Of a stretch of DNA of 64,000 nucleotides, positions 1 through 64,000 are shown piece after piece; position 1 is the first letter of the stretch; every line of letters begins with the position of its first letter. The translations under genes and the position numbers were made by a program. The notes under the pieces were generated by a model, which made no database searches, was not told where the DNA came from, and saw only the letters and a program-made list of their open reading frames with translations. This stretch comes from Botryotinia globosa (lineage: Eukaryota > Ascomycota > Leotiomycetes > Helotiales > Sclerotiniaceae): contig RCSZ01000004.1 in the NCBI GenBank assembly GCA_014898425.1, positions 434,001 through 498,000 of the forward strand. Reading direction: 5' to 3'.

Positions 1-255
1 GGGCTGAAAACTACAACGCTGAGTATCTCACCACCGAGAGAAACGAGTATTACGATTGCCACTGCGCCTGCGCTGACGTCTGCGCCGGTAGCGACGAGCA
101 CGAGCGCAGCAGGGAATGTTTGTTTAGGGGTGGGAGGAGATGGGAAGATTACTAGTATGAGTAGTTGTGTGGGTGGTGCGACGGAGACGGAGACGGAGAC
201 GGTAAGTGTGAGTGTGACGGTTACGGCGAGAGAGACGGTTACGGTTAGGGGGTAG
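1..255 (+). CDS. 3' end of a Thr/Ser/Val-rich protein (partial)
   Basis: An open frame runs from the first base of the window to a TAG stop at 253-255, giving 84 C-terminal residues. The composition is rich in Thr, Ser, Ala and Val. It includes a short Thr-Glu run encoded by tandem GAGACG units near 181-200, and it ends in alternating Thr/Val residues. Such low-complexity tails are common in secreted or cell-wall-anchored fungal proteins, but no catalytic domain, membrane anchor or GPI signal is visible. The start and any domains lie outside the window, so function cannot be assigned. The only support is the open frame and the biased composition. It lies upstream of and tail-to-tail with the UstYa-like gene, so it could belong to the same cluster or be unrelated. 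Confidence 0.5.
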   Translation, partial: GLKTTTLSISPPRETSITIATAPALTSAPVATSTSAAGNVCLGVGGDGKITSMSSCVGGATETETETVSVSVTVTARETVTVRG

Positions 256-900
256 GGTTTAGGAATGTGATAGGGGGATATTTTGGGGGAGGAAGAGGGT
301 GGGGTGAAGTAATGGAGATAGAATGAATGAATGCATGCATGCATGGGTGAAGAGAAGAAAGCGGGGAGAGAAACAGGGAGGAGAACATTGATAATTTGGT
401 GTTTAGATGTTGGATTGGGTAGATGTTGTAGTATGTAATGGACTGAAGGAAATGAATGGTTTTTTGAAGAAATTTGATGATATCATGAATTGAGGGAAAG
501 GGTTGAGGGATATTATATCTAGATTGTATGAATTGTATAGAATGATAAGAGCTCGAATCAATACAAATTGTATTGGAAATTCTCAAGTGGCTTTTTCGTC
601 CGGATTGCGTATCTCTTGGGAAATGTGTTAATTAAAATGCACGGCTATGGTGTAGTTACCAACAGCTAGTCATTATCCTGGCTTTTTGCATGCGTTTCTC
701 CAGCTTTGATCCGGGGCTATTCGAATCTGTGAATGATTTTTACTAGATAGGCTATATGTTTGTAAGTTATATTCTTCAGAAATAGAGACCACTTTTCCTC
801 AACATGATGCACATTATTATAGTTCCTACCAGCAATTCAACTCCAAAAACCCGATACCCTTGCACAGCATCCAACTTCCCATCCAGTCCGCTCCACTCCA
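256..900. other. Intergenic, no gene seen
   Basis: This convergent interval lies between the partial gene on the left and the 3' end of the UstYa-like gene. It is moderately AT-rich, with a short GCAT-type run near 331-344. No coding frame with convincing composition and no RNA gene were recognised. It probably holds the two 3' UTRs. Confidence 0.5.
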
Positions 901-1960
901 TCATAGAATCTCCATCCCATCCTGTCCATCATCCTCATGATTATCAAACCACCTAAAGATCTCCTTCGCCTCATGCGTCATATGTCTAACCGGCTCATCT
1001 ACCGGTCTCCTCAACGCCCCAAATTTCTCCAACGGCACCGCAATCTCATCATGATACTTTAGTATCGTTTCAAAATCCCTACACTTGTGATTGATATTAA
1101 AATCCGGCACTGCATTTTCCTGCATATCCACCCAATAATGTCCATACGTATCCACATTTCCCTGACACATCAGATTCTGCAGCAGCGCATACACACAATG
1201 CGAAGCGTGGAGTTGATGGTATTTCCCCATTTTTTCGTCAGGGTAGTAGTATTCTACGTTCCAGTAGAGATGCATTCGTAGCCGGTTCAGACAGTGGATT
1301 TGATGGAAGACGTCAATGCGTCCGATGAAGGCGTCGGGGCCAAACCCGAAGGATTCGGGAAACTTCGCATATAGATCTGGATTTTTCCCTTGATTTACGA
1401 GGTCTTGTCGGGATAGGGGGATTGGATTTTGAGTCTCGATACGAGCCCATGCTGCGTCGACTTCTGGGGATGCAGATTGCCGATAGATGGATTCGTTTTC
1501 GCGTTCTAGGAAGGTGCCATTGAGTCGCCAGGTTGAGAGGGGAATGTCGATTGCGTCTAGAACTGGAGCTATGATGTTGTTAATGAGATGTTTTTTAATA
1601 ACACATGAGGTTTTTAATCTTACATTTCTCGGAGACTTGCTTCAACGCCCAATTCCGCTCTTTTCCACCAGGAACTTGCTTCCAATTAAGCATGGCCGCT
1701 ATGAACAAGTACAAAGACAGACAAAAGAAAAGACCATTTAGCCAACCCAGACACCTCACAAATGAATGATGCTTATGGCAGGTATCATTGTCTCTCTTTT
1801 CAGAACGTTCGAATGAATCATCGCCGACAGAAAAGCGGTTGAGAAGTCCATCTTCATCTTTATATTCGTTATCCGAGTTTACATGTGAGGGTTCCAATTC
1901 TGCATATGTGAAAGCTTTGTTGCGCTTGAATATTTGTAGCATACGTTGATGGAAACCCAT
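901..1960 (-). CDS. UstYa-like (DUF3328) oxidase, RiPP/cyclopeptide type
   Basis: Two exons, 1960-1624 and 1568-901, are joined across a 55-nt intron (GTAAGA donor, ATAG acceptor) and give 334 aa. The family layout is complete. There is a cytosolic N-terminus, one membrane segment at about residues 74-92, and then the conserved 'SPVLDAIDIPLSTWRLNGTF' block formed across the splice. The two family HxxHC motifs follow: HQIHC at 201-205 and HASHC at 233-237. UstYa proteins are thought to be copper-type oxidases that install ether or C-C bridges on Tyr/Phe side chains in dikaritin peptides such as ustiloxin; that role is family knowledge. The gene is divergent from the repeat precursor at 4093, which fits a tailoring role for that peptide. 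Known clusters often carry a UstYa/UstYb pair. Only one copy is seen here, so a partner might lie left of the window. Confidence 0.9.
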
Positions 1961-4092
1961 GCTGAAGAGCGGAGAGGTTGGAGATGGGAGAAGTGAGAAG
2001 TGTAATGCGGATATGAGAGGTAAATGATAGAGTAGCTGTTTTCAAACGGAATGGGAACAGGTATATTGTAAGTCGTACAGCTAATGGGTATGATATAACA
2101 TCATAAACCAGGACTCGTGTTGCTTGCTTTTTAGAACACCAGTGGGTATGTGGATTGACAGGACACACTTCCAATTTTCGATATTTCTGGCAAGCTTATC
2201 ATCAGTTTGTTTGACATTAGGATTCACGTTTTGATTATTCCATTTTTAATCAACGATTATAGCAATTCTCGAGATAAATAATTTGATATATCAAGAAATA
2301 ATCACAAGTCCATTTTAGCAGTGCCCCAACACTCAACCCCCAGCATTCGATTATCTCAGCACGTTTCACATACCCGTCATAAGAGAAGTCCACCCTCCTC
2401 TCTTTCAGCCAGGAAGGAACAAGCCACATACTGCACAGTTATCTAGATCCAACCGATCCACGAATATGCAAGCCAACACATGTAGACAGTAACATGCACG
2501 ACATCTGTGATCTCATGATGGAAGTTTCGGCTAATTCTTCCCGTTCGCGTGGCAAACTTTGTGTTTCTCAGTTGGTGGTACAGAATGCATTTTGTACTTT
2601 GGCTGGATGAGAAGAAACGGTGTGGATATGCATGTACCAGCAGATTACAATGTTATTCCTTGTATTCATTATTATCTTGCAAAGTGTGGATAAAGCTTCC
2701 GAGTACACAATTACGCGGGTTTGACGACTTGAGATATTTTGGACCCGAACTTCGCATACGGAAGCAACTGTAATAGATCAGCAGCAGATAACAAACGTCA
2801 GATCATCATTATCCTAGCTACCTGCTCGCTAGATATGAAATCTACATCATTTGTAATTCAGAGATAGATATCTGAGGGGCATCGCTATTCGTAAGGATCA
2901 TATTCCCTACAGGTAATAAACGGGTCGGCCACAGATGAAAAGTATGTAAGTATACATAGCGATAGTAGTACCATTTACATCATAATCGATTTAATCTACT
3001 CTCGGTCAAACAATGATAATCGTGTAAACACTATCTTGGCTCCTGGATATACCTGAAAGGCTTGTAATGAAGTCTCTTGCCCAAAACTCTTGAAGTTTAT
3101 AACAGCTACACATTAAGCATCGATTCTAGGCACATCGAATCTCCCAACAAAATCCCAAGTCAGATCAGCGTATGTCCCTCCTGTCGTGGTGATGAAGAGT
3201 GCCTCTTCGCCCCTATTCCAACCAACTCTGCTTACTCCCCGCGTGATACTCGCTTGCACACCCACACGTTGTCGATCAATTTCCCCATTCTCCCGTGTCA
3301 CTCTTGCTTCTCGATATGTAACTTAAATCAAATCAATTCCATTCTCGTGAGTGTGTGAAGTCACTCACACACGCAGATATATGTCTAAAAACGACGTATA
3401 ACCCGATACTTGCACGAATCACTTCAGCAAACACGAACCAATGACTTGGTGATGAAGAAACAATACATTGAGGCATTTTCTTATCTCTGCTTCGCCACAG
3501 TTTTCGTCGCAGCGGAGAGTTTTGAACAGTCTCATGATAGCCTGTTTTGACATCCTTGTAGTGTTTTCGACAAATCTCGAGTTGCCGATGTACTTCGAAT
3601 CGATACTGGAATCTAATTCACAACCTGGTACATCTTTCTGATTTCTCGAATCGGGGTTCAGTTTGAATTTGCTTGCTGAATACATGATCCGATAGACTAC
3701 ACCACACGTTGTTGCAAGTTACGTCGGTTATGCATATAATTGTATGTTTGAGAATGTATCACGACACTGTTCATTGCGGGATAATCTTATCTTCTATGAA
3801 TGAACGAAAAGAATAGATCGGCGGCAAGATAACAGTTAGTTACAGCTCTTGAAGCATGTTACTCTACAGAATAATCATGTACAGAACTTTCGGATCTCCC
3901 GGTCGGCTTGCAGGTAGATCAAAAATATTCGCGCATTTTCTTTCATTTGGAAGTCAAAGATATCTATATAAACAGTCCACAACCAGAAATCTAACCTTAT
4001 TTTTCTCAGCCATCTAATCCATAGATTATTCCAACCAAACTCCAACAACCTCATCCCAGAAGTCCCAATACCCCACAGACACTTCTCCAAAA
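1961..4092. promoter_or_regulatory. Divergent promoter region of the UstYa gene and RiPP precursor
   Basis: About 2.1 kb separates the two divergent start codons and no convincing gene was found in it. A TATA-like TATATAAA lies at 3965-3972, about 120 nt upstream of the precursor ATG, and is the best core-promoter candidate. Divergent transcription from one region would allow co-regulation of precursor and oxidase, but that is an inference from layout. No specific transcription-factor site is claimed. Confidence 0.45.
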
Positions 4093-5203
4093 ATGGTTCG
4101 AATGACCGCAATCTTGGCTACGGCCATTCTCAGCCTCGCATATGCTGCACCTCTGAGTCCTGTTCAAGGTCTACTATATCCTCCCTGAGAACAAAAGAAA
4201 TCGTTACTAACTGTAAGTAGAAGAAGTGAAAGCACGAGGTGTGTTGGATGCTACGTATGCTCAGTTGGATTGGTTTATGGCTAAACGTGATCCAGAGCTA
4301 TCTTATGTGAATAGCCGCGCAGCGGAATTGAGCTATGTGGTATGTTTTGTAAAGATATTGTGTGGTATGAAGCTCATGAGTGTAGAATTCGAAGCGTGAG
4401 CCGGAGTTGAGCTATGTCAATTCTAAGCGCGAGCCAGAGCTCAGCTATGTGGTTTGTTTCACAGGAGATATTCTTTTAGCATCCAGCTCACACAAACATA
4501 GAACTCGAAGAGAGAACCAGAACTTAGCTATGTCAACTCCAAGCGTGAGCCAGAGCTCAGCTATGTGGTTTGTTTCACAGAAATATTCTTTTAGCATCCA
4601 GCTCACACAAACATAGAACTCGAAGAGAGAACCAGAACTTAGCTACGTCAACTCCAAGCGTGAGCCAGAGCTTAGTTACGTGGTTGGTTTGGCACTCCCC
4701 ATTTTCGAAAGCACCCTATTGACAGGTTTCTAGAACTCCAAGCGCGAGCCCGAATTGAGCTACGTCAACTCCAAAAGAGAACCCGAGCTCAGCTATGTCA
4801 ACTCCAAACGAGAGCCTGAATTGAGCTACGTTGTACGTCCCGCACCTCCCCCCTCCTTCCCCTTCACCATACCCCATGCCATACACTAACCTCCTCTCCC
4901 CAGAACTCCAAACGCGAGCCAGAACTCAGCTATGTCAATTCTAAACGAGAGCCCGAATTGAGCTACGTCAACTCCAAAAGAGAACCCGAGCTCAGCTATG
5001 TCAACTCCAAACGAGAACCTGAGCTTAGCTACGTCGTACGTTCCATTCCATTCCATTCATTCTCCACAACTCCTCGCCATCCAACCCCAATCCCAATCCC
5101 AACCCCCAAATACGAACCCCAAATACTAACCTCCTCTCTCCAGAACTCCAAACGCGAGCCAGAATTGAGCTACGTCAACAGCCGCCACACACACAAGGAG
5201 TAA
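4093..5203 (+). CDS. Kex2-processed tandem-repeat RiPP precursor (dikaritin-like)
   Basis: Eight exons: 4093-4168, 4221-4339, 4386-4451, 4502-4567, 4617-4682, 4734-4832, 4904-5035 and 5144-5203. They total 684 nt, or 227 aa, with frame kept throughout. Residues 1-18 form a signal peptide (MVRMTAILATAILSLAYA). A short leader follows, with the first Lys-Arg at 47-48. The first unit is degenerate (DPELSYV then NSRAAELSYV). Fourteen exact copies of the 11-residue unit NSKREPELSYV come next, then a short NSRHTHKE tail. Every copy has KR, the Kex2 site, so secretory cleavage would release many EPELSYVNS peptides, each with one Tyr. Codons differ between copies while the amino acids do not, which argues for selection on the protein. 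Signal peptide, KR-bounded repeats and a neighbouring UstYa gene are the hallmarks of ustiloxin/phomopsin/asperipin-type precursors. A pheromone-like or other Kex2-processed repeat protein is the main alternative. The first intron ends in a tandem AAGTAG acceptor, and both choices stay in frame. Confidence 0.85.
4278..5182 (+). repeat. 16-copy ELSYV-encoding repeat, interrupted by introns
   Basis: A 33-nt coding unit is repeated in tandem across exons 2-8 of the precursor. Six introns separate groups of 2, 2, 2, 2, 3, 4 and 1 units. Each of these introns is phase 0 and sits at the same codon boundary, after the Val of SYV and before the Asn codon. The introns at 4452-4501 and 4568-4616 are almost identical in sequence. 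The last two (4833-4903 and 5036-5143) share the same 3' end around ACTAACCTCCTCT. This shows that exon and intron blocks were duplicated together. Confidence 0.9.
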
Positions 5204-6743
5204 AATTCCCCATCTCCATCTCCATTCCCGGATCTTGGTTTCCATATCGAAGATATTTTCCTCTTGATTACCGGCTATGATATGAATGAAGAGAAGGAAA
5301 GGGGAGAATATATTCATGTATTCATGTGCGCGCGCGAGAGAAAGAACCAGACAGAAACAGAACCGAAACATGCAATCCAAATCTGCAATCCAAATCTGCA
5401 ATCGAAATTGAAACCATCAACACCCATCCATCCATCCACCTACACCTATACATATCCAACTATCCACACTTCCAAATATGTTCTTGCTTCCATTTCCATT
5501 TCCCTCATCCCTTCACTTAATTCAAACACTCTATTTTTCCAATCCAAGGCTCTCAAATTTCCAATTTCCAATTCCAATTTCCTTACATACAGAATAAATA
5601 AATAAATAAATAAATAAAAACTTCCTACCGATTCCCATATTTCATATATTTCATTCCCCTGATATAAGATATCAAGATCCACCAGATCTCACATTAAATC
5701 AACGTGTATTATGTATGCTATCCTTCCTTCCTTCCTTATAGAGAAAGTTGAATCTCCAGATTTTTCACTCATTCATTAATGATTATTATCTCCATCCATC
5801 CATCCATCCATCCTTCCTTCCTTCCTTCCTTCCTTCCTTCCTTCCTTCCTTCCTTCCTTCCTTCCTTCCTTCCAACATTCCAACATTCCCTTCCTACACA
5901 AAAGAATTCTTCACACCCAATTTACCCAGCGAACTTTAACCTCAACCTCATTCCACAAACATTCCCACATCCATTTAATTCCACAAATGCCCTCCTCTGC
6001 CTGTTCCCCCTCCCCCCTAAATCCCTCGTTTCTCGCTTCTCCAACTCTTCACACTCATTTCTTCCCCACACCCATCTCGTCTCGTCTCGTCTCATTTCGC
6101 TTCGTCTCCTTGCTATCCCATCCCACTCTTTCCCATTCCATCCCATATAGAGCACAGCAAAAGCAGATACGAAACAATAACGAATCATACAACCAAGTAC
6201 CTCCAGGGCTAGGTATAGTGACAAACAAAACGTACAATTGACCAACTTTGATCAATATCTTCTCTACATCTTGAAAGATTCTATGATCCAACTACTTTAT
6301 CATTCAAATCATAAATCATACTATTCAATCAAATCATTCAAGTATTCATCATGCCACTTGTTGCAATTCAAATGGATTTTCATTCTCATTTCTCATGCTT
6401 CGCTTCTCATCTCTTTTGGAAAACAAAAGTTGATGACTAATTACAATTGATTAAGTACCCTTTGGTGAGTTTCATGTGTTTTCTTCGTCAAAGGTTGAAG
6501 AAATTACAAGCCAACTCTTCCATTCCCATCTTCATTACTACTTTCATGAATAACGCCTATCCTTCCCCTATAATTTAATGGACAGAAATGTTTGAACGCC
6601 CAGTCTAATGCATTAAAATGATCATAACCTTACTGCCGTAACTTTGCCCCTAGTATGCGGAGATTGGCGTTCCGATAATAAAAAGATGGTGAGAAGGTAG
6701 TGTGAAGATTGATGAAAAATTTCGAACAGAGATATTAAGATGA
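5204..6743. other. Intergenic with simple repeats, no gene seen
   Basis: This interval lies between the 3' end of the precursor and the 3' end of ERG5. It holds pyrimidine-rich low-complexity DNA, an AATA run near 5594-5618 and the TCCA/TTCC array listed separately. Open frames here are Ser/Pro/Phe-rich translations of the repeats and are not credible genes. Confidence 0.6.
5791..5872. repeat. (TCCA)n/(TTCC)n microsatellite
   Basis: A short TCCA tetranucleotide run passes directly into about 15 TTCC units. It is a pure simple repeat in non-coding DNA, probably length-variable between strains. Confidence 0.95.
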
Positions 6744-8572
6744 TTAAGGTCTCTTTGTAAAGGTCAATGGACAATCATCCTGTAATTTGTGTGAGTAATG
6801 ATCAAGAGCCATTCAATTTGAATATGTACTAACCATAGGGAAAATTGTAGCAAAGACCTTAATCTCTTCTGATTTTGGAGTTGGATGATGAACCCAGTCA
6901 AGTTCCATCGATGCCTTTCCAATCATAAGAGCAAGGTTCATTTGGGCATATTCTTGTCCCAGACAATAATGAGCACCAGTTCCAAAGACCAAATAGTTCT
7001 TAGCACCCTTTACTTCCGCGTCACCGGAGAAATAACGTTCAGGATCGAATTCGTCAGGTCGGTCATAGACATCAGGATCGCGTAAAGCTGGGTATGTTGT
7101 TGGCACAATCATGGCTCCTATTTTTTTTAGAGATTAGAATCGGATTTTCGTTTCTGTATCAGCTTGACATACCTTTGGGAACAGTGTAATCTGGAGTGAT
7201 TGGGAATGCTTTCTTGGCAACATATGGAACCATGAGAACAGGAGGGCGCCATCTCAATAACTCTCTAACCACGGCACGAGTATATTTCATGCTTTCCATC
7301 ATGTCCATGTTTGGTCTAACTCGTTTATCACCACCACGAACGCGTAAGTTCTCCTCACGGACCTTATCCAAGACCTCAGGGCGTTGGGCCATAACTTGGA
7401 ATAACCAGGTGGCGGCACTACTAGTAGCATCTTGGGAAGCGAACAAGAAGGTAAAGACAGTTTGAGCAATTTCGAAGTCGGTGAACTCGCGGAGTAATGG
7501 CGTTGGCTTGGTCATTCCTTTGGTTGAGAGACCCTTTTCTTCTGCCTCGCGCCAGGCAGCGGACTCGAGTTGAGATTTGATCCATCCATCCATAATACAA
7601 GAAACTTCACCACCGGCAGCCATGCGAACCTTACTCTTTGCGGCACATTTGGAAAATTCCTCAAGAACCATATCAGCAGCAATCTTTCCGTACCAGGACT
7701 TGGTATATGGAAGAATGATTGGGAAGTTGACCAATTCCAAGGCAGCAGTGATGTTGTAGTAATCGTCGGCAATCTTCTTGATAGCTTCGTCTGAGATGTA
7801 GAAACCAACAAATGTACGACAGGAAACGGCGCACAACAATTCTCTGAATTCGGACATGAATGGAACGGGTTTTCCTCCAGCTTCCTCGGTAACCTTGGCG
7901 AATCTTTCGTTGTATTGATTATAGACGTCGTCTTGTCCTGGGAGATAGCAATCGAGAGCTTTGCGAGTGAATAGTCCATTGAGACCCTTTCGGAAATCAA
8001 CGTGAGCCTTTCCGTCAAGGAAAACCCAGTTGGTCTCGCCCAATAATTTATGTGCTGAATCGACTACACATGGTTTAACGTATGCTGGGGAGTTGAAAAC
8101 TTTTCTAGCCATATCACGAGTAGAAGCAATAACAACAAATCTGATAGAGATTAGTGCCTGATTTTGCAGTGGCAGATAATAGTGTTGACCTACTTGTGGA
8201 AAACAGATACGCAACTGAGGTCACCGCTTGCCCATTTTGCTTGATATTCGTGAAATTTTGGATTGACAGATTGTAAAAATGGACCGATAAAGGGGGCTTT
8301 CCATGCTGGACCGATGATCGAACCTTTTTGCCAGATATAGCTACCTGTAGAATTGTCAGTGAGTGGTGCAATTGGTTCATCGACGCGTTGAGAAGTTTCT
8401 TACATTGATCATAAGCTACCATCAGGCAAAGAAGTGTAAGCACAATCTGCCATGCGCTGACTTCTGCCAGCTTGGCTAGAAACCCATTGAGTTGAGAATG
8501 CCCAATAATCTGAGCAAATTTCGCATCTGCCACAGGTGAGGCATAAGTGATATTGTGTACCACGTCCGCCAT
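6744..8572 (-). CDS. ERG5: C-22 sterol desaturase, cytochrome P450 CYP61
   Basis: Five exons, 8572-8404, 8344-8194, 8140-7173, 7117-6834 and 6779-6744, total 1608 nt and encode 535 aa, the usual CYP61 length. An N-terminal membrane segment falls near residues 35-55 ([14 protein letters not shown]). The oxygen-binding helix reads FASQDATSS and the ExxR motif lies in RELLRWRPP. The heme loop is [10 protein letters not shown] with the ligand Cys near residue 481. The last exon is only 36 nt and supplies the conserved DDC-LTF ending. The enzyme introduces the C22-C23 double bond late in ergosterol synthesis at the ER, using NADPH-P450 reductase. Although it is a P450 beside the RiPP locus, the sequence is that of the housekeeping sterol enzyme, so it is not taken as a cluster member. 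Confidence 0.96.
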
Positions 8573-8731
8573 GGTTTGTTCGTTGTGGTATGTATCTGTA
8601 CCAAACGTTGATGTGAAGAACAATCTTTCAAGAATATCAATCTGACGGGTTGACTATAAAGTCTTGGGTCAGAAGATATCTGCAACTTGGTACGAACGAT
8701 AGGACAAGTTGTTGAATAAAAAGTATTAGGA

Positions 8732-8806
8732 AGGAAGGAAGGAAGGAAGGAAGGGAAGATTTTGGGTGGGAGGATGGGAGGATGGGAGGATGGGAGGATG
8801 GGAAAG
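8732..8806. repeat. (GGAA)n and (GGGAGGAT)n simple repeats
   Basis: A tetranucleotide GGAA run is followed by about four copies of the octamer GGGAGGAT. Both lie in the ERG5 5' flank, 160-230 nt upstream of the start codon. Confidence 0.85.
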
Positions 8807-9796
8807 TCGGGAATTATTATTGAGTTATGAATCTGGTGTGATTCTGAACACCAGAATCTAACCGTAACCGTAACGAACAATTGGGGAAGTTACGGAATTT
8901 GATTAAGTAATCCACTCGAGCTACCCGAATGACGACCATACCCCGTACCCAATCATCTGTTGATCAAATTTTATAAGTTTGGTTAGATTGGTAAGATTAC
9001 ATATTACTACTCGGTAACTACACAATCGGGTGAATAGTCTAATCTAACGGGGAGTAATGAGTTATTGAGTAGCCTCGTAGAGTCGTAGCTGATTTGCTAT
9101 TGGATTATACTAGGATTAGATTTCATTAAAGACATTCGAGAGACCTTTGCAACAAGGGTTAATCCGCCCGGCAAGAAAGGATAGGAAGGATAGGAAGGAT
9201 AGATTGGATAGAATGGAAAGAAAATTCAAACATGAACATCAGTGGAGTCACTGGAGTGAAATGCGAAGAGCTAATCATACTAGGGAGGAACTAGAAGTAA
9301 AAAAAAAAGGTCATCATCTATGATCTATTGACTATTAGTGGCGCGATATGTGGTGGATTATTCTGGTCTGGATCATTACAAAGTTGTACTGTACACGGTA
9401 TACGAAAGTACGCTCATACAAGAAAGAGCACAGTTGTCAGTGTCAGTTGTTAGTTGTTAGTAAAAGACAATTAGAATCGACTCAAAAAGGAGGAGGAGTG
9501 TAGCGAATGCGCGTGTTGTACCGGTACCTACCTAGGTAGGTAGTGATTAGTTATTAGTTACACATTCCACTTCATGTCTGTACCGGTACTCGGTAATCTT
9601 CTCTATATATCAGAAAGAGGAGGGCAAAAGAGTGAATTCAATCGACGATAGTATCACATCCTATCAAAAAGACGTCATTATCCTTTCAATTCATTTATTT
9701 GTGTGTCTAGGTACCTAGGTAGATAACGGAAGCAAACTATACTATAGGGCTAGATAGTAGTTCAAGGGTTCATGGGTTGATTGATAGGTTGATAGG

Positions 9797-9870
9797 TTTA
9801 TAGATTTATAGATTTATAGATTTATAGATTTATAGATTTATAGATTTATAGATTCATAGATTCATAGGTT
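9797..9870. repeat. (TATAGATT)n 8-nt tandem repeat
   Basis: About seven near-perfect copies of the octamer TATAGATT decay to CATAGATT at the right edge. The array lies in non-coding DNA. Confidence 0.85.
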
Positions 9871-12445
9871 CATTGTCATTGTGGTGCTGACCCTTTGCTG
9901 ACCTGATGTATCGTTTCTGAGCCCAATATCGACATCATCATATCATCCGTCCACCACCAGTAGAAATTAAAGATGTAATAAGACTACATTACATGCCTAG
10001 ATCCACACGAGAGGATCCTTGTCAAAATAATATTATCAGTCACTCACTCATACTTGTATTACCAACCACTTTCCATCTCTTCCGAAACTTCCATGCTAAT
10101 AAAAGTTGAAGGAAGAAGAGGATTTGCAGTAGATTCCATGTTGGAACGATATACTCGCTCGTGTAGTATCAGATATTATATATTGCTCCGATTTGTTGAA
10201 ATGCTACCTACTAACCATACTACAACAGACTTTGATGGCTAATGGCTAATGGCTAACGACTAACGCCTAGATGAAGCCACAATCAGATTCTACACATCAA
10301 AAGCAAATCTAGGTAGTAAATCAAGATACTCACATCCAATCCCCATCTGCTCACAACGACGAAGAGACTCATTGAACCAGATAGTCATGATTCATGAATC
10401 TCCATTTCTGACTAAATCACGAGATCCATCTATACTCGGATCCTCCAATCTGTATTCCGTACCTACCTACTACCTAGTGAACAAAACTGGTGGCTGGTTG
10501 TAAGGTGCAACCAACTCAACAAACACAAGTCTTGGCAAACATGCATCCCCTATTGAGAATATATCTTCATCCCCCGACAAGGCTCTCCAAAAAGCACCAC
10601 AAGCAACTTCAGTGAACACCAGGACCTCCCGCTCAAAACACACATAACAATCGGTAGCTACATACGGGAAATACCAAACGATATCACGCCAGATTCCTCC
10701 ATCAAATAAATCAAATCAAACAAAACCCATGCGAGCCATCTCCAAACTCGAAACTCCACAAAAATCCACCCAAAACCTAATCTGAATCAATTTCTCAGAT
10801 CACCTCATAAATAAAACATGTGCTAGCTCAGTCCACCGAGGAGTCCAACGATGTTATTTAATCGAATGCTTCTTTATACACGTATATATATTTCATACTT
10901 ACATAGATACCGGCCGGAATATACTATAACGATAACAATGGGGAAGTACATATCTATCTCGAGTCTGTCCTGCCTGTCTTGTCGAGCTTGTATAAAATTC
11001 TAGTCAGCAGCATTGACCAACAAATTTCACAACCACCTCAAATTTTCAACACTCAGTACCAGAATTCCACTCATATCATGTCTAATTCAAGAAACCAAAC
11101 CCCCATTTTCATCCGACTTGAATGACCTCCAAATAGTAAACTATCTACCTATCAGGAAAAGTAGAATTTCAATACATCCAATCCTCCTCACACAATCCAT
11201 TCTCTTCACCATGATAATATCCAGCCCCGCCCCTCAATCGCGAAAATCAACAAATCGAGCTAGAATTTCACATGAAGGAATATTTAGCCGAGCTATGCTA
11301 CGGAGTATTTTCCATGGAAATGGGCTTACTTTCTCGGAAGAGGAGGGGGTGAATCCTTCATCATGAATAGAATCTGTTCTATTGATCACGACTCACCAGT
11401 CAATTATCTCTTTAGTGGGAGATTCTAGACTTGGTACTTACGGGATGCGGGTAACCTTGGTTTACTCTCATAAGTTTTGAAGTCCATGGGTGGGTGGGTG
11501 TTTGGTCATTACTTCGATTTTTTGGGACATGCCTCCATATGGATATTTCAGTACGAGATATGTACTAATAGCATGCCCCTGTCTTTTCACTTCTCTGCTT
11601 TTGATGTTCTTACCCTTTCTGCCCTCTCTGCTTCGCTTTGGTTTTGTCTGTTACTTTCTATCTAGCTCAAGAAATCTGGCACGTAGGAGCTAAATTCCCT
11701 CTCCTCAATCATGAGACCCTCCGTTTTCTTCTTCATATATTTTGAATCTAGGGTTGAGAAGATCAAAAACATTGGTATATGTACCTAGATAGTGAATAAA
11801 CATTCATCATCACCATGGATACGTTAAAATCCCTCCCCATACCTACTCACATATCCAACAATTCACCATACACGAGTCCAATAACCCAATAATTTCCCCC
11901 TCTGAAATTTTTTGTCAGATGGCATGAGTCAACTATCTATTACCTATCATCATATTTCAGAACCTCTTTTACGCTTAGTTCTGTGAATTCTTATTATCTA
12001 TCTACTATCTATATATTGCCCAAACCATCTTCTCGAATTAATAAGAAAATTAACATATGGAATCTGTATTCGAATTGTTATTTAGCTTTTCTATTTTATA
12101 ACTGAATTCGTGTATAGAATGAGGTATTGATTATTCCTTAATACAAGAACAACTATATACTACAAATACCGATGGAAATTCTTTAATCTAAGAATAACTT
12201 CCTAAACCTCATTTCATACTGCCTATTCAGTATTATCAAATATAATAACCATATTCACATTCCTCTATACACTCAATCCAGACTCAATATCTCAATCTAT
12301 AATCAGACAGACTTATAATGCTTATGCTTACTGCCTCACTATGGAATTAGATATTACATGTATATATGAACATTTGAAACTCTATCTTTATACTTCTTAA
12401 AGACTCCAACCTCGATTCTCTAAACTCTCTAACCCCTCTATATAT

Positions 12446-12790
12446 CATATTATATTATATTATATTATATTATATTATATTATATTATATTATATTATAT
12501 TATATTATATTATATTATATTATATTATATTATATTATATTATATTATATTATATTATATTATATTATATTATATTATATTATATTATATTATATTATAT
12601 TATATTATATTATATTATATTATATTATATTATATTATATTATATTATATCATATCATATCATATCATATCATATCATATCATATCATATCATATCATAT
12701 CATATCATATCATATCATATCATATCATATCATATCATATCATATCATATCATATCATATCATATCATATCATATCATATCACATCACAT
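12446..12790. repeat. Two-part pentanucleotide array (TATAT)n then (CATAT)n
   Basis: A run of about 40 TATAT units (12451-12650) changes abruptly into about 26 CATAT units (12651-12780), then two CACAT units. The two halves differ by a single T/C transition in each unit, so one variant seems to have spread through half of the array by slippage or unequal exchange. Confidence 0.95.
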
Positions 12791-14782
12791 CTCAATATTT
12801 CTCTCTTTCTCTCTTTCATTTATCTTGAAATCAGATACCCACACATACTCAATCATTATACAAAAATCGTCTTACATATATCAATTGAGTATGTATTCTT
12901 ACTGGAGTATCCGTACTCTTGAGTCTCTAGATGATTATTTAGGGGGAGGAGGAGGAGGGGCTTGAATTTATTTATACTATTTTATAGGAGACTCGGAGAC
13001 TTAGATATTTGGAGGAGAATAATACACTTTAGTTTCTTTGGTGATGGCGAGATGGTTTTGGTTGGGGGTTATGATATAACAGGATATATGGATATATGGA
13101 TATACAGATATATATAGGTATGAATATAATAATAGAATATAATACAAACATGAAGATGAAGATGAAGATGAGTATACTAGCCATGAAGCGAGAATCAAAC
13201 GTATATACGGATCAAGAGTTGAGAGTCTGAAGTCTGAAGTAATCCACAATTTCCTCCCCTTTCCCCTTTCTCTCTCTACGCTCTTCCCTCATCCCCTCAT
13301 TCCCTAGATGAAAATAAGAAAACACAAAATCAGGTACTTACTAGATACAACATGCAATAATAATATGAACTCGCCACCACCACCGCCACTCTCCTTCTTG
13401 ACCCTACCTACCTACCTAAAATCCGAAATTTGAATTTGAATTTCCGATCAAGTTGGAATAGTTTCTAGTTTCTCCTTTCCCAATCTCATGTACATACACA
13501 TACGTATCCACCTCCCAGAAATTCCAGTTATTTACGAAAGACTACCTACTTATGTGAGATGTAAGATTGCGTTTCCACGCATCTCTTTCTCTCTAACCTT
13601 TTCTTGCTCATAGATTATGAACATATTTGTGTAGAATTTCATTCTTTCCTTATTGTATTTATATTCGCTTTCATGTTCCCCCTCCCCTCCCTATACTCTC
13701 TCTTCCATCATTCCCAAAATCCACAAAGATCATTTACCAAACTCCATATCCATATCCATATCCAAACCCCAACCCACAAACAAACAGCAAACCATGCAAC
13801 CAACCAGTCATCCAATCCATCAAAGCAAACTCTCACTCAACTCATCCCACCCTCCTTTCCACCCTCCTTTCCCACCCTCCAATCCCTAATACATACATAA
13901 CAGACCTACCCAGGTATCTCAACTTCACATATCAAATCCAACACAAACCCCACAACTCTCCAATCTTACCTATAGATGAGATACAAATTCCACTTCTGCC
14001 AATCTTCAATTTTATTCTATATCATATGAATGGGTTAATTGTGATTTGTTGTGTTGCGATATGATATGATATGATATAGTATAATATATATATATACGTG
14101 ATAAGAAAGGAGAGAGAAATACAAGTATACATCTACTGAGTAGATAGTCTCCTTTCGATAAGCGAGTAATTAGTATTGGGGATTAGGAATTCAGGAGAGG
14201 GGTATGAGATGAGATAAGAGGGGTGTATATATGAAGAAATAGTGAGATAAAACGGAATGGTACGGACTAATGGAGGAAGAAAGGGAGGAAAGATATTATA
14301 CCGTGTTGTGGGTGTGAAACATCAAGAGAGCAAGAGTAAATATCACATCTCTGAGACTTGGGGATTTGGATTGTAGCAATACAGACAAATACCATCTAGT
14401 CTCCTGTCGAATTTTGTGTTTTCCATAGGCATCTCATGAAATACTTATTAGAATAGTTGTGCAAATCGTCTGACAGACGGGAACAATGTGTATTGAACAT
14501 GTGAAGTTGGATGTAAGATTCATACAACATGGGTGCTTTGCTGCATGACATATAATTGAAAAAGATGTAATAACAGAATTACTTTTATTCTGTGAGTGAC
14601 TACTAGGTCTGCAGTAATTTTATATTCCTCTGTAAGTCTGTAAGAGAAACCCATCTTGGAGCTATGCTTTTGAGAATACGCAATGAATGTATTTATAGTC
14701 CACGGGATGTAGCTCATAAATGATATATTCACCACACACCATTAACACCACTGTCCCAGCATCCCCAGCCCTCACAAAATAC

Positions 14783-15441
14783 TCATCTCTCCACCTCTCC
14801 CCCCTTCCCACTCCACTCCCCCCAACTCCCCTCAAACTCCCCCACCTTCCTCCACCCATTCCCCTTTGCAATCTGCGCCGCCGCCCGCGACCTCACCCCC
14901 GACTTACAATAAAACACACATTCCTGATCCTTCCCCGGCCTTTCAAACCCAAAGCGATCTTCGAATTCTTCTTCGCTAATACTAAACGCATCTGGCTCCG
15001 TCGTGATAGAAATATTCACCGCGCTGGGAATACGTCCTGTTTCTTGCAATTCGAGAGGTGTGCGGACATCAATGATGTGAGTATCGGGATGTGGAGCGGA
15101 TGCGAGTTTTTGCATCTAGAACAGAAAGAGAGAGGGAATAAGTCAGTAAATTCAATTCAGGAGAAAGAAAGAGCGAGCGGAGAACAAACATCCTCAAAAG
15201 TGTAGTATTTAGATTTCGTCTCCGATTCCTGCGAATACGATCTTCGAACATGTCTCGATGGCCGAGCCGACTCTCGACCAAAAATCCCCGCATTCATCAA
15301 TCCACCATCTCGAACCCTCATACTGAAATTCGTGCAACTGCTCGTGGAAAAATGCGTCATGGAATAACACTTTACAGACGAAGCTCCCATGCGCGTTTGG
15401 AACGCGCGGGCTAGAGTGCGAGATACTCGAGGGGTAGACAT
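14783..15441 (-). CDS. Mitochondrial-type rhodanese-domain sulfurtransferase
   Basis: Exons 15441-15190 and 15115-14783 are separated by a 74-nt intron (GTTTGT donor, TTCTAG acceptor) and give 194 aa. The first 70 residues are rich in Arg, Ser and Thr and poor in acidic residues, as in a mitochondrial presequence. A single rhodanese domain follows, with IIDVRTPLELQETGRIP near residues 98-115. The active-site loop is CKSGVRSR, with the persulfide-forming Cys first. The domain ends with the usual G-S-W-x-E-W segment. It resembles the yeast Rdl2/Aim42 type of thiosulfate sulfurtransferase, which transfers sulfane sulfur in mitochondria. That specificity is inferred. The gene stands alone next to the repeat-rich desert. 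Confidence 0.88.
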
Positions 15442-16278
15442 GTTCTTCTATCTTCGTGCCAAAGTTGTGAAATCAAAATCTGTTTTCGATACAGCGTATT
15501 TCGATTGACGACTGCGAGGGTGTGTACGGTCGGGTTATGGAAAGGCTTTCTTTCTATTCGAGGTGTGGTTTTGATGGTGGGATGAAATGGAGGGATGAAA
15601 TATTATTACCCCGGATTTTAGGCACATTTAGCGATCCTTGTTTGATTTAGTCATGTCATTCATTCATTATCAATAGAAATAATTGAATTTACATCAAAAT
15701 AAAGAAAAAAAGGGCACAGGACGAGAATACAAGTTATAATAAACCAAGGTGTTTTCATGGATGTTGCAATTGTAGAGTAATTGGGTTCATCCATTCATCT
15801 ACAAGGTGGCTCGCCGAGAGTAACAAACTACCTAGGCCTCGTTCTCAAACGAGCTCACCGGGAGCTCATCAACAGCAACTTCCCATGTGAGAGCTTGAGC
15901 ACATGAATACCTTTACTTTTGAGAGAGACGATAACTTGGTAAGTCACACATTACACTAGGAGTTCTTTTTACGAAAACCAAATTCGGATCTAGAATTTTG
16001 ATTCTTGAATACTTTAACAGCTGTTGCAAATCAAGTGTATTGTAGATCCATGATAGAAGGGGTCATAGTAGTTAGAACGAAGATCAATACACGATGGACA
16101 GCAGGTTAACATGGTAAATTGTACATGATAATGGGTATCGATCTATTTGTTTGATTTGAAATGAATGACTTGTACTCCTTGAACCTGTTCCTCCCCCCTT
16201 AGTTCGGGCCAGCCTTTACTCAATCTCACCTCAACCCTTCACCCCAGGGCAAATATAACCCTCAAGTTATCTCCAATT
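15442..16278. other. Intergenic, no gene seen
   Basis: This is the upstream flank of the rhodanese gene and the 3' flank of the Yip1-family gene. It is AT-rich with no credible coding frame. Confidence 0.5.
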
Positions 16279-17313
16279 TTAAAACAACTTCCTACTTGGA
16301 TTGGCCTCCTTGGCAGGATCTTCTCCCTCAGGCTTCTTAGCTACCGGACTTCCATGGGCAAAGAACAACACCTTAATAGCAATAGCCAAACCTGCATGTA
16401 GAACAACCACCATGATAAGTAATATTTTACTTGTCTGTTTATCCGTAGCGCTGAGAACTGGATATAAATTCCTAAGGAGGAAAGCAACGCTCAATCCAAA
16501 TCCAACTCCTACGAATACCCAATTCATGATTGTAAGGGATGACCAGGAGACCAATGCGACAGGAATCCATACGAGATTGGAGTAGCCGTAAAGAGCGGCG
16601 CATTCGAGAAGATTGGCAGATTCGCTGCCAAAATATTTGAGGGCTAGGAAGAGAAGGATTGGAATTACAAATGTATATCCATAGATGAGACCTGCGGCGC
16701 CTGTAAAAGATCCCAAGTTAGCATTGTATTCATTCTCTCTAGCCATAAATGCACTTCGGTTCCCATGCAAGTAGAAGAAAAAAGAACCTACCGCTTAACA
16801 ACCCAAAATCGTACGCAAATCTTCCTTCTCCTCTTTCCGCCAAATACAAACTAACCGTTCCTCCCATAAATAGAATAAAAATAACGGTCGTAGCAATCCA
16901 AAACGGACCATACAAATCCGGATTCCCCTCTAACACATCCAAGAAATTTGCACGAGGATATAAAGCTGCCCAACATCGTGCTAGCACGGAAGAGGTATCG
17001 ACATCGAAGAACTGTGAGTAGAAGTGTAGGGACCAGAGGTGACGTTTCGAGGTATTGGGACCACTTGCAGTCGCTGGAGCGGGGAGACCAGGCGATGTGG
17101 GCTTATTGCGGGATGAGGAGGGATTGTTTTCAAAATTGGAATTGTGGAAGGAGAGATCCTCTTGGAGATCGGTATGGCCTAGATCGCCCTGGGTTTGTTA
17201 GTATGAGAAAATGGGTTTGAATTCAAGACAGAAAAATGAGGCCTAGGGAACGTAAATGAGAAACATACCTCCTCATCCACATCGACAACGACATCATATC
17301 CAGCTCCTGACAT
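16279..17313 (-). CDS. Yip1-domain Golgi membrane protein (YIPF1/2-like)
   Basis: Three exons, 17313-17269, 17188-16792 and 16700-16279, encode 287 aa. The first exon is only 15 codons. The N-terminal third is hydrophilic and acidic, and is followed by a cytosolic segment reading LWSLHFYSQFFDVDTSSV. Five hydrophobic segments of the Yip1 domain then follow, with the typical DLYGPFWI and YGYSNL-W-P motifs (near residues 115-122 and 189-196). The C-terminus is a short charged tail. Yip1-family proteins cycle between ER and Golgi and bind Rab GTPases of the Ypt1/Ypt31 class, which is family knowledge. The DLYGPFWI motif and the N-terminal length favour the YIPF1/YIPF2 branch over Yip1 or Yif1. 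The middle intron reads through briefly before a stop, so both splice choices were checked by frame. Confidence 0.88.
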
Positions 17314-18374
17314 TGTGTTTTGCTGCAACTAGAATAACTCAATGTTGTGAGGATTGTTGCATGAATGGTGTTCTATGTTGTAGCTCGGGACAGCTTGCGA
17401 ATCTGGAGATAGGCGCGCTAAGAGATGCAGGCGATATCATCCCTGCAAAGCGAGCGTTCATTCCGCTGATTAGATGAGATGAGATATCAAAAAGTTCAAA
17501 AGTTCAAGACGAATTAAATCTTATTTTATGTATGTAGTATTAGTATTCTTGTTAATCGTATTTTCAAATTCGCATAAGAATCTCTCTTCACATCATACTA
17601 GACGTGAGTCCCCTAGGTACATTCATTCATTCATTCATATAACAATATAATTGATCCAATGAGCCTCTGGTGCTTGACAACATTATATCTTTCACAATGG
17701 CCAGCCACAGTGCTGGAAAGTCTTGTGCTGATCTGATCCACCACGATAATAATAAGACTAAGAACTATTATTATATATCCACCCTTGAAGATGACCACCG
17801 ATTGCTGTAATACCCTTGTTCTATCTACTACGTACTCAGCGATTTATTATTTCACTCCGTACAACTCTGATTAGACCTCTGCTGGAAGGGGGGTTGCCTA
17901 CCAGGCAATAAATGTATGTTATCTGTGTCTTTTGTCGCCCCATTTAGCTACTACGTCGTCTGGAGATTTTGCTGGTCCAAGAAATAGTGTCGGAAAGTAC
18001 CAATTGTCACAAAGTCATCGCTTGCCGTAACACTGGACAATATAGAATAGGAAGTTCGTCCCTGTGATGCAGTCATTTGTCCAAAGCAAGGAGTCCTCCA
18101 ATATTGGCCCAAAGATCACAGTTGAACTAGAAAGTTGAATCAAATTAGTTCGGACAGGCAGGCACATATCGACTTCAGATAACTGCACACGGAAGAGTGT
18201 TCTTGAAGATATTTGTAATTGGTGTGCTGAATAATCGTCTCATTGCTTCATTTGCCTCATGCTATTGTTCTCAAATACAGAGCCGGCCACGCAAAGAACC
18301 CATTGATACATCCGCGCACCAATCCTCCCTTCCACAATCTCCCTGTGAACCCAAACGCCATAGGAGCGAAACAT
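17314..18374. other. Intergenic, no gene seen
   Basis: This interval lies between the start of the Yip1-family gene and the end of ubiquitin-L40, and probably carries the Yip1-gene promoter. A short ATTC run lies at 17621-17636. No further gene was recognised. Confidence 0.5.
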
Positions 18375-19143
<769 letters not shown>

Positions 19144-19563
19144 GGTTGCTGAGGTTCTTCGATTTGTCGTACTTGTCGTGGAAATCTAAATTTCGAAGTC
19201 CCAACTCAAGTCGAATATTGCAAAGAATGTGGGTTGGGAAGCGAGAAAAACCCTAGCGCGTCGTGTCACATGACATAGCCAGGTGGCAACCCTCGAATTT
19301 GAGGCTGCTTGCTCATCAAGCAGGTAGCCATCAAGGTGAAAATAACAGGATGATGTTAGGACATAATTAATTGATCCCATTGATGTAAAAGTTATGAGTC
19401 TGGAAGCATCATTCAATAATTTCTCTGGGTATCTACAAAAAATCCTAAAAACCAATGAACCAATATTCAAAGCAAGATCGCACCCTTACGTCCGAACCAG
19501 AACTATTACCCGTCCCCGTTTCTCGGAGTTGCACACAATTCAAGGAATCCAATTACTTCATGC
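19144..19563. other. L40 5' leader and short intergenic stretch
   Basis: The segment next to 19143 is the 5' leader of ubiquitin-L40, and the rest lies beyond the RRN7 3' end. No separate gene was seen. Confidence 0.5.
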
Positions 19564-21519
19564 TCAGTCTTGCGTAGGAGAATAAACGTCTCTCTCATCG
19601 GATCCCTCCTTCGCAACGTCGCCATCCACCTCGATGCCATGTATCATCTCCTCCTGATGAGCGTTTTCTTCCTCACTCTCTTCCTGCTCTAACAACTCTT
19701 TCCTACGCTCGTCTAACATCCATTTTTCCAATTGAATCTCAGTAGTAAAAACGCCATGTACCAATTTTCCAATAGAAGTTCCAATATTTCTCGCTATACC
19801 AGTCAATGAGAGCATGAAGATGTTATCTAACAAGAACAACTTACCAGCAATCTCAAAAAAGGCCTTAGCACTTTCAGGTAACTCTTCAACTGTACGATAT
19901 CTTCTATACTTTTCACCTGGGCGAACAATATCTTGGGATTTTTCATCATCAACACGAGCGACTGGCTTCTGAAGCGTTAACGTTTTGTGAACTTCTTTGG
20001 CTCGAATGATTGGATTCGGATCAACAATTCCCATTGTCGTCTCAGGTATGATATCCGTCAATGGGAAGAGCTCCAAAATTTGCTGAGGAACTGTTTACAA
20101 TCTTAGGGAAAAGCATATTCAACCAATGGAGTATCTACTCACCTTTTTGATCTCTATCATCGATCCAAGTTTTGTGATACCAATTCATCCAGTCGTCCAT
20201 TTGTTCTCCAGTCATCTTGAAAACATCTGCATCTGTAATTTTGATTTCATCTCCACGCTTCAAGCCTTCAGTCGGATTATCGAACATAATACTTTGCCAT
20301 TTAGTCCAGTTGATTCTTGCAGCTGTGGCATCTAGATCGCTCTCTGGATGACGATGTATGTCATCGAATGGCTGGCTGAGTTTTGTTGCAATAACTACCA
20401 GACTAGCGAGTTGATATTCTGGATATCCAGTTGTTCCATGGAGCCGCTTGTTATGGATCGGATATGAAAAGTTGTATTCCAAAATCTCAGCAAGTTCATT
20501 TACAGCCATGTAAATATCAACTGAAAAATGTTAGATGGAAACAGAACTCTGAATCTTGAGGTTGAGAACACACCTGGAAGGCCTAGATCTCTAACACTCT
20601 TGTATAGAAGTAGTTTGTGGTTTATTGGGGGAAAAACCATGTCGAAATTGAAATTAAAAAACGATACCATATCGAGAACTGTTTGATGAAGTCTATGCCC
20701 ATTCAAGATACCGTGGATTTCGAGCGCTCTGAAATAATGACCTGGTAATCGAGCCCTCATATCTTTGGGAATTTCTTTAATCTGTATTCGTTTAGCACAT
20801 AGGAAGTATGTCTACGAAGCCCACTTACCGCTCGTGTATAAATAATCTCATCCCTAGTTGCCCATTTGTATATTTCTCCTAAACTCGTAGGCAGTCGCAA
20901 AAGTAACATTCCAAGATAGCAAAACCCCAGAGTATCAATTAGTTTTGGAAGATTTTTCTTGGCCCTAGATGCTCTCTTCCTACTCATAACAGTCGAAGCT
21001 GTACTTCTATACCCCGTCCCATCCGTATCCGTGTCGTCTCCTTCCGTCGTTGACCCAAATTCTGTCCCATACTCACTTCTCTCGTCTCCCGAACCTTGTA
21101 AAACTCTCAATCTCAGTTCCCACAGATCTCTTACGATAGTTTCCAATTCTTTTGGAAAGCCTTTCACTGTCACTAACCAGTGGGTTTGCTTCCAAAGAAT
21201 TAATTGGTAACATTGTAAATAGAGCTGTGTGGCATCGCGACCCCCGAAAACTTTTTCCACCTGCTCTTTTTCCTCTCGCCGTTTTCTTGACTTCCTTCCT
21301 TGCCGATTCCAGTCATCCTCATCTTGTTGAGTTTGTGTAAAACCCTAGACTGGGTTATTTTATGATCATTCTGGTTTGGAAGTGTTTACAAACTGCTTGC
21401 TCATGACCTCGTTGACAAAACTTCTTACCATCTTCAATATAGAATTTTCGAGCGCGACATCCTTCCTCGCTACATGTCTCCCCTCTGCGAAATTTATGAT
21501 AATCAATCGCCGATGACAT
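19564..21519 (-). CDS. RRN7: RNA polymerase I core-factor subunit Rrn7 (TAF1B-like)
   Basis: Five exons, 21519-21394, 21344-20829, 20781-20574, 20520-20143 and 20090-19564, encode 584 aa. A zinc ribbon at the N-terminus uses C16, C21, C35 and H39 (GETCSEEGCRARKFY and FCQRGHEQ), the Rrn7 signature. TFIIB-like cyclin folds follow, including LYLQCYQLILWKQ near residue 80 and TLGFCYLGMLLLRLP near 175. The C-terminus is acidic and coiled-coil-like, with many Glu residues. Rrn7 is part of the core factor with Rrn6 and Rrn11 and recruits Pol I to rDNA promoters in the nucleolus. The first intron removes an in-frame stop, and the join EQA-GFTQTQ restores the family sequence. The protein is within the usual length range. 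Together with POL5, it is one of two rRNA-synthesis genes in the window, but they are not adjacent. Confidence 0.92.
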
Positions 21520-22049
21520 AGCTTATAGCAGAGATTAGCACTTTGATAATTGTTGAATCATGACTTCCAGTGGCATATTCAATACATAGAATCGGGGGTC
21601 ATTTTTCCGAAATTGTTTACGTGGAAAAATTGGCGCTAGAAGCGGGTGGACATAGCACTTCAACCTTTTTTATTAAATATACTACTACTAGGTACTTCAC
21701 TGACAGATATTGTAGATTCATGCGTCTCACATAAATTCTTGATAACTGGGAGATAATTTTTTATTTCGTGAAAACAGACTATGTAGAATGTCCGCTTGAC
21801 TACGCCGGTCAAGAATATCATAAAACAGCATTCAGCTATGATATTATGATACTGGGAAAGCTAGGAGAGTAAGATAACCAGTATGACCAAGTTTTCGTAG
21901 ATCACATCGCCCCAACGTAGACCATAAGAATGCAGATATCCGAAAGCATCATATTCCTCTCAATTTAAAGGACCTTCGAGCGAACAGATATTCACGCAAA
22001 ACAACCCATGCTGTTGCGAAAATCTCGGGTGATATCACTTTTCAGATAT
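21520..22049. other. Intergenic, no gene seen
   Basis: About 530 nt between the RRN7 start and the eIF5A stop. It probably holds the RRN7 promoter and the eIF5A 3' UTR, and nothing else was recognised. Confidence 0.5.
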
Positions 22050-22823
22050 TTAACCAGATTTTGGTGCCTCCTTTCCATCGATAGCGAGTTGCTCACCCAT
22101 AGCAGTGAGGACAATGACGTCTAGAAGAATGCGTCAGTGACATGTTCAAATTCTTCCGAATCGGCGTTACTTACTGGTGTCCTTGTCGGAGTCGAAAAGA
22201 GCACGGATCTTTTGTCCAACCTCTCCATCTGGCAACTTAACATCCTCCTTGAGATCACCTCCCTCGGACATCAAGGAGAGGAAATCGTCATCAGTGATGT
22301 TGAGCTTTGAATATTCGTTAGCGACCGCGCCCAACAATCGACCATGTGTTTATATTCTTACCAATTGGTACTCGACACGGGAAACGTTGGGGACATCCAT
22401 GTTGTGGGTGGATGGGCAAAGTTCTTCGAGCTTCTTTCCGGTGAAGATATCGGTGGCGACGAGATGGACTTTGGCGTGACCGTGCTTACCAGTCTTGGAG
22501 GTAGACATGTCGATGATCTTGCAAGGGCGGTTCTTGATGCAGACGAATCCGTTCTTTCTCAAAGCAGAACATTGCATAGGGTAGGTGGTGGATGCACCAG
22601 CATCGGCGGAATCGAAGGTGTGCTCATGCTATTGGAAAGAAGAAAAAAGTGGTCAGCTATTATGATTTTATCATCTTCGTCGTCGTTGGTTTTCGTTGAT
22701 ATGCACGCAAAGCGATTTTTGGTGGGGGGAGAGAGTTCATGTGCGGGGTGAAATCGACACACAGAAATAAAGGACAAAATTCTATCTTACTTGAGAGTCA
22801 TCAACTGGGGCTTCTCCAGACAT
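22050..22823 (-). CDS. Translation factor eIF5A
   Basis: Four exons, 22823-22791, 22628-22362, 22304-22175 and 22120-22050, total 501 nt, or 166 aa. The hypusine loop [12 protein letters not shown] is intact, with the modified Lys near residue 59. The surrounding SH3-like domain ([23 protein letters not shown]) and the C-terminal OB fold ([29 protein letters not shown]) are complete. After hypusination by deoxyhypusine synthase and hydroxylase, eIF5A relieves ribosome stalling at Pro-rich stretches and assists termination. The first exon has only 11 codons, followed by a 162-nt intron, a layout often seen in highly expressed fungal translation genes. Confidence 0.97.
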
Positions 22824-23355
22824 CTTGAGAGGTATTCGGGAGGAGGAGGGTTTGGGGAGTTAGAATAAAAATTGATAGAGTTGAGGAGTCGTGATGAGAA
22901 TGATTGCGAAAAGATTAGAAGGAGTGGGAGAATTTATAAATTCGAGGAAGAATAGATTGTAGTGTGTGGAAGGGAATCTGGTCCTAGAAAGATTGGTTAG
23001 ATTTTAGCGACCATTAGTTCCAGTTTTTTAATGAAAAAAAGTCGAGGGTGGAGATAGTTCAACCAGTTAAATTGTTTCATTTGAACTTCATTCCTATTAC
23101 GGACATTGGATAAATCGGGCGTGGAAGAGTGGCTGAAAAGTGTAAAGCTGATTCTGCGATTTTGATTGGCTATCTTGATCAAGTGTTGCACCAGCTGTCA
23201 TTAGGTACCTGGGCAGATTTGGGTGCAAAGTGAGGGGAACACTGATCACATGACATGGATTGCTACGAAGATAATTAGTAAGTACGTGGACTGCCCAGGT
23301 GATTAAAATAAGAATATTACAGATTTTAGTACATGAGCACCTAGTATATATATAT

Positions 23356-23387
<32 letters not shown>

Positions 23388-24029
23388 CCAAAATCTTAAC
23401 CATTTTGCTTGTGTATATATATCCACGAGACTTCATCGTCCAGTCTTCTCATATCAAGGTACTACCTATTTACCTAGGCAGTCCACGGATCCAGTACTTC
23501 AACTACCGCCTGCACAGCCACTGACACCAGGCGCAAAGTAAAAGTGGCTTGAGAGGCCAACCTAACCCTATGGATATTCCTTATCGTTATCGCTATCAAT
23601 TCATACATACAATCACCTGCAGTACTACACTACCTGGGTTTCCACCTGGGTAGTCCCTTCAACAATTATACAAAGCTGTCAAAAGTAGCTCGAGTAGGTA
23701 GGTAGTAATAAGAGAGGTACTCACTCGTTCGTGTTCAAATGTAATGTTTGAGTTATTTTCCTGGTATAACTTCTGCAATTGAATCAACACATTTTCATTA
23801 CTTTGCTTTGTCTACAAAGCTTTGGGTGCTGAGGATGCCATTTTCGATAATCTGGTCTGTTCCATATCGATAAGCTGAAGCTCCCTTTGGTTTATACTTG
23901 ACTGCTTTATTCAGATTACACCAGCAGTAACACTTCAAGTATTCCGTTTGAAACATAAATCTTTCCTCCTTCAATCTATTACTGGTGCATGGGGAGAGGA
24001 ATTGACTGCTTTGCATTTCAACCATCAGA
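22824..24029. other. Intergenic, AT microsatellite, no gene seen
   Basis: This 1.2-kb interval between the divergent eIF5A and VPS52 genes carries both promoters. It includes a TA dinucleotide run at about 23345-23388 and several ACCTAGGT/ACCTGGGT half-palindromes. Open frames over the TA run are not credible. Confidence 0.55.
23345..23388. repeat. (TA)n microsatellite
   Basis: A nearly pure TA run of about 44 nt, interrupted once by GAGA, lies in the intergenic region upstream of VPS52. Confidence 0.9.
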
Positions 24030-26156
24030 ATGTGGTCATTAGATCGATTATCCGCACACACAACCCCTTCCGCCTCTCCACCTCCCCCATTAAATAGGAT
24101 CCCAAATCTCCCTCGTCGACCGAGTCATCTTGTACCATCTCCAGTTGGTGGTAGACCACCATTCAATCCGAGATCGTCTTCCCTATCGTTAGTCTCCAAT
24201 GACTCCAATTCATCCTTGCTATCATCACGAAGACCCAATGGTTCGAACCTCAAACAAGCAGTTACACCTCCGAATGTGCCAGATCCTTTGGAGGTTTTGG
24301 GAACACTATTGAACAATGGGGAAGGCACAAAATTGCCATCAACGAAGAGCTCGGGGACTGCAAACGGGACAGTCGCCCCCATTAAAGAGGAAGACGATGA
24401 AGGCGAATGGGATTTTGGAGGTTTAAGTCTGCAAGACATTGTAGCAGGAGAACCTCTCGATGTTGAGGTTGAGCCTGTATATAAATCTCAAACGCTGGAA
24501 GAATGTGTGTATACTACTTCTTAAATTGCCATGCGCAATTGCTGACAGCTTCAACAGATGAACGCGATAAAGAAAAGTTCGAAGACCTCCATAGATCAAT
24601 TCGCGCCTGCGATGACGTTCTTAATTCAGTTGAGATAAATCTCACCAGCTTTCAAAATGATCTTGCTATGGTTTCTGCAGAGATCGAAACCCTACAAGCA
24701 CGATCAACAGCTTTGAGTGTAAGGTTGGAAAATCGCAAAGTAGTAGAGAACGGACTTGGGCCTATAGTGGAAGAGATCAGTGTCTCTCCAGCTGTCGTTA
24801 AAAAAATCGTGGATGGCGCTATAGATGAAGCTTGGGTTCGAGCATTAGCGGAAGTTGAGAAACGATCAAAGGCAATGGATGCTAAATCAAAGGAGCAACG
24901 TGTTATAAAGGGTGTGAACGATCTTAAGCCTTTGCTGGAGAATCTAATTTCCAAAGTAGACTCGCCTACCCTGATTCCTTACACAAATATCCATATTGAC
25001 TTTTTATATCTAGGCGCTGGAAAGAATAAGAGATTTCCTCGTTGCTCAAGTGAAAGCATTGCGATCGCCCAACATAAATGCACAGATTATTCAACAACAG
25101 CACTTTCTTCGCTACAAAGATTTATATGCATTCTTGCATAGACATCACCCAAAGTTGGCTGAGGAGCTTGGTCAAGCATATATGAATACAATGCGATGGT
25201 ACTTCCTTAATCAGTTCACGAGGTATTTGAGGGCGTTGGAAAAGATCAAACTTCATGTATTAGACAGACATGATGTGCTCGGATCAGATGATGGGTCTCG
25301 TAAGGCTACCCTTCTTTCAGGATCCAAACAAACAGGTCCACCGCATGACGCATTCAATCTAGGTCGACGAATCGACCTTCTCAAAACCCCAAGCCAAACT
25401 GCACTTCCCTCCTTCCTAGCTGAAGAAGACAAACAGACCCATTACATGGAATTTCCTTTCCGCAACTTTAATCTCGCACTGATTGACAACGCTTCCGCCG
25501 AATACTCCTTTCTTACCTCTTTCTTCTCTCCCTCCCTAACCTACGCTACCATCTCTCGACACTTCAACTACATCTTCGAGCCTACCTTCTCCCTTGGCCA
25601 AACTCTCACCAAGTCTCTCATCCACGAGTCCCATGATTGCTTGGGTCTCCTCCTATGTGTGCGCTTAAACCAACACTTTGCATTTTCCCTTCAACGCCGC
25701 AAGATCCCCGCCGTAGATTCCTACATAAACGCAACATCCATGCTCCTCTGGCCACGCTTCCAACTCACAATGGACATCCACTGCGAATCCGTCCGCACCC
25801 TAACATCCGCTCTCCCTACCCGCAAACCTTCAGCTTCAGAACAAGCTAAGCAGTCCGCAGCGCCACACTTCATGACCCAACGTTTCGGTCAATTTCTACA
25901 GGGCATCTTGGAATTAAGTACGGAGGCAGGTGATGATGAACCTGTAGCGAGTAGTCTTGCAAGACTGAGAAGCGAAATGGAAGCATTTTTGGCAAAGTGC
26001 GCGGCGGTCATGCCGGATAAGAGGAAGAAGGAACGATTCTTGTTTAATAATTATTCGTTGATTTTGACAATTGTAGGGGACGTAGAAGGCAAATTAGCCG
26101 GGGAACAAAGGGCGCATTTTGAGGGGCTAAAGAACGCTTTCGGAGAGGGTGTCTGA
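24030..26156 (+). CDS. VPS52: GARP complex subunit Vps52
   Basis: Three exons, 24030-24504, 24558-24955 and 25014-26156, give 671 aa. The N-terminus (about 1-160) is Ser/Pro-rich and probably disordered. The Vps52/Sac2 coiled-coil core begins with YERDKEKFEDLHRSIRACDD, formed across the first splice. It continues through LRSPNINAQIIQQQHFLRYKDLY and NASAEYSFLTSFFSPSL, which are hallmark segments of the family. Vps52 joins Vps51, Vps53 and Vps54 to tether endosome-derived vesicles at the trans-Golgi. The first intron uses a GTGTGT donor, and the second joins ISK to ALERIRDFLVAQ and removes an unrelated run-on frame. The upstream ATG at 24030 matches the fungal MW-LDRLS-HTTPS start. Confidence 0.93.
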
Positions 26157-26417
26157 CCCGTCACTTCTTTTTGATACTGGATCTAAAGCTTTTGAGCGTG
26201 TAAACTTATCAAGGCGTGTTATTTCAATCATCCTTTGTGTACTTGTGCAGAAAAACAAAAACTTTTATTATGTCAGGAATAGAGCCGGAAATAATCAACA
26301 CTGTAGAAGAAGTCATGCTCCACCCAACCATCAATGAACCCGTCTATACTCCATTCCCAATAACCTGATACCTCAGAGACCTTATACACAGTCAGTAGAT
26401 CCCGCCCAATCTATGTT

Positions 26418-27792
26418 TCAATGGCCATTGTAACCCCCGCCAAGTAATTCCCAAAAAACCCCAAATATAGACGTCCAGCGTCTTCCTATTATATTTGACC
26501 TAGGTAAACAATGATATGAGAAGATTCCGACCAAAACTGCAACACCGACAGCCTTAGCAGGCCGTCTGTATCTCCACATCATCTTCAATAATTCATCACG
26601 CTTCGCAGCCCACTGCAATTCCTTAACTTGTTGCGCGAAATATCTATGTCCATCTGAAAGGCTCTGTTTTGTGACCTGATCAGACCAACGTGCGGTTTTG
26701 AGGACGCTAGATGAAGATATCGATCTCCAGGAGGGTAAGGTTTCAGGTGGATGCTCCTCAAATAATTTCACCGTATTGGAAATTAGAGATTCGAGATCGA
26801 GAGGTTTGGGTAGTTTCGAGAGTATGGAGTGTAGCATTTCCGGTTCATCAGCAGGTGTCTCGAAAAGCTCTTCGGAGCGTGAAAGGACAATTTGTGCAAA
26901 CATATAGACAGAAAATACAGTCTCTCGTGCCAATAAAACGTCGAAAAGTCGGGCGATATCACCATATTCTTGTATATCATGCGCGTACATTGTGAGGGTA
27001 CCAGAGAGAGCAAAGAATGGTTGGGTTTGTGAGAGATGGGTGCGAAGAGCAGGGGAGACAGTATTTATGATGGATGGAATAAGGCGAAGTTGTGCGAGAG
27101 CTGGGGATAGAGTTGGAAGCATGAAGTCGCGAATTCGAAGTGCGGAAAGCCGGGCAACTGAGGGGGTGCGAGTAGCAGATGGGAGAACAAGAAGGAGTAC
27201 TTGGCAGATATCGTGGTAACCTTGGAAATAGCAAAGATAAGGATTGCGACGTAGGACTTCGATGATGAGGTCAGATAGTTCTTCCTTCCTGTGGCCAATC
27301 TCTTTCGAGGTTTGATCTGAGTAATAGTTAGCTTGTGCTTTGCTGCTTCGTTGTGTTTCCATAACCGTACCATTCGGATAGTATATGAAAGAGCGATTGA
27401 CATCCAGCGCAACCTGGTCCTCATCCCCATGCTTTGGCAGTTCCTTCCAGCTAGTCAAGTCGCCCTTTGTGTCGCCGTGTTCGTTGTCACAACCGAGGAG
27501 TATAGGCCCTATCATTTATTGTCAGATTCGACTCAAAAGGTTTGTCCGGGAGCTTGAACATCCTACACGCTTGACGACGAACGTCATCTGAGACCAAGCC
27601 ATCTTTCGATGTTGCCAACTCTCTGATCGTTTCCAAATCTTTCCATTTGCATGCTTCCAAGATCTTTGCTTCCTTTTCGGTAGGCTCTCGTGGTTGCTTC
27701 ACTTTGGCGGAGTGGGAGGGGGAGCGGGACGAGGCTCTCGAGGAGCTTGCCGAGGACTTCTCCTTCTTAATGGGGTGCTCATTAGACTCCAT
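26418..27792 (-). CDS. TBC-domain Rab GTPase-activating protein (Gyp8/TBC1D20-like)
   Basis: Exons 27792-27567 and 27508-26418 are separated by a 58-nt intron and encode 438 aa. The splice creates the conserved RRQAWPILLGC at the start of the TBC domain. The catalytic arginine finger lies in DVNR (D111, R114) and the glutamine finger in YFQG (169-172), so both catalytic elements are present. The domain runs to about residue 300. A hydrophobic stretch near residues 395-415 (VGVAVLVGIFSYHCL) could be a C-terminal membrane anchor, as in TBC1D20. Members of this subgroup stimulate GTP hydrolysis by Ypt1/Rab1-type GTPases at ER and Golgi. The N-terminal 40 residues are Ser-rich and charged. The subgroup assignment is by layout and motif, not by alignment. 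Confidence 0.9.
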
Positions 27793-28826
27793 ATTGAGTA
27801 CGATGAAATTTGGAGAGTCGAATTATCATGATAGCCTCTTGTAAAGTCGGAGAAAGAAATCCGACAGAGGGCCAATAAATCACTTGTAGTGAGGCTCGTA
27901 GAGTTATCCCTTCCATTGTCAACCAGTTTGATAGCTTAGCGTACAAATAGAGTAGAAGCGACCTTGATGGTTTCCCGTCTTCAGTCAGGGATCCTTTTTT
28001 CATCCATGTCAAATAAAATATGATAATGATACCTAACGTTATATGTATCCCATTAACAACTCATGTCGATGACAACCAACATATATTATCGAGTTGAAAA
28101 GGTTACCGGTATGAACTTTCTCGGGGAATATTTTACTTCTTCTAATATGGATAGATATATGGATACTGTACTGTAGATAAATGTCTGAAGTCTTACATTT
28201 TCTATAACATTTCGGGCCGAAAGAGGGCTCTCAATCAGCCTTGTTTCGTATACCTACCTATAGGCTAAATACAAATACAGACCGGGAAGTCACGATCGAG
28301 GTCACGTAGATACAGCTTTGTGAGCATGATCGGAGTACTATGTATTACTAGCTACTAGCTACTAGCATCTACAAAGTAGAAGCAACCCCAAGTTCCAATA
28401 TTGTCCTTACCAGGTGGTCATGGATGAATAGGCTCGCTCGCTCATAGGCCAAACTTTCATGTCGTTCACCTACCTGGGTATCATTTTGGGACTATTAATA
28501 TTCTGAGGCACCTCCAGCTATCATTATCTATTTTCTTCTACTTGTTATCCTATGGTCAAAAGTTGAAAAGAAAAGAAAAGAAAAGTTCCCGAGGCTAGTT
28601 AATGACACAATCAATATCTGTCCAATATCTGTCCAATATCACCAACTATTTCTCTCAAAGCTCACATTCAAAACCCAAGGTCATCCATCGATCATTCATC
28701 ATTCCACCTGGTACTCAATACCTATTATCAAGTACCTTTCGATTAAGTTTGCATATACGAGGCACGCCGTGTCTTGCCAATTCGGATGTCAATTAATCGG
28801 CAATTGATCTTATTTGAGTTGTCCCC
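27793..28826. other. Divergent intergenic promoter region
   Basis: A 1-kb interval separates the divergent TBC and DDB1-like genes. It includes a short AAAAG repeat near 28565-28584 and a duplicated TATCTGTCCAA at 28614-28635. No gene was recognised. Confidence 0.5.
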
Positions 28827-31800
28827 ATGGCATTTCCTTTGCAAACACAAGTCTTGGTTGACGGACAATGGGTTACCAGGACTGTCGATACCCATACACT
28901 GCTTCAACGCTACAATCGAATGGATGACAGGGCAATCGATCACACCATGGAAACGATACGTCCTCCGGTCCGTGGTGTGCTGACTCAAACAATCATTCCC
29001 AGTCCTCTTGTACATTGGATTCTGCCCATTAGACTTCGTGGTCAGGAGTATAATGATGTAGCATATATTGGAGTAAGTAGATCTAGCTTTCGTTTATCAC
29101 GCTGTCGTGCTGTATGTTAGCTGTGTATCTCTTGCTCATTGTTGTTATCAATTCTTTTATTACTTGTGGAGGAACTAAACTGTCATCGCTGAAATTCTGC
29201 AAGCATTGGAGAGAACCATAAGATGACAATGACACAGAGCCTATTAGGAACTCTAAACACCTCATATCCTCAAATTGTTAGACACATTCATGATACCCAA
29301 TGTACTCACAGTATTGGTGGATTTCATACCAAATGCAAACGTTTGAAGCCTAGCAGGTATTTGCAGTGCCTTATATACTTTCTATCTTGAGCATGTATGA
29401 AGAGATTCATAAGTCACTACGAATGCCGACCCCCGTTTCATTTATACGATGATACCAATCTTGCTTCGAATGACCGCTAACAAAGTCAGGACACATTTGT
29501 CGAGATTCGACGATTGGGGGTTGGTCCGCATCTGTTTGAAGTCATCCGAAAGGACGACTTCGGTTCCAGAATTCGCAATGCGACTGTCCTGGGATCGCTC
29601 GAAGACTACGAGAAGGAGCAAGTGCGTGTCAAGGAGGAATGCGAAGACGTTGACATGATCAACTTCCCCGCGTCGTCAGATAACCCACCATCTTCCAAGA
29701 CGCTTTTGCCACCTCAGATTCTAGTCCTGCAACTCGAAGCGGACACTTCCAGCGATTCAATTTTTTTAACGCTACACCAATCCGGTGACGGATCGTGGAA
29801 GTTTATGTCCAGTAGACGACGGTTATCCAAAGCGATGGATAAGCTCCAGCCTGGAACCCATTTATCTGTTGACCCCAGCTCAAGATATATGGTTATAGGT
29901 TGTTCTGAACAATGTTTCACAGTCCAGGCTTTGGAGTCAAGAACGGAGCTGAATCGTCAACATATCAATGGCGAGGAAGTCCAGTATATCCAATCTGAGA
30001 AGATCATACTCTGTAAAGGAGCAATTTTGAAATTGGAATTCCTTCATCCTCCAGCTGGATCAGACGATGATATTATCCTGCTACTGATAGTAACCATGAA
30101 TGGCAAGATAAGGATGCTCATATATTCATGGAGAGTTGGGGAACCTCTGTCAGCCATTAAATCACGAAATTCTAAAGGCAAAAAAGGCTATGCCTTGAGG
30201 GAGATTCCCCTGTTGTTCATACCTTTACGCTTCCAAGCTGCATTTGTCCTAGTGAACAAGCATTCCATGGTGGCTTACAAAGGTATTTTGGAGGGTGCAC
30301 CTGAATGCATACCAATTGGATGCGGTCCAAGAATGCCCCTTGACCTCTATCAGGGCTCAGATGTTCCCCTATGGACAGCCTGGGCAAAACCGACTCGGTT
30401 GCCTCACTATACAGCGGAATATGATGATGTGTATCTTGCTCGAGAGGATGGATGGATCTGTCTATTGCAGGTGAATCACGATAGAGAAGATCTTGATCTT
30501 TCTATAACCGATGTTGGCGAGATGCAATGCAATATCGGGAAAGCTTTTGCTTGTGCAGACTATTCACTCGATCCGGATATTCACCGCCATGGCGATGTGC
30601 TTGTTTCTGCGGGTGACGCTAGTATCGGAGGGACTTATCTGGTGAGTATCAGCATATGGTATTTTATTGCAACCGCGGGCTGAAAGAATTTGCTGGGAAC
30701 TTCACTGACTATCTTTCATCATAGATTACGGCTCGAGCACAACCTAATGTTAAAAAAGACACACAAAACTGGTCGCCAGCTATGGATCTTGTAGTAATCA
30801 GGAAAAATTTGAAATCCAACTTGGACATTAATACCAGAACCCAGAGCTTCGTTCCTTCGCCAGATTCGATATTTGTTTGTAGCGGAAAAGGAGCACTATC
30901 ATCGATAACAGAATTGAGGTCTGGTATTGAAGCTATTCTTGGCCTGGATCTTGAATTTCATTCTGCAGTTACGAAAGCATGGGTTTTACCCTCAGAAGTA
31001 TACTCGGGTTCAGCTGGTGGTGATGACTGGGTATTACTTTCGCTCGAGGATCGATCAGCTATTTTACAAATTTCTCTAGACCGGACGAATGCGGAAGAAC
31101 TTGACCCAAGTCATATCCCATTAGACCTGATGAGCCGGACTATTGTGACCAGCGTCTCTGGAAATCGTGCAATACAAGTAACAGAACGATCCATTGTTGT
31201 TCTCGACTCGGGAAATTGGTATGTCTTCCAGCTTCTCATATCATGAATTATACTCTGAACAATTGCGTGGATGTGATGAAGCCGTCTGATCTTTTCCTTA
31301 GTACTACACTTAACAGCTTGAATATGATGGGCTATCCTCAAGCCCTGCCACTTTCAACCTCATTCATTAATAATGCCATCATCTGCAATGGAAAGGTATT
31401 GTTCACCACACATCACAAGGAACAGCGTCTGCTTCGCATACTCGATACCGCCGTTGATAATAGTATATCGCCACCTACCATATTGGATACCCCTAAGACA
31501 ATTATTGAGTGGACCCCCGAAGTTGGAGAAATAACGTGTATCGCGATGTATTTGCACCCACAAAATCCTCAAGGGCTTATTATCACTGGAGAAAGAAAGT
31601 ATGGGGAAATTTTCTTGACGTTCATTGGACGGGGAGAATTTCACTTACGCGTACCTACCATCTACGAAGGGTGTAGCTATGACCTTCGAGCACTGGCCAG
31701 TATCCTTGTGATACCTTCGTCAACTCCCGACAACTTTACGTTACTGTGTGGAACACTCACAGGTTTAGTTATTTCTTTGGACATTGCTCAAACCGGACAG

Positions 31801-33513
31801 GATTTCCAGATCCGCAGGTCTTGTTGTGTTAGATTCGGAGGGAGTGTAGCAACGTTGACTCAAGCTGAACAATCGAACTGCTTGTTTGTGAATTGCGATG
31901 AGAAGATTTTTAAGATAGATCTAAGTACTCTAAGTACTGATAGAAACTCGTCAAGGAAGCAGACATTGAGAATGGCTATCAATGCGGATCAAATTTGGCT
32001 GGTAGATGCACTGGATACTACCCTACAACAACCGAACATTAACTCTATATTACCACTCGAATCTGAATCACTAGCTGATACCGATATTCTTCTGATATCA
32101 TACAATCGGCTTTTACTTGCCAGAATGGGGATGAAACGAAAGACGGTACCTCGCCGCATCCCAATCAGAGGAACACCATATCGAATCATCCATTCGGAGA
32201 TTCGCAATGCATTTATCGTTGGTGCTTCTATAGACGGTCGAAGTACACTCTACTTTGTAGATCCGGAAACTGGTGAAGATTTATCTGATCCAAGGGTCAA
32301 GAAAAATGGGCCGCAAACAAGTTTTGTAGCAGGATTGGGCCGTTTTGATGAGAAGATCCTTTGCATTTATGAGTGGCTGTACTGCCATGGAACCTCCATT
32401 TGGAATTTCATTGTCGTATGTACCAGTGGAGGTAGAGTTGTGATTATCTCAACCAGCAGTGATGATACTGCGGTGGCACATCCTGGTCGATCCAAGATAT
32501 CATTTTGGCAAACGACTCAGTTTAAAAATTTCACTTCCGTGTATTCAGTCGTTGGAGATTCTGAAGGCTTGTACTACTGTGCGCAAAGCGGCAATGAAGT
32601 CAAACTATACTACAGCACGCTGAATAGAGCGGAAAGAAAGTTTAATGAAAACGTGGCAGAAGCCAAACTACTCTCACCGGCTATTTCACTGTCTTATGAT
32701 TCTGGAAAGATATACGCTCTCACCAGGCATCATTCTCTACAAATTCTAGAGGTCATAAAAACTGATGGAGCTGTTCATCTTCGTCATACGCATACTGATC
32801 AACTTCAACACGAATCTCTCCACCACATGATTGGCAGACCAAATCCTCTTGGAGGATCCGATAGCAGTCATATTGAGTTTGTCTCGGACAGGTCAAAATC
32901 TGTCATTGGTTTGTGGGCTAGTTCGGGCTTAAAAGTCGATACACTCGATACTGTATTTGAAGCTCAACTACCGGCTTCAGTAATACGATTTCGATCTGCG
33001 AATTGTCGTCCTGTATGGGATTCAAGTTGGAAAGTTCATAAAGACGGAGATTCTGTCGTGGATTCTACTCGTCTTCATGGTCTTGGTGCGATCTTCAATG
33101 ATGAAATGAATTCAGAGGCCTTGGGATTAGGAATTGATGGATCATTATACCATTTCACCACCCTTAATGTCCGAGCGTGGCAATTTCTCAGTTATGTTGC
33201 CAATCTTGCAAGGAGTTCTGGTCTTGTTGGAGGACGACCATGGGATGGAGCAGCTGATCTGGAACCAGAACAGAGTTCTGCAAATATGCAAGTTGACGGT
33301 GATATTCTGAAGAGGGTTTTAGAAAATGACAAACTCGAAGCAATGTTTGGGATTGGGCATCGTCAAACCGATGAGAACAGGAGACAATTTAAGCGATTTT
33401 GTCTGCTACTCGAGAGTATGCATGAGGGAAATTTGGAAACTAGTCATGACCCGAATGTCTATATAGAGCAGGCTTATGATGATTTAGAAGTATTTTTGAG
33501 ACCAGTCATTTAA
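28827..33513 (+). CDS. Large beta-propeller protein of the DDB1/CPSF160/Mms1 superfamily
   Basis: Four exons, 28827-29072, 29490-30641, 30725-31218 and 31302-33513, give 1367 aa in one frame. The N-terminal part (YNDVAYIGDTFVEIRRLG near residue 75, KDDFGSRIRNATVLGS near 105) matches the start of MMS1_N-type propellers. Many WD-like beta-strand stretches follow, such as DIILLLIVTMNGKIRMLIYSW and WNFIVVCTSGGRVVIIS. Superfamily members are scaffolds: DDB1/Mms1/Rik1 in cullin-4 ligases, CPSF160 in mRNA 3' processing and SF3b3 in splicing. I cannot tell which, if any, this one follows, and the C-terminal CPSF_A domain is not obvious. The first intron is long for this window (417 nt). The third intron has a second acceptor (CTTAACAG) that is also in frame, so residues around the join at 31302 are uncertain. 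Confidence 0.75.
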
Positions 33514-34257
33514 TAGTTTCATATGGCACAATGGTATTTTAGATAGTATGAATCATACAAACTACTCATATCAATAGTCCATGTAATTTGACTCAAAATA
33601 AGAGACCACATCCTGTGTAATATTTCCAGAGTTTTGTAATGGAGTATGAAGCAGGCGAGGCCTGTCGGCATGCTTAAAAGATTCGGGCGCCCAAAGTGAG
33701 ATGACTTATTATCCAAAATCCCCTATCTATATAATCCATACAAAAAAACTACGATACCAAGAACTCGACAACGTTATCCTGAAGAGTACAAAGAGAAAGA
33801 TTCGGCAGAGACCCAACGATATACATACATAGTATGAAGTGAAAGAATTCCAAGGAGGGGGGTGAACTCGTTTAGATCCTTGCCTAGTGTGAATTTGAAC
33901 GCAAATCAGTCAAACCACCGAACGCACATTCAAAGATTAAAATGCCCCGCGCATACCTCAAAATCTTCAATCCCACTCGAAATAACATTCATACATTCAC
34001 GGTATAGTGAATCGAATCCCGAAAGTTATTCAATTATCATCTTTTTTGGCACTCTTTCACTAGATTGTCAAATTAACATTCATTGAACAGCTGTCACTCA
34101 TCTATTTAAGGCTAGCTGATTTGTTTGGGATAGTCTCGAATTAAATCCTCGATCTAATTAACCTCGATTTTTGATTTCGCCACGTAATTCTTACTATAAT
34201 AAAGCAACCTTCCCCAACTTTTCGTCCTTAAAATTGACGACAAAATCAAACACCAAG
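33514..34257. other. Intergenic, eIF5B promoter and leader
   Basis: About 740 nt between the DDB1-like stop and the eIF5B start. Nothing beyond likely UTR and promoter sequence was seen. Confidence 0.5.
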
Positions 34258-37200
34258 ATGGCACCAAAGAAGAAGAACAATAAGAAGCAGAACGATGACT
34301 GGGAGGCGGAGCTTGGAGAGACCGTCGAACCCGTCAAGGCAACGGAACCTGATGCCGACGCCGCAGAGGCTGATCCTGAGGAGGAATTTCCCGCAGGAGG
34401 TCTCATGGCTATGATGCGCAAGAAGCAAAAGAAAGGCAAAAAGGGAAAGCCAACGGAAGATTTCGTTGAGGGAGAGGACCCACCAGCCGCCGATGAACAA
34501 CGTCAGGACGATTTCGCCGACAAAGCTCCCGTTGAAGCTTCAATAGACGATGAATTCGCCTTGCCAGAGAAGAAGGGAAAAGGAAAGAATGCGCAAGCTA
34601 AGCCTGCAAAAAATGGCGATGCAGGAGATGATGAAGTGGGTGCGGATGGAAAAATGCTCACGAAAGCGCAAAAAGAAAAGTTGAAGAAGGAGAGAGAAAA
34701 GCAGAGGAAAAAGGAACAAGTACGTGAATCTATTGATTCAAGGTTCTTTTGAGAGATTTGCTAATTGTACATTTTGTAGGCGGCTTTGAAAAAGAAGACT
34801 ACTCCAGGTGAAAAAGCTGCCGAGCCTGAGAAGGTAGTCGAGGAGGAGAAACCCGTCGAGGCCGCACCAGCTCCCGCTGCAGGTGGGAAAGGCAAAAAGA
34901 TTCCAGCTGCTCTTGCAAAGCTACAAAAACAACAAGAGGAACTGAGGAAGCGAGAAGCTGAAAGAGCCGCTGCCATTGCAGCCGAGAAGGCTCGAATCGA
35001 AGAAGAGGAACGCCGAGAAGCTGAAGAGGAGAAGAAGCGTGAAGAGGCCAGAGCCTTGCGAAAACAAAAGGAGAAGGAGAAGATTGAACAACAAAAGCGA
35101 GAGGGTACCTATCTCACCAAGGCTCAACGAGAAGAGAAATTGCGAAATGAAATGAAACTCAAGCAAATGATCGATGCCGGTGTAAAGGTTGGGGGTGGAG
35201 AGGGCGGAGAAAAGAAAAAGGTTGTCTATGGCAACAAAAAGAAGGGCGTAAAGAAGAATCCCGCTGAGATTAAGGCGGATGAAGAGAGAGCCCTTGCCGA
35301 GGCCGCTGAACGTGCGAAGAAGGAAGCCGAGAGAATCGCCGCTGAGGCCGCAGCTAACGCAGAGAAAGAAGCAGCCGAACAAGCCGCCAAGCAAAGTAAA
35401 GAGGATAGCGAGCTAGAAGATTGGGAGGCAGCTGCTGACGAAGAAGATGAGGATGTTAAAGAAAGCTGGGATGCGGATTCTGAGGAAGAAGGCGAGAAAA
35501 AGGCTGCCTCTTCCTTGCCCGTTAGGAAGAAGGAGCAAGAAGATTCTGAATCTGAATCTGATTCAGAAGACGAAGACTCATCCGAAGACGAAGAAGCCAC
35601 AGCGAGAGAATTGGCTGAAATCAAACGAAAGAACGAAGCCGCGGAAAGAAAACGAAAGGCACACGAAGCAGCATTGGCTGCTAGATCAAAGGATAACTTG
35701 CGATCTCCCATTTGCTGTATTCTTGGACACGTCGATACTGGAAAAACCAAGCTCTTGGACAAGATTCGACAAACTAACGTGCAGGAAGGAGAAGCTGGAG
35801 GTATTACGCAACAGATTGGTGCGACATACTTCCCAGTTGACGCTATCAGGAAGAAGATTGCAGTAGTGAACAGAGATGAGAGCTTTGATCTCAAGGTCCC
35901 TGGTCTCTTGGTGATCGATACACCTGGTCACGAGTCTTTCTCTAATTTACGTTCTCGCGGTTCATCACTCTGTAACATTGCCATTCTTGTCGTCGATATT
36001 ATGCACGGTCTTGAGCCTCAGACTTTGGAATCGATGAAACTTCTTCGGGACAGAAAGACACCTTTCATTGTTGCCCTTAACAAAATTGATCGTCTATATG
36101 GCTGGAAGAAGGTTGATAACAACGGATTCCAAGAGAGTTTGGCACTTCAGAACAAGGGTGTACAAAACGAATTCGCAAAGCGTCTCGCAGACACAAAGGT
36201 TGCTTTTGCCGAACAAGGATTTAACGCCGAAGTTTTCTACGAGAACAAATCTATGGCCAAGAATGTTTCCTTGGTTCCTACGTCAGCTCACACCGGTGAG
36301 GGTATCCCAGATATGCTTAAGTTGATTCTTCAACTCACCCAAGAGCGTATGGTCGGTGCTTTGATGTACCTTTCAGAAGTTCAATGTACTGTCCTTGAGG
36401 TCAAGGCTATCGAAGGTTTCGGTATGACTATCGATGTCATTCTATCCAACGGTATCCTTCGAGAGGGTGATCGTATTGTCGTATGTGGTGTCGATGGAGC
36501 TATTACCACAAATATTCGAGCTCTCTTAACACCAGCTGAGATGAAGGAACTTCGTCTTAAATCTCAATATGTCCACAACAAGGAGGTCAAGGCCGCTCTT
36601 GGTGTCAAGATCTCTGCACCAGGTCTCGAAGGCGCTATTGCAGGTTCGAGATTGATGGTTGTTGGTCCTGACGATGACGAGTCGGATGTCGAGGCTGAGG
36701 TTGAGTCCGATCTTGGTGCACTCTTTAGCCGAGTTGAGAAATCTGGACGTGGTGTCACCGTTCAAGCATCTACTCTTGGATCTTTAGAAGCTCTTCTAGA
36801 TTTCTTGAAGGTATCCAAGATTCCTGTTGCCAACGTTGGTATTGGTCCCGTTTTCAGGAGAGATGTAATGAATTGTGGTACCATGCTTGAGAAGCAAAAG
36901 GAATACGCGGTCATGTTATGTTTCGATGTTAAGATTGATAAGGAGGCCCAGCAATACGCCGATGATCAAGGCATCAAGATCTTTACAGCTGATATTATCT
37001 ATCATCTTTTCGATTCATTCACCAAACATATGCAGGTTATTGCTGAGGCAAAGAAGGAAGCTTCTAAGCTTTTGGCCGTCTTCCCCTGCGTTCTTAAGCC
37101 AGTAGCCGTCTTTAACAAAACCGGCCCTATTGTTATCGGTGTCGATGTTGTTGAAGGAAATCTCAGGTTGCACACCCCTATAGCCGCTGTTAAACACAAC

Positions 37201-37488
37201 TCGGTCACTGGTAGCAAGGAGATTGTAGGTATTGGAAGAGTTACATCCATTGAACGTGATCACAAGCAACTTGAAAAGTGCAAGAGAGGAGAGCCTTCCG
37301 TTGCTATCAAAATCGAAATGGGTAGTTCACAACCGACATATGGTAGACACTTGGAGGAATCTGATACTTTGTACTCATTGATCAGCAGAAAGAGTATCGA
37401 TACCCTGAAGGAGTTCTACAGAGATGAAGTCAAGAAGGATGAGTGGGCACTGATTCTGAAGTTGAAGCCACTTTTCGATATTTCTTGA
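34258..37488 (+). CDS. FUN12: Translation initiation factor eIF5B
   Basis: Exons 34258-34719 and 34780-37488 are joined in phase 0 across a 60-nt intron and give 1056 aa. The first roughly 455 residues are a highly charged Lys/Glu-rich extension with acidic runs, as in fungal eIF5B. The GTPase core follows: G1 GHVDTGKT near residue 469, G3 DTPGHESF, G4 NKID and G5 SAHTGEG. Domain II ([19 protein letters not shown]), domain III and the C-terminal domain, ending in [12 protein letters not shown], are complete. eIF5B promotes 60S subunit joining and is released after GTP hydrolysis. The ATG at 34258 is followed by a conserved [10 protein letters not shown] start. Frames longer at the 5' end read through the leader and are not supported. 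Confidence 0.97.
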
Positions 37489-37752
37489 GTGGATGAATGT
37501 TAGATCATAAAAAGGATATTTGTATGTACTATACATGAACCATTTAAACTTTGCTCCTCAATGTACATGCTTTACTTAAAAGTCAAATGATTATACCCCT
37601 GTTTTGTTCATTTTGCAATAGTGATACATCTACGCGATACCATATATGTTTCTTAAGATCCAAGAGTAATGAGGTCACCAAGTAGGAGCATGATGAGAAC
37701 ATTAGTGTTTTGATTTGTGATGAATGGCTGTAATGAACTTTCAGATTCCATA
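37489..37752. other. eIF5B 3' flank
   Basis: This 264-nt flank lies between the eIF5B stop and the left end of the transposon remnant. No gene was seen. Confidence 0.5.
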
Positions 37753-39168
37753 TAAGAGTTGCAGTCATCGCTCACCGCGCATATAACGCTTTTCCAACTA
37801 AAAATATAGAATTATTCAATTTTTTATACTCTAATTTATTTATCATAATAAAAAATAAATTATAAATTCTTCACTTAGGAAATATTATTTAATTAATTAA
37901 ATCTTATAAAAATTGAATAGAATATTTTTTTCTATTTTTTTTAAATAGAATTTAAGTATTAAAATTAAAAATTCTAAATTTTTATAAAAATTTGTTTGTT
38001 TTATAATTATATAAAAAATATTATATATTAGAACTTTTAGAAAAATTCTATTTCAATATTATATAATTATTCAATAAAAATAATAAAAAATGTATGAACA
38101 AAGGGAATTCACTTTAAAGGAATGACTTCAATACTATTGTTAATCACTCGCTTAGCGTGGGATAAGCTAAGCCGAATTGGGAATAGTATTAAAATAATAT
38201 TATATTGGAAGCTTAGACTAGTAGAATAGATAGAATTTATTATTGAATTGTATTATATTGTATTATATATTCATATATATATATATAGAAATAGGATATT
38301 AGAAAAAGATCTAAATATAAGAACTCAAACTACTTATTTATACTTTTTCCTACCCCCTGTACATAAATAGCACAAGTCTATAATACATATATAACATATT
38401 TGAAATTTCTGATTTTGTAATCGATTTTATCAATTTTCTTTATTGATTTATAATCAATTTTTATAATAAAGAAAAAGAAAAAATAATATTATACAAAATT
38501 GCATTTGTCATTCTGCATTCGGATTAGCTCCTATATTATATTTCAAATTTTTCAAAATAATGAATTATTATTTTGAATAAAGAATTAATGAAGGATTTCC
38601 TTTTTAATAAAGAACTCTTTATTTTATTTTTATAATAATATTTTTCCTTATATAAAGAGAATAAAGAATATAAGAAATTTTTCTTATATTATTGAATTTT
38701 TATTATTTTATTATAATAATAGAATTTTATTATTATAATTAGTTCCCTTAATATTATAATAATATTAAGTGATTTAATTAATATTTATTAAAAACAACAA
38801 ATACAAAGGCAACTGTATTAAAGGGATTAAGCGAATGCGAAAGAGACTAGCTCTTTTAATAGTATCTATATAAGGCCTACTACTTTCCTATATAGCTAGC
38901 TCTTTAGATAGAATACAATTAGATATACAAAACCTACGAATACGTGGGTACTACGTCTTCTATATCCTTCTCAAACCAACAAAAAACATTTCGAATAATA
39001 TTTTATATTTCAATTAGAATTATTTTACATTTTTAATTTTTTGAAAAAGAAAATATAAAGATTTGAATAAAATATTTAATATAATAATTTATATAGGAAA
39101 ATCTTATTTTTGTAGGGATTTTATTATATTTGTTATAGGGGTGCGGTGAGCGATGACCGCAACTCTTA
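37753..39168. mobile_element. RIP-like decayed DNA transposon with terminal inverted repeats (element A)
   Basis: Inverted repeats at 37755-37780 and 39141-39166 begin AGAGTTGC and run on through GTCATCGCTCACCGC, with two transitions between the ends. Each end abuts a TA (37753-37754 and 39167-39168), as expected for a Tc1/mariner/Fot1-type target duplication. The element itself is 1412 bp and extremely AT-rich, with no open transposase frame. This is what repeat-induced point mutation leaves behind. A few less AT-rich islands (about 38095-38190, 38335-38365 and 38800-38990) suggest younger or nested insertions. Family placement among TA-targeting elements is an inference from the ends only. 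Confidence 0.8.
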
Positions 39169-39457
39169 TCTATTCTTCTTGACTTCCTCTGATATTCTAA
39201 TCTAGATTGATAATTACCTACGTACTTGAAAGTGTTTTATTAGTTTTGAAAGTTATATCTTTATATGAATTTTGGAAGACATGATTTAAGTCTGTCTGGA
39301 TTGAATAGTTAGATTGTGCAGAGGAAGGAGGATACGAGATACAGTATAGCTTGGATATATCTGCTGCTCAATTTCGAACAATGAATGAGAACCTTCTAAT
39401 ATATAATAGATAACTTGATGTTTATAACGAATGAATAAATGAATGAAGATAAAGAAA
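39169..39457. other. Short unique spacer between two transposon remnants
   Basis: This 289-nt segment has more normal base composition than its neighbours. It contains ATGAATAA-type short repeats at the right and no gene was seen. Confidence 0.5.
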
Positions 39458-40396
39458 TAAGTCGCCTACTCTATTTTCAAGCTACTCCTCTTTTAAACCA
39501 CCCTTTTATATTGAAAATCACTTTTTTAATCTATTAATATTTTTAATAAAATAGAATATAATTTAGTAAAAATTTATATTTATATAATTTAAATAATTTT
39601 AAATTTATTTTGAAACTTTGAAATTTTTAGGATTTTTGTAGAGCGATTTCTGAGGCTTCAAAATATCGATTTTTAAATTTGTATAATTAATAATAATTTT
39701 TGAATAACAATTTTTGAATAACAATTTTTGAATAACAATTTTTGAATAACAATTTTTGAATAACAATTTTTGAATAACAATTTTTGAATAATAATTACAC
39801 TTGAAAAAAAACCATTCCTAAAAAAAAATTGAATTTATATAGAAATTTTTAAAAAAAATAATTTAAAATTAAATAGATAAATAGATATAAAAAATATAAT
39901 TTAAATTAAATAAAAACAATTTCTATAATTTGAAGAAAAAATTGAATATTTAATTATAAAGATTTTTACACGAATGTTTTTTAAATTTTCTATAAAAGAA
40001 ATTTATAAACTTATTATAAAATCTTACAATTTGTTTTTATTTATTTTTTAAAAAGTTATTATTAATTTTATAAAATCTCAAATTTATATATGATTTCTAT
40101 ATAAATTAAAAATCGATATTTTAAAGTTTTAGAAATCGATTTAAAAAAATCCTAAAAATTTGAAATTTTTACAATAGATTTGAAATGATTTGAATTATAT
40201 CAATATAATTTTTTTTTAAATTATATTTAATATCAATAAAGATATCAATAAAGATATTAATAAAGATATGAATAAAGATATGAATAAAGATATTAATAAA
40301 GATATGAATAAAGATATTAATAAACTAAAAAAATGATTATTGATGTGAAAAAATAGCCTAAAAAAGGGGTGATCTGAAAGGGGGGTATTCGACTTA
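39458..40396. mobile_element. AT-rich element with long inverted ends (element B, copy 1)
   Basis: The left end, TAAGTCGCCTAC, and the right end, GTATTCGACTTA, are inverted. The similarity continues inward for roughly 200 bp on each side, through blocks such as GATTTTTGTAGAGCGATTTC and the matching AAATCGATTT region near 40135. The 939-bp element has no coding frame. It carries about seven copies of a 14-nt TTTTTGAATAACAA unit (39699-39788) and an AATAAAGATAT repeat (40231-40322). TA dinucleotides at both ends fit a TA target site. A second copy lies at 55710-56682, which shows that this is a dispersed family. The long inverted ends and lack of coding suggest a non-autonomous, RIP-mutated element. 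Confidence 0.75.
39699..39788. repeat. 14-nt tandem repeat inside element B
   Basis: The unit TTTTTGAATAACAA is repeated about six to seven times in direct tandem, with the last copy changed to AATAAT. Confidence 0.85.
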
Positions 40397-40681
40397 CTCA
40401 TTCGAAGCCTTTAAGGACCCTTGAGTAAAGTGATAGAAAACCTCTTCGATTGGAACTTTGGTTATTTGTAGTCACCTGAACTTTATATGCTCGGCTGGTC
40501 CCTAGCACATGGGGAGCTTCTCTCACCCATATTATAAAACACTAGCAAGGTATAAATACACTAACCCAGTCTGAGAACTGATAATCTTACCGCCCTATGG
40601 CAGAATTTAATTTTTGGTCAAGTTTTTAGACAGAGCTCTTCAAGTTTTATAATTTTTGCAACTATCAGGCTATAATTCGAA
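40397..40681. other. POL5 promoter and leader
   Basis: This 285-nt segment of normal composition lies between the transposon remnant and the POL5 start. The insertion therefore ends less than 300 bp from the start codon. Confidence 0.5.
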
Positions 40682-43600
40682 ATGGGCAGCAAAAGAAAGC
40701 GTTCAGCTCAAGATGCTGCAGCTGCAGCTCCTGCTGCCAAAAAGCAACAAAAACCCTCCAAGCCAACGACCAAGAAGCCCGTAGAAACTCCTGCTCCTCT
40801 CGATACATCACCATTTGTCAACAACCCAAGAGGGGACGATTTGAAGCGTGAGGTCAATCTCTACGATATGCTTAGTAGTGAGGACGATTTGCAACGACTT
40901 GATGCCGCAAATGCGATTGTGTCTGGATTGTTAGGCGGAGATGGAGTCGAAGAATCAACATTACAAAAGCACTTGGAGAGAAGATTGTTTCGGGGACTTG
41001 CAAGTGGCAGAAAGGGTGCGCGATTGGGCTTCAGCATTGTACTTTCGGAACTCTTGGCTCAACTTTTCGGTTCGGCGAATTTAAGTGCGACGAAATATCC
41101 TGGATTGACCTTCGATAACGTCTTCGAATTTTTGATCCTCAAAACGAAACCCGAGGGTGATCTTAGCGGACAGGAACAGAAAGATCATGCTCTTGGATTA
41201 TTGTTTGGACTTCAATGCTTTGTCAGGTCTAAGATACTCTTTTCAATCGATGGGAAATGGGAATTGATCCTGGACAAGCTATTGGACTTATCCAGCAAAA
41301 AGTCCTGGACTCGGGAGGAATGCGGCTGGGTGATTATGGAAGCTTTAGAGCAGATGAACCAAGAACAGGCGGAATCCACCTTGAAGAAATTGTGCGATGT
41401 TGGATTGGGACTCTCACCAGAAGGTGTTGGTATCTGGCTCAGAGCAAGGGACAAGTTTCCAAAAATGAAGTTTCCAAGCAATCCTTGGGGACAGAGTGGT
41501 AACCCATTGGAGCATCTCAACTCCCTTGCAAAAGCGCTCAAGGAAAGTTCTTCTAGCGAGGACACTTCGAGTAAAGGACAACAAGCCAAGCAAACTGGAA
41601 CATGGAATGCAAAGTTACATTTTGTTTGGGACATTGTCTTGAGTCAATATGTTAAAGCAGCTAATGGCAAGGCCAAGAACGTTATGTCTGAATTCGACAA
41701 ATTTTGGAAGGTTACTGTTGATGGTACGTTATTTACATTCTATATCTTGACCCATTATTGACTGTTCTTTAGAAAATCTGTTTTCTGCATCTGCATCAAG
41801 AGAGCGTAAATTTTGGGGCTTCTTGGTCTTTCAACGAATGATTCAAAGCCATATTTCGTGTACAACACTTATCACTAGTATTTTCAGTCACAATCTCGTC
41901 CGCTGCCTCATCAATCACGTTCAGGAAAAAGATCGTTTCCTAAACCGGGCCGCTGACAAGTCGCTAAAGGTTCTTACACACGCAGTGGAAGAGAATCCTG
42001 AAGCATTGGTTGTTGTCCTTCAAGGATTGATTGACGGCAATGGTGCATACAGTTTTGACCGGGTCACAAAGACAAAAACAATAGAAAAATTGCTGAGCAT
42101 AGTTGACGACACAAACGGTGAGGCCGTTCTCGATGTTCTTACCTCTCCTGTTATGGTCGTTCCAAGCTCGGAAACCAATGACGCCGAAAAACGTCGACAA
42201 ATGTTCGGAGACTATGTTTTAACCGCAATTCGACATGTTGATATCACGGAAGCATCACAAAACTCAAGTTGGATCAAAACCGCTGCGTTACCTCAGCTTG
42301 CCTCACTAGCATACTCGAATAACTCAGAAGCCAAACCTCCTATTTCTGAAGGAACCCGAACATTAATCAGAAACCGATTGACATCGGCATTTACTCATCT
42401 ATTATCTAATATGGATGGCTATCATTACCCCTGTGATTTAGTCATTTCATGTACACCAGATGCAGTCACCATGGACGGACTTATCACTGGTGCCAAAGAT
42501 GCTGCATTCACTACATTACAGAAACTCATGAAGAAAGCAAAGAAAGGAGGAAAGGATCAGGCAACTTTCCAAACCCTTTCATTGTTATATGCTTTAGTAA
42601 TCTTTCAGTTATATAACGGAGATGTTGAAGCTGTGTCCATTCTAGATGAGTTGAAGTTATGTTATGACAACTTGATCAAACACAAATCAACAGAAGATTC
42701 GGAAGTTGAACCTTTCGAGGTTCTCGTGGAACTCCTACTATCTTTCCTTTCCAGACCATCCGCTCTTCTCCGAAAAGTCACTCAACATGTCTTTACGGCT
42801 TTTATGAGTGAGATGACTGAAGGTGGATTAAAGCTCATGACAGATGTGCTGGAAACTAGCGAAAACATGAGAGGACAGCAGGAAATGTTTGATGAGAACC
42901 CAGACGATGAAGACGCGATGGATATCGATGAAGAAGATGACGAAATGGACTCGGATGTCGAAGTTGTGGATATGAACGGCGAGGAGGGTCACTTGAATTC
43001 ACATCTTGCTGAGGAAGAGGAAGAGAGCGACGAGGAGGAAAATGAAGAAGAATCCGAAGACGATGAAGATGAGGGAGACGACGAGGCTAACAAAGAGCTC
43101 AACGATGCTCTAGCCAAGATTCTCGGCACCTCAGCATCAGACCAAAATGACGAAGACGAGGATGGCGATAGCGACTCCGATATGACCGATTCAGGGATGG
43201 ATGCTCTAACACCAAAACTAGAGGAAGTTCTCGGGAGAATGCAAAAGAAGGGGCCTAGTAAGAAACAAGAACAAAAGGACGCTAAGGAAAATATGGTCAA
43301 CTTCAAAAGCAGAGTTTTGGATCTTCTTGATATATATGCCAAGAAGCAAGCGTCTGATCCCTTGGCCGCTGAAATTCTATTACCTTTGTTACGACTGATC
43401 CGTACTACCAAAGCCAAACACTTGAGTGACAAAGCATTCTCAATAATTCAAGCTTTCGCAAAATCCAAATCGAAGGCATCGTCTTCAGAAGCCGAGGTAG
43501 AGGTTAATGTCAAGGCACAAATCGGCTTGATCAAGGGTATCCACGAAGAAGTACTCAAGGACCAGTCCAAGGTCTTCGCCAAAGCTGCCAGTACAGCTAG

Positions 43601-43796
43601 TTTATCTCTGGCCTCTGGTATATATAGAGCGGACAAAAGTCAATTCGAGAAGATTGGGAAGGTTTACCTGCACACGATGACAAAGTGCGATGTCGAAGGT
43701 GTGAAGATTCAGGCTAGTTTTGTAAGTGATTGGGTCAATTGGTGGCAAAGTCATATTGCTCAAGCTGCGGCAGGAGGTGCTGTGAAGGAGGAGTAG
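40682..43796 (+). CDS. POL5: DNA polymerase V / Pol5, Mybbp1A-like rRNA synthesis factor
   Basis: Exons 40682-41723 and 41773-43796 are joined in phase 1 across a 49-nt intron and give 1021 aa. The N-terminus is basic and Ala/Lys-rich (KRKRSAQD, KKQQKPSK), suiting nucleolar import. HEAT-like helices cover about residues 60-700, including the family segments RLFRGLASGRKGARLGFS and FWGFLVFQRMI. A long acidic stretch at about 735-825 contains almost continuous Asp/Glu. The helical C-terminus ends in WVNWWQSH. Despite its name, Pol5 is not a replicative polymerase. It is a nucleolar protein required for rRNA synthesis and 60S assembly, related to Mybbp1A. The gene starts only 286 bp from a degenerate transposon. 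Confidence 0.92.
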
Positions 43797-44346
43797 AGGT
43801 AGAATAGGGGAACCTGAGTGTACATGTAAAGATACCAATGAACCAAAAGTTTTAGAAGTTATGAAACGAGATACAAGGGCTGTCATTTGAGTTTTCAACT
43901 GGGGAGTCCTTTTCGGTGAGCATAAAGTTTGGGTCCTTTGGGAATTTTCATTCACTTGCACTAATATCAAGGCTTAGAGAGATACAGTCAAGTAAACGTT
44001 TGTTTCTCTAAAAACCTCAAGATGAATCTGTATTTTCGTCGAAGCGTAAGCGTTATCCTGATAGAAGACAAGGTGTGTCCAAAATATTGTGGAGTGTGTT
44101 AAGCACCAATTAGATATCCGTTGATTATATCAGAGTCCGGGGTCCACCAGTCCTGGAGGATCCTAGACACTACAAAACTATACACTCAATTTCATATCAG
44201 CCCAAACCATCTTCATTCAAAAGTGCGCCGCAATACGAGTAAGATTTTATCGTCTATCTTGATTCATATTATCTATCAAGTAACATCTCATCAATTTTCA
44301 CAAACACGGAATATCTCTTCGATACATCTCGGAGACTTTCAAAAAT
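43797..44346. other. Intergenic, no gene seen
   Basis: This 550-nt interval holds the POL5 3' flank and the upstream flank of the HET relic. No gene was recognised. Confidence 0.5.
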
Positions 44347-46618
44347 ATGGCCAGCGGCAACCTGGAAATACCTGATCTCTCCAAATCCCATGAAGAGAAT
44401 GAAATTACAACCCTTTGTGAGCTTTGTAATGGCATCATCTTTCACCATATATACATTGAACCTTAGCGGGAGGCTATCTTAAAGTTAAATTTGCCGAAAG
44501 AGGAAACACCTACCATGTCATTGATGTTGAACGGCGCACATGGAGGCTGTCGTTTCTGCGCCGTGGTATGGAGAGCATTCAGAGATGAGGGAGCATATCG
44601 GAATTTCTACTCAAACAATAATACTACTTCGTTGTCCTTGACTGATATTGCAAAGCGTTTCATCATAAGCTCTCTGTATCTTGAAGTTAAGGAAGACATT
44701 TCTGTGGGCTATTACAAGCTGTCCTACGAAGTAACCTGTGAGAAGACCAAATGGAAGGATGGTGGCATTTTGGTACTAGTTGTAGACACATTAAAAGGCA
44801 AAGCACTTTATATAGTGTTCAAACCTTGAGTTACAGCTTTAAGTGTAGACATGGATAGTCTAAGCATATCTGCTAAAATACTTTTACAGGTTATCAAGAC
44901 TTCAATAAAATGTCACGGTCTCTTACGAACACCAATCGTTTTTGTGAAGAGAGATGGAGGAACTTCTGTTCTTCATCAATAAGAATGTGCCAAGAGACTC
45001 ACGAATTATGCAAACCCGCGTCAAACCCTGACTAGACTTCGCGTAGCTTGCCTACACGTCTCATTGATGCTAATTGCGATCCTCCAAGGTTAATCTTGTC
45101 GTTAAGCGTAGAGCCTGCAAGTTCATACGCGACTTTAAGTCACTGCTGGGGCAAAGCACCGATCCTTACTTTGACGACGAAGAATTTGGCAACTTTTCAG
45201 CAAGGGTTACCCGTTTCTCGTTTAAGTAAAACTTTCCAAGATGCCATCGATGTAGGAAAGAGACTATCGCGAGACTTCAATGTGAGATATCTTTGGATTG
45301 ACAGTCTTTGCATCATTCAGGATTCCAACCCAGATTGGGAGAATGAAGCACCAAGAATGTCCCAGGTCTACGGGAACGCCTTTTGCTGCTTCAGACCATT
45401 CAAAAGGCACCCTTATACCAACGTGGTTGGGTTGTACAAGAAAGAGTTCTTACCAAAAGAACATTACAGTTTGTTGATGGTGAATTAATGTGGAAATGTC
45501 AGCAAAAAATGGCATGGGAGACCTTTTCTGTCATAACATCTGGTTTAAAGATATCCGATGATCGCCTTCTGTTTCCACATTCTCTCACTGCAAATTTTGC
45601 TTTCCGAAGGTTCTGGGATCAGCTCTTACGTACCTAGGTATGTATATCAAGACTATTCTTTCGTATCCAGATGATATACTTATGGCAATGGCTGGTGTGG
45701 CACGTCAATTTGGGGAATACTTACCGACCAAGAACAAGATATATCTCGCCGGAATGTGGTCATTCGAGCTTGAGAGGCAACTAAGATGGCTAGCAACCAT
45801 ACCTGGCTCTAGACATGATCTTGATCGTCGAGGATGCCCTAGCTCTAACGTCGCACCATCTTGGAGTGTGAGCGCAATCCATTCCTTGATATCATAGCTC
45901 TTGATACTAGTTTCTTTTCTCCTGTTTTATTCTTCGTTTTCTCCTTGTAAAAACTTCACAAACATGTTCATCCTTTGCAAGTATTTCCATGATAGGCAAT
46001 TGCTGACGCGCTTATGATCTAGTGGGACTCATAAATAAGAAGGTCAATCTCGAATGCATGGGATGGCGGTCCATATAATGAGGCCTCTACGCGCTGGTAT
46101 GACTAGACTCCCGCAGAATACAAAAGTCACATGATTTTGGATTTTACCATTGTTGATGTCGGAACCACTACTTCTAGCAAAGATCCATTCGGACCCGTCA
46201 CTTCAGGCTTTCTTCGACTTCGTGGATAATTGAAGGTTGGGCGTCACTCTTTTACATTGTCTAAACAGAATGCAGCAACCTGGAATAACAACAATGTTCA
46301 CTACATCCAGGTGCTTGGCAGATCTCATCCGCTATTTTCTCCCATGGTTTTCGATCGTTTGCAGTCTGATGACGATCTGAGAAAGATTAGAGAAGGGATG
46401 TTGTTCGTTTTCCCTTTGAATTTGGAGACTAGTTGGAGCTCTCGTGCTCTCATTCTAAAGCCAAGCTGCACTCGAAAAAGTTTGGTGCGGGTGGAGTGGG
46501 CTGTCTGTTGAATCTTACAAAAGATATCGCCTTTGATTCGGAGGGTGATAAATTGATCGGGGAAGAATTCTATGAGGAATCTCATGGGAATGGAGAATAT
46601 ACTATTCGTATTATATAA
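44347..46618 (+). pseudogene. Broken HET-domain (heterokaryon incompatibility) gene
   Basis: HET-domain pieces appear in order but in different frames. A start-like MASGNLEIPDLSK and the CELCNGIIFHH segment (44347-44463) run into an in-frame TAG at 44464. GGCRFCAVVWRAF follows, then a CQETHELCK block near 44988 with another in-frame TAG. Next comes the HET core SYATLSHCWG and YLWIDSLCIIQD (45048-45377) in a second frame. Then RGWVVQERVL (45383 on) appears in a third frame after loss of the usual intervening stretch. Tail pieces continue to 46618. Some breaks might be introns, but no clean splice set joins them all. HET proteins control vegetative incompatibility, and the family is large and often decayed in filamentous ascomycetes. 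Confidence 0.8.
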
Positions 46619-47919
46619 AGATTGCCTTGAGAAAAGTTACTCCTCTTCTAAGACCATGAAATATTGAAGGCGTGGTGGACTACCATCAGCTTTCTAGCTA
46701 TATAAACAGTTGACAAATACTATGAAAGAAGGAAGCTCTGTATAGTTACATATATGGGCTAAATCGCTGAGCATACTGAAGCTCAATCTGATACTACTCG
46801 CATATTTGAGGGATTCTCTCAATTCACATGATGAATATGGAGTTATAGAACGTCACCCCTCAACCAATTGACACCGTCATCAGAAGGAGATGAACTTCTA
46901 CCATTCTTGATAACATCATCCAGCTCTACATTATGGGGTCTAGGGCTTGGAGAAAGTAGAATCCTCCCTCCGCCCCCTTAAATCTCTTCTCATGGAAGGA
47001 ACCCCATTCGTCATCGAGCTATGAGACGAGAGTTATAAAGATTCGCTTCAATACATAAGTAGGTATGAATCGATATCGGTAGTATGGTAATAAATCCTGA
47101 AATGCCAGTCATATAGTGTGTATAAAATAAGCAGGACCGAAAACGCAACATGAAACAGGAATAAACGATAGTAATTTTTGAAGTGTTAAGACTCTTGTTA
47201 GCTATAGCTTATTATTATCTATAATGGTATAGAAATATCGGTATGAGTAGCTCTACTAAAGACAAGTGATGTACTCGTATTATATGCGATGCACTCTGAA
47301 TGAATGGGAATCGGTGATTAAATCTATCTAGATATTTTATAAGTAAATTTCTGAATAAGTTCTTCAAACAAGTTTTTCAAATAAGTTTTTCTAATAAATT
47401 TTTTATATAAATTTATCTGAGATTATTTCAGTTATAATATTTGCATTAAAGAGTAATATATCACGAGATCACTCCCTAATTAGCGAATGACAATATCGGC
47501 TTACATAGCAACACAACCTCTCAGACTGTTTCAAACAATCATCATTCCCATACACCATCCAGACTCTCAAACACCATTCGTGACAGCAACCATATGCGGA
47601 CGGCAAAACAACGAATTTAGACACTTTAGACCAATTTTCCTGCAAATAATCCGCTCAGAAATACCATGATTTCATCAGATATACCTCTCTCCTCAATCGT
47701 GGCCGAATGTGTCTCCAGGGAACAATGCATCTAACAAACTAAATCTTCACTGCCCAGAAACTAAAGAGCCGGTTTCATATCATTTGCCTACTCTTCTTAT
47801 TCCCATCTCATCCCATCCCATCCCATCCCTCTTCCACAAGCACATGCCAAGAACGTTTCTTTCCCTTCACTCATCGCAATCAATCCTCGAAGGCCGGTCC
47901 TTCCTTTCCCCTCCCTACC
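46619..47919. other. Intergenic, no gene seen
   Basis: This is the cutinase upstream region. It includes an AT-rich stretch at 47330-47420 with imperfect AAGTTTTTC-type repeats. No credible gene was found. Confidence 0.5.
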
Positions 47920-48919
47920 ATGATATCCCGAACATTCTTTTATCTCCCACTCATCATCTCCCTCTACATCACCTCCATCTCTTCATATCCCTTCTTCCCC
48001 CTCCATCTCAAAAGCAACCCCATCGAAACCCGCGATCTCTCCGCCGTAGCCAGCGAACTCGGCACTCTAGGGAGCGATCTCCAGAATTCCAGCACTTTGA
48101 AAACGTTTCTCGGCGATAGAGGAAATGTGATTACGCAGAACGATGTGGTGGATAGTGATGGGAGTTGTGCCACGATGACTGTATTGTTTGCGCGCGGAAC
48201 GGGGGAAGTGGGTATGTTTACTTTACTTACCTACTGATTTATTAACCATCCTCTCTTCCTCTCTCTCGAGAAATCAAATAAATGCACGGGAACAGAGGAA
48301 GCGAAATTCTTATGACTAACTCAGCAAGTAGGCAATGTGGGAATCTTGACCGGTCCTCCATTCTTCACAGCCCTAGCCGCATACATGAATCAAACAGGAA
48401 GCATGTCCATCCAAGGCGTTGATTATTCCGCGAGTGTATCCGGGTTTCTCGCCGGTGGTGATCCCGCCGGTGCAAAAACTATGTATGTACTCCTCCTCCT
48501 CCTCCTGCCTCTTCTCAAAACCATACTCATCACTAACACACTCCAGGGCCGATCTAATAACCAATACTCTAACCAGTTGTCCCAATACCCATCTCACTGT
48601 ATCTGGCTACTCTCAAGGAGCACAACTTGTTCATCTGGCTATGAGTTCGCTTCCCACGACCACCACATCACGCGTGAAATCCGTCGTGATGTTTGGAGAT
48701 CCAAAGAATGGTACTGCGTTAGCGGGTATCGATTCGAGTAAAGTGATGACGATCTGTGATCCTAAAGATGATATTTGTAAAGGTGGAGATCTCATACTAC
48801 CAGCCCATTTGGAATATAGTGCAAATGCTGGGACTGCTGCCATGTTTGCGTTGAGTGGGCTGGCTGATGTGGGCATCACGAGTGCGAGGAAAGTTAGCGG
48901 AGTTAATGGGATATCTTGA
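47920..48919 (+). CDS. Secreted cutinase-family serine esterase
   Basis: Three exons, 47920-48211, 48332-48482 and 48547-48919, encode 271 aa. The N-terminal 20 or so residues are hydrophobic (FFYLPLIISLYITSISS), which fits a signal peptide. The catalytic triad is intact: Ser170 in GYSQG, Asp222 in the CDPKDDIC loop and His235 in PAHLEY. Cys218 and Cys225 match the conserved disulfide around the Asp. The oxyanion region is present as VLFARGTGEVGNVG, formed across the first splice. Cutinases cleave ester bonds of the plant cuticle polymer cutin and related lipids or acetyl groups, and they act outside the cell. Substrate choice cannot be read from sequence. It is a likely plant-interaction or saprotrophy gene beside the HET relic. 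Confidence 0.92.
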
Positions 48920-49083
48920 TATTTCAAGATTGTGGAAAGGGAAGAAATGAGAGATAAAATATTGTCTATATATGCTGTTGAAGTCTTGAGACTAACAAAG
49001 TTGAGTTTATTTGTATGTAGTAATCTATCAAAAAATCTATATCTATGTATCGTACATGAAATACATAAGTGTACAAAAGGTAT
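48920..49083. other. Convergent 3' flanks of the cutinase and PPR genes
   Basis: The two stop codons are only about 165 nt apart, so the 3' UTRs probably overlap or abut. Confidence 0.6.
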
Positions 49084-52000
49084 CTATACGCTCCACCCCA
49101 AAATTTCTCGTTCTAGAGAATCTCCCGTTCTAACCATGGTTTTGATAGCATTCAGTGTCCTTGAACAATCATGCTCCAAATCATTGAGTAAAAGCCGATT
49201 AGCTCTTGATTCTGCCGCCATAGCTTGTATATTAAGAAAGCCTTTGGTAAGGTACAAGAATGTGCGATATTCTGGACGTAGAGACGTCAATCGCTTTCCC
49301 TTCCTCCTGATTTCCAAAGGTAATCTGTTCTTCTCATTTGTTAGAGCTCTCAGCTTCGCCCACCCCTTCCAATGATCCATAAGAACCGTTTCGCATATCT
49401 TAAATGCTAGTTTGAAATGTCGAAACTTGGTAAGATGTTGAATGTATTCGTTCCAATTTTGATTGCTTAATTGAAATCCCATATTCGTAATCTCGTTGAC
49501 AGTCCGTATCATGACGTTAATTTTCCCTTGCCTGACAAGAGCCATCATGTAGAAGTGCAAGGCCTTTGTCAGAGCAAGTCTATGTGCTGCCTTGACTGGC
49601 TCCTTGCTCTCCTGTAGATCGACTTTGGTATCCTCCAGAACGCCCTCTCCAGATGCATGGCCGGCCTCGCCTTCAACCACTTCTGCCTTTTCGGAATCAT
49701 TGGTACGAGAAAGTGATCTTGAAAGTCGAAGGGGTTGAGCTCGCTTTCGGGTATCGGACACGAACTGCTGCCACAAATCTTCCACGGCGTCATAATCCAG
49801 CTCTTGAAGTTTTAGTGACATCAAAGCAGTGGTAACATTCCCGGGTTGTGTGTCTTTTCTATCGGCTGGGAGCAATCTTAAGAAACGTTCATGCATATCC
49901 TTGGCGGATGTTATCTCCATGTTTTTGGAAAGCACAAATACAATATACCCGAAGAACGTGGTAGGAAAAGCGATGTCAAGTGGCTCGGGCTGGATGCCTT
50001 TCCTGACTTTGTCGCTAATGTCGCGGGGATTCATTGTTTGGACAACTTGTTCAAAAATCTCCATGGCACCGTGTGGATCCCCCCAAGTTAGCCTAGCTGC
50101 GTGAATTGCAGCTCTTAATTCCAAGAATTTTGTACTTGCAGTTTTCATCCTTTTTTGCTCAAGCATTCGATCTTGGATTACGAAAACTTCCTTGTAGCGT
50201 TTAGCAGCAAGATAGCCCCCCATCACAATCGCATAATGAAGACTAGTGGCAGGTATACCAGCTTCTGGCATGACTTCCGCTAAAATTTGCCAGGCACGTT
50301 CGGGTTGTTTTACCATAGCCAGCGCTTGCATGAGAGCAGCATAAGTATCACCATCATGCTCTATATTAAGCTTAGACATTCTTTGAAGGATTCGATTGAC
50401 GTTGACGAGGTCATAACGCAACGCCCAAGCAACAAGCAAAGAATTCCACATGCGGGTTCGTGAATCCGAGAACTTTAAAGTCACGGCCTCTTCGCATATG
50501 GTTTCAGCTTCTTCCAATCGATCACCTGCCAAGTAGGCAGTCACGAGAGTGCTAACCATAGCTGCACTCTTCTCGACTCCATAAGTAGCAGACACTCGAT
50601 AAAGCTCAATGGTGTTTTCAAGATCACCACGTGAGGCACACATTCCCATCAGTGTTCCAAATGTATAGTCGTCAGGTTGAAGTTTCCGTTTTGTGACAGT
50701 AGATTCAAAAGTCTCCAAGGCATCATCAACTTGACCAACCTGTGCGTAAGCACTGATGAGAATGTTGCAGCATGTTATGGTCGGCTTAAGACGATATTTC
50801 TTTCGGATACTTTTGAACACCTCGAGGACGATCTTGGGCTCTCCTCGCCTTGCGTGAACATGTAAGAGAGGAGCCATATCGTCGGCCGATGCCAGAGGAT
50901 TAGGAGATGTTGCAGATTCACTTTCTAATCGCATATACTTTTTTGCAAATTGTTCAAACAAGGCATGAACGGTGTCAGCATCTCCGTGACGTGCAAATTC
51001 ATCCATGCATCTCCTGAGCGACGCGCGATCCAAAGTCTGATTGAAGCGAAATATATCCGCAAACACTTCTTGGACCCCAATCAAATCATGATTTTTGAAG
51101 AATATTTGCAGTACGGATTGTAACATGGATCTTGGAAGTAAGAGATTCTTTGCTGGGCTTACTCGGGCCTGTCTGTACAGAACGATTGCTGCTTTTGGTT
51201 GACCAAGAGAAAGTAGCATATTTGTTGCCTGTGTATAAAGAGGAACAGACTCAGTTCCCCAGTCCTGAATGTGTCTTAGAAGAGGCCAGAATGTAGCATA
51301 TGAAAAGTGTTTGGCACTTAGTAGAGCTGACGTGATCACTGCCGTGGCAAATTTCGTGAGGGCTTCAGATGGTAGTGTTTCAACTTCTGAGGGAAGGCGG
51401 AGTGACTTGTTGACATACTTTGCTAGAAGTAAAGCTTTGTTTGGAAGATCTTCTATGTGATGTAAACTTTTAAACATATCATAACGTGGACCGGTAAGAT
51501 CCTCGTGCAGCTGCACTTCTGTCCAGAGAGTGAAGGCTTGCGACCACAAATTATTGGTCATGAGATGCAACATAATATCTGATCCTCCAGCCGTTGTGCT
51601 GAACTTTTCGAGGGAGTAGTGGTAAAGTTCATTCGCTCTCGAGAAATTCTGCAGTCTCAAATAAGTACGAATCACAATCTCGTATATCTCTGGCTTTTCT
51701 CGACGTTCATCAGATCGCTCGAATAATGAAGTGGCCCTCTCCGCATCTACTATCCGATTTGAAGCCGCCATATATTTTAAGACTTGAATTCGAATTCGCT
51801 CCTCGGCCCAGCTCCCAAATTCCAGGCGCCGATATTTTCGCCATACTTCTTCGTATCGGGATGATGTTGTTATTCCTAGAACAGTTGCAATGGTTGCTGC
51901 ATCGTCAGGCGTCTCATGTATAATATGACGCTTCTTAATCTCGGTGGATTCTTTCGTCTCTGCATCTACCGGAACCAATGCCAACGAAGGTTTCTTGGCA

Positions 52001-52368
52001 GAAGATGAGTAAAGCCGATAGCCATGACTTCTCAAACCCAATCTGGTCCTCTTTCCATCTTGTCTATCAGCTCCCAACCCTGGATATTGCCGTAGGAATT
52101 TGAGTGTACCGGCTGGATAGAGAAAGTCCAAGAAGATGCCAGGATTTTCGCTCACAGTTCCATCGTTGGGTGATCGTGAGTTCGAGCCCTCGATAGAATC
52201 AGATCCTTGTATCATGAGCTGCCATAATGGCGAGAGCTCAAGCTCAATTGCACCGTGGGTCCAGAATCCCGAATGAAGTGCGCGACGACTTTTGGCTAAG
52301 TGTTTTGGTCCTGGTAGAAGGCGCCGCAGACTGCCTGTTTCAAGACATCCCGCCGTGCGCTCGAGCAT
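49084..52368 (-). CDS. Pentatricopeptide-repeat (PPR) protein, probably mitochondrial
   Basis: One uninterrupted frame gives 1094 aa. The N-terminus is basic with few acidic residues (SLRRLLPGPKHLAKSRR), as in a mitochondrial presequence. PPR-type helical pairs occupy most of the middle. Clear examples are 'TCCNILISAYAQVGQVDDAL' near residue 540 and DYTFGTLMGMCASRGDLENTIELY just after it. PPR proteins bind specific organelle transcripts and control their stability or translation. The layout recalls the filamentous-fungal CYA-5 type implicated in cox1 expression. I mention that only as a candidate, since it rests on general resemblance. The gene has no intron and is convergent with the cutinase. 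Confidence 0.85.
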   Translation of the reverse strand: MLERTAGCLETGSLRRLLPGPKHLAKSRRALHSGFWTHGAIELELSPLWQLMIQGSDSIEGSNSRSPNDGTVSENPGIFLDFLYPAGTLKFLRQYPGLGADRQDGKRTRLGLRSHGYRLYSSSAKKPSLALVPVDAETKESTEIKKRHIIHETPDDAATIATVLGITTSSRYEEVWRKYRRLEFGSWAEERIRIQVLKYMAASNRIVDAERATSLFERSDERREKPEIYEIVIRTYLRLQNFSRANELYHYSLEKFSTTAGGSDIMLHLMTNNLWSQAFTLWTEVQLHEDLTGPRYDMFKSLHHIEDLPNKALLLAKYVNKSLRLPSEVETLPSEALTKFATAVITSALLSAKHFSYATFWPLLRHIQDWGTESVPLYTQATNMLLSLGQPKAAIVLYRQARVSPAKNLLLPRSMLQSVLQIFFKNHDLIGVQEVFADIFRFNQTLDRASLRRCMDEFARHGDADTVHALFEQFAKKYMRLESESATSPNPLASADDMAPLLHVHARRGEPKIVLEVFKSIRKKYRLKPTITCCNILISAYAQVGQVDDALETFESTVTKRKLQPDDYTFGTLMGMCASRGDLENTIELYRVSATYGVEKSAAMVSTLVTAYLAGDRLEEAETICEEAVTLKFSDSRTRMWNSLLVAWALRYDLVNVNRILQRMSKLNIEHDGDTYAALMQALAMVKQPERAWQILAEVMPEAGIPATSLHYAIVMGGYLAAKRYKEVFVIQDRMLEQKRMKTASTKFLELRAAIHAARLTWGDPHGAMEIFEQVVQTMNPRDISDKVRKGIQPEPLDIAFPTTFFGYIVFVLSKNMEITSAKDMHERFLRLLPADRKDTQPGNVTTALMSLKLQELDYDAVEDLWQQFVSDTRKRAQPLRLSRSLSRTNDSEKAEVVEGEAGHASGEGVLEDTKVDLQESKEPVKAAHRLALTKALHFYMMALVRQGKINVMIRTVNEITNMGFQLSNQNWNEYIQHLTKFRHFKLAFKICETVLMDHWKGWAKLRALTNEKNRLPLEIRRKGKRLTSLRPEYRTFLYLTKGFLNIQAMAAESRANRLLLNDLEHDCSRTLNAIKTMVRTGDSLEREILGWSV

Positions 52369-53337
52369 GCCCTACCGAAAGAGACAAAAATCGTGTACGA
52401 ATATGTCGAAGAGAGATTTAATCGTCACCGGTGTGCGGCTCTAACGTGAAAATCAAAATCTGACTCGATATCAGCCGATTTTGTAAGTGAAAAAGATCAC
52501 ACACAAGCTCTGTACTCACCGTAGAACATGCTTTGCACAGTCAAAATGAGACTGAAATTGAGATGATAGGGAGAAGATATTGGGAAATTGTCAATCTATC
52601 AATCTATGGTGGTTTCAGTGAGATATCAAGTCCAATAATAAGAGTAAAAGAGGCAAAAACTTCACATACCAACGTAGGCAATAAATTTAGCTGCGTCGGA
52701 TCATTATTTATTTTTGCCCCGATTGCTTAAGTAAGCCAGCAGTATTTGTATGGAGGGGTGGTGGTCTCGGTAGTATTCTCCGTCAGCCAAAACGAGAGTG
52801 ATGATATCACCATTTCATTGTTCCGAATGGTATTTGATAATGAAAGTCTTCAAAGTTCAAAATGGATCGATTTGAAGAGCTTCACTTGGAATAGAAAGAG
52901 AGATAGATATGGTCTTGGGAGTTCTAAGTTGTTCTTTCCCACTATTCATTTCATCTACCTACCTAGGTATCTCAAGGAGATGATGATATGTTGAATGGCT
53001 GTCAAAAAACAGACATTGAGATATCATTTTGAGGGCATCAATTGAATTATAAATTAACCACAAATAAATCATATAGATTTCAAGACACTGGGACGATCAT
53101 CGCCTTCTAATTACCCTGAACAATACCAAAAGATATATTTAACATCAAATGTAGAGGAATGTAATTGAAACATTGAAAGCACCTCGCGCGTAGGTATTGC
53201 TGACCGCTTTCCTTAACCTTACACTCAGATCATTCTGCCAGGATTTAATTTCGAGCTACAACTGATCTGTAATTACCTCTTCTACAACCCCACAATCCCG
53301 CAATCCGCCCAACTATCCTCTCAACACTCTTTGAACG
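52369..53337. other. Divergent intergenic region (PPR / SRP68)
   Basis: About 970 nt with no credible gene, which probably carries both promoters. A perfect TACCTAGGTA palindrome lies at 52960-52969. Confidence 0.5.
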
Positions 53338-55260
53338 ATGGATATCACAAAATTTATTGTCGAAAGACGACTCAAGATTCAAATTGATTCATCGTACAAG
53401 CATTATCAACCTGAAATTACAAGACAGATTCAGACGCTGAGAAAAAAACTTGATATTGCGACAAAACGCCGCTCAAAGTACTCCAGCAAAGCTATCACTG
53501 TGGAAGACATCAGTCGCAATCATGAATTTGTTCACTATCACTTACTCCTGGCCGAACGATGTTACGCAAACGCAATGATGATGAAAGAAATGCACATGGT
53601 CGGCAAAAAGGGCGTAACCGGTCCAACCCGATCGCACATCGATTCTCGCCTTCACAAAGGTGTCAAGTATGCCAGACATCTTTGTCAATTACTGTCCGAT
53701 AAATCGACCACCAATGCGAACGATGCCGATATATTGGAAGCTAGAGCATATGCTGCTTCTCTCGCCGGAGCGAGGTATTTCGAGAAGGAAAGTTGGGAGT
53801 CTTGTGTGAAGAGCTACACAGAAGTTTGGATCATATACACTGCACTTTCTAAGGTCACCAAAGCGGATATCTTCAAGGATCTTTTGTCCGACCCCGTTGA
53901 TCCCAGTATACGATACGCGGCTTATAAGATGGGACTGCCTCGAACATTAGCTATATCTGCCATTGTCCGCAAGTTTTTCCCTTCGGAGGATCAAGAGTTG
54001 ACAAGACAGTTGGGAAAGTTAGACCCCGATTCCCTAAAAGACGAAGCGACAATATCAGAAGTCGAAAGTCTGGAATCAGATGTGGCAATCAAAACTATTG
54101 TCTGGCGATCTCGGACAGTAGTTCTGGAAGATGCAGCAATAGCTACTGCCCTTGGATCGGTAAAGGCAGCCACGCCGAAGCTATCCAACGCTCTTTCCTC
54201 ATCCAGTCGTAAGGATATGGGCTTGGCTTATGATGATGTTCTAATGGCTAGTCAAGAGGCAGTAGACGCTACAAAGCATGCCATTGACGAGCTAGCTTCA
54301 GAGGGTGTTGAACAAAGTGATAACCGCATGCAAAGTTTGTTCGTTACGCGGACTAGAAATATCTATGAAATGATCAGTTGGCGCGTCGGACGAAATAGAG
54401 CGATGTTAGGAAAAGGAGACGGATTAGATGTTGACCTATCTCGACAGCTATACAGGAAGAAGGCTAGTGGGATGGTTCCAAGGGAAGCGGGCACTTCGCG
54501 AAAGGTTGCACCCATGCGAGCGAATGTTGTTCTTTATGATGGAATTTTGAAAGATATCGAGTCTATTCGCGAACTCCACGGTGTTACATCAGACTCAGAA
54601 CTAATGGAAGAACTAGATGCGAAATATAGCTACTTCCAGGCTCTTAAGTAAGTTCTAATAGCTTTGAATTGCCATTCATACAACTGACTCTAAAACAGAT
54701 GCCTGTTGCTAGCTCGCGCACATGCAATCGTACCCAATTATGAGAATCTGCGAAATTCATTAGCTCTCTTGAATCGTGCAGTAGAAAAGTGCACAGCTGC
54801 CCATTCCAAGCTCTCGTCTTCAATGGACACAACTACTGCAGATAGTCCACCTAATCTAACTGTCACTTCCTCTCAAACCGAAAGCCTACTCGCTTATCTC
54901 CACTGCGAACTTCAACGCTATCGGGCTTTGGTCGAGATATACGATTTTACCTCCGCTACTCCTCAACCAGCCGATGAAAACGTACGACAAGCTCCTCTCG
55001 TTGAACGTCTCTATGAGTACCCAGCCGACGGGGTTGTTGACCTCAAGAATCTCGTAAACTATCCTCCAAGAATGGAAGTTGTACCCGTCAAACCACTATT
55101 CTTCGATTCGGCGTGGAACTATATTGACTATCCTGGGAGAACAACCGAGAAAGCTGCAGAAAAGGCTGCTGTAGAGGAAGAAGCGATGGAGACAGAGCCA
55201 GAGGAACCACGAGAGCAGCACCAACAGCAGAAGAAGGGATGGTTTGGTTTCGGTAGATAG
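53338..55260 (+). CDS. SRP68: Signal recognition particle subunit SRP68
   Basis: Exons 53338-54647 and 54699-55260 are separated by a 51-nt intron and encode 623 aa. The N-terminal RNA-binding domain shows the family pattern: a YKHYQPEITRQIQTLRKKL helix, then HYHLLLAERCYANAMMMKE and an RSHIDSRLHKGVKYA segment. The splice joins YFQALK to CLLLARAHAIVPNYENL. The conserved C-terminal block VVDLKNLVNYPPRMEVVPVK (near residue 545) precedes a short acidic, Gln-rich tail that ends KKGWFGFGR. SRP68 pairs with SRP72 on the 7S RNA and supports co-translational targeting to the ER. Confidence 0.95.
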
Positions 55261-55709
55261 ATGCAGGGATTAGATTAATAATTGTTGCGTTAGCTAGTAA
55301 GATTTGCAAAATAGAGCGTTCACAATAAGTAGCCGAAGCTAAATAGTTACAAGAGCTAGGTAGGCAGCTTTAAAAATATATAAAACTTTCAAATCTTAAT
55401 AGGTTCTCTTACTTGGATCACTAGTAAGTGTTTAAACTAATGGGATACTATGAAAATAGACTTGAGAATATTTCTTAAGATATTGATTTGTATTTCTCAA
55501 ATATAATCTTAATGCTTTAATAAAAATTGAATAATAAAATAATAATAAAATTATATATCTTTATATTTTGAAAATAATCTTAATAATTTATCAAAAATTA
55601 AATAATAATAAATAGATTTTGAAAATATAGAATTTTTGATAAATATATTTTAAAAATGATTTCAATTGTTTATTAAAAGTTGAATAATGAAAAGATAGAT
55701 TCTAATAAT
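55261..55709. other. AT-rich flank of element B copy 2
   Basis: This SRP68 3' flank grades into very AT-rich DNA from about 55480. No gene was seen. Confidence 0.5.
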
Positions 55710-56682
55710 TAAATCGCTCACTCTACTTTCAGATCATTCATTTTTCAGACTACTTTTTCATACTAAAAATTACTTTTTTAATTTATTAATATTTCTATTA
55801 ATACGAATTGTAATTTAATAAAAACTTATATTTATATAATTCAAATTATTTTATTTTTATTTTAAAAAAAATCTTTTTAGAATTTTTGTAAATCGATTTC
55901 TGACGGTTTAAATACCGATTGTTAATTTATATAGAAATTTTATAAAACTTATAATAATATTTAAGAAAAAATAGTTAAAAATAAATTATCAAACTTTACT
56001 GTGAATTTATAATATAATTTCTTCAAGATCTTAAAAAAATAAGAAAATCTTCAGAATCAAAATTTAAAAGATTATTTTATTTTCACAACGAATATTTTTA
56101 TTTATTTAAATTATATTTATATATTTATTCCAGTTTTGAGTTTATTCTAAATTTTTATATAAATTTTAATTCAAAACTTTCAAAAAAAAATCTTTTTCTT
56201 TTAATAATTATTATCGAGAAGTGATTAAAGATTTGATAAAAGTTTTAAATTTATATGTGATTTCTATATAAATTGAAAATTAATATTTTAAAGTTTCAGA
56301 AATCAATTTATGAAAATCCTAGAAATTTGAAATTCTATAATAGATTTGAAATAGTTAAAATTTGTTAGATTGACTTAGTAAGGGGGTGTATATACAAAAA
56401 GCATATAGGGTTAAATAGTATTGAATTAATATCTACCCCCTTCGTATAAAGGGGGCATTACTAAATCATATATACATTCTATTCTATATATCTAGATATA
56501 CACTTCGTGCGAAAACAAAATTAGAACATGATCTAATCACGTGTTCCAACAAAATTATATAAATATAAATTTTTATTAAATTATATTTTATATTGATAGA
56601 AATATTAACAAGCTAAAAAAAGGTTTTAATATAAAAGAGTGACTCAAAAGAAGAGTAATCTGAAAGTAGGGTATCCGACTTA
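55710..56682. mobile_element. AT-rich element with inverted ends (element B, copy 2)
   Basis: The left end, TAAATCGCTCACTCTACTTT, and the right end, GGGTATCCGACTTA, are inverted and match the ends of the copy at 39458-40396. The left G of TAAGTCG has become A, a RIP-type transition. Internal blocks also match, such as AATTTTTGTAAATCGATTTC near 55882 and the opposite-strand AAATCAATTT region near 56305. Length is 973 bp against 939 bp. The extra length includes a less AT-rich insert at about 56375-56540. No coding frame remains. Confidence 0.75.
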
Positions 56683-57013
56683 ATCGATTTATTAAATTAT
56701 AAAAAGATATATATTGGAAATAAATTTTATGATTTATTAAAATTTGGATAATAAAAAGATAGATTTTGAGATTAAATCATAAGATAATGAATCTGTTGAG
56801 AATATCAGAAATTGGGAAGTACCCCATCAATCTATACAATTACAAGTAGACTCACCGATACATCTGACAGACATCTAATTTTAATCATATTTTATTACCA
56901 TACTCTATTGATACCGTATTCAAACATCCTCCCTCCCATTCTTTCAGGCGTTCAATACCTAGCAATAAATACAAGCATATCGGTACCCACCCCACCGCCA
57001 ATTTCTTAAACGC
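56683..57013. other. 3' flank of nitrate reductase
   Basis: About 330 nt of AT-rich to normal DNA. Nothing else was recognised. Confidence 0.5.
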
Positions 57014-59734
57014 TCAAAAGAAGAGTAAATCCTGATCCCTCCAGCCCAAATCCGACAATATGCCATGTACACTCTTCTCCAAGGCTTCAGGTCCACAGAT
57101 CAAAACCAATTGTTCACCATCCCTATACCCATGTTCCTCATCGCTCATCTCAAATCTCCCGATTTCCTTCTCCAAAACGTCTTTTCCAAGTCTCCCTCGT
57201 AATCCTTTCCATTCTTCTGTGGGTTGACTTAATGCATGTACTAATCTACATCTCTCTTCCTTTCCCTTCACTAAACTATCCAATTCCTCTCTGCAGAGAA
57301 TATCTTCCACCCTCCTATTTCCATCCAACACTATACATTTCGGTCCGTCTGCCGTCTCCTTTTCATTAAGCACCGCTCTCAACACCGAGAAAATAGGCGT
57401 CACACCACTTCCTCCACAAATCATCACGAATCTCTCTACCTTCCTCTTTTTATCTCCAATTACACACTCCCCTTTTGACACATACTCGAATTTTCCAATC
57501 GGTCCTTTGAAATCGATTGCATGTCCAACAGGGATACTTTCCAATGCCATTGTCATTTTTCCTCCTGGTCCCTTTTCATTTTTCACATAGATCTTGATCA
57601 AGATTTCTAAAACTCCTTTGTCGGTTCCGAGCGAAAGAGGCGTGTAAGACCGTATGATCGCTTCCCTGGTAACAGGATCCCGTAAACGCATCATGAGATG
57701 TTGACCGACCGGTAACCCGATGACTTGCTCTGGATGATCGAGAGTGAAAGAAAAGATGCGCGCATCGCTCGAGATAGCTTTTTTAGCGGTGAGGATGGCT
57801 TTCTGCCAGCTTTTGGGTTGGAGGAAGATGGGACGGAGAGATTGGGTTGAGGAGGATAGAGGCTCGGGGTTGAGGAGCGAGGTGCGGGCTGAGGGGGAAA
57901 GAGTACCGATGTGGTAGGCGGACATCATTGCTTTTGCCGTTTCGGAATGGATGGCCATGAATTCGTCGGTGGAGTCTTGGCCCGCGGCTCCAGTAATACT
58001 TGTTGCGCCTCCTGGGTGACCTTCCAGGAATGGGGCACCGTCGTAGACTTCGCCATTGAGCACAAACCAAGGCTCCTTGTCGTTGTCATGTTGACGTAAT
58101 TCCTCGATAGATATCTCACGTTTCAGGCCGTCCTTTGTCATTTTTATCTCCTGCTTGACCTCGACCAAGTCGACAGATTCATCTTCAGTGCCCATCTTCT
58201 CGCCCCAGAATCCATTGGCGAGATTTCCTCCAGCAGCTTTTACTCTTTCCATCCACCCTCCTGGCATAAGTGCTGGTTGTGTGGGATGTTCGAAGCGTAG
58301 ATAATTGCCTTCTTTGGTAATGGTTACTCGATACCATGGATTGTTCATCATACCAAGCACACTCCAGTACATATCCCTCGGTTGGACATTCATACTCTCG
58401 TCCATGGCTCTTACCATGATATCTCCTGACATTGCGAGGTCTTGGATCTCCAAATCAACCTCCCAAAAACACCATGTGAAGCATGTTTCTCTCCATTCCA
58501 TATCTAGTTTTCCACCGAACAACGTTTCATTTTCGTAGGCACGGTCTCGATAATCGTCTTCGTGGTATCGTATATCAGCTAACGCCCATGTCTTTCCTTT
58601 GTCAAGTGTTACCTCAACTCTAGTAATGCGTCGTCCACCACCACCATACGCATAGCCCTTTACACGATATGTTCGTTTTCCGCTTACTAGAGATACTCGC
58701 TCTTCATGTTCTGGGTATGCGGTGGCACTGTTTGTACTCAGATCATAGATAGCATATCTCTCGTCTGTCCACCACTTGGGTTCGTTGGCACTCTGCTCTG
58801 GGCTGATCATAGTTGGAAGGACTCGGTTATCATAAATGTGATACCAGTTATCGCTAGGAGCTGCTGTAACAATAATCTTTTTGAGCCATTTCACACTGCG
58901 GCCACCAATTTGCCCGGGAACAACAGCTCGTAAAGGTTTGCCATGATCAGGTCGAAGCATTTCTCCGTTCATCTTGTGGGCTACCATAATTCCTCGATTT
59001 GGGTCCATAACCCAGTTGAGCTTTAGGGAAGTTCCATAGTAACCGTTAGGAAGCTTATCGGCACCCTCCATACAGACATACTTTGCTCCTCTCATTGGTA
59101 TCGCCTTTTTGATCAACTCGTACATTGGCACGCCTGTCCATAATGCCGTAGACACGCCTGCAGCACCCCACGAGAAACCTTTGGACTTCCGAACTTGGTT
59201 CTGTTCTTTACGACGATTCCCGGCGCAGACAAGTGTGATCGGTACGGTGATTTGTTCGTATTCTCTCAGAAGATCTTTGAGTGTGAGAGTAAATGGCTTT
59301 TTCACCAGTCCTTCGACGGAAAATTCCCAGTCGGGTATTGATGAGTCCTCAACATGAGGTACCGCTCCATGATTCCGAACATAGAACAATTCAGCCGATG
59401 TGAGAAATCCTTCGTCATATAAAGCGCTTAATGGAGGTTCGACATTAAAGGGATGAATTCCAGTCAGCCGAATAAGTCGAGGGTCCCGGGGTACTTTGTT
59501 GTCTGGCGTCTTCAAATCCTCCTTGAGAATCTCCGTGGGTGCATTCGTTGGAGGTGGGAGAGTGTATCGCTGTGATGACAATGAGGTTAAACTAGGTCGA
59601 CTTGATAAAGAACCCAGCTCATCTGCACTGTTATCATTGGAATCTGGTGGAGTCTGTGGCAAATAAGGAATTATCTTCGACATCTTCGCATCAGCCTCGG
59701 AAGAGTGATCATTCATGAATTGAGCACTAGCCAT
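57014..59734 (-). CDS. niaD: Assimilatory nitrate reductase [NAD(P)H]
   Basis: A single 906-residue frame with no intron. The order is the standard one. A disordered N-terminus (1-75) is followed by the sulfite-oxidase-type Mo-pterin domain, with the Mo-ligand Cys in LVCAGNRRKEQ (near residue 171) and GGRSVKWLKK. The dimerisation domain comes next, then cytochrome b5 with the heme motif HPGG near 570 and a second His in the MAIHSE region. The C-terminal FAD/NAD(P) reductase has RSYTPLS, the GGSGVTP loop and a CGP ending. The enzyme reduces nitrate to nitrite in the cytosol. The usual partners niiA and crnA are not in this window. Upstream NirA and GATA sites suggest nitrate induction and nitrogen-metabolite control. 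Confidence 0.97.
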   Translation of the reverse strand: MASAQFMNDHSSEADAKMSKIIPYLPQTPPDSNDNSADELGSLSSRPSLTSLSSQRYTLPPPTNAPTEILKEDLKTPDNKVPRDPRLIRLTGIHPFNVEPPLSALYDEGFLTSAELFYVRNHGAVPHVEDSSIPDWEFSVEGLVKKPFTLTLKDLLREYEQITVPITLVCAGNRRKEQNQVRKSKGFSWGAAGVSTALWTGVPMYELIKKAIPMRGAKYVCMEGADKLPNGYYGTSLKLNWVMDPNRGIMVAHKMNGEMLRPDHGKPLRAVVPGQIGGRSVKWLKKIIVTAAPSDNWYHIYDNRVLPTMISPEQSANEPKWWTDERYAIYDLSTNSATAYPEHEERVSLVSGKRTYRVKGYAYGGGGRRITRVEVTLDKGKTWALADIRYHEDDYRDRAYENETLFGGKLDMEWRETCFTWCFWEVDLEIQDLAMSGDIMVRAMDESMNVQPRDMYWSVLGMMNNPWYRVTITKEGNYLRFEHPTQPALMPGGWMERVKAAGGNLANGFWGEKMGTEDESVDLVEVKQEIKMTKDGLKREISIEELRQHDNDKEPWFVLNGEVYDGAPFLEGHPGGATSITGAAGQDSTDEFMAIHSETAKAMMSAYHIGTLSPSARTSLLNPEPLSSSTQSLRPIFLQPKSWQKAILTAKKAISSDARIFSFTLDHPEQVIGLPVGQHLMMRLRDPVTREAIIRSYTPLSLGTDKGVLEILIKIYVKNEKGPGGKMTMALESIPVGHAIDFKGPIGKFEYVSKGECVIGDKKRKVERFVMICGGSGVTPIFSVLRAVLNEKETADGPKCIVLDGNRRVEDILCREELDSLVKGKEERCRLVHALSQPTEEWKGLRGRLGKDVLEKEIGRFEMSDEEHGYRDGEQLVLICGPEALEKSVHGILSDLGWRDQDLLFF

Positions 59735-60000
59735 TGAGATTGTCTTTTTCGTTCAATATGTCAAAACCACAAGAATAAGATAGAAAAGCTGGCAAAAACT
59801 GAAGGGGTTGTAGGATATGATGGTATTGAACCAGTGGAATCCTCTTGCGCTCAGATAAATGAGGGAAACAATTTTCGACGAGGGTTTCAAGCCAGTGAAT
59901 ATGTAAATTTCTCCGCGGGTAACATTAATGGAAAGTAATGATGCAAGGGAAGTCTAGAGGCAAACCCCAGATCGATACAAGGAGCAATGGAGCGCAGTGC
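59735..60000 (-). promoter_or_regulatory. niaD promoter with NirA-type and GATA sites
   Basis: CTCCGCGG at 59911-59918, about 180 nt upstream of the start codon, fits the NirA/NIT4 consensus CTCCGHGG. GATA cores at 59779-59782, 59814-59817, 59854-59857 and 59974-59977 are candidate AreA/NIT2 sites. Site function is inferred from the gene identity and consensus match only. Confidence 0.55.
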
Positions 60001-62268
60001 ACCAATTATTTGAGACCATTTCGATCAATAAGTCCCACGGCAGAGATCCCACTAGAGAATCTCCAGACGAGTGTATCAATCACAAAATTTATAGAGGGTA
60101 TCATCTAACGTCAAACTATGACTTTCCTAAAAGCCACGATATGGTGAGTGCTGGATATCCTGAAAGCAAGTACGATCATTGAGGATTTCCGCGGATATCT
60201 CTTTAATTTTGTGCAGAGAAGATAAGAAATCCTTTCTCTGTATCCATATCTATACCCATCGGTAGCCATGGGCTCGAATAAGATACGTTTGGTGGCTCCG
60301 AGCGGACCATACTTGTGCTTTTTTTCTTATCTCTATGATGATCAAATGTGATTGGTCCACCAGATTCGGCCACTGACCGTTACTAATAGCGACGGGAACG
60401 AAGTATTTCCGATTTCGAGGCATGAATGACATGCTCATGTATATCATGAACCGATGATAAGGAAGGATTTCATATTACTGCGCCAATTGACTGAAAAATC
60501 TGGTTGGTAATGGCTTCGTTGGTAATGGCTTCGTTGTTAACTCGGGGTTCTCTGGATTGTTTCATAGAATGATTTGAAAATGATAAGAAGCTAGATATCC
60601 CGGGGTATCTGCCGGACGCTAGCCTTCAATTAGCACCGTTATCCCCACGATTCATGTCGTCCTTAGACGCAACATGTATGTCGCAGGCCATGATCAAAAT
60701 CCCTCATATTGAACCAGGTATCAAAACAATACCGCAGTTTGCTTAGGGAGCGATGACTTGCTCACGATCTTGAGACCGGAACCAACAACTTTGGAGCTTT
60801 GACAAACCGGCATGCGAGAAGGGAGGAATCAACGACTTGTCCGTACTATTATCGTGAAACCCCTTCCTTTTAAGAGTGTCAAAACTTTATGACCGTAAGG
60901 CTATCTCATATATATTATTGTGCCTCCAGAATTGCAAGTCATAATGTAGGCGAATGTCTCGACTCAGACTCGTATCAAGATAGACAGGATCAGGCGAATG
61001 AATTATAGCAACAATGACCACCAAAACTTGCCCAAGATTCATCTGGTCAAAGCTGCGTATTTGAGCTTGTTCCTGTTTGCCACAGCCATCAAATCAAATG
61101 ACGAATACTAGATACTCGCAGTGAGATGATTGAGCCCCCGTTTATCCAACTATCGGTAGAACGAAAGGGTGATATTTCAGAATGGAATGGGAATACCACA
61201 AAAGTCTCTGACAGCCCAAATGAGATATTTGCAGCCATTACTGTAGTAAAGTAAAACTTTCAGACGGTTCAGAGTATTGCATCACAAATGCGCATCGTGG
61301 ATTCCAGCACATCGTAGCACGTGGGATCATAACGTTGAAGTCAACGATATAATAGGAAATGCTGTCTGGATCCTGCTACATTATTGACAAAGGGATGCCC
61401 TCTTCACATCGAGTCGCGGTAGCAAAGACACAAAGGCCCACTCAGTATGAAATCTCCAACATGGAAGTATGAGTGCTCTATCACTCCTGTCAGGCTTCGA
61501 TGAAAGACCGCTGGACACTCTCCTTTGCTGCTTGATGACTCCTTTAATGAACATGAACCTGCGAGGTCAACTGTTGTACTGATTGGTATACTTGTGGGTT
61601 ATGACTTAGGAGAGTTTGAGATCAATCTTTCCCATGAAGATTCAGAGAGAGGGTGCACAAGCTTTGGCTTTCAGTCGTGTGAAGGTTCATTCATTTTTGA
61701 ATGAATGCAATGTGAGACAAACGAAGGAAGTCAACATACCGGATAGTCACAAAACAAGAAAGCAAACAATGAATCCTATCCTCTATAGATATAGTAATCA
61801 TCTACTATGGTGAGTGAAATACATGATTTGTTCATTGAGATATCTCAATATATTGATCATGATGGATCTTGAGTTACAAAAGGCTAATCGATAACAGTAG
61901 TAGATTTGTTAGTTCGATCCCAAATCCCTTGTGCAAGGCAAGGGACAAGGCTCGCACGGGCTACCTTCAATATTCTCTATTGTGATTCCTCAATTCCACA
62001 ATTTATAACCTTAGGGAAACTTTCTCACAACTCATCTTTCGACTCAACTTCTAATTCCTCTCAGCCTACATACACGGGTGCTGGGCAATCAATTCAAAGG
62101 GAAACAATCTCCCCCAAAATTAAACCTTCATATCCAGATGCATCTGTCTGCTTCTGTGAAGTCATACTACCTTTGGTCTTTCTTGCAAAATCCCTGATGT
62201 GGGGCGCAAGGAACACATATCGCACCCCCCACCTCGAAACATAAAGATCCGGCCTGAATAGGCTCATC
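60001..62268. other. Intergenic between niaD and UPF2, no gene seen
   Basis: A 2.3-kb divergent interval of normal base composition, with only short frames lacking family features. A GGTAATGGCTTCGTT unit is duplicated at 60506-60536. Promoters for niaD and UPF2 are expected here. Confidence 0.5.
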
Positions 62269-64000
62269 ATGGATCGCAAGAGAAAGCGTGAGTAATTGCA
62301 TATTACTCTACGATATGCAGACACGGAGGCTGACATGAATATTGATTTGAAGGCGAACTGCGCGACTTAAACACTCGCGCTTGGAATGGCGAGAAAGGTT
62401 GGTTTGAGATGCGAACAACTCATAAACTATTCTGTCTAACGTTGGATACAGACATTTATGCCGTGAACAAGTCACTAGACTCATCACTCAAGAAGAATAC
62501 AGCCTTTATCAAGCGCCTTCGAACCGCAATTTCAGCTGCGACCCTTAGCACCTTCCTACAAGAAATTCGAACCCTCAGCCTACACAAATATCTCTCGGAA
62601 ATTATATCAGCTTGCTATGAAGGGCTTTGCAGACTCAAGTCGCCGGGAGAGGTTGAGGCTGGTGTAGAAATTGTTAGCGCATTACATCAGCGTTTTGGGC
62701 CAGCAGAATTTACCGAGTTCCTAGGATGGTTGGTAGGAAAAGGTTTGGCTACACCCGAAAAGTCATTATTGAAGAGTCTCGCAGCCGAAGCCCGGGAGAA
62801 GGAAGAAAAGGAGCGAATTGTACGACAGAGAGTCCTTTTGAGAGTTGTCACCGAGTTGTGGCTGGTGGGAGTTTTGAGAACGTTGGACGATGTCGCTCGA
62901 CCAGATGACGCATCTCACGGCAAGGAATCGCTTTCAGGATCGTCGAACAAGGCACCAGATGCTAAAGCGAAACCAAGCGGAGCTGGAAAGGGGGGCGGTG
63001 CGGAACCCTTTCCTCTCGAAGTTCTCAAGGATCTTCTGGGCCATGATAGGGATCATGCGAACTTGCCCTTGCTGGTAGTCTTTGTAAAGGCATTTGGTTG
63101 GGACATACTCGGTGTCAGAGAAGCTGGATACGAGGGCAGAAAAACTGTCGAGGAAGACGGGACCACGAATGCGACTCTTGATGTCACCGCAGGTGAAGGT
63201 GAGAATGAGGATGGCGACGAAAACGATTCGGTGGAAGTGACGTCACCCTTAGTGGACTCCACCGAAGATGCCCCTCTTGCTTCACCTGAACTTCAGGAGC
63301 GTTTCCGCAACATTCTTAATCGCTATTTTGAAGATGTCAAGGCACACATCATTCGCGATCAGAAGGCTATTGCTAAACAGGCCCGCAAAGACTCGGAAGC
63401 ATATGTCAAATCTGGCCAATTATTTGAGGACCGCCAGGCAAATTACGAGAAGGCTCTTAAAGCGCAAGAACGACTTGTATCGAACGCTCAAGTCCTCGCA
63501 GAATCCATTGGCGCAGAAATGCCAGATCTCAAAGACTCAGATGATTCTTCGGCATTGGGCAACGGAGGCGTTGGGCTTGTGAAGGCGGGCGATTATCTGA
63601 GAGGGGAAGGTGAGGGCGCAGGTATCTGGGAGGACGAAGATGAGCGGAGATTCTACGAAAATCTGGTAGATCTTAAAGGAAAGGTCCCGGGTATGCTTCT
63701 CGAAGATGGTAAAAAGAAGAAAACAGATACGGACGAGCAAGTGGGCAAAAAGGTCGACACTTCCGAGACGATTCCCGCAGAGACCACTGCGCCCACAGCG
63801 AAGACCGCAGATGATGATCAATCCACAGCCATTGCCAACAAAACCATTGGTGCCCAGGTCGATGCATTACTTGCTAGGCTTCCTGATCTTACAAACAAAG
63901 ACTTGATTGACGAGGCTGCTATTGATTTCTGTTTCTTGAACTCCAAAGCTTCTCGCAATCGTTTGATCAAAGCTGTGCAAGAGGTTCCTAAGGGTCGCAG
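62269..64000 (+). CDS. NMD2: Nonsense-mediated decay factor Upf2/Nmd2 (5' part)
   Basis: Exons 62269-62287, 62353-62397 and 62452 to the window end join in frame to give the first 537 or so residues. The first exon has only 19 nt and the second 45 nt; together they encode MDRKRKRELRDLNTRAWNGE. The first MIF4G domain then starts with KKNTAFIKRLRTAISAAT and continues to about residue 350, followed by an acidic linker and the start of the second MIF4G domain (FCFLNSKASRNRLIKAV). Upf2 bridges Upf1 and Upf3 on premature-stop transcripts in the cytoplasm. The rest of the protein lies beyond the window. Confidence 0.92.

What the first reader, a model, noticed from the sequence alone, without database searches (positions are those of the whole stretch)
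4093..5203. Candidate new dikaritin-type RiPP: Kex2-bounded ELSYVNS core in 16 copies
Seen: a signal peptide, then ELSYV 16 times, 14 of them in an exact 11-residue unit bounded by Lys-Arg, in a 227-residue precursor spread over eight exons. Copies differ in synonymous codons (AAGCGT, AAGCGC, AAGAGA, AAACGA, AAAAGA for KR), so the peptide is held constant by selection or homogenised at protein level. Known: ustiloxin, phomopsin, asperipin and epichloecyclin precursors share this design. Inference: the product is a Tyr-containing cyclic peptide based on (EP)ELSYVNS, whose core I do not recognise among described dikaritins.
Basis: partly seen in the sequence, partly recalled or inferred. Interest (0 to 1): 0.92.

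Follow-up and report, generated by a model that had tools for sequence, protein, structure and literature searches.

The report
Botrytis repeat-peptide precursor beside UstYa oxidase
A grey-mould-type fungus carries a gene for a secreted protein that looks built to be cut into many copies of one short tyrosine-containing peptide, and next to it lies the kind of enzyme that ties such peptides into rings in other fungi; this makes it a credible new candidate of an already known class of fungal cyclic peptides.

Summary
Window 4093-5203 splices (predicted, no RNA evidence) into eight exons and 227 residues, with 16 ELSYV and 14 exact KREPELSYVNS units. All 21 minimum DNA changes between the 14 units are synonymous. 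A divergent gene at 1960-901 encodes a UstYa/DUF3328 oxidase (PF11807, E=1.2e-45) with both HXXHC motifs, 2.1 kb away. Its best relatives are Botrytis (92% B. aclada). No tyrosinase match lies on this contig, so the layout resembles asperipin-2a more than ustiloxin. All 16 cores read X-P or X-A before ELSYVNS, the STE13 dipeptide, so I predict a seven-residue core. The canonical alpha-pheromone gene is elsewhere. Cyclisation, expression and activity are not shown. Pfam PF16058 'Mucin-like' already matches the repeat, KEP/DUF3328 pairs in Botrytis were surveyed (PMC7329392), and 20 RiPP-like regions are tabled for B. cinerea (PMC13290904); whether this one is listed I could not check. Verdict: new member of a known kind.

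The parts
4093..5203 (+). Kex2-type repeat precursor gene, eight predicted exons, 227 aa, stop codon included
   Evidence: Spliced and translated; no second copy among the matches; Pfam PF16058 'Mucin-like' E=2.7e-45
4093..4146 (+). Predicted signal peptide MVRMTAILATAILSLAYA
   Evidence: Read by eye from the translation; no signal-peptide program was run
4221..4339 (+). Exon 2: propeptide, first Kex2 site (AKR), then the two odd units DPELSYVNS-R and AAELSYV
4386..5035 (+). Exons 3-7 of the array (4386-4451, 4502-4567, 4617-4682, 4734-4832, 4904-5035): 66, 66, 66, 99 and 132 nt, each a whole number of 33-nt units, phase 0 on both sides
   Evidence: 6 of 7 introns fall at the same place, ELSYV|NS; introns 3 and 4 are 48/50 identical, introns 6 and 7 60/108
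5144..5203 (+). Exon 8: last unit and C-terminal tail RHTHKE
901..1960 (-). UstYa/DUF3328 oxidase gene, two predicted exons (1960-1624, 1568-901), 334 aa, one hydrophobic segment by eye (type II membrane protein), HQIHC and HASHC motifs
   Evidence: Gene model; PF11807 156.5 bits and 156.9 bits; motif conservation over 46 sequences; 92% to B. aclada
1961..4092 (.). 2.1-kb intergenic region between the two divergent start codons; TATA-like TATATA near 3965
   Evidence: promoter role is inference
6816..8623 (-). Cytochrome P450 gene, the next identified gene on the right; probably not part of the system
   Evidence: PF00067

Best explanation
The locus is a two-gene RiPP unit of the dikaritin (ust-RiPS) kind. 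The precursor enters the secretory pathway through its signal peptide; Kex2 cuts after each Lys-Arg; a Kex1-type carboxypeptidase removes the basic pair; a STE13-type dipeptidyl aminopeptidase removes the X-Pro or X-Ala dipeptide, leaving ELSYVNS in up to 16 copies; and the membrane-bound UstYa-type oxidase encoded next door oxidatively cross-links the core, most likely through its only aromatic residue, Tyr4. Shown from sequence: precursor design, constant protein sequence with variable codons, adjacent UstYa with both motifs, genome-encoded Kex2-type and STE13-type proteases. Inferred: transcription, order of steps, cyclisation, the bond formed, and secretion of the product. The biological role is unknown; secreted activity toward plant or competitor is the likeliest guess.
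For: Signal peptide (by eye), Kex2 sites and identical cores. UstYa neighbour, PF11807 E=1.2e-45, both HXXHC motifs; among 46 aligned sequences (the query and 45 of the 113 relatives found) the first motif's H, H and C are invariant and the second's are conserved in at least 90%. With about 30 UstYa genes in 45.7 Mb, a random gene start would lie that close to one with probability about 0.0035 (rough). In a survey of 7878 KEPs, DUF3328 genes peak at the position next to the KEP gene, and 65.6% of repeats of DUF3328-accompanied KEPs hold Tyr against 38.2% of the others (PMC7329392 passages). X-P/X-A before the core in 16 of 16, and an 893-aa dipeptidyl aminopeptidase frame in the genome. A Kex2-type P domain at one locus (2 adjacent matches).
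Against: No RNA, proteome or metabolite data. No tyrosinase: 0 of 13 matches are on contig C4. No transporter or methyltransferase gene was noticed nearby, but they were not searched for by family. The STE13 dipeptide is typical of linear alpha-type pheromone precursors (PMC9769878). UstYa genes also serve non-RiPP pathways (PMC12048977). The precursor was not found among predicted proteins, so its conservation in sister species could not be tested. UstYa genes in this genome often have no evident precursor nearby: of 10 other UstYa places scanned, 1 showed one.
Confidence: 0.7

Rival explanations
1. A linear secreted signalling peptide: the array is processed like an alpha-factor precursor by Kex2, Kex1 and STE13, and the peptide acts unmodified, the UstYa gene serving something else.
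For: X-P or X-A dipeptide before 16 of 16 cores; the same motif marks alpha-type precursors (PMC9769878); about 78% of surveyed KEP genes have no DUF3328 gene nearby (22.3% have one; PMC7329392).
Against: The canonical alpha-pheromone gene is a different locus, C1:2780284-2781255, with 14 WCGRPGQPC copies, and the core here has neither Cys nor Trp. UstYa is the divergent neighbour.
Confidence: 0.2
2. A structural or surface-active repeat peptide, as described for Rep1 of Ustilago maydis (amyloid-like fibrils; PMC9769878 passage).
For: Kex2-released repetitive peptides are known to do this; many identical copies fit a bulk product.
Against: ELSYVNS is short and polar, and the neighbour is an oxidase of the RiPP kind.
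Confidence: 0.05
3. A mucin-like structural protein, as the Pfam name PF16058 would suggest, or an unexpressed relic.
For: PF16058 E=2.7e-45.
Against: The match is to an 11-residue periodic unit in which the dibasic pair, the Pro and the Ser-Tyr weigh most; the name says nothing about processing. Repeat peptides also cross Pfam cut-offs by chance: a shuffled form of the unit crossed that of an unrelated viral family. Purely synonymous change argues against a relic.
Confidence: 0.05

Closest known systems
Asperipin-2a cluster of Aspergillus flavus (aprA, aprY, aprT, aprR)
   Same: Kex2-type repeat precursor with Tyr, a single UstYa-type gene, and a four-gene list without tyrosinase (PMC6514808 and PMC12048977 passages).
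   Different: Core FYYTGY has three Tyr and a bicyclic structure; here one Tyr in ELSYVNS. A transporter and an isoflavone-reductase gene belong to that cluster; here no transporter was noticed and an NmrA-type fragment lies about 9 kb beyond the UstYa gene, membership untested.
Ustiloxin and phomopsin clusters
   Same: Kex2-processed repeat precursor plus DUF3328 proteins.
   Different: Those need a tyrosinase, have two and five DUF3328 genes and YxIx cores (PMC7329392); here one DUF3328 gene, no tyrosinase match on the contig, and a core without Ile.
Epichloecyclins (GigA)
   Same: Multicore precursor, probably Kex2-processed, with Tyr internal to the core; cyclic peptides linked through Tyr (PMC9233826).
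   Different: GigA repeats are imperfect and yield several products; here 14 units are identical. The ring partner there is given as Ile, absent here.
Ascomycete alpha-pheromone precursors
   Same: Signal peptide, Kex2 sites and STE13-type X-P/X-A dipeptides.
   Different: Core unrelated to WCGRPGQPC, which this genome encodes elsewhere; adjacent UstYa, absent from 98.6% of 216 putative fungal pheromone KEPs (PMC7329392).
KEP types with DUF3328 neighbours that include Botrytis (G-3 and G-5/P-1 of PMC7329392)
   Same: Same genus, same architecture; G-5/P-1 contains Tyr.
   Different: G-3 repeats are marked by a His-His motif and G-5/P-1 by Tyr with several Asp; ELSYVNS has neither His nor Asp. 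Whether this very precursor is in their Table S2 could not be checked.

Membership tests
Dikaritin / ust-RiPS | Signal peptide plus repeated cores between Kex2 sites | tested here: met
   signal peptide by eye only
Dikaritin / ust-RiPS | UstYa/DUF3328 gene with two HXXHC motifs near the precursor | tested here: met
   2.1 kb, divergent
Dikaritin / ust-RiPS | Tyr (or other aromatic) in the core | tested here: met
   ELSYVNS, 16 of 16
Dikaritin / ust-RiPS | Cyclic, side-chain cross-linked product | not testable with these tools
   needs LC-MS/MS and NMR
Phomopsin/ustiloxin subtype | Tyrosinase gene in the cluster | tested here: not met
   0 of 13 tyrosinase matches on contig C4
Phomopsin/ustiloxin subtype | YxIx core and more than one DUF3328 gene | tested here: not met
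   core ELSYVNS; one PF11807 match in the window, the other on C4 is 2.2 Mb away
Asperipin subtype | Single UstYa-type gene without tyrosinase | tested here: met
Asperipin subtype | Transporter and isoflavone-reductase genes in the cluster | tested here: inconclusive
   NmrA-like fragment PF05368 upstream; no transporter noticed, not searched for by family
Ascomycete alpha-pheromone | Kex2 sites followed by STE13 X-P/X-A dipeptides | tested here: met
   X-P/X-A before 16 of 16 cores; 15 of these follow Lys-Arg, one follows a single Arg
Ascomycete alpha-pheromone | Core of the WCxxPGxxC kind in this class of fungi | tested here: not met
   core differs; pheromone gene found at C1:2780284-2781255
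Pfam PF16058 Mucin-like | Profile score above the curated cut-off | tested here: met
   153.1 bits against 28.7; says nothing about function

The most novel reading that the evidence does not exclude
A new dikaritin subfamily in which an alpha-factor-style maturation line (Kex2, Kex1, STE13) is coupled to a single UstYa oxidase to make one uniform, Tyr-cross-linked ELSYVNS heptapeptide; its gene grows by gain of whole in-frame exons, and its repeat has been hidden in Pfam under the name 'Mucin-like'. DUF3328 genes beside 17 of 76 KEPs related to putative Basidiomycota pheromones with STE13 repeats were noted before (PMC7329392), so the coupling would not be the first sighting, but its product would be new.
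Probability: 0.35. Interest if true: 0.65.

Novelty: new member of a known kind. Interest (0 to 1): 0.5.

Why it matters
RiPP-like regions are predicted in Botrytis (20 in one B. cinerea genome, none matched to a known RiPP in the table passages seen; PMC13290904), but in the passages and listings seen here I met no named Botrytis RiPP product. A two-gene unit with one invariant core is a very simple test bed for what a lone UstYa oxidase does to a peptide with a single Tyr: one predicted mass pair (811.38 to 809.37) decides it. It would also link alpha-factor-style N-terminal trimming with dikaritin modification.

Tried and rejected
Homologues of the precursor: two protein searches gave none (7759 candidates, none at E<=0.001, residues 1-80: 437 candidates, none at E<=10). 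This may reflect missing gene models or bias filters and is not evidence of absence. Rejected: canonical alpha-pheromone, phomopsin/ustiloxin subtype, mucin reading of PF16058. The only paper in the held library that names PF16058 is a table in an algal RNA-virus study.

Literature searches. Passages seen: PMC7329392, PMC6339444, PMC6941272, PMC12048977, PMC9233826, PMC9769878, PMC6514808, PMC7594059, PMC13290904; of all other papers only search listings. Not held: 10.1093/gbe/evaa218, PMC7533671, PMC4822579.

Full report
What is there. The sequence and a spliced translation confirm the finding's counts: 227 aa, eight predicted exons, 16 ELSYV, 14 exact KREPELSYVNS units. Tandem Repeats Finder independently reports the 33-bp unit and a 115-bp exon-plus-intron unit. 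All 7 genome matches of the first 98 residues lie inside this gene.

Constraint. The 14 units are 13 different DNA sequences and one protein sequence. At least 21 substitutions separate them, all synonymous; 11 of 15 variable sites are third codon positions. Under no constraint the chance is about 4e-15, or 2e-12 with a transition bias (independence assumed). So the repeat is very probably translated and its protein is held constant. Part of the array is also young: introns 3 and 4 are identical at 48 of 50 positions.

Gene architecture. Six of seven introns interrupt the repeat at the same point, ELSYV|NS, in phase 0, and exons 3 to 7 are 66, 66, 66, 99 and 132 nt, whole multiples of 33. Copies can therefore be gained or lost as whole exons without breaking the frame or the Kex2 register. 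The main text of the Umemura survey has neither 'intron' nor 'exon'; I saw no comparison elsewhere, but did not search for it beyond.

The core. Each of the 16 ELSYVNS copies is preceded by X-P or X-A: EP 14 times, DP once, AA once. X-P/X-A after a Kex2 site, X often Asp or Glu, is the STE13 recognition motif (PMC9769878, passages). The genome holds an 893-aa dipeptidyl aminopeptidase frame with one apparent N-terminal membrane segment, read by eye, and a Kex2-type P domain. Kex1 was not searched for. I therefore narrow the mature core from (EP)ELSYVNS to ELSYVNS; the AA copy follows a single Arg, not Lys-Arg, so it may not be freed the same way.

The partner gene. On the minus strand at 1960-901 lies a two-exon gene of 334 aa. 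Its second-exon part scores 156.5 bits to PF11807 UstYa (cut-off 25), and the genome search puts it second of 37 matches. It has one hydrophobic segment by eye and both HXXHC motifs, suggested as a mark of RiPP-related DUF3328 proteins (PMC12048977 passage). Among 46 aligned sequences (the query and 45 of 113 relatives) the first motif's H, H and C are invariant and the second's are conserved in at least 90%. It is divergent from the precursor, with 2.1 kb between start codons. About 30 UstYa genes exist in the genome, so such closeness by chance is about 0.0035 per gene (a rough estimate).

Organism. The best UstYa relatives are Botrytis aclada (92%), B. cinerea BcDW1 (90%) and other Botrytis entries at 77-94% over all or part of the length. 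Outside Botrytis, relatives at about 42-63% in the alignment occur in Alternaria, Neodothiora, Penicillium, Pseudogymnoascus, Aspergillus and others, and weaker ones further out. I take the genome to be a Botrytis species and did not name it further. Whether those relatives also sit beside an ELSYV-like precursor could not be tested.

Neighbourhood. To the right come a P450 and genes of housekeeping look (Vps52, TBC, RSE1/DDB1-type, IF-2). Upstream are a Ser/Thr-rich open frame of 718 aa, an FAD_binding_4 oxidoreductase fragment, a Zn2Cys6 factor and an NmrA-like fragment. None was tied to the precursor by any test. Of 13 tyrosinase matches none is on this contig.

Is it a pheromone? A pattern search for WCxxPGxxC gave 16 hits, 14 of them clustered at C1:2780284-2781255 as WCGRPGQPC. 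I take that to be the alpha-pheromone gene; the locus here is something else. In the Umemura survey, 98.6% of 216 putative fungal pheromone KEPs had no DUF3328 gene nearby (PMC7329392). A non-mating linear signal remains possible.

Pfam PF16058. The precursor scores 153.1 bits to 'Mucin-like'. The real unit repeated eight times scores 83.9 bits; of three same-composition shuffled repeats one scores 15.9 and two are not listed, nor is a full scramble. In a letter-change scan the dibasic pair, the Pro and the Ser-Tyr weigh most. Against over-reading: all 20 changed forms still pass the cut-off (43.7-89.1 bits), two of them above the real unit, so the profile was not built on exactly this unit; and one shuffled repeat crossed the cut-off of an unrelated family. 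So Pfam already models an 11-residue unit like this one under a name that hides it, but I could not see its seed. This lowers the claim that the core is unknown.

How common is this in the genome? In 10 of the 21 other UstYa places (20 kb each) a scan for repeated six-residue words found one further candidate: seven GFFNN cores, six after KR and one after PR, about 2 kb from UstYa matches on contig C13, without Tyr in the core. Repeated words at four more places (C16, C9, C11, C1) carried no dibasic site in the words listed and were set aside; only those of C11 were looked at in translation. A B. cinerea genome paper tables 20 'fungal-RiPP-like' regions, without precursors named in the passages seen (PMC13290904).

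Judgement. As a member of the dikaritin kind it meets the three features testable here (precursor design, UstYa with two motifs, aromatic core); the defining chemistry is untested. It is not of the ustiloxin/phomopsin subtype. Probability that the adjacent UstYa modifies this peptide: about 0.7. The finding is solid and easily tested, but of a kind that surveys show to be frequent (22% of 7878 KEPs have a DUF3328 neighbour, PMC7329392), so I score interest 0.5.

Noticed in passing
L033 minus strand about 6700-6950 (G000 C13:74728-74962): A second Kex2-type repeat precursor with seven GFFNN cores (six after KR, one after PR), no Tyr in the core, about 2 kb from UstYa matches at C13:76892-78392.
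   Followed up: partly
G000 C1:2780284-2781255: What looks like the genome's alpha-pheromone gene, 14 WCGRPGQPC copies.
   Followed up: partly
window 1-252 and L011 about 8100-10000, + strand: A 718-residue Ser/Thr-rich open frame reaching into the window's left edge, next to the UstYa gene; function not tested.
   Followed up: no
L011 about 1865-5957: NmrA-like frame (-, 1865-2107, interrupted upstream by a stop or an unseen intron), Zn2Cys6 factor (-, 4038-4154) and FAD_binding_4 oxidoreductase fragment (+, 5109-5957), 5 to 9 kb from the UstYa gene; possible cluster genes, unproven.
   Followed up: partly
G000, 37 PF11807 matches: Roughly 30 UstYa-type genes in 22 separate places of one Botrytis genome; 9 of the 10 other places scanned had no evident Kex2 repeat precursor.
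   Followed up: partly
L010, about 17.4-19.1 kb left of the window: AT-rich reverse-transcriptase-like remnants, read by eye as a degraded retroelement.
   Followed up: no
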